Of a stretch of 38,752 nucleotides of DNA, positions 1 through 38,752 are shown one piece after another. The stretch's first letter is position 1. The number at the start of each line of letters is the position of its first letter. This stretch comes from an uncultured Oscillospiraceae bacterium (GTDB lineage Bacteria > Bacillota > Clostridia > Oscillospirales > Oscillospiraceae), in contig CALXDD010000029.1 in NCBI GenBank assembly GCA_944386985.1, forward strand, positions 1-38,752, written 5' to 3'. Under the pieces are notes generated by a model. That model worked only from the letters and a program-made list of their open reading frames with translations. It was not told the DNA's origin and did no database searches. A program made the translations under genes and the position numbers.

Positions 1-37
1 GGAGGATACTTTTTTGTGCATAGCTAAAGCTTTTTGG

Positions 38-66
38 AACCACCGGCACAGCCGGTGGTTTTCGCT
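38..66 (+). terminator. Rho-independent terminator of a gene left of the window
   Basis: A perfect 10-bp stem (AACCACCGGC / GCCGGTGGTT) with a 3-nt loop is followed by TTCGCTT. The T run is short. No gene is visible in the first 37 bases, so it probably ends a plus-strand transcript that starts outside the window. Confidence 0.6.
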
Positions 67-68
67 TA

Positions 69-113
69 CAAAAAGGAGCCGCTGCAGAATGGAACATTCT
101 GCAGCGGCTCCTT
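69..113 (-). terminator. Terminator of nth
   Basis: A 19-bp perfect stem at 73-91 and 95-113 has a 3-nt loop. Read on the minus strand it is followed by TTTTTG, and it lies about 40 nt past the nth stop codon. Confidence 0.8.
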
Positions 114-154
114 GGGTTATCGGCACTTTTAGAAAAGAGGCGAACCACCAAGCC

Positions 155-811
155 TTATTGATTTTCCTTTGACGTCCAGTGGTCGCAGAGGGGACGCAGG
201 GTACAGTGCTCGCAGTCCGGACGACGGGCCACACACACCGCCCGGCCATGGAGCACCATCCGGTGACAGAAGGCGTTGCTCTCCTCCGGGGGGATACACT
301 TGCGCAGCTGCATCTCTACCTTCAGCGGGTCCTTGCTGCCGTCGGTAATCCCCAGAAGCCCGGTGATCCGGATGCAGTGGGTGTCGCAGACGTAGCCCTC
401 CTTGCCGTAGATATCCCCCAAAATGAGGTTGGCGGTCTTCCGGCCCACACCGGGCAGGCGGAGGAGGTCCTCCATGTTGTCCGGCACCTTGCCGCCGTAC
501 TCTGTGAGGAGCATCTGGGCCGCACCCACGATGTCCCTGGCCTTGGCCCGCCAGAAGCCGGTGGAGTGGATGTATTCGCCCACCTCGTCCACATTCGCCC
601 CGGCAAAATCCTCCAAAGTGGGGTAGCGGGCGAAGAGGGCGGGAGTTACCATGTTTACCCGAGCATCGGTGCACTGGGCAGCCAGACGCACAGAAAACAG
701 CAGTTCATAGGCCTTTTTGCTGTCATATTCCAGGGAGCACTCCGCCCCAGGGTAGAGGACCTTCAGTTCCTCAATAATCTGCCGGATCTCTTCCTTGCTT
801 TTCAATCTCAT
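155..811 (-). CDS. nth: Endonuclease III (DNA glycosylase/AP lyase)
   Basis: The 218-residue protein matches the length of bacterial Nth. It excises oxidised pyrimidines from DNA and nicks the abasic site in base excision repair. The helix-hairpin-helix motif LPGVGRKTAN carries the catalytic Lys, the following CDTHC holds the catalytic Asp, and the C-terminus has the iron-sulfur cluster spacing C-x6-C-x2-C-x5-C (CVARRPDCEHCTLRPLC). The start is uncertain. ATG at 811 directly abuts GAGGTG, which is too close for a ribosome site. TTG at 805 (two codons inside) sits 6 nt after GAGGTG and fits better. An extended -10-like TGGTATCAT just upstream (824-832) would exclude the in-frame ATG at 826. 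The gene is divergent from the LURP-one-like gene and ends in a strong terminator. Confidence 0.95.
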   Translation of the reverse strand: MRLKSKEEIRQIIEELKVLYPGAECSLEYDSKKAYELLFSVRLAAQCTDARVNMVTPALFARYPTLEDFAGANVDEVGEYIHSTGFWRAKARDIVGAAQMLLTEYGGKVPDNMEDLLRLPGVGRKTANLILGDIYGKEGYVCDTHCIRITGLLGITDGSKDPLKVEMQLRKCIPPEESNAFCHRMVLHGRAVCVARRPDCEHCTLRPLCDHWTSKENQ

Positions 812-863
812 CACCTCGCACCCCATGATACCACACAATGGCCCAAAATTCGAGGAAAAAATA

Positions 864-892
864 TGGGCAAACAGGAAAAGATGTGGTACAAT
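864..892 (+). promoter_or_regulatory. Sigma-A-type promoter for the LURP-one-like gene/rarA
   Basis: TGGGCA (864-869), a 17-bp spacer and TACAAT (887-892), with TGG directly before the -10 giving an extended -10. It lies 32 nt upstream of the start at 924. Confidence 0.5.
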
Positions 893-923
893 ATCGGCAA
901 TCGCCCGTAAGGAGGTCACGTCG

Positions 924-1394
924 ATGCGACTGTATTTTGAGCAGCGCCTGTTTTCCTGGCTGGACAGCTACGACATTTATGATGAGCAGGGCCGCGCCGT
1001 CTTCACCGTGGAGGGGAAGCTGAGCTGGGGGCACTGCCTCCATATTCTGGATGCCGCCGGCAATCACATCGCCACGCTGCAGGAGAAGGTCTTTTCCCTC
1101 CTGCCCAGGTTTGAACTGTACATCGGGGAACAGTATGTAGGCTGCATCTCCAAGGAGTTCACGCTGTTTCGCCCCAGCTTTACCATCGACTGCAACGACT
1201 GGTCTGTGGATGGGGAGTGGCTGGAGTGGGACTATGAGATCCGAAGCGCCAGCCGGGGGCTGATCGCCACCCTCTCCAAAAAGCCCTTCCGGCTTACCGA
1301 CGCCTACGTTATGGATGTCAACAACCCTGACGACGCGCTGGGGGTGCTGATGGTGGCTCTGGCCATCGATGCGGAGAAATGTTCCCGGAACTGA
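924..1394 (+). CDS. LURP-one-related (LOR/YxjI-like) protein
   Basis: This is a 156-residue protein. The start is set by AAGGAGGTC nine bases before ATG 924; longer reading of the frame upstream has no ribosome site. The pattern of alternating short hydrophobic strands with YDEQGRAVFTVEGKL, an ILDAAG turn and a repeated basic/aromatic strand pattern matches the LURP-one-related family, a beta-barrel wrapped round a central helix related to tubby and scramblase folds. No enzymatic residues are known for bacterial members and the role is unknown. It is 29 nt upstream of rarA on the same strand and probably cotranscribed with it, but I see no functional link. The family call rests on remembered sequence style. 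Confidence 0.7.
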   Translation: MRLYFEQRLFSWLDSYDIYDEQGRAVFTVEGKLSWGHCLHILDAAGNHIATLQEKVFSLLPRFELYIGEQYVGCISKEFTLFRPSFTIDCNDWSVDGEWLEWDYEIRSASRGLIATLSKKPFRLTDAYVMDVNNPDDALGVLMVALAIDAEKCSRN

Positions 1395-1423
1395 GCGAAC
1401 GCTGAAGAAAACGAGGGATCTGT

Positions 1424-2686
1424 ATGGAACAGCCTCTTGCCGACCGGATTCGGCCCAAAACCTTAGATGAAGTGGTGGGGCAGCGGCACCTTCTGGGGTC
1501 CGACGCCCTGCTGCGCCGGTTCATTGAAAAGGGCGCCAACGCCAATATGATTTTCTATGGCCCCTCCGGAGTGGGAAAGACCACCGTGGCCAATATTATC
1601 GCCCAGCGCACCAGCCGCCCCCTCTACCGGCTCAACGCCACCACCGCCAGCACGCAGGATATTCGGGATATCATGGCCGACATCGGCACCATGGTGGCTC
1701 CCAACGGAGTGCTGTTGTATCTGGATGAGATCCAGTATTTCAACAAGCGCCAGCAGCAGAGTCTGCTGGAGTTCATGGAGAACGGGAAAATCACCCTCAT
1801 TGCCTCCACCACAGAGAATCCCTACTTCTGCGTGTTCAACGCCCTCCTCAGCCGCAGCACGGTCTTTGAGTTCAAGGCCCTCACTGCAGAGGACGTGGAG
1901 CCGGCGGTGGTGCGGGGCCTCAAGATCGTGGCGGAGGAGAGTCCTCTGCCTCTGACCTGGGAGGAGGAAGTCCCCAAGGTCATCGCCTCCGCCTGCGGCG
2001 GGGACGTACGGAAGGCTCTCAACGCTGTGGAGTTCCTCTGCGAGGCCGCCAAGGTCCAGAATGGGCAGTTGCGCATCACCGCCTCCGACGCATCGGAGGC
2101 CACCCAGCGCAGCGCCATGCGCTATGACCGGGAGGGGGACTCCCACTACGATCTTCTCTCCGCTTTGCAGAAGTCCATCCGGGGCAGCGACCCGGACGCT
2201 GCCATCCACTATTTGGCCAAACTCTTGGTGGCGGGGGACCTTCTGAGTCCCTGCCGCCGGCTTCTGGTGATCGCTGCGGAGGATATCGGTCTCGCCTATC
2301 CCCAGGCTATCGCCATCACCAAAGCCTGCGTGGACGCAGCGCTGCAGATCGGCCTTCCGGAGGCCCGGCTCCCCTTGGCGGAGGCGGCCGTGCTGCTGGC
2401 CACCTCCCCCAAGTCCAACACCGCCCACAATGCTATCATCGAGGCCATGGAAGACGTGCGGAAGGGGAAGACCGGGGACGTGCCCCGGCATCTCCAGAAC
2501 GTCCACGCCGATTCTGCCGGCAGCGCCCCAGCTCCCCGGTACAAGTACCCACACGACTACCCCAACCGCTGGGTGGAGCAGCAGTATCTCCCTGACGCAG
2601 TGAAAAACAAGCAGTATTACCACTACGGCGAGAATAAAACCGAGCAAGCCGCCAAGGCCTATTGGGAGAAGATCAAGGGGCGGTAG
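1424..2686 (+). CDS. rarA: RarA/MgsA family AAA+ ATPase (replication-associated recombination)
   Basis: The 420-residue protein has the length and order of RarA, a clamp-loader-like AAA+ ATPase that acts at stalled replication forks. The N-terminus (ADRIRPKTLDEVVGQ) is the family signature. Walker A is GPSGVGKTT (about residues 46-54), Walker B is LLYLDEIQYF, and sensor 1 is in STTENP. A C-terminal tetramerisation region ends with the conserved KYPHDYPNRWVEQQYLPD motif. ATG 1424 follows GAGG by about 8 nt. The last 14 nt overlap the 3' end of the opposite-strand S1-domain gene, so the two transcripts converge with complementary ends. Confidence 0.95.
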   Translation: MEQPLADRIRPKTLDEVVGQRHLLGSDALLRRFIEKGANANMIFYGPSGVGKTTVANIIAQRTSRPLYRLNATTASTQDIRDIMADIGTMVAPNGVLLYLDEIQYFNKRQQQSLLEFMENGKITLIASTTENPYFCVFNALLSRSTVFEFKALTAEDVEPAVVRGLKIVAEESPLPLTWEEEVPKVIASACGGDVRKALNAVEFLCEAAKVQNGQLRITASDASEATQRSAMRYDREGDSHYDLLSALQKSIRGSDPDAAIHYLAKLLVAGDLLSPCRRLLVIAAEDIGLAYPQAIAITKACVDAALQIGLPEARLPLAEAAVLLATSPKSNTAHNAIIEAMEDVRKGKTGDVPRHLQNVHADSAGSAPAPRYKYPHDYPNRWVEQQYLPDAVKNKQYYHYGENKTEQAAKAYWEKIKGR

Positions 2687-3575
2687 GCGGATCGTAGGAC
2701 CAGTCGTCCGGCACCTGGCCGGTAAGGAAGTAGCGGATGGGCGGCGGCGGAGCGTTTCCCTCCAGCCGCTGTAGGATCTGCAGCTTGATCTTCTTTTGCT
2801 GGGGCAGGATGCTCTTGATGTACACGGTGACGCTGTCGTTCTCCTCAATTCCGGCCCGGGGTTCCGCCAGCCCCACCAGATTAGGGGCCAGCTCCACAAA
2901 GATGCCGTATTCCCGAATGCTACGGGCGATGCCGGTGACGGTTTCACCGGGGGCAAAGCTGGCGGCGTTCTCCAGCCAAGTGCCCATGAGCTCCAGGTGG
3001 GTCAGGGTCAGCCGGCTGGTGTCCCGGTCGAAGGACCGGACCGCCGCCAGGATTTTTTGTCCCACTGAGAGACGGCAGGAGGGGTGCCGGACCCGAACGG
3101 CGGAGAGAAAGGCGGTTGGCAGCAGGGCTACCACGCCGCAGCCCACATCCACGAAGGCGCCGAAGGGGGCCAGATGGGTCACCCGGCCCCGGAGTACCGT
3201 CCCAGGCGGACATTCCTCCTTGAGAAAGTGGAGGACCTTCTCCTGGGCAAGGCTCCGGGAGACCTGGAGCGTGGGCTTTCCGCCGCCATCGGCGGTGAGG
3301 CCGGTGATGACAAACTGGATGGGCCGTCCTACCCGGGAGAGGACGGAAATCTCCCGCTGGGCGCCGCTGACGGCGGGGTTGACCGCCTGATGGCGGGGGA
3401 GAAGCCCGTCAAAGCCTCGGTAAGAGACGTGGAGGTCATGGGACCGGTCGCACCGGACCGCCATTCCCTCCACAATGGCCTGTTCCTCCATCAGCCGACG
3501 AATCTCCTCCAGAGAAGCGGGAGTGTCCAGAGAGGGAGCAGAGCCCTCCGGCCAAAATATTTGTTGATTCATCAT
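2673..3575 (-). CDS. S1 RNA-binding domain protein (ribosomal protein S1-like)
   Basis: The 300-residue protein resembles the short S1-like proteins of Clostridia. Two S1 domains are readable: GTVLRGRVTHLAPFGAFVDV, and a second beginning GETVTGIARSIREYGIFVEL. Both are preceded by a degenerate S1-like segment (about residues 30-115). It probably binds single-stranded RNA. It is much shorter than the six-domain Gram-negative S1, so a full S1 role at the ribosome should not be assumed. Two adjacent ATGs (3575 and 3572) follow GGATGGTGG; I chose the first. The gene is divergent from DUF951 and its 3' end overlaps rarA by 14 nt. Confidence 0.85.
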   Translation of the reverse strand: MMNQQIFWPEGSAPSLDTPASLEEIRRLMEEQAIVEGMAVRCDRSHDLHVSYRGFDGLLPRHQAVNPAVSGAQREISVLSRVGRPIQFVITGLTADGGGKPTLQVSRSLAQEKVLHFLKEECPPGTVLRGRVTHLAPFGAFVDVGCGVVALLPTAFLSAVRVRHPSCRLSVGQKILAAVRSFDRDTSRLTLTHLELMGTWLENAASFAPGETVTGIARSIREYGIFVELAPNLVGLAEPRAGIEENDSVTVYIKSILPQQKKIKLQILQRLEGNAPPPPIRYFLTGQVPDDWSYDPPTAP

Positions 3576-3611
3576 GGATCCACCATCCTGTTTTTTGATT
3601 TGGCTTGCTAT

Positions 3612-3620
3612 TGGTATGAT
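3612..3620 (+). promoter_or_regulatory. Extended -10 promoter element for the DUF951 gene
   Basis: TGGTATGAT is a good extended -10 located 38 nt before the DUF951 start. A TTGATT at 3595-3600 is too close (14-bp spacer) to be a normal -35, so the promoter would rely on the extended -10. Confidence 0.45.
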
Positions 3621-3658
3621 ATGCGGAGAAGCGGGGTGGCGGCACAAGGAGGTATCCC

Positions 3659-3850
3659 ATGGATTTGAAATTACATCAGCGGGTGGAGCTGAAAAAGCAG
3701 CACCCCTGCGGCAGCAAAATCTGGACCATCCACCGGGTGGGCATGGACATCAAGCTGCGCTGTGAAGGCTGCGGCCATGAGCTGATGCTGCCTCGCAGCA
3801 AGGCCGAAAAGGCCATCAAACGAATTTTGCCAGAGGAGGAACAGGTGTGA
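3659..3850 (+). CDS. DUF951 family protein (YyzM-like)
   Basis: The 63-residue basic protein matches the DUF951 pattern: LKKQHPCGSKIWTIHRVGMD, then LRCEGCGHELMLPRS and a Lys-rich C-terminus. Three cysteines (HPCG, CEGCG) suggest a small zinc or nucleic-acid-binding fold, but no function is established. AAGGAGG lies 6 nt before ATG. It overlaps the next tiny gene by GTGA, so the two are translationally coupled. Confidence 0.9.
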   Translation: MDLKLHQRVELKKQHPCGSKIWTIHRVGMDIKLRCEGCGHELMLPRSKAEKAIKRILPEEEQV

Positions 3851-3939
3851 ACAAGAAACTGACCCGGATCTTTGCGTGTGTCATCATCGGCTTGCTGGTG
3901 CTCTCCATGCTGCTGAGCTTGGTGCTACCCTTTGTTTGA
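3847..3939 (+). CDS. 30-residue single-pass membrane peptide
   Basis: GTG 3847 overlaps the DUF951 stop (GTGA) and lies 6-7 nt after GAGGAGG, an excellent ribosome site. The product is MNKKLTRIF followed by one hydrophobic helix of about 20 residues ending PFV. The basic N-terminus predicts a cytoplasmic N-terminus. I do not know a function. It could be a real microprotein working with DUF951. Coupling and ribosome-site quality argue against chance. Confidence 0.6.
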   Translation: MNKKLTRIFACVIIGLLVLSMLLSLVLPFV

Positions 3940-4008
3940 TAGATCAATGAGACTGCAGCATATGAAAAGGAAATAAACTTGACAGAACATTTCCCATTAG
4001 AAGGGGAG

Positions 4009-4036
4009 AGAGGAGGCAAAGGCCTCCTCTTTTTTT
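4009..4036 (+). terminator. Terminator of the DUF951 operon
   Basis: A 9-bp perfect stem (AGAGGAGGC / GCCTCCTCT) with loop AAAG is followed by seven T residues. It separates the DUF951 pair from spoIIGA. Confidence 0.85.
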
Positions 4037-4108
4037 GCCTCAGGCGGATTGCGACGCTTTTGCTCCGGGGTTTTGTCCTATACTAAGCGGCAGAGAGGAG
4101 GTTTTGTC

Positions 4109-4912
4109 ATGACAGTTCTCTATCCGGATGTGGCCTTTGTGCTCAACGCCCTGCTGGACGGGCTGGTACTCCGATGTACTATGGGGCTGATGGGCTATCC
4201 CTACCGGTGGCTGCGGATCGGAGCGGCGGCGGTGCTGGGTGGACTGTATGGTGCTCTGGCCATTCTGCCCGATCTTCAGTTTCTGGCGGCAGCACCCTGG
4301 AAATTGCTGGTAGCCTGCGCCATGGTGGGACTGGTCTACGGAAAGGGACCTCTGTATCTCCGTTGCTGCCTGCTGTTTCTGCTGGCCTCCGGCACTCTCT
4401 CTGGCATCGTCACCGCCATGACCTATGTCTTCCGGACAGCGGATCATCCTCTGCTGATTTTCCTGACCTCCGGCCTCTTCTGTGCCTTCTCCCTGATGGT
4501 GGTATTCCGTTCCTCCACCAGGGCCGCGATGGCGGGGCAGGTGGTGAAGGCGGCAGTGACCCAGGGCAGCCAGACCATTCATATCCTCCTTCTGCGGGAC
4601 ACGGGCAATACCCTCACCGATCCGGAGACAGGACGAGTGGTCTGCGTGGTGGAGGAAAAGGCCCTGGAGCCCCTGCTCCTGGGAAATGGAATTCTGTATA
4701 GGAAAATCCCTTTTCAGTCGTTGGGACAGGATAGGGGAGAACTCCTCTGCTTTACTTGTGACCACCTGATAGTGGAAGGAACAGACCTGGGTCCCTATCC
4801 CATCGGTGTGGCAGGTCATCCGCTGACAGACGGAGGCGGCTATGTGGGATTGTGGGGCGGAGAGAAAGGAGGAAGTACAGTTGGCAATGGGCTGGCTGCA
4901 AAAGGTACATAA
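4109..4912 (+). CDS. spoIIGA: Sporulation sigma-E processing protease SpoIIGA
   Basis: The 267-residue protein has an N-terminal half of about five membrane helices and a soluble C-terminal aspartic protease half with the motif RDTGN (catalytic Asp about residue 164). This is the organisation of SpoIIGA, which cleaves the pro-sequence from sigma-E at the septum after a signal from the forespore. It is somewhat shorter than the B. subtilis protein (309). ATG 4109 follows GAGAGGAGG by 7 nt. It overlaps sigE by about 30 nt, the same gene pair as in Bacillus. It follows a strong terminator, so it needs its own promoter. A TATACT at 4079-4084 is a possible -10, but I found no convincing -35 or Spo0A box. 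Confidence 0.93.
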
Positions 4913-5606
4913 CATTCTGCGGGGATGGCTGGAGCGGCTGGGGCTTTTGCTGCCGGGCCATGTCCACTACATCGGCGGCAGCGACTCCCTTCCGCCGCCT
5001 CTTCCCAGAGGGGAGGAGGCAAAACTGCTGGAGCGCCTGGACCAGGGGGACTTGGAGGCACGTCAGATCCTCATCGAGCGGAACCTCCGGCTGGTGGTGT
5101 ACATCGCCCGCCGGTTTGAGAACACCGGCATCCACATCGAAGATCTGATCTCCATTGGTACCATTGGCCTGATCAAGGCGGTGAACACCTATAAGACAGA
5201 CAAGAACATCAAGCTGGCAACCTATGCTTCCCGGTGCATTGAAAATGAGATTCTCATGTATCTCCGGAAAAACGCGGCCCAGAGAGGGGAGGTGAGTTTG
5301 GACGAACCGCTGAACACCGACTGGGACGGCAACGAGCTGCTGCTCAGCGATGTGCTGGGCACCGACGGCGATACCGTCATGCGGCCCATTGAGGAGGATG
5401 TGGACCGGACCCTTCTCAGCCAGGCCATCGACCGCTTAGATCAGCGGGAGCGGGAGATCATCGTCCGCAGATTCGGCCTTTACGGCACCCGGGAGCAGAC
5501 GCAGAAGGAGGTGGCAGATCGCCTGGGGATTTCCCAGTCCTATATTTCCCGTCTGGAAAAACGGATCATTCTCCGCCTGAAGCGAGAAATCCTGCGTATG
5601 AGCTGA
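4881..5606 (+). CDS. sigE: RNA polymerase sporulation sigma factor SigE (pro-form)
   Basis: The protein is the early mother-cell sigma factor. Region 2 is very conserved ([36 protein letters not shown]), followed by [15 protein letters not shown] and a region 4 helix-turn-helix ending [13 protein letters not shown]. The N-terminus carries an amphipathic pro-sequence ending HVH before [11 protein letters not shown], aligning with the B. subtilis cleavage region before YIGG. Start: TTG 4881 is 8 nt after AAAGGAGG, ideal spacing, giving 241 residues. ATG 4887 is 14 nt away but gives a pro-sequence of exactly 27 residues, as in B. subtilis. Either is possible. In Bacillus sigG follows; here a terminator and an unrelated GntR operon follow. 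Confidence 0.96.
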
Positions 5607-5621
5607 GAGCTCCTTTCCCTA

Positions 5622-5661
5622 AACAGTCCGCGCCCCGATCCCTTGGGGTGCGGACTGTTTT
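5622..5661 (+). terminator. Terminator of spoIIGA-sigE
   Basis: A long stem (AACAGTCCGC plus CCCC pairing with GGGG plus GCGGACTGTT, one internal mismatch) is followed by TTTTC, just after the sigE stop. Confidence 0.85.
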
Positions 5662-5693
5662 CATATATAGGGAACAGAATACTGAAATTTACC

Positions 5694-5722
5694 TTGACAA
5701 ACCGGTACATCAGGTATATAGT
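5694..5722 (+). promoter_or_regulatory. Promoter of the GntR-ABC operon
   Basis: TTGACA (5694-5699), a 17-bp spacer and TATAGT (5717-5722) form a near-consensus sigma-A promoter 40 nt before the GntR start. Confidence 0.8.
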
Positions 5723-5742
5723 TCATTACACAAGTAATGAAC
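5721..5742. promoter_or_regulatory. Perfect palindromic operator, probably for the GntR regulator
   Basis: GTTCATTAC-ACAA-GTAATGAAC is a perfect inverted repeat with 9-bp arms. It begins in the last bases of the -10 and covers the transcription start. This position fits autorepression by the GntR protein encoded next. Confidence 0.75.
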
Positions 5743-5761
5743 CAATGAAGGGAGGAGCATC

Positions 5762-6121
5762 GTGAAGGAACAGCTGACAGAGAGCAAATCCATCTATCTG
5801 CAGATCAGTGACATGATCGAAACGGATATTCTTCGGGGAATCCTCCTGGAGGAGGAGCAGGTCCCCAGCACCAACGAACTGGCCCGGCAGTATACCATCA
5901 ACCCCGCTACCGCCGCCAAGGGCATCAACCTCCTGGTGGAGGAGGGGATTCTTTACAAGAAGCGGGGCATTGGTATGTTTGTGGCGGCTGGGGCCAGGGA
6001 GGCCATCAACCAAAAACGGCGGAAGGCATTTGGGGAGACTCACCTGGCGCCCCTCCTGCGGGAGGCGGAGAGCCTTGGCGTCACCAGAGAGGAACTGATC
6101 GCTATGATTCAGGACAAATAA
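5762..6121 (+). CDS. GntR-family (YtrA subfamily) transcriptional regulator
   Basis: The 119-residue protein has an N-terminal winged helix (IYLQISDMIETDILRG, VPSTNELARQY, NPATAAKGINLLVEEGIL) and only a short helical C-terminus. That is the layout of the YtrA subgroup, which usually represses a following ABC transporter operon and responds to cell-envelope stress or antibiotics. The start is GTG 5762, 6 nt after GGGAGG. It is the first gene of a four-gene run with an ABC ATPase 14 nt downstream. A perfect palindrome over its promoter is the expected binding site. The inducer is unknown. Confidence 0.9.
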   Translation: MKEQLTESKSIYLQISDMIETDILRGILLEEEQVPSTNELARQYTINPATAAKGINLLVEEGILYKKRGIGMFVAAGAREAINQKRRKAFGETHLAPLLREAESLGVTREELIAMIQDK

Positions 6122-6135
6122 AGGAGAAGCAGAGT

Positions 6136-7011
6136 ATGAAATTACAATGTACCGATCTTGTGAAGACGTATGGATATCTCAACGCAGTGGACCATGTAGA
6201 TTTGACGCTGGAGCAGGGGAAGATCTATGGACTTATCGGCCGCAACGGGGCGGGGAAGACCACGCTGCTGTCTCTTCTCACCGCCCAGAATCCCGCCACC
6301 TCCGGGGAGGTGGAGCTGGATGGTCAGCGGGTGTGGGAGAACCGGTCTGCCCTGGACCACCTCTGCTTCAGCCGGGAGCTGAACATTTCTCCTGAGACGG
6401 GGCTGGGGAACATTAAGGTAAAGGAATATCTCCGCATCGCCTCCGTCTACTATCCCCACTGGGACGCTGGAATGGCCCAGCGGCTGGTGGCACTGTTCCG
6501 CCTACCGGTGAAAAAGAAGCTTCAGAAGCTGAGCAAGGGCATGCTGTCCATGGTGACGATTGTGGTGGCGCTGGCCAGCAAGGCAGAGTTTACCTTCTTA
6601 GACGAGCCGGTGGCGGGACTGGATGTGGTGGCCCGGGACCAGTTTTACAAACTCCTGCTGGAGGAGTACAGCGCTACCGGCCGCACCTTTGTCATCTCTA
6701 CCCACATCATTGAGGAGGCTGCCGACGTTTTGGAGGAGGTCATCATCCTGCGGGAGGGAAAGCTCCTTATGGTGGAAAACGTCCAGGATCTTTTAGACAG
6801 CGCTCGGTACGTCAGCGGCAGGGCAGAGGAGGTGGACGCTGCTGTTACAGGGCTGGAGATCCACCACGCCGAGTCCATGGGCCGCAGCAAAGGCGTCGCA
6901 GTACTGCTGCGGCAGGGCCAGGCAATTGACGAGAGCCGGGATGTCACCGTCCAGCCCATGAGCCTTCAGAAGGTCTTTGTGGCGCTGTGCGGAGAGGAGG
7001 AGAAGGCATGA
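6136..7011 (+). CDS. ABC transporter ATP-binding protein
   Basis: The 291-residue ATPase has Walker A GRNGAGKTT (residues 35-43), a variant signature LSKGM in place of LSGGQ, Walker B FTFLDEPVAGLD and a switch His in STHIIEE. LSKGM and an extra C-terminal domain of about 70 residues are typical of the ATPases paired with YtrA-type regulators. It would drive the two membrane proteins that follow, probably exporting or removing a lipid or peptide-like compound. AAGGAG precedes ATG, and its stop overlaps the next start by ATGA. Confidence 0.93.
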   Translation: MKLQCTDLVKTYGYLNAVDHVDLTLEQGKIYGLIGRNGAGKTTLLSLLTAQNPATSGEVELDGQRVWENRSALDHLCFSRELNISPETGLGNIKVKEYLRIASVYYPHWDAGMAQRLVALFRLPVKKKLQKLSKGMLSMVTIVVALASKAEFTFLDEPVAGLDVVARDQFYKLLLEEYSATGRTFVISTHIIEEAADVLEEVIILREGKLLMVENVQDLLDSARYVSGRAEEVDAAVTGLEIHHAESMGRSKGVAVLLRQGQAIDESRDVTVQPMSLQKVFVALCGEEEKA

Positions 7012-7667
7012 GAGAAAGAAGCTTTCGATTCTGGCGGCGGTACGCTCTGGAGCTGCTGGGCGTCGGGCTGGGGGCGGCGCTCTTTTTCCTGATAATTTCC
7101 GCTTTGGGAGCACAGCCGGAGGCGCTGACGGGAGTTTTCATGAGCGTCCCCTACTACATAATGATGGGCTGCTCCTTCGCATTGGTCCTGTGTTGCTTTT
7201 CGATCCATATCTCCTATATCCCCCTGGTGCTGGCCATGGGGAGCACCCGACGGGAGGCTTTCTGGGGCTTTCTCCTCTGCCGGACGGCGGTGGTGGTCGT
7301 GGCGGTGGCGCTGTCTCTTCTGGTATGGGCTTTCCTGCCGGGGGACGTGGCCCGGGACGGCAGGAAACTGCTGCCTCTGCTGTGTCTGATCTTGCTTTTG
7401 GCCGCTAATCTTGGCAGCTTGATGGGCCTTATTTACCAGAAGTGGAGGGGCATTGGAGTTGCATTGCTGGCCCTGGTATGCGGCGCTGTGGGCGGCGGCT
7501 GCGCCATGCTGGTCATGTCAGATTCCTATAGCGTACCCCTGTTTCCCAGTCGGATAGGCCCTTTGGGCTGGTGGACAGCTATGGGGACGGTGCTTTGGCT
7601 GCTGATGGCTGCAGCGGACCTGCTGCTCACCAGAAGATCCCTGCGCCGCAGTGAAGTGAAGCTCTAA
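7008..7667 (+). CDS. ABC transporter membrane protein, first subunit
   Basis: The 219-residue protein has about six hydrophobic helices and no recognisable catalytic motif. The start overlaps the ATPase stop (ATGA) and follows GAGGAGG, so the two are translationally coupled. It keeps the MGSTRREAF loop between helices that recurs in ABC-2-type permeases of YtrA operons, and the next gene has the similar SMGQTRRSYL. I infer that it is one half of the membrane channel. The substrate is unknown. Confidence 0.75.
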   Translation: MRERSFRFWRRYALELLGVGLGAALFFLIISALGAQPEALTGVFMSVPYYIMMGCSFALVLCCFSIHISYIPLVLAMGSTRREAFWGFLLCRTAVVVVAVALSLLVWAFLPGDVARDGRKLLPLLCLILLLAANLGSLMGLIYQKWRGIGVALLALVCGAVGGGCAMLVMSDSYSVPLFPSRIGPLGWWTAMGTVLWLLMAAADLLLTRRSLRRSEVKL

Positions 7668-7680
7668 GGGAGGGAATTGT

Positions 7681-8418
7681 ATGAGAGACATCCGCATTGC
7701 TTGCCGCATCTATGTAAAGGACCTGACCTTTCTGGCTGCCTGCGTTGCCGTAGGCTGGGGAATCGGTGTGATCACAGCCCTGCTCTGTATGCACTTTCTC
7801 ATGGAACCGGGAGACGGCTTTGCCACCATTGGTGCTCTCTTTGCCTTTTTCGGTATCGCCATAGGCCTTCTGGCACGAGGTAACCAGAACAGCTGTACCC
7901 GCTATGCCCTGGCTGTCTCCATGGGGCAGACCCGCCGGTCTTACCTCCTGTGGGATTCCCTTGCCAGCTTTTTGGAATGCCTGGTGTTTACCGGAGTGGT
8001 GATCCTCCTGGGGATGGCGGAACGGGGCCTCTATCTCTCCCTCTACCCAGGTGAGGAGGACGTATTGGACTTTATTCAGGTCTTCCTCCGCTACCGCTTC
8101 GCTCTCTGGATCGTCCTGGCCGCCTGTGTGGTTTTTGTATGCCTGGATCTGCTGCTCACCGCCTTGATGCTCCGATTCGGGCGGAAGGGGATGTTTTTCT
8201 TCCTTGTTCCGATCTGGGTCATTACCCTTATCATCAACCCTGCCCTCAATGCAGTGCGGAGCAACCCAGGTTCCCTGATGTCGAAGCTGGGGGAGGGGCT
8301 TATCTGGCTGGGAGGCTTTCTTTACGGAGTAAGCGGTATCATCGCCGGCGCGGCCCTGGTGCTGGTGCTGATGGGAGGCAGCGTCGTATATCTCCTCCGC
8401 GCCCCGGTACGGCTGTAA
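7681..8418 (+). CDS. ABC transporter membrane protein, second subunit
   Basis: The 245-residue protein has about six membrane helices. A loop reading SMGQTRRSYLLWDSLASF parallels MGSTRREAFWGFLLCR of the preceding gene, so the two are probably paralogous half-channels working as a heterodimer with the ATPase. AAGGGAGGG precedes ATG by about 6 nt, and 13 nt separate it from the previous gene. A terminator follows, closing the operon. Confidence 0.75.
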   Translation: MRDIRIACRIYVKDLTFLAACVAVGWGIGVITALLCMHFLMEPGDGFATIGALFAFFGIAIGLLARGNQNSCTRYALAVSMGQTRRSYLLWDSLASFLECLVFTGVVILLGMAERGLYLSLYPGEEDVLDFIQVFLRYRFALWIVLAACVVFVCLDLLLTALMLRFGRKGMFFFLVPIWVITLIINPALNAVRSNPGSLMSKLGEGLIWLGGFLYGVSGIIAGAALVLVLMGGSVVYLLRAPVRL

Positions 8419-8437
8419 CCTCTAATCTGGATCAATA

Positions 8438-8480
8438 TGCCTGCGACAGTGGGATTCTCCGCTTTCGCAGGCACTTTTTT
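8438..8480 (+). terminator. Terminator of the GntR-ABC operon
   Basis: TGCCTGCGA pairs with TCGCAGGCA (9 bp, loop of about 18 nt) and is followed by CTTTTTTG. Confidence 0.8.
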
Positions 8481-8527
8481 GTTCAGAAGCATTCAACCCT
8501 CCCAAAACCTGCGCTGGATTTTCTATG

Positions 8528-8574
8528 TGCCCACATATTGACAGAGCCAAAATACCTGCTACAATATCTTGTGC
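8528..8574. promoter_or_regulatory. Tandem NrdR boxes of the ribonucleotide reductase gene
   Basis: Box 2 (8559-8574, CTACAATATCTTGTGC) matches 12 of 16 positions of the NrdR consensus acaCwAtATaTwGtgt, and box 1 (8528-8543, TGCCCACATATTGACA) matches 8 of 16, including all the core positions. The boxes are exactly 31 bp apart, about three helical turns, as in known NrdR box pairs. They overlay the -35 and -10, so binding would block transcription. Confidence 0.75.
8538..8565 (+). promoter_or_regulatory. Promoter of nrdJ
   Basis: TTGACA (8538-8543), a 16-bp spacer and TACAAT (8560-8565). Both elements are embedded in the NrdR boxes. It is the only strong promoter between the ABC-operon terminator and the reductase gene. 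Confidence 0.75.
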
Positions 8575-8641
8575 TGGCTGTTCGCCGCCGGAGAGCGGCG
8601 TTGGAATACAAAATACGAAGGAAGCAGAGAGGAAGAAGAAT

Positions 8642-10960
8642 ATGCCTATTTCCAAAAATGCCCAGGCGGTGCTGGAGCGGCGCTACCTGATTCGGGACGA
8701 GCAGGGGAAGCCCATTGAGACAGTGGACGGCCTTTTTCATCGGGTAGCCGATGCCATTGCCGCAGCGGATGCCGTCTTTGATCCAAAGGCGGATATAGCC
8801 GCTACGGCGGAAACTTTCTATCAGATGATGACGGAGCTGGAGTTCCTGCCCAACTCTCCCACCCTGATGAACGCCGGCCGTCCTCTTGGACAGCTGTCCG
8901 CCTGCTTTGTGCTGCCGGTAGGGGACTCCATGGAGGAGATCTTTGATGCCATCAAGAACGCTGCACTGATCCACAAGAGCGGCGGCGGCACAGGCTTTTC
9001 CTTCTCGCGGCTGCGGCCCAACGGCTCCACGGTGAACTCCACCGGCGGCGTGGCCAGCGGCCCCATCTCCTTTATGAAGGTGTTCAACGCTGCCACCGAG
9101 GCGGTGAAGCAGGGCGGCACCCGCCGGGGCGCCAATATGGGAATCCTCCGGGTAGACCACCCTGATATCATGAATTTCATCACCTGCAAGAACGACACCA
9201 AGGAGATCACCAACTTCAATATCTCTGTGGGTATCACCGAGGCCTTTATGAAGGCGGTGGAGCACAACCAGGAGTACGATCTGGTGAACCCCGCCACCAA
9301 GGAGGTTACCGGGCGGCTGAAGGCCAAGGAAGTCTTCGACACCATTGTCAACTCCGCATGGCAGACCGGCGAGCCGGGCATCATCTTTCTGGACCGCCTG
9401 AACCGGGACAATGTGGTGCCCGGGGTGGGAGAGATTGAATCCACCAACCCCTGTGGGGAGCAGCCCCTGCTGCCCTATGAGGCCTGCAACCTGGGGTCCA
9501 TCAACCTGGTGCGGCACTTGAAGAAGACGGAGAACGGCTATGCGGTAGACTGGGAGAAACTGGATGATACCGTAGACAAGGCGGTCCACTTCTTGGACAA
9601 CGTCATTGAAGTCAACCAGTACCCCCTGCCGGAGATCGACAAGATGACTCGGGCTACCCGGAAGATCGGCCTTGGCGTCATGGGTTTTGCCGATATGCTG
9701 CTATATCTGGGTGTGCCCTATAACAGCAGTGAGGGCGTGGAGCTGGGCCGCCGGATTATGGAGCGGATCAACAGCCGGGGCCACGAGGCCAGCCGGAAGC
9801 TGGCCAAGGTCCGGGGCGCCTTCCCTCTCTTTGCCGAGAGTACGCTGAAAAATGAGGAGCCCATCCGCAACGCTACGGTTACCACCATTGCTCCCACCGG
9901 CACTCTGTCCATTATTGCCGGGGTGTCCAGCGGTGTGGAGCCGGTGTTCGCCTATGCCTACATCCGAAATGTCATGGATCATACCCACCTCATTGAGACC
10001 AACCAGATCCTCAAGGACAAGCTGGTGGAGGAGGGACTCTACTCCGAAGAGCTGATGCAGCAGATTGTGGACCACGGTACCTTGGCCCATGTGGACGGCA
10101 TCCCTCAGGAGATCAAGCGGGTCTTCGTCTGCGCCCACGACGTGTCCCCGGTATGGCATGTACGGATGCAGGCCGCCTTCCAGGAGTATACGGACAACGC
10201 CGTTAGCAAGACGGTGAACTTCCCCAACAGTGCTACCCGGGATGACGTGGCCGAGGTGTACCAGCTGGCCTATACGCTTGGCTGTAAAGGAACTACCATT
10301 TACAGAGATGGCAGCCGGGATGAGCAGGTTCTGAATATCAAAAGGGTCAACGATGGCAAGATGGAGGTCGCTGGGGCAAAGACTGCTCCGAAGCCGGCAG
10401 AGGATCCAAAGCCCAAGGTAGCCTGCCCAGGCCACATCGAAGGGGATTACGGTCGTCTGCTGCCTCGTCCCCGTCCGGAGGTCACCACTGGCTTTACGGA
10501 GAAGGTGCGCATTGGCTGCGGCAATCTGTATATCACCGTCAACTATGATGAGCAGGGGATCTGCGAGGTATTTACCAATACCGGCCGTGCCGGCGGATGT
10601 CCCAGCCAGAGCGAGGCCACAGCCCGCTTGGTCTCTGTAGCCATCCGCAGCGGCATGGACCCCAAGGAGATCATCCAGCAGCTCAAGGGCATCCGCTGCC
10701 CCTCCTGCCTGCGGCAGCCGGGCGTGCCGGTGATGAGCTGCCCCGATGCCATTGCCAAGAGCCTGGAAAAGGTTATCAAGGCTACCCAGGGATGCACCAT
10801 TCCCGCCGCTATCCCGGTGCTGCCCACGCCTTCCGCCAAGCGGGATATCTCTCCGGCGGAGGCCAAGCTGGCCAAGTTCTGCCCTGAGTGCGGCAGCAAG
10901 CTGGAGCATGAAGGCGGCTGCGTCACCTGCCGCAACTGCGGATACTCCAAATGCGGCTGA
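8642..10960 (+). CDS. nrdJ: Adenosylcobalamin-dependent (class II) ribonucleoside-diphosphate reductase
   Basis: The 772-residue enzyme makes deoxyribonucleotides using a B12-derived radical, so it needs neither oxygen nor an activase. Visible family marks are FLPNSPTLMNAG, the substrate-site stretch SACFVLPVGDSMEEIFD, HKSGGGTGFSFSRLRP, and the radical-site motif NPCGEQPLLPYEACNLGS (N269, C271, E273). The C-terminal part has the TSCPD domain (about 614-705, with SCLRQPG) and ends in a zinc-ribbon tail with CPECG and CRNCG, which recharges the active-site disulfide. ATG 8642 is preceded by GAGGAAG, a modest site. There is no small subunit gene, as expected for class II. NrdR boxes cover the promoter. 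Confidence 0.96.
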   Translation: MPISKNAQAVLERRYLIRDEQGKPIETVDGLFHRVADAIAAADAVFDPKADIAATAETFYQMMTELEFLPNSPTLMNAGRPLGQLSACFVLPVGDSMEEIFDAIKNAALIHKSGGGTGFSFSRLRPNGSTVNSTGGVASGPISFMKVFNAATEAVKQGGTRRGANMGILRVDHPDIMNFITCKNDTKEITNFNISVGITEAFMKAVEHNQEYDLVNPATKEVTGRLKAKEVFDTIVNSAWQTGEPGIIFLDRLNRDNVVPGVGEIESTNPCGEQPLLPYEACNLGSINLVRHLKKTENGYAVDWEKLDDTVDKAVHFLDNVIEVNQYPLPEIDKMTRATRKIGLGVMGFADMLLYLGVPYNSSEGVELGRRIMERINSRGHEASRKLAKVRGAFPLFAESTLKNEEPIRNATVTTIAPTGTLSIIAGVSSGVEPVFAYAYIRNVMDHTHLIETNQILKDKLVEEGLYSEELMQQIVDHGTLAHVDGIPQEIKRVFVCAHDVSPVWHVRMQAAFQEYTDNAVSKTVNFPNSATRDDVAEVYQLAYTLGCKGTTIYRDGSRDEQVLNIKRVNDGKMEVAGAKTAPKPAEDPKPKVACPGHIEGDYGRLLPRPRPEVTTGFTEKVRIGCGNLYITVNYDEQGICEVFTNTGRAGGCPSQSEATARLVSVAIRSGMDPKEIIQQLKGIRCPSCLRQPGVPVMSCPDAIAKSLEKVIKATQGCTIPAAIPVLPTPSAKRDISPAEAKLAKFCPECGSKLEHEGGCVTCRNCGYSKCG

Positions 10961-10996
10961 TAAGGACTTCTTCTTTACATAGATTGCTATACCTGA

Positions 10997-11032
10997 AAAA
11001 GCCCGCGTTTCCAAACGGAAACGCGGGCTTTT
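10997..11032. terminator. Bidirectional terminator between nrdJ and pepD
   Basis: A 16-bp perfect stem (10997-11012 / 11017-11032) with loop AAAC has A and T runs on both sides, so it can end transcription from both convergent genes. Confidence 0.9.
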
Positions 11033-11053
11033 CTATCATTTGGTGAGGAGCGT

Positions 11054-12499
11054 TTACAGCCGCTCCAGAATTTTCAGCAGGAATTCCCATGTCCGCTGTA
11101 CAGAGGCCACAGACATTTTCTCCCGGGGTGTATGCACCTCCTGAATGTCCGGGCCGAAGGACACGCTGTCCAGACCGGGGATTTTGTCGCTGAAGAGACC
11201 GCATTCCAGACCGCCGTGGGTGGTTTCGATCCGGGGGTCCCGGCCGGTGAGCTCTCGGTAGAGGGAGGCCATAAGGGGACGGAGCGTGGAGTCCTGCTTA
11301 TACTCCCATGCGGGGTAAGAACCGTAGACCTGGGAGGAGGCGCCGGCAGCCGCAGCGGTGGCCTTCAGGTCCTCCAGCATTTTCTGCCATACCTGATTGA
11401 CGCTGCTGCGTACCGATATCGTGGCCAGAAATTCATTTTCCCGCAGATGAAGGATGCCGATGTTGGCGGAGGTTTCCACCACATCGGGGATCTCCTTGCT
11501 CATGGCCTGCACGCCGTTCGGCAGCTGCTCCAGGAGCCGAAGGATCCGGCTGCTGTCCTCCTGAGAGAGGGCGGGGGCATGCTGGGTCTCGCCGACAGAG
11601 AAAGTCAGCTTACCGTTGGGATCGGATGCCAGCGTGGGTTGGGTCTCCTTCCACCAGGCATCAGCCATCTCACGGGCTTTCTCTGCCAGATCTGCGGGGA
11701 GGAGGAAAGCGGCGGTGGTGTGATTGGTGATGGCGTTGTCAAACTTGCCGCCCTCCAGCTTGGTCAGGCACAAAGGCAGCTCCTTGCTGAGATGGCGAAG
11801 GAACACGCCCATCAGCTGATTGGTGTTGGCCCGGCCCTTGTTGATCTCAATGCCGGAGTGGCCGCCGGTGAAGTTCTCCAGGGAGGCAGTGCAGAGGACG
11901 CCCTCCGTCTCCTGACGGGTGAGGGGCAGCAGCATGTCGCAGCGGGAGCCGCCGGCACAGCCCACAGTGAGAATGCCCTCCTCTTCGGAGTCAATATTCA
12001 GAAGAAGGCGGCCCTTCAAATCAGAGCAGTCCAGATCGGCAGCGCCCAAAAGGCCGATTTCCTCATCCACGGTAAACACAGCCTCCAGCGGCGGGTGAGC
12101 AAGGTTGTCGTCTCCCAGAACCGCAAGGCCCATGGCCACAGCGATACCGTCATCGCCGCCCAAAGTGGTGCCCCTGGCGGTGACCCATCCGTCCTCCGTC
12201 ACCTCCAACTGCAGGCCCTCCTTGGCCATGTCGATAGGGCAGTCAGGCGCCTTGGCGCAGACCATGTCCAGGTGACCCTGAAGGATCACGCCGGGGTGGC
12301 CCTCATAACCGGGGGACGCATTTTTCCAGATGATTACGTTGTTGTGCGTATCCTGCCGCACAGCAAGGCCGTGGGATTTGGCAAAGGCCACGCAGAAGTC
12401 GCTGATGGCCTTGGTGTTGCCGGATCCATGGGGGATAGCGCACATCTGCTCAAAGATGGAAAAAACGCTCTTGGGATTTAAATGCTCCAAAACGCTCAT
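11054..12499 (-). CDS. pepD: Aminoacyl-histidine dipeptidase (M20 family, PepD)
   Basis: The 481-residue length and motifs match PepD, a cytoplasmic di-zinc dipeptidase that cleaves X-His and many other dipeptides. Metal and catalytic residues are visible: LQGHLDMV (H76, D78), TTLGGDDG (D116/D117, bridging Asp), TVDEEIG (E146/E147), NIDSEEEG and the distal THGGLECG. The start ATG 12499 follows AAGGAG by 8 nt; the longer upstream frame has no ribosome site. It lies 44 nt downstream of asnA on the same strand, so the two are probably one operon, linking peptide breakdown with aspartate/asparagine supply. Confidence 0.93.
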   Translation of the reverse strand: MSVLEHLNPKSVFSIFEQMCAIPHGSGNTKAISDFCVAFAKSHGLAVRQDTHNNVIIWKNASPGYEGHPGVILQGHLDMVCAKAPDCPIDMAKEGLQLEVTEDGWVTARGTTLGGDDGIAVAMGLAVLGDDNLAHPPLEAVFTVDEEIGLLGAADLDCSDLKGRLLLNIDSEEEGILTVGCAGGSRCDMLLPLTRQETEGVLCTASLENFTGGHSGIEINKGRANTNQLMGVFLRHLSKELPLCLTKLEGGKFDNAITNHTTAAFLLPADLAEKAREMADAWWKETQPTLASDPNGKLTFSVGETQHAPALSQEDSSRILRLLEQLPNGVQAMSKEIPDVVETSANIGILHLRENEFLATISVRSSVNQVWQKMLEDLKATAAAAGASSQVYGSYPAWEYKQDSTLRPLMASLYRELTGRDPRIETTHGGLECGLFSDKIPGLDSVSFGPDIQEVHTPREKMSVASVQRTWEFLLKILERL

Positions 12500-12543
12500 A
12501 AAACTCGCTCCTTTGCTTATATTTCCTGAAAACAGGACGGATC

Positions 12544-13554
12544 TTACAGAAGATGAATGCCTGCGGCGGCACAGGTGTCCCGGGTCTCCTGATCCCACAG
12601 GCTCACCTGAACCTCACCGATATGGGCCGCGCCGATCATCAGCATACACAGCCGGCTCTGACCGATACCGCCGCCCATGGTGAGGGGCAGCTGGCCGCTG
12701 AGGAGCATCTTGTGGAAGGGGAGCTCCCGCCGCTCGTTTTTGCCGGAAAGGGTCAGCTGGCGGTCCAAAGCTTCCTCGTCCACCCGGATGCCCATGGAGG
12801 AAATCTCAAAGGCCCGGCCCAGCACATCGTTCCACATGAGAATATCGCCGTTGAGGGTCCAGTCATCGTAGTCGGGGGCCCGACCGTCGTGAGGTTTGCC
12901 GCTGCGGAGCTTGCCGCCGATCTGCATGAGGAACACGGTCTTGTGGTCCTTGAGGAAGGCAGTTTCCCGTTCAGAGGGAGTGAGGTCGGGATAGAGGTCC
13001 TCCAGCTCCTGGGTGGTGATGAAGGTGACCTCCCGCTCCAGCTTCACATGGAGCTGAGGGAAGGCACGGCGCAGGGCGTCGCAGGTGTCGCACACCGCTC
13101 CCACGATGGAGCGGACTGTCTGGCGGAGGTAGGCCTCGTTCCGGTCCTCTCGGGTGATGACCTTCTCCCAGTCCCACTGGTCTACATACACAGAGTGGAT
13201 GTTGTCCAGACTTTCGTCCCGGCGGATGGCGTTCATGTCGGTGTAAAGGCCGTTGCCGGGGAAGAACTCGTACTGCTTCAGAGCCAGGCGCTTCCACTTG
13301 GCCAGAGAGTGGACCACTACGCCGATGGCTCCGTCGGCGCTGGGAATATCAAAGGACACCGCACGCTCCACGCCATTGAGGTCGTCATTGAGGCCGGAGT
13401 CCGCCCGGACGAACAGGGGAGCGGAGACCCGGCGCAGGTTCAGCGCCCGCTTCAGGTTATCCTGAAAGCTGCCCTTGATAAACTCGATGGCGCACTGCAT
13501 GTCGTAGACGTTGAGAGGGCAGTGGTATCCCTCGGGAATATAGGTTTTGCTCAT
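12544..13554 (-). CDS. asnA: Aspartate--ammonia ligase (asparagine synthetase A)
   Basis: The 336-residue protein matches AsnA (330 in E. coli), which makes asparagine from aspartate, ammonia and ATP through an aspartyl-adenylate on a class II aminoacyl-tRNA synthetase fold. Recognisable stretches are VSAPLFVRADSGLNDDLNG, SVYVDQWDWEKVI, and the ATP-site end TMGGGIGQSRLCM. ATG 13554 follows GGAGG by 6 nt. It heads the asnA-pepD unit. Its leader (13579-13616) can fold into a nested GCCGG..CCGGC / AAAGGC..GCCTTT hairpin. I found no T-box. A TATAGT at 13629-13634 (minus strand) is a possible -10 with a weak -35. Confidence 0.96.
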   Translation of the reverse strand: MSKTYIPEGYHCPLNVYDMQCAIEFIKGSFQDNLKRALNLRRVSAPLFVRADSGLNDDLNGVERAVSFDIPSADGAIGVVVHSLAKWKRLALKQYEFFPGNGLYTDMNAIRRDESLDNIHSVYVDQWDWEKVITREDRNEAYLRQTVRSIVGAVCDTCDALRRAFPQLHVKLEREVTFITTQELEDLYPDLTPSERETAFLKDHKTVFLMQIGGKLRSGKPHDGRAPDYDDWTLNGDILMWNDVLGRAFEISSMGIRVDEEALDRQLTLSGKNERRELPFHKMLLSGQLPLTMGGGIGQSRLCMLMIGAAHIGEVQVSLWDQETRDTCAAAGIHLL

Positions 13555-13722
13555 AGATACCTCCAATATTCGGCTCTGAAGCCGGAAATCTTTGAAAAAG
13601 GCCATGCCTTTGCCGGCACAACACATATACTATACAACATTCCGGGCAAAATTGCACTACCTGAAAGAAAAAAAGTAGGGAAAGCTGCCGGCCTTTGCCG
13701 AAAAAATTTCTCCGGAAACGGA

Positions 13723-13751
13723 TTTACACCCCGCAGCAAGTGTAGTACAAT
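13723..13751 (+). promoter_or_regulatory. Promoter of the flavodiiron fusion gene
   Basis: TTTACA (13723-13728), a 17-bp spacer and TACAAT (13746-13751) form a near-consensus sigma-A promoter 56 nt before the start. Confidence 0.75.
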
Positions 13752-13806
13752 AAAGAGACAGGAAGAAACCAACGGAAAGAAGGCAAATCCGAGAAAGGAC
13801 AGACAT

Positions 13807-16584
13807 ATGGCTACATTTCCATTGAAGAAAGACCTCTATTTCATCGGTGCCCTGGACCACGATCTGCGGGTATTTGACATCATCATGTACACAGAGTTCG
13901 GCACCACCTACAACTCCTATCTTCTGAAGGCGGGGGACAAGACCATCCTCTTCGAGACGGCCAAGGCCAAGTGCGTGGACAGCTGGCTGGAGAAGATCCG
14001 TGAGATCACCCCTGTGGAGGAGGTGGACTACCTGGTGGTGAGCCACACCGAACCAGACCACAGCGGCAGTGTGGAGCGGCTTTTAGAGCTGAATCCCCGG
14101 CTGAAGATCATTGCCACCGGCTGCGCCATCAGCTTCCTCCGGGAGATCGTCAACCGGGACTTCTACGCCATTCCCGTCAGCGACGGCCAGATCATGACCA
14201 TCGGTGACAGGACACTGGAGTTCCTGGTGGTGCCCAACCTCCACTGGCCCGACACCATGTACACCTATCTCCGGGAGGACAAGGTGCTGGTGACCTGCGA
14301 CAGCTTCGGTTCCCACTACGCCTGCGACGGCATTCTCTCCAGCGCTGTCACCGACCATGAGGGCTATCTCCGGGCCACCAAGTACTACTACGACTGTATC
14401 ATCGGCCCCTACAAGGCATTCATGCTGGATGCTCTCCAGCGGGTGCGGACTTTGGACCTTGAGATGATCTGCCCCGGCCACGGTCCGGTGCTGGACAAGG
14501 ACATCCCTTGGATGCTGGATACCTATACCCAGTGGTCCACTGTGGTGAACCCCAATCCCAATCCTACCGTTATCATCCCCTACGTCAGCGCCTACGGCTA
14601 CACCGCCTCCCTGGCAGAGGCCATCGCCAGGGGCGTCAAAAAAGCGGGTAACATCGACGTGCGGCTCTATGATATGGTCACCGCTGATGCCGCCAAGGTG
14701 GGGGAGGAGCTGCTCTTTGCCGACGGCTTCCTCCTTGGTACCCCCACCATCGTGGGGGAAGCCCTGAAGCCCATCTGGGATCTCACCACCGGAATGTTTG
14801 CCGGTACTCACGGCGGTAAGGTGGCCTCCGCCTTCGGAAGCTACGGCTGGAGCGGCGAAGGTGTGCCCCACATTCTGGAGCGGCTCCGTCAGCTGAAACT
14901 CATCGTGCCCGAGGGCTTCCGGGTCCGGTTCAAGCCTTCGGAGGAGAATTTCGCCGAGGCCGAGGAGTATGGCCTGTCCTTCGGCAAGTTGGTGCTGGAG
15001 CATCTGAAGCCCATCCAGCGGGCCCCCAAGGGGAAGGTCCGCTGCACCGTGTGCGGTGCGGTGCTGGACGAGGGTACGGAAACTTGCCCTGTCTGCGGCG
15101 TAAGCTCGGACAAGTTCGTGCCGGAGACCGTCCCGGCGGAGGAGAAGAAGGAGGAGATCCTGGTCCGCTGCAAGGTCTGCGGCGCGGTATTCCCCTCGGA
15201 CAAGGACCGCTGCCCGGTGTGCGGCGTGGGGCCTGATTACTACGAGCCGGTGAAGGCGAAGAAGGAGGGGCCCAAGGGCGTCCGCAAGCTGGTGAAGTGC
15301 CTGGTCTGCGGCGAGATTTTCGATGCCTCCCTGGACACCTGCCCTGTCTGCGGCGTAGGCCGGGACAAGTTCGTGGAGGTGGACGTGCCGGAAATTTCCT
15401 TCCGGAATGACACGCAAAACACCTATGTGATCCTGGGCAACGGTTGCGCCGGCGTCAGCGCCGCCCAGGCCATCCGGGACCGGGACAAGACCGGAAAGAT
15501 CCTCCTCATCTCCAACGAGGGCCCCGCCTATCAGCGGCCCATGCTTACCAAGGCCATGCTCTCTGGTCTTACCGCTGAGCAGATGGCACTCCATCCCCAG
15601 GGCTGGTACCAGAGCCATCAGATCACCCAGATGCTCCACCGCCAGGTAGAGGCCATTGACACCGTCGGGAAGACCGTAACTCTGGATGGCGGCGAGACCG
15701 TGGGCTACACCAAGCTGATCCTTGCCCTTGGCAGCGAGAGCTTTCTGCCCCCCATCCCCGGCATCGACCGGAAGGGCGTGGTGGCCATCCGCCGGGTAAC
15801 CGATACGGAGAAGGTCCAGGCCATGGGCCGCAGCCTCAAGCGCGCGGTGGTCATCGGCGGCGGCGTGCTGGGCCTGGAGGCAGCCTGGGAGCTGCGAAAG
15901 TCCGGCTGCGAGGTAACGGTGCTGGAACTGGCTCCGGTGCTGATGGGCCGTCAGCTGGATGACGCGGCGGCAAAACTCCTTCTGGAGCAGTGCGCCAAGT
16001 CCGGCGTCCGGGTGGAGACCGGCGTGAAGATCGAAGCCATTGAGGGGGTCGAGACTGTCACCGGCGTACGCCTTGGTTCCGGGGAGACTGTCCCGGCGGA
16101 GCTGGTGGTGGTGTCCTGCGGCGTCCGGGCCAACGTGGCCCTTGCCAAGGCGGCGGGCATTGAGACCGACCGGGCGATCGTAGTGAAGGAGACGATGGAG
16201 ACCAGCGTCCCCGGCGTTTATGCCTGCGGCGACTGTGCCCAGTATCAGGGCATCAATTTTGCCCTGTGGCCCGAGGCCCAGGAACAGGGCCAGGTGGCCG
16301 GCGCCTGCGCCACCGGCGATCTGGAGCACTATACCACCATCGCCCCGGTGCTGTCCTTCCACGGCATGGGCACGGAACTGTTCTCCCTGGGTGATCCGGG
16401 GAAGACCCCTGGTGTCCACTACCGCGCTGTGGAGATTCGGGATGATCAGGCCGCCTCTCTGGAGCGGTATTACTTCACCGGCGGCAAGCTCTGCGGCGTG
16501 ATTTTAGTGGGCGACGTATCCAAGATGGCGGAGATGATCACCGCTATGGCGGAAAAGCGGTCTTTCGCTGAAATGTTCGCCTGA
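13807..16584 (+). CDS. Class F-type flavodiiron protein fused to three rubredoxin modules and NADH:rubredoxin oxidoreductase
   Basis: This single 925-residue chain carries a complete electron route from NAD(P)H to oxygen (or nitric oxide). Residues 1-250 form the metallo-beta-lactamase-like diiron domain with ligands in HTEPDH (H80, E82, D84, H85), H146, D165 and H225. About 255-405 is an FMN flavodoxin domain (PYVSAYGYTASLAEAI). Three short-spaced rubredoxin-like modules follow, each CxxC-x10-CxxC, starting near C413, C455 and C498. From about 539 to the end is an FAD/NAD(P)H oxidoreductase with ILGNGCAGVSAA and VVIGGGVLGLEAA. Class F fusions are known in Clostridia and Trichomonas; three rubredoxin modules look unusual to me. 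ATG 13807 follows AAAGGA. The much longer open frame upstream is antisense to asnA. The likely role is oxygen detoxification in the cytoplasm. Confidence 0.95.
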   Translation: MATFPLKKDLYFIGALDHDLRVFDIIMYTEFGTTYNSYLLKAGDKTILFETAKAKCVDSWLEKIREITPVEEVDYLVVSHTEPDHSGSVERLLELNPRLKIIATGCAISFLREIVNRDFYAIPVSDGQIMTIGDRTLEFLVVPNLHWPDTMYTYLREDKVLVTCDSFGSHYACDGILSSAVTDHEGYLRATKYYYDCIIGPYKAFMLDALQRVRTLDLEMICPGHGPVLDKDIPWMLDTYTQWSTVVNPNPNPTVIIPYVSAYGYTASLAEAIARGVKKAGNIDVRLYDMVTADAAKVGEELLFADGFLLGTPTIVGEALKPIWDLTTGMFAGTHGGKVASAFGSYGWSGEGVPHILERLRQLKLIVPEGFRVRFKPSEENFAEAEEYGLSFGKLVLEHLKPIQRAPKGKVRCTVCGAVLDEGTETCPVCGVSSDKFVPETVPAEEKKEEILVRCKVCGAVFPSDKDRCPVCGVGPDYYEPVKAKKEGPKGVRKLVKCLVCGEIFDASLDTCPVCGVGRDKFVEVDVPEISFRNDTQNTYVILGNGCAGVSAAQAIRDRDKTGKILLISNEGPAYQRPMLTKAMLSGLTAEQMALHPQGWYQSHQITQMLHRQVEAIDTVGKTVTLDGGETVGYTKLILALGSESFLPPIPGIDRKGVVAIRRVTDTEKVQAMGRSLKRAVVIGGGVLGLEAAWELRKSGCEVTVLELAPVLMGRQLDDAAAKLLLEQCAKSGVRVETGVKIEAIEGVETVTGVRLGSGETVPAELVVVSCGVRANVALAKAAGIETDRAIVVKETMETSVPGVYACGDCAQYQGINFALWPEAQEQGQVAGACATGDLEHYTTIAPVLSFHGMGTELFSLGDPGKTPGVHYRAVEIRDDQAASLERYYFTGGKLCGVILVGDVSKMAEMITAMAEKRSFAEMFA

Positions 16585-16598
16585 TAAAACAGCAAGGA

Positions 16599-16631
16599 GA
16601 GGCAGGGCGCCCTCTGGCGCTCTGCCTCTTT
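16599..16631 (+). terminator. Hairpin after the flavodiiron gene, weak terminator
   Basis: GAGGCAGGGCGCC pairs with GGCGCTCTGCCTC (13 bp with one G-T pair, loop CTCT) followed by only TTT. It may end the flavodiiron transcript or only reduce read-through into the next gene. Confidence 0.6.
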
Positions 16632-16656
16632 CCTCAACCAATAGGAGAACAAATGT

Positions 16657-17061
16657 ATGATTGCTGCGGTATGTATCGATGATAGCTGCGGCCTCCAGTT
16701 CAACCACCGGCGGCAGAGTCGGGACCGGGTGGTGACGGAGGACCTGCTCCAAAGCGCAAAGGGGCATCCCCTGTGGATAGCACCCATCTCCCAAACGCTC
16801 TTTCCGGAGGAAAGAGTTTCCGTTGCCACGGATTTTTTGGAACAGGCAGGGGAGGGGGACTGGTGCTTTGTGGAGGACCAGCCTCTGTTACCGGTTCTCT
16901 CCAGGCTGGAGGCTGTGGTCCTCTACCGGTGGAACCGGACTTATCCTGCCGATTTTTATTTAGACGTCATCCCCTGGGAGGCTGGGTGGCGGCTTACAAG
17001 CCGGGAGGAGTTTCCCGGCCACTCCCATAAACTGATTACGAAAGAGGTCTATCTCCCATGA
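16657..17061 (+). CDS. Conserved protein of unknown function coupled to a nuclease gene
   Basis: The 134-residue soluble protein has no signal peptide. It begins IAAVCIDDSCGLQFNHRRQSRDRVV; the core LQFNHRRQSRDRVVTEDLL and the aromatic-rich segment YRWNRTYPADFYLD look conserved, but I cannot assign a fold. I have an impression that relatives occur beside similar nucleases in other Clostridia; this needs checking. ATG 16657 lies 9-10 nt after AGGAG. Its stop overlaps the start of the lipoprotein nuclease (ATGA), so translation is coupled. One possible role is an inhibitor or accessory factor of that nuclease; this is inference from context only. Confidence 0.7.
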   Translation: MIAAVCIDDSCGLQFNHRRQSRDRVVTEDLLQSAKGHPLWIAPISQTLFPEERVSVATDFLEQAGEGDWCFVEDQPLLPVLSRLEAVVLYRWNRTYPADFYLDVIPWEAGWRLTSREEFPGHSHKLITKEVYLP

Positions 17062-17924
17062 AGCGCACCGCAATTTCCCTTTGTACGCTGTTGTTCCTGC
17101 TTACGCTGGTTCTCAGCGGCTGCCCTGATCCGGAGAGCGGCACAACATCTCTGAGTTTCTCGCTGGACGATGTTCCGGCCTTTTCCGATACACCCTATGT
17201 GGTCTTGAACGACAATCAGCCGGATTTTCCGGAGGAGGACCGGACCACGAACTCCTTTGAGAGCTACAGTCCCCTGGATGCGCTGGGCCGCTGCGGCGTT
17301 GCCTACGCCAATGTGGGGGTGGACCTGATGCCCACGGAGGACCGGGGGGACATCGGCCAGGTGAAACCCACCGGCTGGCATACGGTGAAATACGATATCG
17401 TAGACGGCAAATATCTCTACAACCGCTGCCACCTCATCGGCTATCAGCTCACTGGGGAGAATGCCAACGAGGAGAATCTCATCACCGGCACGCGGTATAT
17501 GAATGTGGACGGCATGCTGCCCTTTGAAAACATGGTAGCGGACTATGTCCAGGAGACGGAAAACCATGTGCTCTACCGGGTAACCCCTATTTTTGAGGGA
17601 GACAATCTGGTGGCCAGCGGGGTTCAGATGGAGGCATGGAGTGTGGAGGACAGCGGTGAGGGTATCTGTTTCAACGTCTACTGCTACAACAGCCAGCCCG
17701 GCGTCACCATTGACTATGCCACCGGCGAGAGCTGGCTGACGGAGGAGGGACAGCCGGAGACAGAGGAAGCTGACTACGTCCTCAACACATCCAGCAAGAA
17801 GTTTCATCTGCCGGATTGCTCCGGCGTCGCCTCCATGAGTGAGAGCAACCGTCAGGATTACACAGGCAGCAGGGAGGAGCTGATCGCCCAGGGTTACAGC
17901 CCCTGCGGGATCTGCAATCCCTGA
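17058..17924 (+). CDS. Lipoprotein DNA/RNA non-specific endonuclease
   Basis: The 288-residue protein starts with a lipoprotein signal (hydrophobic stretch ending LVLSGC, lipid-modified Cys 22), so the enzyme is anchored outside the membrane. The catalytic core has YNRCHLIGYQLTGENANEEN (general base H125) and LITGTRYMN, a beta-beta-alpha metal nuclease of the EndA/NucA type. NRCH replaces the classic DRGH. A C-terminal cysteine-rich tail (KKFHLPDC, SPCGICNP; residues about 235-288) resembles an Ada-type metal-binding module often found on such nucleases. Probable roles are DNA uptake or scavenging of nucleotides. It overlaps the preceding gene by ATGA. Confidence 0.9.
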   Translation: MKRTAISLCTLLFLLTLVLSGCPDPESGTTSLSFSLDDVPAFSDTPYVVLNDNQPDFPEEDRTTNSFESYSPLDALGRCGVAYANVGVDLMPTEDRGDIGQVKPTGWHTVKYDIVDGKYLYNRCHLIGYQLTGENANEENLITGTRYMNVDGMLPFENMVADYVQETENHVLYRVTPIFEGDNLVASGVQMEAWSVEDSGEGICFNVYCYNSQPGVTIDYATGESWLTEEGQPETEEADYVLNTSSKKFHLPDCSGVASMSESNRQDYTGSREELIAQGYSPCGICNP

Positions 17925-17927
17925 TGT

Positions 17928-17975
17928 AGAGCAGACCTCTGCGGGATATTCATCCCCAGGGGCCTGCTCTTTTTT
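17928..17975 (+). terminator. Terminator of the nuclease operon
   Basis: AGAGCAG...CTG pairs with CAG...CTGCTCT around an interrupted stem and is followed by six T residues. Confidence 0.8.
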
Positions 17976-17997
17976 ATTTCCAGACGATGGTGTTTTG

Positions 17998-18037
17998 TCC
18001 TCTTTTAGCCGACGGTATATCGTTGGATAAAAGAGGA
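17998..18037. repeat. Imperfect inverted repeat between two terminators
   Basis: Arms 17998-18014 and 18021-18037 match at 15 of 17 positions (TCCTCTTTTA.CC.ACG) with a 6-nt centre. It is not followed by a T run and belongs to neither flanking terminator. Its purpose is unknown. Confidence 0.5.
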
Positions 18038-18056
18038 ACCCATGCCACCGCCAGAA

Positions 18057-18099
18057 AGAAAACCGGCCTTTGCAGAATACGGCACCCTGCAAAGGCCGG
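18057..18099 (-). terminator. Terminator of the blaI-M56 operon
   Basis: A 13-bp perfect stem (CCGGCCTTTGCAG / CTGCAAAGGCCGG) is followed on the minus strand by TTTTCTTTC, directly after the M56 gene. Confidence 0.85.
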
Positions 18100-18105
18100 C
18101 TCTAT

Positions 18106-19572
18106 TCAGAAAGGCAGCGGGGTTCCATCTGCGAACAGCGCTTCGATTTTCTCTGTCGGGATTGGTTGAGGCAGATAATAGATCTCCGTATCCCGCAGTC
18201 GTCTGGGTGTAATGGTAAGAAAATCGCCATATATGGTAGCGGTAAAGCCATCCTCCGGGCTGCCGCAGTCAAGGTACAGCCGAATGCCGCTTCCTGAGAA
18301 GGTGAACAACCCAGAGACATGTTCCATTGGGAGGTCCGCCAGCAGGCGGAGCAGGGCGTCCGGATCACTGCAGCCACTGACTGTCTCACGATTCCCACTT
18401 TTCCAGCTGGTGTGGCTGATGGTGTATCCGGCAGGATCACCGCCAAACAGCACCTCCCGCCCAGTACCCACCGGGTAGGAAAGAGCGGTATACCCTGAGG
18501 TCATCATCAGAACAAAGAACAGCAGCCCCGCCAACAGGCCGCCGCTCAGGCGCTTTTGGGGATGGACCACGTTTTTCAGCCGGTACCGCATGGCCGAGGC
18601 GGAGGCGGAGAGGCAAGTGGTGAACCCCCTCTCATCCCCGGAGGTTTCCAGCAGCAGGGAGGCGTACTGCCGCCGCTTGCGCTCATCCGCTTTCAGCAGA
18701 ACCGTCTCGTCACAGCTGAGTTCCATGTCGTCGGCGCTGTTGGCCATGGCCAGCCATACAAAGGGATTGAACCAGCACAGGGCAGTGCAGAAGGTGAGAA
18801 AGAACTTGGCGGAGCAATCCCGCCGGCCAATGTGGATCAGCTCATGCCGGAGGATCAAATCCAAATCCTCCGGGCTGTAGTCCAGACGGGGAAGCACCAC
18901 CCGAATGCTCCGAAAGAACAACCCGATGGACACCGGCATCACCACTGACGGAGACACCACCAGCCGGTATCGACATTTGGGGTAGCCTGCCTCCCGGTGG
19001 AGTTTCTCCCACAGCGCCAGGATCGCCTCATCCTCCACCGGTTGGGCGGGCTTCAAAATCTCCCGCCGGAATCGGAGATGGGCGACGATCCGCCATAACA
19101 GTACCCCAAGAAATCCCACGGCCCACAGGATCACCAGCAGTCGGAGCCACTCTCTTGAAAGCCGGAAGACCCAGGCCGGTCGGGGCAGCTCCATGAAGCT
19201 GTAGACCGTATAGTAAAGCATGGTGGGCAGCAGCCATAAAGCGGCACAGGTCCGGGCCCGAAAATAACGGCGCAGCAGAGGGAGAAGCAGGAACAGCAGG
19301 ATGTAGTAGAGGGAGATCTGGAAAAAGAGGTTGACATACAGCCCCAGAAAGAATTGCACAGCTTCCTGCCATCCTTCCAGAACGAGCTGCAACATTAGAA
19401 GGAGGAAAAGGATCATGGGCAGCATGATGGGATCGATATAGGGGAGGTACCGGCGTTGTCCGTCTGACAGATCCACCTGGGCTTCGCGGTTGTCCAGGCG
19501 ATAAAAATTCCAAGCCACAGCGGCCCCGAAAATTATGGAGAGAATCCCCCGGATCAGTACCTCCGTACTCAT
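18106..19572 (-). CDS. M56 (BlaR1/MecR1-like) membrane metallopeptidase without a penicillin-binding domain
   Basis: The 488-residue protein has several N-terminal membrane helices, a cytoplasmic zinc protease domain with RHELIHIGRRD (H243, E244, H247) and third ligand in DDMELSCDE (E284), then a further helix at about 345-365. In BlaR1 the extracellular C-terminus is a beta-lactam-binding domain of about 250 residues. Here the C-terminus is only about 120 residues, with no SxxK, SxN or KTG motifs, so it should sense something else. Its start overlaps the blaI stop (ATGA). The expected role is signal-triggered proteolysis that relieves BlaI repression. Confidence 0.9.
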   Translation of the reverse strand: MSTEVLIRGILSIIFGAAVAWNFYRLDNREAQVDLSDGQRRYLPYIDPIMLPMILFLLLMLQLVLEGWQEAVQFFLGLYVNLFFQISLYYILLFLLLPLLRRYFRARTCAALWLLPTMLYYTVYSFMELPRPAWVFRLSREWLRLLVILWAVGFLGVLLWRIVAHLRFRREILKPAQPVEDEAILALWEKLHREAGYPKCRYRLVVSPSVVMPVSIGLFFRSIRVVLPRLDYSPEDLDLILRHELIHIGRRDCSAKFFLTFCTALCWFNPFVWLAMANSADDMELSCDETVLLKADERKRRQYASLLLETSGDERGFTTCLSASASAMRYRLKNVVHPQKRLSGGLLAGLLFFVLMMTSGYTALSYPVGTGREVLFGGDPAGYTISHTSWKSGNRETVSGCSDPDALLRLLADLPMEHVSGLFTFSGSGIRLYLDCGSPEDGFTATIYGDFLTITPRRLRDTEIYYLPQPIPTEKIEALFADGTPLPF

Positions 19573-19946
19573 AGCGCATCCCTCTCCAGAAGCTCCCGCA
19601 GTTCCCGCAGCTCCTCCTTGGTAAGTCCGCCGCCGGACAGGGCAGCAGCGAAGGCAGACAGGCTCCCACCGCAGACCTTCTGAAAGAAGTTCCGGCTTTG
19701 GACGGCCTGGTAGTCCTCCCGGGTGACGGCAGGGGTGTAGACGCTTCTGCGCCCCTGCTTCTCGATGGTCACAAACCCCTTCTCACTGAGCCGGGTCAGC
19801 ATAGTCAGCAGGGTGGTCATGGCCATGGGATGGGCTTTCTGCAAAATCTCCTCCAAATCAGACCGGAGCACTGGCGGCTCACAGTCCCAGAGAGCCTGCA
19901 TCACTTCCAGCTCCCCATCAGGGAGACGGCGAATGGATGATTTCAT
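19569..19946 (-). CDS. BlaI/MecI/CopY-family transcriptional repressor
   Basis: The 125-residue winged-helix protein has the family pattern: LPDGELEVMQALWD at the start, then MTTLLTMLTRLSEKGFVTIEKQGRRSVYTP, and a helical dimerisation C-terminus. The family binds TACA-N2-TGTA sites as dimers and is inactivated by the partner M56 protease. Two perfect sites sit in its promoter, which predicts autorepression. GGAGG precedes ATG 19946 by 9 nt. It is translationally coupled to the M56 gene. No classical target such as a beta-lactamase is adjacent. Confidence 0.93.
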   Translation of the reverse strand: MKSSIRRLPDGELEVMQALWDCEPPVLRSDLEEILQKAHPMAMTTLLTMLTRLSEKGFVTIEKQGRRSVYTPAVTREDYQAVQSRNFFQKVCGGSLSAFAAALSGGGLTKEELRELRELLERDAL

Positions 19947-19961
19947 GGGAAAATGCCTCCT

Positions 19962-20001
19962 CTACAAATGTAGTAGTCTCGCTGATATTCTACATTTGTA
20001 G
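19962..20001. promoter_or_regulatory. Two BlaI-type operators
   Basis: CTACAAATGTAG (19962-19973) and CTACATTTGTAG (19990-20001) are perfect TACA-NN-TGTA sites and exact reverse complements of each other, centres 28 bp apart. One overlaps the -10 and spacer of the blaI promoter. The other lies next to the ribosome site. Confidence 0.85.
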
Positions 20002-20015
20002 AGAATAAATGTCAA
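19987..20015 (-). promoter_or_regulatory. Promoter of blaI-M56
   Basis: On the minus strand TTGACA (20015-20010), a 17-bp spacer and TAGAAT (19992-19987) form a near-consensus sigma-A promoter that overlaps one BlaI operator. Confidence 0.8.
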
Positions 20016-20035
20016 GGACTGTTTCTATTCTGACA

Positions 20036-20070
20036 CAGAAAAAAGCAGGGACCGCGGAAACGGTCCCTGC
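20036..20070 (-). terminator. Terminator of the MATE gene
   Basis: GCAGGGACCG pairs with CGGTCCCTGC (10 bp, 6-nt loop) and is followed on the minus strand by TTTTTTCTG. Confidence 0.85.
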
Positions 20071-20089
20071 CAGCAGAAGAAAATGAGGA

Positions 20090-21451
20090 TTACATTGCTT
20101 TTTTCAGCGGCAGGATCTCCTTACGGTAGACATGGCGGAGGAACACCGTACTGAAAATCACCGAGGCCACCTCGGAGATGGGGAAGGCCAGCCATACATA
20201 GTTGACCTCGCCCAGGAGGGAGAGCAGGAAGGCGGCGGGCAGGAGAAACACTAACTGCCGTAAGAGAGAAACCCACAAGCTCAGCACGCCGTGCCCCAGT
20301 GCCTGGAACAGGGAGGACGAGACTACGCCATAGCCGGCAAAGATAAAGTTGATGCTGATGATCCGGAGAGCGGGGATACCGATGGCCAGCATGTTGTCCG
20401 AGGCATCAAAGATCCGCAGCAGCTGCTCGGGGAGAAACTGGAACACTGCGAGGCCTATGAGCATGATGCACACCGCATAGAGGATGCTCAGCTTGGCGGT
20501 GGTGATGATCCGGTCCGGTTTTTTCGCGCCGTAGTTGTAGGCCACAATAGGTACCATGCCGTTGTTGAGGCCGAAGATGGGCATAAAAACGAAGCTTTGG
20601 AGTTTAAAATACACACCGAACACCGCTGTGGCAGTGGAGGAGAAGGTCACCAGGATTTTGTTCATGCCAAAGGTCATCACGCTGCTGATGGCGGACATAA
20701 CAATGGAGGGCATGCCCACGGCGTAAATCAGCCGGATAATCCGCCCGCTGGGCCGAAAGCCCCGGAAAGACAGGCGTACCTCGTGGTTGCGGGTCAGGCA
20801 GAGAAATACCGCCAGGAAAAAGGCCAGAATCTGCCCCATGACCGTAGCCGCTGCGGCTCCGGCCACACCCATTTTGGGAAAGCCAAAATAGCCGAAAATG
20901 AAGATAGGATCAAAGATGATATTGATGATCGCACCCAAGCCCTGGGTCAGCATGGTATAGAAGGTTTTACCGGTGGATTGGAGAAACTTCTCGAAGGTAA
21001 TCTGCCCGAACATGCCGAAGGAGCAAAGGGTGCAGATCCGCAGATAGTCTGTGCCATAGTCCACGATCTCTTCCACCTGGATCTGGGCAAGGAAAAACAG
21101 CCGGGAAAAGAAGAGGCCTAACAGTGCGAAAACCAGGTAACTGCAGGCCGCCAGAAAAACGGCATTGCTGGCGGTGCGGTTTACCCGGTCGAAGTTCTTT
21201 TCGCCAAGGCTCTTGGACATGAGGGCGTTGATGCCGACGCCGGTGCCCACCGCCACAGCGATCATCAGGTTCTGGGCTGGAAAAGCCAGAGATACCGCTG
21301 TCAGGGCGTTCTCATTGATGCGGGAGACAAACATACTGTCCACCACGTTGTACAGGGCTTGTACCAGCATGGAAATCATCATCGGCACTGACATGGAAAC
21401 CAAAAGCCGGTTGACGGGCTGTGTGCCCATTTTGTTTTCTTCTTCCATCAT
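20090..21451 (-). CDS. MATE family efflux transporter
   Basis: The 453-residue protein has about 12 membrane helices in two similar halves, as in MATE cation-coupled drug exporters of the DinF/NorM-like group. Typical stretches are VSMSVPMMISMLVQALYNVVDSMFVSR at the start and DPIFIFGYFGFPKMGVAGAA in the middle. The paired ATGs at 21451 and 21448 follow AAAGGAGAAGTG, and the longer upstream frame crosses the promoter, so it is not coding. The substrate is unknown. It is transcribed from a consensus promoter with a leader of about 100 nt and is divergent from the polyphosphate phosphotransferase gene. Confidence 0.94.
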   Translation of the reverse strand: MMEEENKMGTQPVNRLLVSMSVPMMISMLVQALYNVVDSMFVSRINENALTAVSLAFPAQNLMIAVAVGTGVGINALMSKSLGEKNFDRVNRTASNAVFLAACSYLVFALLGLFFSRLFFLAQIQVEEIVDYGTDYLRICTLCSFGMFGQITFEKFLQSTGKTFYTMLTQGLGAIINIIFDPIFIFGYFGFPKMGVAGAAAATVMGQILAFFLAVFLCLTRNHEVRLSFRGFRPSGRIIRLIYAVGMPSIVMSAISSVMTFGMNKILVTFSSTATAVFGVYFKLQSFVFMPIFGLNNGMVPIVAYNYGAKKPDRIITTAKLSILYAVCIMLIGLAVFQFLPEQLLRIFDASDNMLAIGIPALRIISINFIFAGYGVVSSSLFQALGHGVLSLWVSLLRQLVFLLPAAFLLSLLGEVNYVWLAFPISEVASVIFSTVFLRHVYRKEILPLKKAM

Positions 21452-21559
21452 CACTTCTCCTTTCGGACGCCTCCCCGGCAGGAAGGCTCCTATCACACAC
21501 GAATTGTTTTTAAGAACGCAAATTAGCGCAAAAAAATATACCTTCCAAAAGGCATGAGA

Positions 21560-21588
21560 ATTATACTGTATTCTAATAATATTGTCAA
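21560..21588 (-). promoter_or_regulatory. Consensus promoter of the MATE gene
   Basis: On the minus strand TTGACA (21588-21583), a 17-bp spacer and TATAAT (21565-21560) form a perfect sigma-A consensus. Confidence 0.9.
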
Positions 21589-21596
21589 TATCGGCC

Positions 21597-21625
21597 TTGA
21601 CAAGGAAAAGATGGGCCGATACAAT
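21597..21625 (+). promoter_or_regulatory. Promoter of the polyphosphate:AMP phosphotransferase gene
   Basis: TTGACA (21597-21602), a 17-bp spacer and TACAAT (21620-21625). It is divergent from the MATE promoter with only 8 bp between the two -35 boxes, and gives a leader of about 110 nt. Confidence 0.85.
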
Positions 21626-21743
21626 CAAAGTCAATCAGGAAGCGCAGAAAGCAGTCAGGATTTGTCTCAAAATTTCCCAGGGTAGTGGTTGTCTGCCCAA
21701 AGAATAAGGAAAACCGGAAATTATGGGAAGAGGAGGATCTGAG

Positions 21744-23210
21744 ATGCTGAAAAATTGGATATTTCAGGAGGAGAGTCACGATTCAGGGGAATACAAGCGG
21801 CAGCTGAAGGCCATGCGGCAGGAACTGGCATCTCTGCAGCAGCCCATTAAGGAGACAAAGCTGCCGGTTATTGTGCTGGTGGAGGGGTGGGGGGCAGCCG
21901 GAAAGGGCACTACCATTCACTCGCTGATCCGGGAGCTGGACCCTCGTTTTTTCAAAGTGCTCAGTGTGGGAATGCCCACTGAGGAGGAGCGGCGCTGGCC
22001 CTTCCTCAAGCGCCACTTTGCATCTATTCCCGAGGCAGGGAAGATCCTGTTCCTGGACTCCGGCTGGATGGACCAGACGGTGCGGGAGCGGATGCGGCGG
22101 GATCTGTCTGACGAGGAGTATGCCCGCCGGATCGAGAGTATCCAGGTGTTGGAGCGGCAGCTGACGGCGGGGGGCTATCTTTTGGTGAAGCTGTTCCTGC
22201 ACATCAGCAAGGAAACCCAGAAGGACCGGATGGAGCGATTGGCAGCGGACAAGGATACTGCATGGCGGGTAGGAGAGAACGACCGGCGGCAGAACAAGAA
22301 CTATGACAAGGCTCTGGATGCCTTTGAAGAGTACCTCACCGCCACCGACGAGCCCTGGGCACCCTGGAAAATTATTGATGGTACTGACGCTGTTCGCTCC
22401 CAAACGGAGGCGGCCCGGTGGCTGTATGAGCGGATCAGCGCCGCCCTCTCTTTCAGGCCCCAGCCGGTACAGCCAGCCTACCACTGGCCGGTGGTGTCTA
22501 TTCCGCCTCTGCGCGAAATTCCGCTGGACAAACGCTTGGAGGAGGAGCAGTATCAGAAGGAGCTCAAGCACTGTCGCCGCCAGCTGGAGCGGCTGCACAA
22601 CGAGCTCTACCGCAAGAAGGTGCCGGTGGTCATCGCCTATGAGGGTTGGGACGCTGCGGGCAAGGGCGGCAACATCAAACGTTTGGCCTCCGCTCTGGAT
22701 CCCCGGGGCTATGAAGTGTTGCCCATTGCCAGCCCTACTCCCGACGAGTTGGCCCGGCACTACCTGTGGCGGTTTTGGACGAGGCTTCCCAAGACGGGAC
22801 ACATCGCCATTTTTGACCGCAGCTGGTACGGTCGGGTGATGGTGGAACGGCTGGAGGGCTTCTGCAGCCAGTGGGACTGGCAGCGGGCTTACGATGAGAT
22901 CAACGAGTTTGAACGGGAACTCACTGATGCTGGGACGGTGGTCATCAAATTCTGGGTACAGATCGACAAGCAGACCCAGCTGGAGCGGTTCCGAGAGCGG
23001 GAGAACACCCCTGAGAAGCAGTGGAAGATCACCCAGGAGGACTGGCGCAACCGGGAAAAGTGGGACGCTTATGAGGAGGCGGTGGATGAGATGCTGACAA
23101 AGACCAACACCGTCAATGCCCCCTGGTATATCCTGGAATCAGTGGATAAGCGTTACGCCCGAATCAAAGCGATGAAGATTGTGATTGACCGGCTTCAGCA
23201 GGTACTGTAA
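21744..23210 (+). CDS. pap: Polyphosphate:AMP phosphotransferase (two-domain PPK2)
   Basis: The 488-residue protein has two tandem PPK2 domains. Such enzymes phosphorylate AMP to ADP with polyphosphate, giving ATP-free nucleotide recovery. Domain 1 has the P-loop VEGWGAAGKGTT, and domain 2 has YEGWDAAGKGGN followed by the catalytic FDRSWYGR. In domain 1 the equivalent of the last motif reads LDSGWMDQ and lacks its arginines, so domain 1 is probably structural or regulatory and domain 2 active. ATG 21744 is chosen because GAGGAGG lies 7 nt upstream; the ATG at 21723 has no ribosome site. Confidence 0.9.
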   Translation: MLKNWIFQEESHDSGEYKRQLKAMRQELASLQQPIKETKLPVIVLVEGWGAAGKGTTIHSLIRELDPRFFKVLSVGMPTEEERRWPFLKRHFASIPEAGKILFLDSGWMDQTVRERMRRDLSDEEYARRIESIQVLERQLTAGGYLLVKLFLHISKETQKDRMERLAADKDTAWRVGENDRRQNKNYDKALDAFEEYLTATDEPWAPWKIIDGTDAVRSQTEAARWLYERISAALSFRPQPVQPAYHWPVVSIPPLREIPLDKRLEEEQYQKELKHCRRQLERLHNELYRKKVPVVIAYEGWDAAGKGGNIKRLASALDPRGYEVLPIASPTPDELARHYLWRFWTRLPKTGHIAIFDRSWYGRVMVERLEGFCSQWDWQRAYDEINEFERELTDAGTVVIKFWVQIDKQTQLERFRERENTPEKQWKITQEDWRNREKWDAYEEAVDEMLTKTNTVNAPWYILESVDKRYARIKAMKIVIDRLQQVL

Positions 23211-23245
23211 AATAGAACGATGGCTTCAGCCATGTCAAGAGAACA

Positions 23246-23284
23246 CAGAGCGCCGCAGGAAGAACGCTTCTCCGCGGCGCTCTG
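23246..23284 (+). terminator. Hairpin after pap, probable terminator without a T run
   Basis: An 11-bp perfect stem (CAGAGCGCCGC / GCGGCGCTCTG) with a 17-nt loop lies 36 nt past the pap stop. It is not followed by T residues, so termination here is likely but not certain. Confidence 0.45.
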
Positions 23285-23306
23285 CTGCTGCCAATGGAAC
23301 CTACGG

Positions 23307-23335
23307 TTGCATGAAAAGAGAAAATATGCTATACT
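23307..23335 (+). promoter_or_regulatory. Promoter of the DivIVA-like gene
   Basis: TTGCAT (23307-23312), a 17-bp spacer and TATACT (23330-23335) with TGC directly before it (extended -10). Confidence 0.7.
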
Positions 23336-23367
23336 GTCCATACTTGTGACAGAAAGTGGGGAAAACC

Positions 23368-24015
23368 ATGGAAATGACTTTTCGTTCCGCCGCTTTTGGC
23401 GGCTTTAACCGTCAGGATGTGACGGATTATATCACCAATACGGCCAAAGAGACCGGCGAACAGATCGCCGCGCTGGAGAAAGAACGGGATCAATTGCAGG
23501 CGGATCTGGCTGCCAAGGAGAGTTTGGAGCAGGAGGTCGCCGGGCTGCGGGAGCAGTGCGCTCAGCTGAAGGCGGATGTAGAGACGAAAACCTCTGAGAT
23601 TGAGACACTGAAGCGCCAGGCGGAGGAGCGGGACGATCTGGCCAGGCGGGTAAGTGAGCTGGAGGGACAGGCGGACGAGTACTGTGAACTCAAGCAGCAC
23701 ATCGCCGGGATCGAATTGGATGCCCATCGGCGGGCGGATCAGCTGCTCGAGGAGTCGAGACGGAAGGCGGACGATATCGTGTCCAAAGCCAACGAAGATG
23801 CTACGCGCATCCGTAAGCAGGCTGAGCAGATGCTGCAGGAGCTTTGTCAGCAGTACGAGGAGCAGGTCCGGGCTCTTGAGGTGGCTGCCGGTCATGTGAC
23901 CGGGGAGCTGCGGAAGATGGATGTGGCGGTAGGGCAGCTGCCCTTAGCTTTCAATCGTCTCTCTGCCGGACTTCGGGATTTGAAAGAGCAAACCCTTGGA
24001 GAAACGAGAGAGTAA
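23368..24015 (+). CDS. DivIVA-like coiled-coil protein
   Basis: The 215-residue protein starts with a short DivIVA-type membrane-targeting segment (FRSAAFGGFNRQDVTDYI), followed by a long, charged heptad-rich coiled coil (about residues 25-115), the stretch DAHRRADQLLEESRRKADDIV seen in DivIVA relatives, and a helical tail. DivIVA proteins mark curved membranes at poles and septa and recruit other proteins. The start is uncertain: GTG 23356, ATG 23368 and ATG 23374 are in frame, and GTGGGG is the only ribosome-like site, so I chose 23368. It has its own promoter and terminator, so it is monocistronic, although it lies next to spore-coat genes. Confidence 0.8.
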   Translation: MEMTFRSAAFGGFNRQDVTDYITNTAKETGEQIAALEKERDQLQADLAAKESLEQEVAGLREQCAQLKADVETKTSEIETLKRQAEERDDLARRVSELEGQADEYCELKQHIAGIELDAHRRADQLLEESRRKADDIVSKANEDATRIRKQAEQMLQELCQQYEEQVRALEVAAGHVTGELRKMDVAVGQLPLAFNRLSAGLRDLKEQTLGETRE

Positions 24016-24036
24016 AGTGAAATTACTTTAATAAAT

Positions 24037-24085
24037 AAAACGCTGGATGCCGGGCGAGACTTTCTCGGGACATCCGGCGTTTTTC
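24037..24085 (+). terminator. Terminator of the DivIVA-like gene
   Basis: AAAACGC-GGATG pairs with CATCC-GCGTTTT, with an inner CCGGG/CGGG part, and ends in TTTTTC. Confidence 0.85.
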
Positions 24086-24163
24086 TTCTTCCGGCCCAGT
24101 CACAGCCCGGCGCAGGCCGTATATACTGGTAATGAAGCTGCTGGAGAGGAGGTGTGGCGGGCC

Positions 24164-24313
24164 ATGCGCGGCGGCTGTCACTTTCTGGGCTTGTGCGCCC
24201 TGGCTCTTGGCCTTGGGATTCTGATCACCGCCATTTTCCCTGTAGGCGCGCTGCTCTTTCTCATTTCATTCCTGCTCATCGGATGCGGATGGGCGTGTAT
24301 GCGGAGAAGATAG
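24164..24313 (+). CDS. 49-residue membrane protein upstream of spoVM
   Basis: The product has two closely spaced hydrophobic segments (LGLCALALGLGILITAIF and ALLFLISFLLIGCGWAC) ending in MRRR, so it is probably a helical hairpin with both ends in the cytoplasm. GAGAGGAGG lies 11 nt before ATG 24164; an in-frame GTG at 24152 is another possible start. The spoVM start follows 10 nt after the stop, so they are cotranscribed. A GTCACA-17 bp-TATACT pair (24099-24127) is a possible promoter. Function is unknown, but its position suggests a membrane protein used during spore envelope formation. Confidence 0.6.
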   Translation: MRGGCHFLGLCALALGLGILITAIFPVGALLFLISFLLIGCGWACMRRR

Positions 24314-24323
24314 GAGGCACTGT

Positions 24324-24398
24324 ATGCGAGTCGTCATCGTAAAGCCGCCCAAGATGCTGGGGCGCATTTTGCGGAAAATCTTTCATATCCAGGCATAG
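24324..24398 (+). CDS. spoVM: Stage V sporulation protein SpoVM
   Basis: This 24-residue ORF aligns end to end with B. subtilis SpoVM (26 residues). It begins MRVVIVKPPKMLGRIL where SpoVM has MKFYTIKLPKFLGGIV; Lys7, Pro9, Lys10, Leu12, Gly13, Ile15 and Arg17 coincide. SpoVM is an amphipathic helix that recognises the convex forespore membrane and anchors SpoIVA there; Pro9 is the residue that makes the helix sense curvature. AGGAGG lies 7 nt before ATG. The next gene encodes a SipL-like SpoIVA partner, which strengthens the call. It is easily missed because of its size. Confidence 0.88.
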   Translation: MRVVIVKPPKMLGRILRKIFHIQA

Positions 24399-24421
24399 AG
24401 GTCGTCCTGCCCTCATAGGAT
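24393..24421 (+). promoter_or_regulatory. Possible sigma-E promoter of the sipL-like gene
   Basis: GCATAGA (24393-24399), a 14-bp spacer and CATAGGAT (24414-24421) resemble the sigma-E consensus kmATATT-N14-CATACAnT. The first element overlaps the end of spoVM. The match is incomplete. Confidence 0.4.
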
Positions 24422-24454
24422 GGCGGTGAAGAATCACATCTGATGGAGGGTGCC

Positions 24455-25981
24455 ATGGAACTGCAATTGAAAACAGAGCAATTCACCTATTATGAGGCCA
24501 CAGAGGAGGCTCCGGTCTCCCTGGAGACCACCCAGGAGGCCATTGTCCCCGATAGCTGTGCCGATGTGGAGCGGATCGTGGACACCACCGGCGTTGTATT
24601 GGTACATAGTAAGGATGTGGGGCCGGACGGACGCTTAGAGATCAACGGCGTCATCAAGGCTACGGTGCTCTTCCTTCCGGAGGCGGGGAAGGAGCCTGGG
24701 GCCGTCCATGTCTCCATCCCCTTCCACACCGCAGCGGAGCTGAAAGATGGAGCGGGGCGCTGCGCCGTGCGGGCATGGCTCAGGAGCATCGACTCCCGGC
24801 TGCTGAACCCCCGCAAGATGCTGACAAGGGCTGATCTGCTGCTGGAGATCACCGCTTACCGGCAGAAGACGGTGCAGCTGTGCACCGCCGCGGAGGGGGA
24901 TGAGACCCTCCAGGTGCTGGAGGATCAGGCGGAGACCACTGTCCTCACCGACGTCATGGAGCGGGAGTTTCCCTATGTGGAGGAGATGTCCGTCTCCGCC
25001 AGCCGCCGGGGTATCCGGGAGATTTTGGACAGCAGGACTGTCCTCTTTCCCTCGGAGACCCGGATCATCGGCTCCAAGCTGGTGCTGAAGGGAATTGTCC
25101 GTGGGGAGCTTTTGTGCCGGGATACGGCAGGGGAGGTGTTCCATCTCAGTCAGGAATATCTCTTCTCCCAGATTCTGGAGACCGGGGCCTCCGAGGACAC
25201 CGGCTTTGCCAGGGCTTCCTTTGCCCTCACCGGGTATGAGTACACCATCGGTTCGGAGAACGACCGGGACGACGACCATGTGGTCACCATGTCCCTCCAC
25301 ATCCGCTCCTCCGCGGAGATCCTGGAAAAGAGACGGCTGCGGTTTTTGGCGGACCTCTACAGCCTCAGCCAACATCTGGAGCTGGAGCGGCAGACCTTGT
25401 CGGTGCTGGAGGACACCCGATCCTATACCCGTAAGCAGAATATGCGGGAGATTCTGGAGACAGGAGTGGCGGTACGGCAGGTGGTGGCTGCCTGGGTCCA
25501 GCTGGGACTGTGTCAGCGCCAGCAGGGAGAGGAGGGCGCCGGGGTCCAGATCCCTGTGCAGCTGAAGACCCTGTATCTGGACGAGAACGATCAGCTGCAG
25601 CTGGCGGAGAAAACAGTTCAGGTCCACGGAGAGACTGATGACAGCGCTGCCGGACGGATTGTGGTCTCCTGCCCTGGTGAGGCGGCTTCTGGGCCGGCTC
25701 CAGAGGGAATTGAGGTACGCTTCGCCCTGGAATTTGCCATCGACACGGGCCTGCACACCGACAAGCTGTGTATCGCTCAGGTCAAATGCAGTGAACAGCC
25801 GGAGGAGGAAGACGCTATGCCCTCTATCGTGCTGCGGAAAATTTCCGACGGCACGCGGCTGTGGGATATTGCCAAGCAGTACCGCACTACCGGTGCGGAT
25901 ATTCTGGCCGCCAACGCTATGGAGAGCGAGGACGCACTGAACGGCGACAAGCTGATTTTGATTCCCCGGCACCGGGTATAA
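24455..25981 (+). CDS. sipL: SipL-like spore coat protein (DUF3794/SPOCS and LysM domains)
   Basis: The 508-residue protein carries repeated DUF3794 (SPOCS) segments over about residues 20-430. A C-terminal LysM domain starts at about 455 (ISDGTRLWDIAKQYRTTGADI, then AANAMESEDALNGDKLILIP). In C. difficile SipL has this architecture; its LysM domain binds the SpoIVA ATPase and is required for coat attachment around the forespore. ATG 24455 follows GGAGG by 5 nt; an ATG at 24443 has no ribosome site. It is downstream of spoVM and spoIVA lies about 9 kb away, so both SpoIVA partners and SpoIVA are in this window. A second function (binding peptidoglycan) is possible. Confidence 0.85.
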   Translation: MELQLKTEQFTYYEATEEAPVSLETTQEAIVPDSCADVERIVDTTGVVLVHSKDVGPDGRLEINGVIKATVLFLPEAGKEPGAVHVSIPFHTAAELKDGAGRCAVRAWLRSIDSRLLNPRKMLTRADLLLEITAYRQKTVQLCTAAEGDETLQVLEDQAETTVLTDVMEREFPYVEEMSVSASRRGIREILDSRTVLFPSETRIIGSKLVLKGIVRGELLCRDTAGEVFHLSQEYLFSQILETGASEDTGFARASFALTGYEYTIGSENDRDDDHVVTMSLHIRSSAEILEKRRLRFLADLYSLSQHLELERQTLSVLEDTRSYTRKQNMREILETGVAVRQVVAAWVQLGLCQRQQGEEGAGVQIPVQLKTLYLDENDQLQLAEKTVQVHGETDDSAAGRIVVSCPGEAASGPAPEGIEVRFALEFAIDTGLHTDKLCIAQVKCSEQPEEEDAMPSIVLRKISDGTRLWDIAKQYRTTGADILAANAMESEDALNGDKLILIPRHRV

Positions 25982-25986
25982 GAATA

Positions 25987-26034
25987 ACAAGGAAGCCGTC
26001 TGGAGTGCTCAACCATTCCAGACGGCTTCCTTGT
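25987..26034. terminator. Long hairpin between convergent sipL and GLUG genes
   Basis: An 18-bp perfect stem (25987-26004 / 26017-26034) has a 12-nt loop. There is no clear T run, but its place between two convergent genes suits a bidirectional terminator. Confidence 0.7.
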
Positions 26035-26040
26035 ATGTAC

Positions 26041-29000
26041 TTATGCCGTGTTTTTTACAGAGTGTTTTCTCCTGTGGTGAATGAGGAGGATCGATCCCAA
26101 AGCCAGGAGAAGGATCATAAGGATAGAAAGCAAAACTGGCAGGAGCAGGCTATTGCGGCTGAGAAGGACAATCTGTCCCTGGGCAGCGGTCTCCCACACC
26201 AGATAGCTCCCGTCCGTCTCCGCTTCCGCCAGCTGCCATCCCTGGTCTGTGAGAACAGCAGCGGCAGGGGAGGAGGCATCCTGGGCCCTGAGCCGGAGAA
26301 TCACAGTATCCTCATCGCTGCCGGTGACCTTATATTGCCAGGCAGCCACAGCGGTGTAGCCGGAAGGGATATCTTGAGGCAGGGCAATCTCCTCCACTGT
26401 CAAAGCGGCCTCCGGACCGAAGGAGCCCTCTGCCAGAAGAATGGGGATATCTCCGCCGGAGGACAGAGTTGCCAAGGGCTGGGAAAACTGGGCTTCCAGC
26501 ACCAGAGAACGGCGCAGGCCTGTGGTAGGGAAGTCGGGCCACTGGCCGTACTCCCCATTTTGCTGGGGGGGCTGGGGGACTTGGGTGAGGTCCAAATCCT
26601 CTCCGTAGGAGAAGGGAATCTCCGCTACCGTCTTCCCGTTCGCCGTGAAGCGGTAGGAGAATTGGAGAAAATCTTTGGGAATATAGGAAAGCTGGGAGAA
26701 CTCCTCAAAGGACAGACCTTGAGCGGCGGCTGCGTAGTCCACGCCGTCCACCCCCGCCAGATCCTCCATAAGATACCGGTTGCCGCTGAGCTGCTCATCC
26801 GCCTCTCCGGCGATGGCGCCCCGGCATTCTCCCTCGCCCTGAGCGGTGACCATGGCCCGGCAGTCGGTGAGCGTGCCCGCCTTACCAGCGATGCCGCCAA
26901 CCCAGCTCTCACCGGTGAGATCCACGAGGGATGCACAGCGCAGGACAGTGCCCTTGGTCTGTCCGGTGATGCCTCCGCAGTAATCCGTCCCCGTCTCCAC
27001 GGAGCAGCGGGCGGCGCAGTCGATGATGGCGCCTAATTCGCAGCGCCCGGCGATGCCGCCGCCGCTGTCGTTTTTAACTATGATTGAGCCGTCAAACCGG
27101 CAATCACGGATCACGGCCCGCACCGTGGCGGTCACATCGGAGAGAAGTTCCAGATCGTCCAGATTCCAGGTCTCCTCAGGATCGTCGCTCACCACCGGGA
27201 ACACGCCCCCGGCAATGCCGCCGGTGTTGCTGTCGCCGTTGACGGTACAGGAGGACTGGCAGCCGGACACCAATCCGGGTCCCTCTGTGACGTCCTCGCT
27301 CAGTTCCGTAACGGTGATCTCCGGCTCACGGCCCAGGTCGTAAATGTTCTGGCGCACCTGCTGCAGCAGTCGGAGGATGGCGGAGGAGGAGCTGTGAAGG
27401 GCGGCGTTATCCGCACCCGCCCGGTCTGTCATGTCCTGAATCTGGTCCTGAATCACCGTCAGCTGGCTGTCGATCCGGTCCATGGTCTCCTGTGTTTTCT
27501 CCCCAAGGGTATCTGTGTAGGACTTTATAAGGGTACGGATGGCTTCGGACTCCTGATCCACTGTATCCAGATGGCGGGAGACAGCCGACGACAGTGCATT
27601 TCCGGCACTTGTCAGGTTGGTCAGAGCACTGTGGATACGGTCGGCGGAGCGGTCCATCTCCCGCCAGGCGCTTCCTGCTTGGGCGGACATCTGATCATAA
27701 ATGGCGTTCCACTGGCTGGCCAGCTCCTGCGTCAGAGAAGGAAGCTTTGCAAGGGATGCGGCAATAGCACTGAGATGGCTGGAGACGTCCAAAGTGGGGA
27801 AGGGGAGGGAGAGAGCGCCCTCCACATCTCCCGCCAACAGCCGGGATCGCACATCATCCAGATAACTGCGAAGCTTGCTCAGCTCCGACGCGATGGCGTC
27901 TGTGTGGGAACTGATTTCCTGCACCTGAGTATGGATTTGCGCCAGGGTGCGGTCCAGGGCGTCGATGGAACTGCGAAGACCACTGTCTACGCTGGACGCT
28001 GCGTTTCCCAATGCGTTTCGGAACATCTCCGATTCCTCCAGCAAGGTGTCGATATCACTGCCGGCATCTTCCTGAAAATCGTCCACAGCGGACCGAAGAC
28101 TATCCAGAGCACCGTCGATAGCGGTGAGATGCTGGTCCAGTTCATCAGACATGGCCTGGAAGTCCTGGTGCCCCTCGTTACCGGCGTGGTTTGTTTCGTT
28201 CTGGATGGAGGAGAGGGCGTCGTGGATCACCTGGATGTCTGTCACCCCCTGGTCCGCCATGCCGCTGAGCTGATCAGTGAAGCGCTCCATCTCATCGAAA
28301 AGAGCGGTGAGACTGGTATTCAGGGCATCCATGGGAGAGGGGCTGTAGGTGATGTCGGTATCGGGCGCAAAGAGCCCAACAATTCCGCCCACCTCCTTAC
28401 GGCCCCAAATTTCGCCAGAGTTGGTACAGCCTTGGATGGTACCGGACTGGAGACCGGCGATTCCGCCTACCCGGTAACCCAGATGGAGATACCCCACTTT
28501 TCCGCTGTTGTGGCAGTCGGTGATCGTCCCGTCGGACTGCCCAGCAATTCCGCCGATGTTGATCCCGGCGGTCTCATTGGGATCGGTATTGATGAACCCG
28601 GAATTTCTGCACCCGGTGATGGTTCCCTGATTATTCCCGGCAATCCCGCCGGTACTGGTTTCACCGGAGATAGAAGCAAAATTGCTGCAGTCATCGATCT
28701 GCCCGCTGTTATAGCCAACAACACCGCCCACCTCTTCTTTGGCGGTAACGATGCCCCGCACGGTGCAGCCGCGGATGATGCCATCGTTCTCGCCGGCGAT
28801 AAGCCCCGCTTGGCAGGCGGTGCCCCCCGGCTCCACATGGCCGTCCACCATCAGGTTCTCCACCACTGCGGATTCCTTCAGTGTGCGGAAGAGACCCACT
28901 CGGGAGCCCTTACCTTGGAAATCCACTCCCTGGATGGTATGGCCATTGCCGTGGAAAGTGCCCTGGAAGAGAGGAACGCCGGAAAAGTCCGTATCAGAAA

Positions 29001-29193
29001 GGTCCAGATTGGCGGTAAGCTCTACGGTAACGCCAAGGGACCATACATCTCGAATACAGTTCTGGGCAAATTCCAGAAAATCCTCCTCGTTTCGGATGAT
29101 GACGGTCTGTCCCTCCGCCCATACAGCAGGGGAGAAGGACAGGAGCAGAAGGAGAGACATCACTGCCGCTCCGATTCGTTTTCTGTTTCGCAT
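26041..29193 (-). CDS. Surface protein with GLUG-type repeats interrupted by a long coiled coil, C-terminal membrane anchor
   Basis: This is a 1050-residue exported protein. Residues 1-26 are a signal peptide ending AVWA. About 95-275 contains at least five GLUG-like repeats (GGIAGNNQGTITGCRNSG, GGIAGQSDGTITDCHNSG and others), which usually form a right-handed beta-helix. Residues about 285-620 are a helical coiled-coil region resembling long adaptor or YhgE-type helices. A second GLUG block runs from about 645 to 800. A beta-rich region and one membrane helix (about 1015-1038) with a basic tail HHRRKHSVKNTA end the chain. It overlaps the MMPL transporter gene by 34 nt, with AAGGAGGAG before ATG 29193. 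I infer an extracellular partner of that transporter; the fold is predicted and no family with this order is known to me. Confidence 0.85.
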   Translation of the reverse strand: MRNRKRIGAAVMSLLLLLSFSPAVWAEGQTVIIRNEEDFLEFAQNCIRDVWSLGVTVELTANLDLSDTDFSGVPLFQGTFHGNGHTIQGVDFQGKGSRVGLFRTLKESAVVENLMVDGHVEPGGTACQAGLIAGENDGIIRGCTVRGIVTAKEEVGGVVGYNSGQIDDCSNFASISGETSTGGIAGNNQGTITGCRNSGFINTDPNETAGINIGGIAGQSDGTITDCHNSGKVGYLHLGYRVGGIAGLQSGTIQGCTNSGEIWGRKEVGGIVGLFAPDTDITYSPSPMDALNTSLTALFDEMERFTDQLSGMADQGVTDIQVIHDALSSIQNETNHAGNEGHQDFQAMSDELDQHLTAIDGALDSLRSAVDDFQEDAGSDIDTLLEESEMFRNALGNAASSVDSGLRSSIDALDRTLAQIHTQVQEISSHTDAIASELSKLRSYLDDVRSRLLAGDVEGALSLPFPTLDVSSHLSAIAASLAKLPSLTQELASQWNAIYDQMSAQAGSAWREMDRSADRIHSALTNLTSAGNALSSAVSRHLDTVDQESEAIRTLIKSYTDTLGEKTQETMDRIDSQLTVIQDQIQDMTDRAGADNAALHSSSSAILRLLQQVRQNIYDLGREPEITVTELSEDVTEGPGLVSGCQSSCTVNGDSNTGGIAGGVFPVVSDDPEETWNLDDLELLSDVTATVRAVIRDCRFDGSIIVKNDSGGGIAGRCELGAIIDCAARCSVETGTDYCGGITGQTKGTVLRCASLVDLTGESWVGGIAGKAGTLTDCRAMVTAQGEGECRGAIAGEADEQLSGNRYLMEDLAGVDGVDYAAAAQGLSFEEFSQLSYIPKDFLQFSYRFTANGKTVAEIPFSYGEDLDLTQVPQPPQQNGEYGQWPDFPTTGLRRSLVLEAQFSQPLATLSSGGDIPILLAEGSFGPEAALTVEEIALPQDIPSGYTAVAAWQYKVTGSDEDTVILRLRAQDASSPAAAVLTDQGWQLAEAETDGSYLVWETAAQGQIVLLSRNSLLLPVLLSILMILLLALGSILLIHHRRKHSVKNTA

Positions 29194-31634
29194 GGGATCT
29201 CCTCCTTCTGTACTTCGGCAGAGATGTGGCGCTTGCTTTCAATAAGGGCGTCGATGTTGCCGTGGATGACGCCCTTGATCTCGCCGTCGATAAAGGCATC
29301 CACATGGCCGCGGATGTGGCCATCCAACCGCATGGTTCCATTCTGGAACCGCTGCTTGTGGTCCCGGTTGAGGGTGATGGCCGTCCGCTCAATCAGCGTG
29401 TCGCCCAGCAGCAAAAGCTGGGGCAGCACTGTCATGACCAGTACGATGGAGGTGACGGTCCCCCGGCCCAGGGTCTGGCCTACGGAGCCGATGGTGGCGT
29501 CAGTGGAGATGCCGCCGATGAGGAAGCCTGCCACCGCCATGATGGTACCGGAGGTGAGGATGGTGGGGAAGCTCTGGTTCAGTGCCTCCACCACCGCATC
29601 TTTTCTGTCCATCTGGTTCTTCAATTCCATGTATCGGTTGGTGATGACGATGGCGTAGTCGATGGTGGCGCCCATCTGGATGGAGCTGACTACCAGGTAG
29701 CTCAGGAAGAAGAGATTGGTGCTGGTGAGGACCGGCACGGAGAAGTTGATCCAGATGGAACCCTGGATGGTAAGTACCAGCAAAATAGGCAGTCCGGCAG
29801 ATTTGAAGGTGAAGAGCAGGATCACCATAACAAAGAGTGCGGTGAGGATGCTGATCTTCATATTGTCTCCAGAGAAGGAACTGGCCAGATCGAAGGCGTT
29901 GGTGGAATTGCCCACCAGAATCACGTCTTCACCGTAGTAGCCCTGGGCAATGGCGCGAATCCGGTCCAAAAGGGCATAGGTCTCTTCGCCCTCCTCGGGG
30001 ACGTCCGCCACGAAAACCAGCCGGGACCAGTTGTCACCCCGAAGCTGGCTGAGACCGATGTCCAGCTGCTCCCGGAGATCCTCAACCTTCTCCTCCTGCT
30101 CCTCAGTCAGGGAGACCACGCCCTTGTCTTTCTGCTCCAGCAGAAACTCAAAGACATCAATAAGGGGCACATAGTAGTCGTCTGGGTCCTGAAAGATCGC
30201 GCCATACTCCTCCACACTGAGACCGTAGGCTTGGTAGAGGAGTTGGGCCAGTTCCACATCCACTCCCGCCAACTCTGCGAACTGTCGGGGGTTCATTTTG
30301 TCGGTGAGCATTCGCCCATCTTCAATCTCAATATTGGCAAGACCGGTAGCGGAGGTGACCTCCTCCAGTGCGCCCACCTGAGTGAGCACCCTCTGCTCCT
30401 TGTCATAGTCTCCCCGGGGAACCAGAACAGCGATGGTGTTCTTTTCCCCAAAGGTATCCGCCACCTTCTCGTTGGCGATGCGCCACTCCGGCTTGTTGTG
30501 GAAGTCAGTGTCGTTGGTGGAAAATACATAATCGCATCGGGCAGACAGCACTGCCGCCACTACAATCACCACCAGGAAGAGGGGAGGGAGCACATACCGC
30601 AGCTTGATCACACCCTTGCCCCACCAGGTGATGCGGGGTACCAAATTCTTGTGGCGGGTCCGTTCGATAGGACGGTTGAAGAGCATCAGGAGGCCGGGCA
30701 TCAGGAGAAAGACGCACAGCATACTGAAGACGATTCCTTTGGCCAGAACGATGCCCATATCAAATCCGATCCGCAGCTGCATGAGCATCAGAGCCACCAG
30801 TCCGGAGATAGTAGTAAGGCTGGAGGAGGAGATCTCCACGATAGCCTTGCTCAAAGCAGCGATATCTGCCTCACGGGCGGGAAGGCCGTTGTCCCGTTCT
30901 TCCATGTATCGATGGCAGAAGATGATGGCGTAGTCGATGGCCAGGGCCAGCTGCAGCACCACGGCAATGGAGTTGGTAATGAACGAAATGGTGCCGAAAA
31001 TAAAGTTGGTACCCATATTCAAAACCGCTGCTACCACAAATACGATGAGGTAAACCGGAACCTCCATATAGCTTTTGGAGGTAAACAACAGTACCACCAC
31101 GATGACCACCGCGGCAATGAGCAGAATCACCGTCATCTCCTTTTGGAGGCTGGCGGAGGTATCCTGCCCTACGGTAGAGGAGATGTACACATCCCAGCCC
31201 TCCAGCTCCTGTCGAATGTCCTCCATCGCAGCAATGGCCTTGGGATCGGTTTCCGGGGTGTCAAAGGAGACGGAAAAAAGAGCGGAGGCATTGGTGTAGT
31301 GTTCCGGTGTGTCGTCAAAGGTTACCTCGGAGACACAGGGGATCTGGGCCAGACGGTCCGCCAGCTCCCGGGCTGTATCCACGGTAATATTGGCAACCAT
31401 CACATTGGCGCTGCCTAAGGTGACAAACTCCTCGTCCATGATGGTAAGGCCTCGGCGAGTTTCTGTCTCGGCGGGGAGATAGGAGGTAATATCGTTGTTG
31501 ATCTGTACCTTGTTGATGGAGGCGGCACAAAAGAGAAAGGAGGCAAAGAAGATCAGATAGAACGCCTTTCTCTTGTCAACGATGAACCTCGCTGTCTTGG
31601 TCATCACATTTTCTGATTGCTTTTCCTGCTGCAT
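29160..31634 (-). CDS. MMPL/RND (HAE3-like) family transporter with bactofilin-like tail
   Basis: The 824-residue protein has about 12 membrane helices in two halves, with a large extracellular loop in each half (about 45-165 and 395-540). Paired Asp-Tyr motifs in the membrane (LALAIDYAIIF and MGATIDYAIVI) match the proton-relay positions of MmpL proteins, so it is a proton-driven exporter, probably of lipid-like or amphipathic molecules. The cytoplasmic C-terminus (about 765-800) has short repeats, GTMRLDGHIRGHVDAFIDG then EIKGVIHGNIDALIE, like those of bactofilins. The start ATG 31634 follows GAGAGGAT. It is 15 nt after the TetR gene and overlaps the GLUG protein gene, so the three form one operon. 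Confidence 0.9.
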   Translation of the reverse strand: MQQEKQSENVMTKTARFIVDKRKAFYLIFFASFLFCAASINKVQINNDITSYLPAETETRRGLTIMDEEFVTLGSANVMVANITVDTARELADRLAQIPCVSEVTFDDTPEHYTNASALFSVSFDTPETDPKAIAAMEDIRQELEGWDVYISSTVGQDTSASLQKEMTVILLIAAVVIVVVLLFTSKSYMEVPVYLIVFVVAAVLNMGTNFIFGTISFITNSIAVVLQLALAIDYAIIFCHRYMEERDNGLPAREADIAALSKAIVEISSSSLTTISGLVALMLMQLRIGFDMGIVLAKGIVFSMLCVFLLMPGLLMLFNRPIERTRHKNLVPRITWWGKGVIKLRYVLPPLFLVVIVVAAVLSARCDYVFSTNDTDFHNKPEWRIANEKVADTFGEKNTIAVLVPRGDYDKEQRVLTQVGALEEVTSATGLANIEIEDGRMLTDKMNPRQFAELAGVDVELAQLLYQAYGLSVEEYGAIFQDPDDYYVPLIDVFEFLLEQKDKGVVSLTEEQEEKVEDLREQLDIGLSQLRGDNWSRLVFVADVPEEGEETYALLDRIRAIAQGYYGEDVILVGNSTNAFDLASSFSGDNMKISILTALFVMVILLFTFKSAGLPILLVLTIQGSIWINFSVPVLTSTNLFFLSYLVVSSIQMGATIDYAIVITNRYMELKNQMDRKDAVVEALNQSFPTILTSGTIMAVAGFLIGGISTDATIGSVGQTLGRGTVTSIVLVMTVLPQLLLLGDTLIERTAITLNRDHKQRFQNGTMRLDGHIRGHVDAFIDGEIKGVIHGNIDALIESKRHISAEVQKEEIPCETENESERQ

Positions 31635-31649
31635 AACTGATCTATCCTC

Positions 31650-32225
31650 TCAAACACTTGGAATAAACCGCTCCAGATTCTCCAGCAGGCGCTCCTCCGG
31701 CACAGGAGTATCACTGCTGAGCCACCAGCGGATCAAGGAAAACATGGCCCCAACATAGAACCGGGCGGCGATCTCTGGATCGCTGCCATGGAGAGCTTGG
31801 CGGAAGTCCGGCTGGCACAGGCGCAGATACAGTTGGCGGGCGGCAGCATCCTCCAGCAGCCGGGCCTCTGTGTCTGCGCCGCTGTCGAGGCAGGCACGGT
31901 AGAGGGCCTTGCGGTCCCGAAAAAAGTGGAGGGCGTTGCGGGATGCTGTCAGGAAAAACTGGCGGGGACTGCCGCTGTCCTCTGGAATGCAAGAGGAGAT
32001 ACACTCATTTTCCATCTGCTGCATCATATATCGCAAAAGCTCCTGTTTGTCGGTGAAATGGGCGTAGAAGGTGGTGCGGTGTACCATGGCCTGCCGGCAG
32101 ACATCACTGACGGACAGTTCCTGAAAGGGGCGTTCCACCATCAGCTTGGCCAGCGCCTCCACCAGACTGTGCCGGGTCTTGCGCTGCCGGAGATCCAGAT
32201 GATCCTGCTTCATTTGTCGTATCAT
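31650..32225 (-). CDS. TetR/AcrR-family regulator of the MMPL operon
   Basis: The 191-residue protein has the TetR DNA-binding helix-turn-helix (LVEALAKLMVERPFQELSVS, then VCRQAMVHRTTFYAHFTDKQELL) and a helical ligand domain of about 130 residues without recognisable identity. ATG 32225 is chosen because AAAGGAG lies 8 nt upstream; the longer frame has no such site. It precedes the MMPL gene by 15 nt and probably represses the operon through the inverted repeat over its own promoter. The inducing ligand is unknown; transporter substrates are usual inducers of such regulators. Confidence 0.9.
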   Translation of the reverse strand: MIRQMKQDHLDLRQRKTRHSLVEALAKLMVERPFQELSVSDVCRQAMVHRTTFYAHFTDKQELLRYMMQQMENECISSCIPEDSGSPRQFFLTASRNALHFFRDRKALYRACLDSGADTEARLLEDAAARQLYLRLCQPDFRQALHGSDPEIAARFYVGAMFSLIRWWLSSDTPVPEERLLENLERFIPSV

Positions 32226-32265
32226 ACGCGCCGCTCCTTTCCTGGCAATCGCTGTTTGCGGGAAC

Positions 32266-32294
32266 ATCATACAGCTTTAGTCTACACTTGTCAA
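32266..32294 (-). promoter_or_regulatory. Promoter of the TetR-MMPL-GLUG operon
   Basis: On the minus strand TTGACA (32294-32289), a 17-bp spacer and TATGAT (32271-32266) form a near-consensus sigma-A promoter about 40 nt before the TetR start. Confidence 0.85.
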
Positions 32295-32313
32295 GATAAA
32301 AGACATCTGTAGA
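32281..32313. promoter_or_regulatory. Inverted repeat over the TetR promoter, probable operator
   Basis: TCTACACTTGTC and GACATCTGTAGA (arms match at 10 of 12 positions, 9-bp centre) surround and include the -35 box. This fits a TetR operator. Each arm also resembles a BlaI TACA-NN-TGTA site with one core mismatch. Confidence 0.55.
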
Positions 32314-32322
32314 TTTAAACTG

Positions 32323-32354
32323 AAAAAAGACGGCCCGTCCAAAAGGACGGACCG
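32323..32354 (-). terminator. Terminator of the amino-acid ABC operon
   Basis: GGTCCGTCC pairs with GGACGGGCC (one G-T pair, loop TTTT) and is followed on the minus strand by six T residues. Confidence 0.8.
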
Positions 32355-32367
32355 GCCGCAGAAGTAT

Positions 32368-33153
32368 TCAGTTTTCTGAATAGCGGGATAGAAACTGGCG
32401 GGTGCGCTCCTCCCGGGGGTGCTCGATAACGTCCCGAGCAGGACCTTTTTCCACAATGACGCCTCCGTCCATAAAGATTACGTCGTCGGCAACGTCCCGG
32501 GCGAAGGCCATCTCGTGGGTGACGATGATCATAGTAGTCTTCTGCTCAGCGAGACTGCGGATCACCTTCAGCACTTCTCCAGTGAGCTCCGGGTCCAGGG
32601 CGGACGTGGGTTCGTCAAAGCAGAGAATGTCCGGCTTCAGGGCCAGTGCACGGGCGATGGCCACCCGCTGCTGCTGTCCCCCGGAGAGCTGGCTGGGGTA
32701 GTGGTTGGCCCGCTCACTGAGGCCCATCTTGGCCAAAAGTTCCTGACCCTCTATCTGGATCTGTTCCAGGATGGCCTTCTTGTTCTGCTTGAAGTCCGGT
32801 CGCTCCTGGCTGAGAAGCTCCTTGGCCAGGGTGACATTTTTCAGCGCTGTATACTGGGGGAAGAGGTTGAAGGACTGAAACACCATGCCGAAATGGAGCC
32901 GTTTTTTCCGCACCTCACTCTCCCGCTGAGTGGCGGGATCAGCGGCGTCAAAGATCACGGAGCCGCCCACAGATATGGTACCCCGGTCCGGTTTCTCCAG
33001 AAAATTGAGACACCGGAGCAAGGTGGTTTTACCGCTGCCGGAGGAGCCAATGATGGCCAGGGCCTGACCTTGGTCCAGGGAGAAACTGATGTCCTCCAGC
33101 ACCCGGGTGGGGCCAAAGTGCTTTTCAATATTATGTACTTCTAAAATAGACAT
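32368..33153 (-). CDS. Polar amino-acid ABC transporter ATP-binding protein
   Basis: The 261-residue ATPase is of the GlnQ/HisP group: Walker A GSSGSGKTT, the Q-loop VFQSFNLFPQYTALKNV, signature LSGGQQQR, Walker B LCFDEPTSALDPE, and switch VTHEMAFA. It energises amino-acid uptake with the permease 13 nt upstream and the lipoprotein further upstream. The start ATG 33153 is preceded by GAGGTG, which overlaps the permease end closely; the longer frame upstream is antisense overlap with the permease. It is the last gene of the operon, followed by a terminator. Confidence 0.95.
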   Translation of the reverse strand: MSILEVHNIEKHFGPTRVLEDISFSLDQGQALAIIGSSGSGKTTLLRCLNFLEKPDRGTISVGGSVIFDAADPATQRESEVRKKRLHFGMVFQSFNLFPQYTALKNVTLAKELLSQERPDFKQNKKAILEQIQIEGQELLAKMGLSERANHYPSQLSGGQQQRVAIARALALKPDILCFDEPTSALDPELTGEVLKVIRSLAEQKTTMIIVTHEMAFARDVADDVIFMDGGVIVEKGPARDVIEHPREERTRQFLSRYSEN

Positions 33154-33166
33154 ATCAGCACCTCGC

Positions 33167-33838
33167 TTAACGGAAGTAGTCCAGCTTCTTCTCCACCCAG
33201 CCAAACAGCAGGGTGAGCAGACCGTTGAAGAGCAAATAGTAGATCCCGGTAAAGAACAGGGGCCACAGCAATCCGGAGTAGCCATGGGAACCTTTCAGAA
33301 AAGCATAGCCTGCCCAGATGATTTCCTGCATGGAGATGATGCGGGCGATGGAGGTATCCTTCACCAGGGTGATGATCTCATTAGACATGGGGGGAACGAT
33401 GCGCTTGATCATCTGCAGCAGGGTGATGTGACGGAAGATCTGGCCCTTGGTCATACCCAGCACCTCACCGGCCTCCTGCTGGCCCACGGGAACGCCCTGA
33501 ATGCCGCCCCGGTAGATTTCGGAGAAGTAGCAGGCGTAGTTGATAATGAAGGCCACGGCGGAAGCCAGGAAGCGGCCGCTCTCGCCGCTGGGCCATGGAC
33601 TGCCGGAGGGCAGCAGATAGCCGGGGATGTAGAAAATGATAATCAGCTGGAGCATCAGAGGAGTGCCGCGGATGATCCAAACCACTGTTCTGCTGAGCCA
33701 GCGCAGGGGAGTGAAGCGGCTCATGGACCCGAAGGACACCACCAGCCCCAAGGGAAGGGCGCCGATCAGGGTGACCGCAAAAAGCTTCAAGGTTTGGATG
33801 AAGCCCTCATTCAGGGCTCCGATGACCGTGAGAAACAT
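33167..33838 (-). CDS. Polar amino-acid ABC transporter permease
   Basis: The 223-residue protein has about five membrane helices. The amino-acid permease signature is present: VVWIIRGTPLMLQL near the N-terminus, then FSEIYRGGIQGVPVGQQEAG and the EAA loop GEVLGMTKGQIFRHITLLQ, which contacts the ATPase. Only one permease gene is present, so a homodimer is expected. A hairpin between this gene and the binding-protein gene upstream probably lowers its expression relative to the binding protein. Confidence 0.94.
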   Translation of the reverse strand: MFLTVIGALNEGFIQTLKLFAVTLIGALPLGLVVSFGSMSRFTPLRWLSRTVVWIIRGTPLMLQLIIIFYIPGYLLPSGSPWPSGESGRFLASAVAFIINYACYFSEIYRGGIQGVPVGQQEAGEVLGMTKGQIFRHITLLQMIKRIVPPMSNEIITLVKDTSIARIISMQEIIWAGYAFLKGSHGYSGLLWPLFFTGIYYLLFNGLLTLLFGWVEKKLDYFR

Positions 33839-33888
33839 AGTTGGAACCTGCCTTTACCGGAAGTGTATGGACCCCGGAAAACCGGGCA

Positions 33889-33919
33889 AAAGCAGAGGGC
33901 GGCTACCGCCCTCTGCTTT
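33889..33919 (-). terminator. Intra-operon hairpin between binding protein and permease genes
   Basis: A 14-bp perfect stem (AAAGCAGAGGGCGG / CCGCCCTCTGCTTT) with a 3-nt loop is followed on the minus strand by TTTTGCCC. It probably acts as a partial terminator or as a stabilising 3' end for the binding-protein message. Confidence 0.7.
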
Positions 33920-33945
33920 CGTTTTACATAAAAAGGGAAGTGTGA

Positions 33946-34818
33946 TTATTCCTGGGGGATCAGAGCCGCCTGGATGCCATAGGTCTCAGCCAGGGAGGTC
34001 ATAGTACCGTCGGCGTAGCTGTCGATGAAAAACTGGTTCAGGGCAGCAGCCAGATCGGAGCCCTTGCGGAAGCCCACGCCGTACTGCTCACCCTCTTCGG
34101 GGTTCAGGGTGATCGTGTAGGTCAGGTCGGCATAGCTGGTGCCGTCGCCCACCATGGCGCCGGCCATGAGAGAATCGATAATGGCGGCATCGGCGGTACC
34201 GGAGGCCACTTCCATCAGCGCGGTAGCCTGGTCAATGACCTCGGTGTAGGTGAAGCCGTTGGCGTCGGCCTGGTCCTGGCCAAAGGAACCGGACTCTACA
34301 GCGAAACTCAGATCACCCATGCTGGCAGCATCGGGGTAGTCAGCAGCCACATCGGCAGGGAGCACTACCACCTGAGCGTTGTTGCAGTAGGCGTTGGAGC
34401 ACTCCATGGCGGCCAGCACCTCGTCGGTAAGGGTCATGCCGTTCCAGACCACGTCAATGGTCTTGCCGTCCAGCTCCATCACTTTGTTGTCCCAGTCGAT
34501 GACCTGGAACTGAGCCTCCACGCCCAGGCTCTCAGCAAAGGCCTTGGCCATATCGGCATCAAAGCCGATCCAGTTACCGTCGGCATCCTGATAGTCCATA
34601 GGCTCAAACTCGGTGATGCCCACTACCAGGGTGCCCTTGTCCTTGACGTACTGCATATCGCTTCCGGCAGTATCACCGCCTTCGTTGCCGGAACTGCTGG
34701 TATTGTTGCCGGCACCGCCGTTATTGGTGCTGCCGCCATTGTTTGTAGTAGTATTGCCGCAGGCGGCCAGAGCCAGCATCATGGTCAAAGCCAGCAGCAA
34801 AGAAGCAATTCTTTTCAT
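33946..34818 (-). CDS. Amino-acid ABC transporter substrate-binding lipoprotein
   Basis: The 290-residue protein has a lipoprotein signal ending LALAACG and then a flexible Asn/Gly/Ser/Thr-rich linker (about residues 21-50). The solute-binding domain starts KDKGTLVVGITEFEPMDYQD and continues GFDADMAKAFAESLG, typical of family 3 polar amino-acid receptors. The ligand cannot be read; the acidic pocket stretch FEPMDY is shared by several receptors. ATG 34818 follows AAGGAGG by 10 nt; the longer frame includes the ribosome site and is not coding. It heads the operon binding protein-permease-ATPase. Confidence 0.94.
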   Translation of the reverse strand: MKRIASLLLALTMMLALAACGNTTTNNGGSTNNGGAGNNTSSSGNEGGDTAGSDMQYVKDKGTLVVGITEFEPMDYQDADGNWIGFDADMAKAFAESLGVEAQFQVIDWDNKVMELDGKTIDVVWNGMTLTDEVLAAMECSNAYCNNAQVVVLPADVAADYPDAASMGDLSFAVESGSFGQDQADANGFTYTEVIDQATALMEVASGTADAAIIDSLMAGAMVGDGTSYADLTYTITLNPEEGEQYGVGFRKGSDLAAALNQFFIDSYADGTMTSLAETYGIQAALIPQE

Positions 34819-34871
34819 CTTCCATAATCCTCCTTGTTTGCCAGACTTCCTCCGTCCGGCTACTGAACAAT

Positions 34872-34900
34872 AATTTACCATGCTAAAGCGCTAATGTAAA
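34872..34900 (-). promoter_or_regulatory. Promoter of the amino-acid ABC operon
   Basis: On the minus strand TTTACA (34900-34895), a 17-bp spacer and TAAATT (34877-34872), with TGG before the -10. Confidence 0.65.
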
Positions 34901-35008
34901 GAAGGATTTGGGACAATTTTGAACAAATATTCTGAATCTATTTTGTATAGCTTGCATAGTATACACCAGAAACGTAAAAAAGGGAAGGGGCATACAGAAA
35001 AAGGGGAC

Positions 35009-35037
35009 ACATATTCCTGTCCCTCTTTTCATAAGGT
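35009..35037 (+). promoter_or_regulatory. Sigma-E-like promoter of spoIVA
   Basis: ACATATT (35009-35015), a 14-bp spacer and CATAAGGT (35030-35037) match the sigma-E consensus kmATATT-N14-CATACAnT at 6 of 7 and 5 of 7 defined positions. It lies 36 nt before the spoIVA start, and spoIVA is a sigma-E gene in other spore formers. Confidence 0.65.
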
Positions 35038-35073
35038 GGTAGCAAGAGACCAAAGTGAAAAGGGGACGGTGCT

Positions 35074-36552
35074 ATGACAAACACGACCATCTATCAGGAT
35101 ATTGCACAACGGACAGAGGGGAGTCTCTTTTTAGGGGTCCTGGGGCCGGTGCGGACGGGAAAATCCACCTTCATCAAGCGGTTTATGGAGACTCAGGTAA
35201 TCCCCAACATTGACAATGTGTACCGCAGGGAGCGCGCCATCGACGAGTTACCCCAGAGCGGCAGCGGCCGGACCATTATGACGGCGGAGCCGAAGTTTGT
35301 CCCCGAGGAAGCCGTGGAGGTGTCTCTGGAGGACGGCGTCACCTTTTCCGTCCGCCTCATCGACAGCGTGGGGTATATGGTAAAAGGGGCCATGGGGCAG
35401 ATGGAGGACGACCACCCCCGCATGGTAATGACTCCCTGGTTTCCCCAGGAGATCCCTATGGCGGAAGCGGCGGAGCTGGGGACGAGGAAGGTCATCACGG
35501 AGCACTCCACTGTGGGCATCGTCATTACTACAGACGGTTCCATCACCGACATCGACCGGGAGGACTATGTGGAGCCGGAGGAGCGGGTAATCCGGGAACT
35601 GAAGGAGCTGGGGAAGCCCTTTGTGGTGCTGCTCAACTGCGCCGAGCCCCAGAGTCAGCGGGCCAAGGCCATCAGCGATGAGATTGCTCAGAAGCACGGT
35701 GTGGCCTGTATGCCCATCAACTGCCTGACCCTCAGCGAACAGGACATCAAGGAGATCATGAAGGCGCTGCTCTTTGAGTTCCCTCTCAGCGAAATGGACT
35801 TCTATCTGCCTCCCTGGGTGGACGCTCTGGAGATGGACCACCCTATCAAAAGCGGCATCTACACCCGCATCCGGGAGACAGCGGCAAACCTCCACCATGT
35901 GAGGGAGGTGAAGGCGGCCATGGCAGCCATCGGGGCGGGGGAGCAGATCAGCGCATCCCGGCTCACCGGGATGGACCTGGGGAAGGGCGTGGCCACTGTA
36001 GAGCTGGAGCTGCCCCGGCAGCTTTTCTACGAGACGCTCAGTGCCCAGTCCGGCTTCCATGTGGCCGATGACGGGGATCTTCTCAGCCTGATGCGTTCCC
36101 TGGCGGAGGTGAAGAAGTCGTATGATAAGGTGTCCGGCGCTCTGGAGAGCGTCTATGAGACCGGCTACGGCATTGTCATGCCCACCATGGATGAGCTCAT
36201 ACTGGCGGAGCCGGAGATTATGCGGCAGGGGGGCCGGTACGGTGTTCGTCTGAAGGCCAATGCCCCCTCCATCCATATGTTCAAGGTGGATATTGAGTCC
36301 ACCGTGTCGCCTATCGTGGGCAACGAGAAGCAGAGCGAAGATATGGTCAATTATCTCATGGAGAAGTTCGAGGGGGACACGGGGAAGATCTGGGAGTCCA
36401 ATATTTTTGGCCGCAGCTTCCACGAGCTTGTGAACGAGGACCTCCAGGCCAAACTCCAGCGGATGCCGGAGGACGCCCGGAAGAAGTTTCAGGAGACTCT
36501 CCAGCGAATCGTCAACGAGGGAAGCGGCGGGCTCATCTGCATTATTCTGTAA
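35074..36552 (+). CDS. spoIVA: Stage IV sporulation protein A (spore coat ATPase SpoIVA)
   Basis: The 492-residue protein has the same length as B. subtilis SpoIVA, the mother-cell ATPase that polymerises into the basement layer of the spore coat. The N-terminal P-loop GPVRTGKST puts the Walker Lys at residue 30, as in Bacillus. A TRAFAC-GTPase-like domain continues to about 240, followed by the middle domain and a C-terminal polymerisation region ending GLICIIL. Start ATG 35074 follows AAGGGGAC. Its membrane anchor (SpoVM) and binding partner (SipL) are encoded 9-11 kb upstream in this window. A sigma-E-like promoter precedes it. Confidence 0.97.
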   Translation: MTNTTIYQDIAQRTEGSLFLGVLGPVRTGKSTFIKRFMETQVIPNIDNVYRRERAIDELPQSGSGRTIMTAEPKFVPEEAVEVSLEDGVTFSVRLIDSVGYMVKGAMGQMEDDHPRMVMTPWFPQEIPMAEAAELGTRKVITEHSTVGIVITTDGSITDIDREDYVEPEERVIRELKELGKPFVVLLNCAEPQSQRAKAISDEIAQKHGVACMPINCLTLSEQDIKEIMKALLFEFPLSEMDFYLPPWVDALEMDHPIKSGIYTRIRETAANLHHVREVKAAMAAIGAGEQISASRLTGMDLGKGVATVELELPRQLFYETLSAQSGFHVADDGDLLSLMRSLAEVKKSYDKVSGALESVYETGYGIVMPTMDELILAEPEIMRQGGRYGVRLKANAPSIHMFKVDIESTVSPIVGNEKQSEDMVNYLMEKFEGDTGKIWESNIFGRSFHELVNEDLQAKLQRMPEDARKKFQETLQRIVNEGSGGLICIIL

Positions 36553-36599
36553 GAATAGGGGAGGGGCGGTTTCAGAAAGAGCGCCTTTTCTTCGGATAA

Positions 36600-36636
36600 A
36601 AAATCCGCCGCGGAGCATTGCTTCGCGGCGGATTTT
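36600..36636. terminator. Bidirectional terminator between spoIVA and the phosphofructokinase gene
   Basis: A 13-bp stem (AAAATCCGCCGCG / CGCGGCGGATTTT) with an 11-nt loop has A/T runs at both ends and lies between convergent genes. Confidence 0.85.
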
Positions 36637-36670
36637 GACTGCACTGCAGGGGAAAAGAAAGATATCCCTC

Positions 36671-37909
36671 TTACTTGGCCAGGACCTTCTTCAGCTTGGC
36701 GAAGCGGGGCAGGCCATTCTCCTTGACCATCTCGGTCTCGCCCTGAATAAGGGGCAGGCAGTAGTCGATAAAGCCCTGAGTGATTCCGTTGTGGTCGGCG
36801 TTGATCCACTCAAGGGGAACCTTCTTCTCCACATTGGCCACGTCGGTCAGGTTGAGGAGCTTGGTCTTGCAGACATACTTGCCATCCTCACGGGTGCATT
36901 CAAAGCCAACCATCTTGTCGGTGAGGCCGTTGACGGCGTTCTCCACAGCGGCCTTGCCGGCCATGAAGGACTCCTCGTAGTCAGTCTTGCTGGCAAGGTG
37001 AGAGGCACAGCGCTGCAGCAGGCTCAGCTCAATGCCGCGGACCTTGGCGCCGGTCTCCTTCTTGACACGGTCGGCCAGCAGAGCGGCCAGACCGCCCAGC
37101 TGAGCATGACCGAAGCCATCGGTCGCAGAGGTCTTGGCCTCGGAGACGAAGGAACCATCGGCGTAGTGGATACCCTCGGAGACGGCTACCATGCAGTTGC
37201 CCTTCTCTTCGTAGACCCGCTTCACATCGGCCAGGAACTTGTCCATGTCAAAGTCCACCTCAGGCACATAGATGAGGTCGGGGCCGTAACCGGCATGGGT
37301 AGCCAGAGCGGAAGCGGCAGTCAGCCAGCCGGCGTGACGGCCCATGATCTCGATGATGGCGATCATGCCGGTGTCATACACCCGGGCATCCTGGTAGACT
37401 TCCATGCAGGAGGTGGCAATGTACTTGGCAGCGCTGGCGAAGCCGGGGCAGTGGTCAGTGCCGAAGAGGTCGTTGTCGATGGTCTTGGGCACGCCCATGA
37501 CGCGGCACTCATACCCCACCTTCATCATATACTTGGAAATTTTGTTGCAGGTATCCATGGAGTCGTTGCCGCCGTTATAGAAGAAATAACGAACGTCATA
37601 CTTTTTGAAGATCTCGAGAATACGCTTGTAATCGGTGTCATCCACGTCAGGATCGGCGATCTTGTAACGGCAGGAACCCAGAGCGGAGGAGGGGGTATAC
37701 TTCAGAAGCTCCAGCTCTTTGGGATCTTCCTTGCTCATATCGAAGAGGCGATCATTCAAAACGCCCTTGATGCCGTGCTCCGCGCCATACACGTTGGTGA
37801 TCATATCATTGTCCAAAGCAGTGCGGATCACGCCATATGCGCTGGAATTGATGACGGCAGAGGGGCCGCCGGACTGGCCGATAATACATGCGCCTTTGAG
37901 TTCTTTCAT
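36671..37909 (-). CDS. pfp: Diphosphate-dependent 6-phosphofructokinase
   Basis: The 412-residue enzyme phosphorylates fructose 6-phosphate. The phosphoryl-donor site reads GGNDSMDT (residues 113-120), where the Asp replaces the Gly of ATP-dependent enzymes. PKTIDNDL (141-148) carries the Lys typical of PPi-dependent enzymes, so pyrophosphate is the likely donor and the reaction reversible. IMGRHAGWLT is the substrate-site signature. ATG 37909 follows GGAGG by 9 nt. It is divergent from the aldolase gene, the next step in glycolysis. Annotation as plain PfkA would be an alternative but fits the motifs less well. Confidence 0.92.
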   Translation of the reverse strand: MKELKGACIIGQSGGPSAVINSSAYGVIRTALDNDMITNVYGAEHGIKGVLNDRLFDMSKEDPKELELLKYTPSSALGSCRYKIADPDVDDTDYKRILEIFKKYDVRYFFYNGGNDSMDTCNKISKYMMKVGYECRVMGVPKTIDNDLFGTDHCPGFASAAKYIATSCMEVYQDARVYDTGMIAIIEIMGRHAGWLTAASALATHAGYGPDLIYVPEVDFDMDKFLADVKRVYEEKGNCMVAVSEGIHYADGSFVSEAKTSATDGFGHAQLGGLAALLADRVKKETGAKVRGIELSLLQRCASHLASKTDYEESFMAGKAAVENAVNGLTDKMVGFECTREDGKYVCKTKLLNLTDVANVEKKVPLEWINADHNGITQGFIDYCLPLIQGETEMVKENGLPRFAKLKKVLAK

Positions 37910-37943
37910 TGGTGATTACCTCCAAATCAACAAATCTGCTCTA

Positions 37944-37972
37944 ATATTAACATTTCGATTTGTTTTTGTAAA
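37944..37972 (-). promoter_or_regulatory. Promoter of the phosphofructokinase gene
   Basis: On the minus strand TTTACA (37972-37967), a 17-bp spacer and TAATAT (37949-37944). Confidence 0.7.
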
Positions 37973-37975
37973 CAG

Positions 37976-38003
37976 TTGTATTTTCACAAAAAAGTGGTAT
38001 CAT
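37976..38003 (+). promoter_or_regulatory. Promoter of the aldolase gene
   Basis: TTGTAT (37976-37981), a 16-bp spacer and TATCAT (37998-38003) preceded by TGG (extended -10). It is back to back with the phosphofructokinase promoter, only 3 bp apart. Confidence 0.7.
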
Positions 38004-38039
38004 GTAATAAGATTCTTTATATACAGGGAGGATACAATT

Positions 38040-38752
38040 ATGGCCCTTGTTACCACCAAAGAAATGTTCGAGAAGGCCTATAAAGGCGGCTACGCCATCG
38101 GTGCCTTCAACGTCAACAACATGGAAATCGTGCAGGGCATCACTGAGGCCGCCCGCGAGGTCAATGCACCTCTGATCCTGCAGGTTTCCAAGGGTGCCCG
38201 CGCCTATGCCAACCACACCTATCTGGTAAAGCTGGTGGAGGCTGCTGTGATCGAGTGCCCCAACATCCCCATCGCCCTGCATCTGGACCACGGCCCCGAC
38301 TTTGAGACCTGCAAGAGCTGCATTGACGGCGGCTTTACCTCTGTTATGATCGACGCCTCCTCCAAGCCTTTTGAGGAGAACATCGAGATCACCAAGAAGG
38401 TCGTTGAGTACGCCCACGATCACGGTGTGGTTGTCGAGGCCGAGCTGGGTACTCTGGCCGGCATTGAAGATGAGGTGAAGGTGGCCGCTCACGCTGCTTC
38501 TTATACTCGTCCCGAAGAGGTAGAGGAGTTCGTCTCCAAGACTGGCTGTGATTCCCTGGCCATTGCCATCGGCACCAGCCACGGCGCCTATAAGTTCACC
38601 GCCGACCAGTGCACCCGCAACGAGAAGGGCGTTCTGGTTCCCCCGCCCCTGCGCTTCGACGTGCTGGAGGAGGTCTCCAAGCGCCTGCCCGGCTTCCCCA
38701 TCGTGCTCCACGGCTCCTCTTCCGTGCCTCAGGAGTATGTGAAGATGATCAA
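38040..38752 (+). CDS. fba: Class II fructose-bisphosphate aldolase (3' end outside the window)
   Basis: The open frame runs from ATG 38040, 6 nt after GGGAGG, to the window end (237 complete codons) without a stop, so the C-terminus is missing. MALVTTKEMFEKAYKGGYAI, the zinc-binding HLDHG (H81, H84) and VEAELGTLAG, then IGTSHGAYKF and VLHGSSSVP, are hallmarks of the zinc-dependent class II enzyme that splits fructose 1,6-bisphosphate. Codon use is strongly biased to C- and G-ending codons, as for a highly expressed glycolytic gene. It is divergent from the PPi-phosphofructokinase gene. Confidence 0.96.
   Translation, partial: MALVTTKEMFEKAYKGGYAIGAFNVNNMEIVQGITEAAREVNAPLILQVSKGARAYANHTYLVKLVEAAVIECPNIPIALHLDHGPDFETCKSCIDGGFTSVMIDASSKPFEENIEITKKVVEYAHDHGVVVEAELGTLAGIEDEVKVAAHAASYTRPEEVEEFVSKTGCDSLAIAIGTSHGAYKFTADQCTRNEKGVLVPPPLRFDVLEEVSKRLPGFPIVLHGSSSVPQEYVKMI

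Follow-up and report, generated by a model that had tools for sequence, protein, structure and literature searches.

In Clostridia of the gut and of other habitats, one kind of MmpL-type pump nearly always adjoins a gene for a long coiled-coil surface protein. The pair is described here from the window, by which we mean the whole stretch of 38,752 nucleotides that was analyzed, and from comparisons with loci of other genomes. We lean toward the view that the two form a two-protein exporter, in which the GLUG/coiled-coil protein provides the MMPL pump with a dedicated extracellular extension.

The locus and its regulation

Three genes follow one another on the minus strand of the window. In order of transcription they encode a TetR-family regulator (31650..32225), an MMPL/RND transporter (29160..31634, 824 aa) and a GLUG/coiled-coil/GLUG protein (26041..29193, 1,050 aa). 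An earlier note had called the three genes coupled, and the spacing agrees: the TetR and MMPL genes are separated by 15 nt, and the MMPL and GLUG frames overlap by 34 nt. Between convergent genes, 3' of the three-gene unit, is a strong hairpin (25987..26034, assigned to neither strand; -37.3 kcal/mol, z -8.65), a probable two-way terminator.

The first gene belongs to the TetR family on the basis of its TetR_N helix-turn-helix domain (Pfam, 2.4e-10; 40.5 bits against a cut-off of 24), and also matches TetR_C_8 (2e-06). Its open reading frame (31650-32270) opens at 32270, but the ATG there lies partly within the -10 box; we therefore moved the start to 32225, where an ATG behind AGGAAAGGAG is the most likely start and gives a protein of 191 aa. 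A sigma-A type promoter, TTGACA-17-TATGAT (32266..32294, minus strand), matches the consensus at 11 of 12 positions, and an operator-like inverted repeat, TCTACAGATGTCTTTTATCTTGACAAGTGTAGA (32281..32313, minus strand), surrounds its -35 box. Both the single promoter and the repeat had been read correctly in the earlier note, and the repeat (TCTACA..TGTAGA) is conserved. Over the 61 bp compared upstream of TetR, nine of 11 relatives score above the maximum of a null model (33/61, the best of 2,200 scores from mononucleotide shuffles); of the other two, L107 equals that maximum and L109 gives no match. The -35 box and the operator half-sites are conserved among relatives, the -10 box less strictly.

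TetR is nonetheless optional and lies outside the conserved core. With a profile made for this analysis it was found upstream of the pump at only 33 of the 72 loci with room for it, which rules it out as a core component; Pfam TetR_C_8 matches 22 of 70 upstream neighbors, a count that is low partly because genes were at times called in the wrong frame. Of the TetR-MMPL-GLUG unit first proposed, the gene order in the window stands, but TetR as a fixed member does not.

The pump

The transporter is a member of the MMPL/RND group: it matches Pfam MMPL in two stretches (4.7e-47; 161 bits against a cut-off of 20.5), and its best solved relatives by sequence are MmpL4 and MmpL5. The MmpL-type Asp-Tyr pairs expected in both halves are D234-Y235 and D659-Y660, which align with the Asp-Tyr residues of MmpL5 and are invariant in 60 aligned relatives. 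Judged by hydropathy and by the loops of near relatives, the extracellular loops span residues ~44-166 and 366-591. Loop 2 is 226 aa long in the window and 224-242 aa in 15 relatives of the subfamily, and the window pump carries no long coiled coil inserted in this loop of the mycobacterial type.

The cytoplasmic C-tail contains a bactofilin-like G-rich repeat (29241..29345, minus strand; ~residues 764-798) that recurs in the 60 tails listed and in the 38 tails aligned. We do not accept the tail as a bactofilin: the match to the Pfam profile (E 0.0036; 18 bits) is below the cut-off of 27.9 and amounts to a resemblance only, the profile matches just five of the 38 tails even at E 1, and a solved bactofilin is found at E 0.19.

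The GLUG/coiled-coil partner

The order of signal peptide, GLUG repeats, coiled coil, GLUG repeats and membrane anchor given in the earlier note is borne out by Pfam, repeat cores, periodicity, hydropathy and an alignment of 68 homologs. The protein matches Pfam Glug (1.1e-10; 41.6 bits against a cut-off of 20.5) and has nine GGIxG-type repeat cores, five before the coil and four after it. Its N-terminus is hydrophobic at residues 7-25, which by hydropathy fits a signal peptide. There follow, all on the minus strand, the N-terminal GLUG repeats (28363..28806; ~residues 130-277), the coiled-coil segment (27319..28356; ~residues 280-625), the C-terminal GLUG repeats (26794..27276; ~residues 640-800, with cores at 658, 712, 740 and 766) and a single transmembrane anchor (26080..26136; residues 1020-1038, hydropathy 3.06), after which comes a basic tail.

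The coil comprises two heptad arms, interrupted at the center. Heptad-periodicity z scores range from 4.3 to 9.1 in profile windows over residues 271-450 and from 2.5 to 7.7 over 451-630, and drop to 0.9 in the profile window 421-480. Outside the coil they lie between -1.2 and 2.2 in profile windows starting before 271, and at its end they pass from 3.8 (601-660) to values between -1.1 and 1.4. Two arms with a break, placed between blocks of GLUG repeats, are what a helical hairpin would show, and may reflect a long hairpin of the kind that adaptors carry between two parts of a beta domain. The same form recurs in the homologs, whose mean profile has arm peaks of z 6.3 and 5.8 with 2.1 between them; 53 of the 68 have their minimum in the central stretch of the coil (0.35-0.65). 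Minima elsewhere in the remaining 15, the variable length of the coil (186-586 aa between anchor columns) and one homolog with little coil (L069) weigh against a two-protein exporter. Mean identity to the homologs is 47% over residues 30-276 versus 19% for the coil.

No lipoyl or beta-barrel adaptor domain was detected in the window partner by Pfam or NCBIfam. A profile search of the PDB found no match over the GLUG parts among the best 60 of 1,505 sequences (E 1 or better); the best stretches of these 60 are all in the coil region and belong to myosin, SMC, chemotaxis receptors and the like.

Pairing of pump and partner across genomes

From 554 confirmed loci we took the best 80, ranked by pump likeness. 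The partner is beside the pump in 79 of these, as the next gene in 77 and in one frame with it in two; at the remaining locus (L144) the contig ends 80 nt after the pump. A 4-nt overlap of the two frames is found at 19 of the 77 loci. The two fusions, in the Lachnoclostridium MAGs L139 and L141, are uninterrupted frames of 2,024 and 2,036 aa, and no convincing ribosome site precedes the signal of the partner in L139; the MAGs are similar and their labels related, so the two frames may represent one event.

Two wider samples give a similar picture. Among 394 genomes sampled at the level of the order (own genome included), 35 pump loci exceed 900 bits and 30 of these have the GLUG partner, 29 of them judged by coordinates and the last being G408. 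Four of the other five are without a recognizable partner and the fifth (G382) has another protein, of 1,171 aa, downstream; in G013 the GLUG protein is present with no pump beside it. These five pumps and the G013 protein count against a two-protein exporter. Among 398 genomes sampled at the level of the phylum (own genome included), the pump was found in six and the partner in seven, and all seven partners adjoin a pump, which in G794 is cut by the start of the contig. Because the loci are related by descent and the samples have contigs in common (G032:C8 and L106, for example, are one contig), the counts are not independent events.

Far from occurring mostly without an MMPL neighbor, the outcome that the earlier note had named as contrary to its proposal, the surface protein adjoins the pump in 79/80, 30/35 and 7/7 loci, and pairing at this rate rules out chance neighbors. 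A conserved third gene downstream is likewise ruled out, since no family matches more than two of 68 downstream neighbors at E 1e-5. Distances among pumps and among partners are correlated (mirror-tree, Mantel r 0.91 for 53 pairs, with the same nearest neighbor in 27 of the 53); species history alone could give such an r, and we therefore set this correlation aside as evidence.

Extensions in cis and in trans

We also compared 33 clostridial MMPL loci that are more distant. Every one of the 24 pumps with a short loop has a coiled-coil partner of a second, unrelated family, and none of the nine pumps with a giant extracellular loop has a coiled-coil partner. This sample leaves aside contig-end pump fragments (L074, L077) and weak RND matches with long frames (for example, G000:C36, G025:C28, G048:C2, G058:C38 and G010:C46), which are probably AcrB-type. 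An automatic count gave partners at 0 of 9 long-loop and 29 of 39 short-loop pumps (Fisher p 5.5e-5); it had missed five loci, corrected by hand, of which L069, L070 and L071 have the GLUG partner, L189 has the pump in one frame with a second-family partner, and L201 has a partner of the second family. A coiled coil inside the giant loops is unsupported, the heptad signal being mostly absent from the eight giant loop-2 segments profiled. By eye, these segments resemble helical repeats.

Like the GLUG partner, members of the second family are coiled-coil proteins with an N-terminal signal that adjoin an MMPL gene and are fused to it once. They have a conserved N-domain and, in six of eight scanned, X-X-X-Leu-X-X-Gly repeats; unlike the GLUG partner, none of the eight matches Pfam Glug, and their own pumps have a loop 2 of 145-166 aa. 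The profile of the second family matches one GLUG protein, in the coil only (L072, 2.8e-5).

Tentatively, a rule for clostridial MMPLs may be drawn, whereby nearly every pump has a long extracellular extension, either in cis (a giant loop or a fusion) or in trans (from at least two unrelated coiled-coil families). The GLUG pair might then form a conduit that leads from the membrane to the wall of a monoderm and that arose independently as a counterpart to both the tripartite pump and the mycobacterial MmpL tube; we regard this broader statement as possible and hold it with less than even confidence.

Discussion

Near-universal adjacency, two fusions and a parallel second family together give strong support to the view that the pump has a dedicated partner in the coiled-coil protein. 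To this extent the proposal of an adaptor-like or surface-linking partner holds, but a classical adaptor domain is absent by Pfam and NCBIfam. Conserved neighbors and fusions are a sign of functional linkage, not of a conduit; taken with the cis/trans pattern, they make the pump and its extracellular extension look like one functional unit. An adaptor-like role fits a beta-repeat domain interrupted by an apparent helical hairpin, and by analogy it fits the mycobacterial tube; an adaptor or wall-reaching tube, as modeled for mycobacterial MmpLs, would be the best mechanism.

The pump, presumably proton-driven via the two Asp-Tyr relays, would export cargo of a hydrophobic or amphiphilic nature, perhaps a lipid, from the membrane. 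The partner would be anchored beside it, the GLUG domain sitting on the extracellular loops of the pump and the putative hairpin projecting outward into the cell wall; by oligomerizing into a collar or tube it could guide cargo away from the membrane. In the window strain TetR, a repressor by analogy, would bind the operator that spans the -35 box, and its presumed signal is the pump cargo. Against such an exporter stand the missing adaptor domain and the fact that a monoderm cell, being without an outer membrane, offers a conduit no such membrane to reach.

It is also conceivable, although in our judgment unlikely, that the GLUG/coiled-coil protein acts at the surface as a stalk, adhesin or wall linker, serving a process in which the pump also takes part (an exported lipid or glycolipid layer, for example) but making no contact with the pump. 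The poor conservation and variable length of the coil would suit a stalk, as would the G013 protein with no adjoining pump and the GLUG repeats that other large proteins of related genomes have in common (weaker matches over the repeats); against this are the frames fused with the pump (two with the GLUG partner, one with the second family), the overlaps of 34 nt in the window and 4 nt in 19/77 loci, pairing in 79/80, and the finding of no partner for pumps that have a giant loop themselves. Less probable again is a partner that docks on the pump as a chaperone, gate or carrier of lipids outside the cell, taking cargo from the pump or regulating it, with no tube. Such a protein would be in keeping with the monoderm envelope (no Omp85 match was found in the genome) and with conservation of the GLUG domain, not the coil, yet a coil of two heptad arms, together with the long extracellular extensions that recur in cis or in trans, speaks for a structural extension. 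An ordinary MMPL exporter of drugs or fatty acids under TetR control, with an incidental surface gene for a neighbor, for which the combination of TetR and MMPL described in passages on S. aureus (PMC12671165) provides a precedent, is very improbable and already disfavored by the fused frames and by a surface gene more constant beside the pump (79/80) than TetR (33/72 loci with room).

The two-protein exporter that we favor differs from the systems it resembles. Periplasmic adaptors combine lipoyl and beta-barrel domains with a helical hairpin; in the GLUG partner, GLUG repeats replace the lipoyl and beta-barrel domains and the anchor is C-terminal. What the partner would share with the adaptors of tripartite RND and ABC pumps, as portrayed in the relevant passages, is a membrane anchor, a long helical hairpin (putative in the partner) and a transporter-linked gene, and the Gram-positive examples given there, YknX and MesE, go with ABC or MFS-type transporters (PMC4446572). 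The passages on FarE/FarR of S. aureus describe, as at the window locus, an MMPL-type RND exporter with a TetR regulator in a monoderm; FarR, however, is divergently transcribed, whereas the window TetR gene runs in the same direction as the pump gene and opens the unit, and those passages mention no coiled-coil partner where the window locus has one (PMC12671165).

Closest are mycobacterial MmpL4, MmpL5 and MmpL10, which, like the clostridial pair, combine an MMPL-family pump, Asp-Tyr pairs in both halves and a long extracellular helical extension. In the passages on MmpL10, a coiled coil (residues 480-734) is inserted in loop 2 (residues 409-805) (PMC12183618), where it drives trimerization and is modeled as a 140 A tube; MmpS5L5 is also modeled with a coiled-coil tube (PMC12183618, PMC12501195). 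The mycobacterial coil, as there described, thus lies within pump loop 2, whereas the clostridial coil is in a separate GLUG protein and the pump loop 2 is ~225 aa. MmpS partners go with mycobacterial MmpLs, but none is among the neighbor families listed for the clostridial loci. In agreement with the earlier note, we found no described family with such a gene arrangement in the open-access literature, among the matches listed.

MmpL pumps have been studied mainly in mycobacteria, where the built-in coiled-coil tube is thought to carry cargo toward the outer layer. Clostridia without an outer membrane give the same type of pump a dedicated coiled-coil partner and seem to dispense with this partner if the pump has a giant loop of its own, which raises the question of what need a pump has for a long extension in a cell with one membrane. 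The loci name testable protein pairs in gut bacteria, for example in Flavonifractor plautii (L107), and the clostridial pair offers a second evolutionary solution to compare with MmpL4, MmpL5 and MmpL10.

Conservation of the pump–partner pair

The conserved core of the operon is a pair of genes, one encoding the MMPL transporter (the pump) and the other a protein in which a coiled coil is flanked by two blocks of GLUG repeats (the partner). A scan of named genomes with a pump profile gave 554 confirmed loci, the best 80 of which were analysed. In 77 of these best 80 of 554 the gene directly following the pump, in the same orientation, encodes the partner (several partners are cut by contig ends); in two, pump and partner lie in one frame; and at L144 the contig stops 80 nt past the pump. 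The best 80 of 554 include Oscillospiraceae, Lachnospiraceae, Anaerotignum, Vallitalea, Oceanirhabdus and a Tissierellales MAG; among the matches listed, the named records closest to the window locus come from uncultured Oscillospiraceae, Flavonifractor and Intestinimonas.

In an order-level sample of 394 genomes (source genome included; pump threshold above 900 bits) there were 35 pump loci, 30 with a partner (29 by coordinates, and genome G408 from a contig-end reading); beside the pumps of G054, G163, G352 and G110 no partner could be recognised. The pump of G382, which belongs to the GLUG-linked subfamily, is followed by a different protein, 1171 aa long and hydrophobic near its N-terminus (L181:7825-11340, plus strand), which may represent a third type of partner. 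From the partner side, with matches at 1e-40 or better and a gene split between two contigs counted once, 31 of 35 loci in this sample lie beside a pump; the exceptions are a full-length match in G013 and partial N-terminal matches in G072, G300 and G368. A full-length GLUG/coiled-coil homolog, 33% identical, is found at L078:6767-10018 (minus strand), with no MMPL gene within the 16 kb read. A phylum-level sample of 398 genomes (source genome included; E 1e-150 for the pump, 1e-60 for the partner) gave six pump and seven partner matches, all adjacent; in G794 the contig starts inside the pump gene. The proposal of the earlier note would fall, by its own terms, were the surface protein to occur mostly without an MMPL neighbour. 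This is not the case: pump and partner are adjacent or in one frame in 79 of the best 80 of 554, 30 of 35 and 7 of 7 cases, counts that are not fully independent, given that the named and order collections overlap (contig C8 of G032 agrees with L106 in length and content).

In two Lachnoclostridium MAGs pump and partner are joined without an intervening stop in a single frame, 2024 aa long in L139 and 2036 aa in L141. There is no convincing ribosome site ahead of the partner signal in L139; L141 has a GTG with a weak site there, and separate translation is therefore possible for the one-frame loci. The two frames are similar and may stem from one event.

The pair is conserved, but the three-gene unit proposed in the earlier note is not: a TetR gene lies 5' of the pump in only 33 of 72 loci with room for one (11 same strand, 22 divergent), and Pfam TetR_C_8 matches 22 of 70 upstream neighbours scanned. 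No downstream gene family recurs in more than two of the 68 downstream neighbours scanned.

Organization of the window operon

In the source genome (2.99 Mb in 83 contigs) the window corresponds to contig C29. ORF reading on the minus strand places the TetR regulator at 31650-32270, the MMPL transporter (824 aa) at 29160-31634 and the GLUG/coiled-coil/GLUG protein (1050 aa) at 26041-29193, coordinates that match the 15-nt gap and 34-nt overlap previously noted. 5' of the TetR gene, a promoter of the sigma-A type (TTGACA-17-TATGAT, 11 of 12 consensus matches) abuts a palindrome-like element (32281-32313, minus strand). This element, the operator-like repeat of the earlier note, is conserved: 9 of 11 relatives beat the best of 2200 mononucleotide-shuffle scores, the Flavonifractor plautii locus (L107) equals the shuffle maximum and one locus (L109) is without a match. 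The -10 box overlies the ATG at 32270, which makes 32225, behind AGGAAAGGAG, the most likely start of TetR. The three genes are bracketed by a terminator-like hairpin upstream (32354-32331) and a very stable hairpin downstream (25987-26034; z -8.65). The latter is shared with a convergent gene (24443-25981, plus strand) encoding a SPOCS (SipL) domain protein with a weak C-terminal LysM match.

The pump and its partner

The window pump matches Pfam MMPL (E 4.7e-47), and by sequence its closest solved proteins are mycobacterial MmpL4 and MmpL5. The Asp-Tyr pairs reported for both halves, D234-Y235 and D659-Y660, line up with the D-Y residues of MmpL5 and are invariant across 60 of 60 aligned relatives. 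Large extracellular loops, of approximately residues 44-166 and 366-591, are predicted from hydropathy. The cytoplasmic C-tail carries a G-rich repeat resembling bactofilins (29241-29345, minus strand) that recurs in the GLUG-linked subfamily and might serve pump polymerisation or clustering; in a comparison with Pfam Bactofilin the tail of the window pump has E 0.0036, short of the cut-off, and matches with E no higher than 1 occur in 5 of 38 tails. The tail is absent from L071, which has a partner, and from L073, which has none.

The partner has the GLUG–coiled coil–GLUG layout first proposed: an N-terminal hydrophobic stretch compatible with a signal peptide, five GGIxG cores, a coil of about 345 residues, four further cores, a C-terminal region, a transmembrane anchor and a basic tail. 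Heptad periodicity divides the coil into two arms and dips between them, near residues 440-480. Periodicity is weakest at 35%-65% of the coil in 53 of 68 aligned partners, and the mean profile of the 68 peaks at z 6.3 in one arm and 5.8 in the other, against 2.1 mid-coil. This profile matches the expectation for an antiparallel hairpin between two GLUG blocks, but falls short of proof. Mean identity to the window partner is 47% in the N-terminal GLUG part, 35% in the C-terminal part and 19% in the coil, which suggests an interaction surface in the GLUG parts and a spacer role for the coil.

A second partner family and giant loops

Among 33 more distant clostridial MMPL loci (13, L080-L092, and 20 others, eight of the latter chosen for long frames), all 24 with short-loop pumps of about 700 aa (L082-L092, L189, L197-L208) have a coiled-coil protein of one second family with an N-terminal signal, recognised with a profile built from five members. 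The gene is downstream in 22, upstream in one (L082) and in frame with the pump in one (L189; 1412 aa, where an internal ATG ahead of the signal could also start the partner). The weakest of the 24 scores is 5.7e-39; the sole GLUG-protein match (L072, 2.8e-5) covers only the coil. The NCBIfam X-X-X-Leu-X-X-Gly repeat occurs in six of eight members scanned, and the conserved N-terminal domain has no Pfam match in members scanned.

The other nine pumps (L080, L081, L190-L196) have a giant extracellular loop of 448-873 aa, loop 2 in eight and loop 1 in L195. By the criteria applied, none of the nine has a coiled-coil partner gene beside it, though L081 has just 683 nt of contig past the pump. Little heptad signal is seen in the giant loop-2 segments, which by eye have the look of helical repeats. 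With the GLUG subfamily included, an automatic count found a partner in 0 of 9 giant-loop versus 29 of 39 short-loop pumps, the 39 including four loci picked for lacking one (Fisher p 5.5e-5, which overstates the case, the loci being related and non-randomly chosen); hand correction of five automatic misses raised the latter to 34 of 39.

Implications

Each component family is already known. In searches of open-access papers, the broader of which covered the top-ranked ones, we found no description of the pair or of the second family; within that scope, the pairing, the accessory with GLUG repeats and coiled coil, and the cis/trans pattern seem to be undescribed.

The earlier note cast the coiled-coil protein as an adaptor-like or surface-linking partner of a monoderm RND pump. 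No Omp85 match occurs in the source genome (95.5% complete), consistent with a monoderm. We infer that the partner would dock on the pump and oligomerise, the assembly perhaps forming a conduit. With a helix rise of 1.5 Å per residue, each arm could reach some 22-25 nm if it is one helix of 145-170 residues, which is roughly the scale of the Gram-positive wall.

We regard the partner as most likely an extracellular extension of the pump, on the model of mycobacterial MmpLs and of the adaptors of tripartite pumps. In mycobacterial MmpL10 a coiled coil in loop 2 is described as driving trimerisation and modelled as a 140 Å tube (PMC12183618), and MmpS5L5 has been modelled with a coiled-coil tube (PMC12501195). 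Adaptors of tripartite pumps are reported from some Gram-positives, mostly with ABC transporters (PMC4446572). Staphylococcus aureus FarE, an MMPL with a TetR regulator, confers resistance to unsaturated fatty acids and is credited with promoting phospholipid efflux (PMC12671165). From these lipid-related roles, the cargo of the window pump can reasonably be guessed to be a lipid or an amphiphile.
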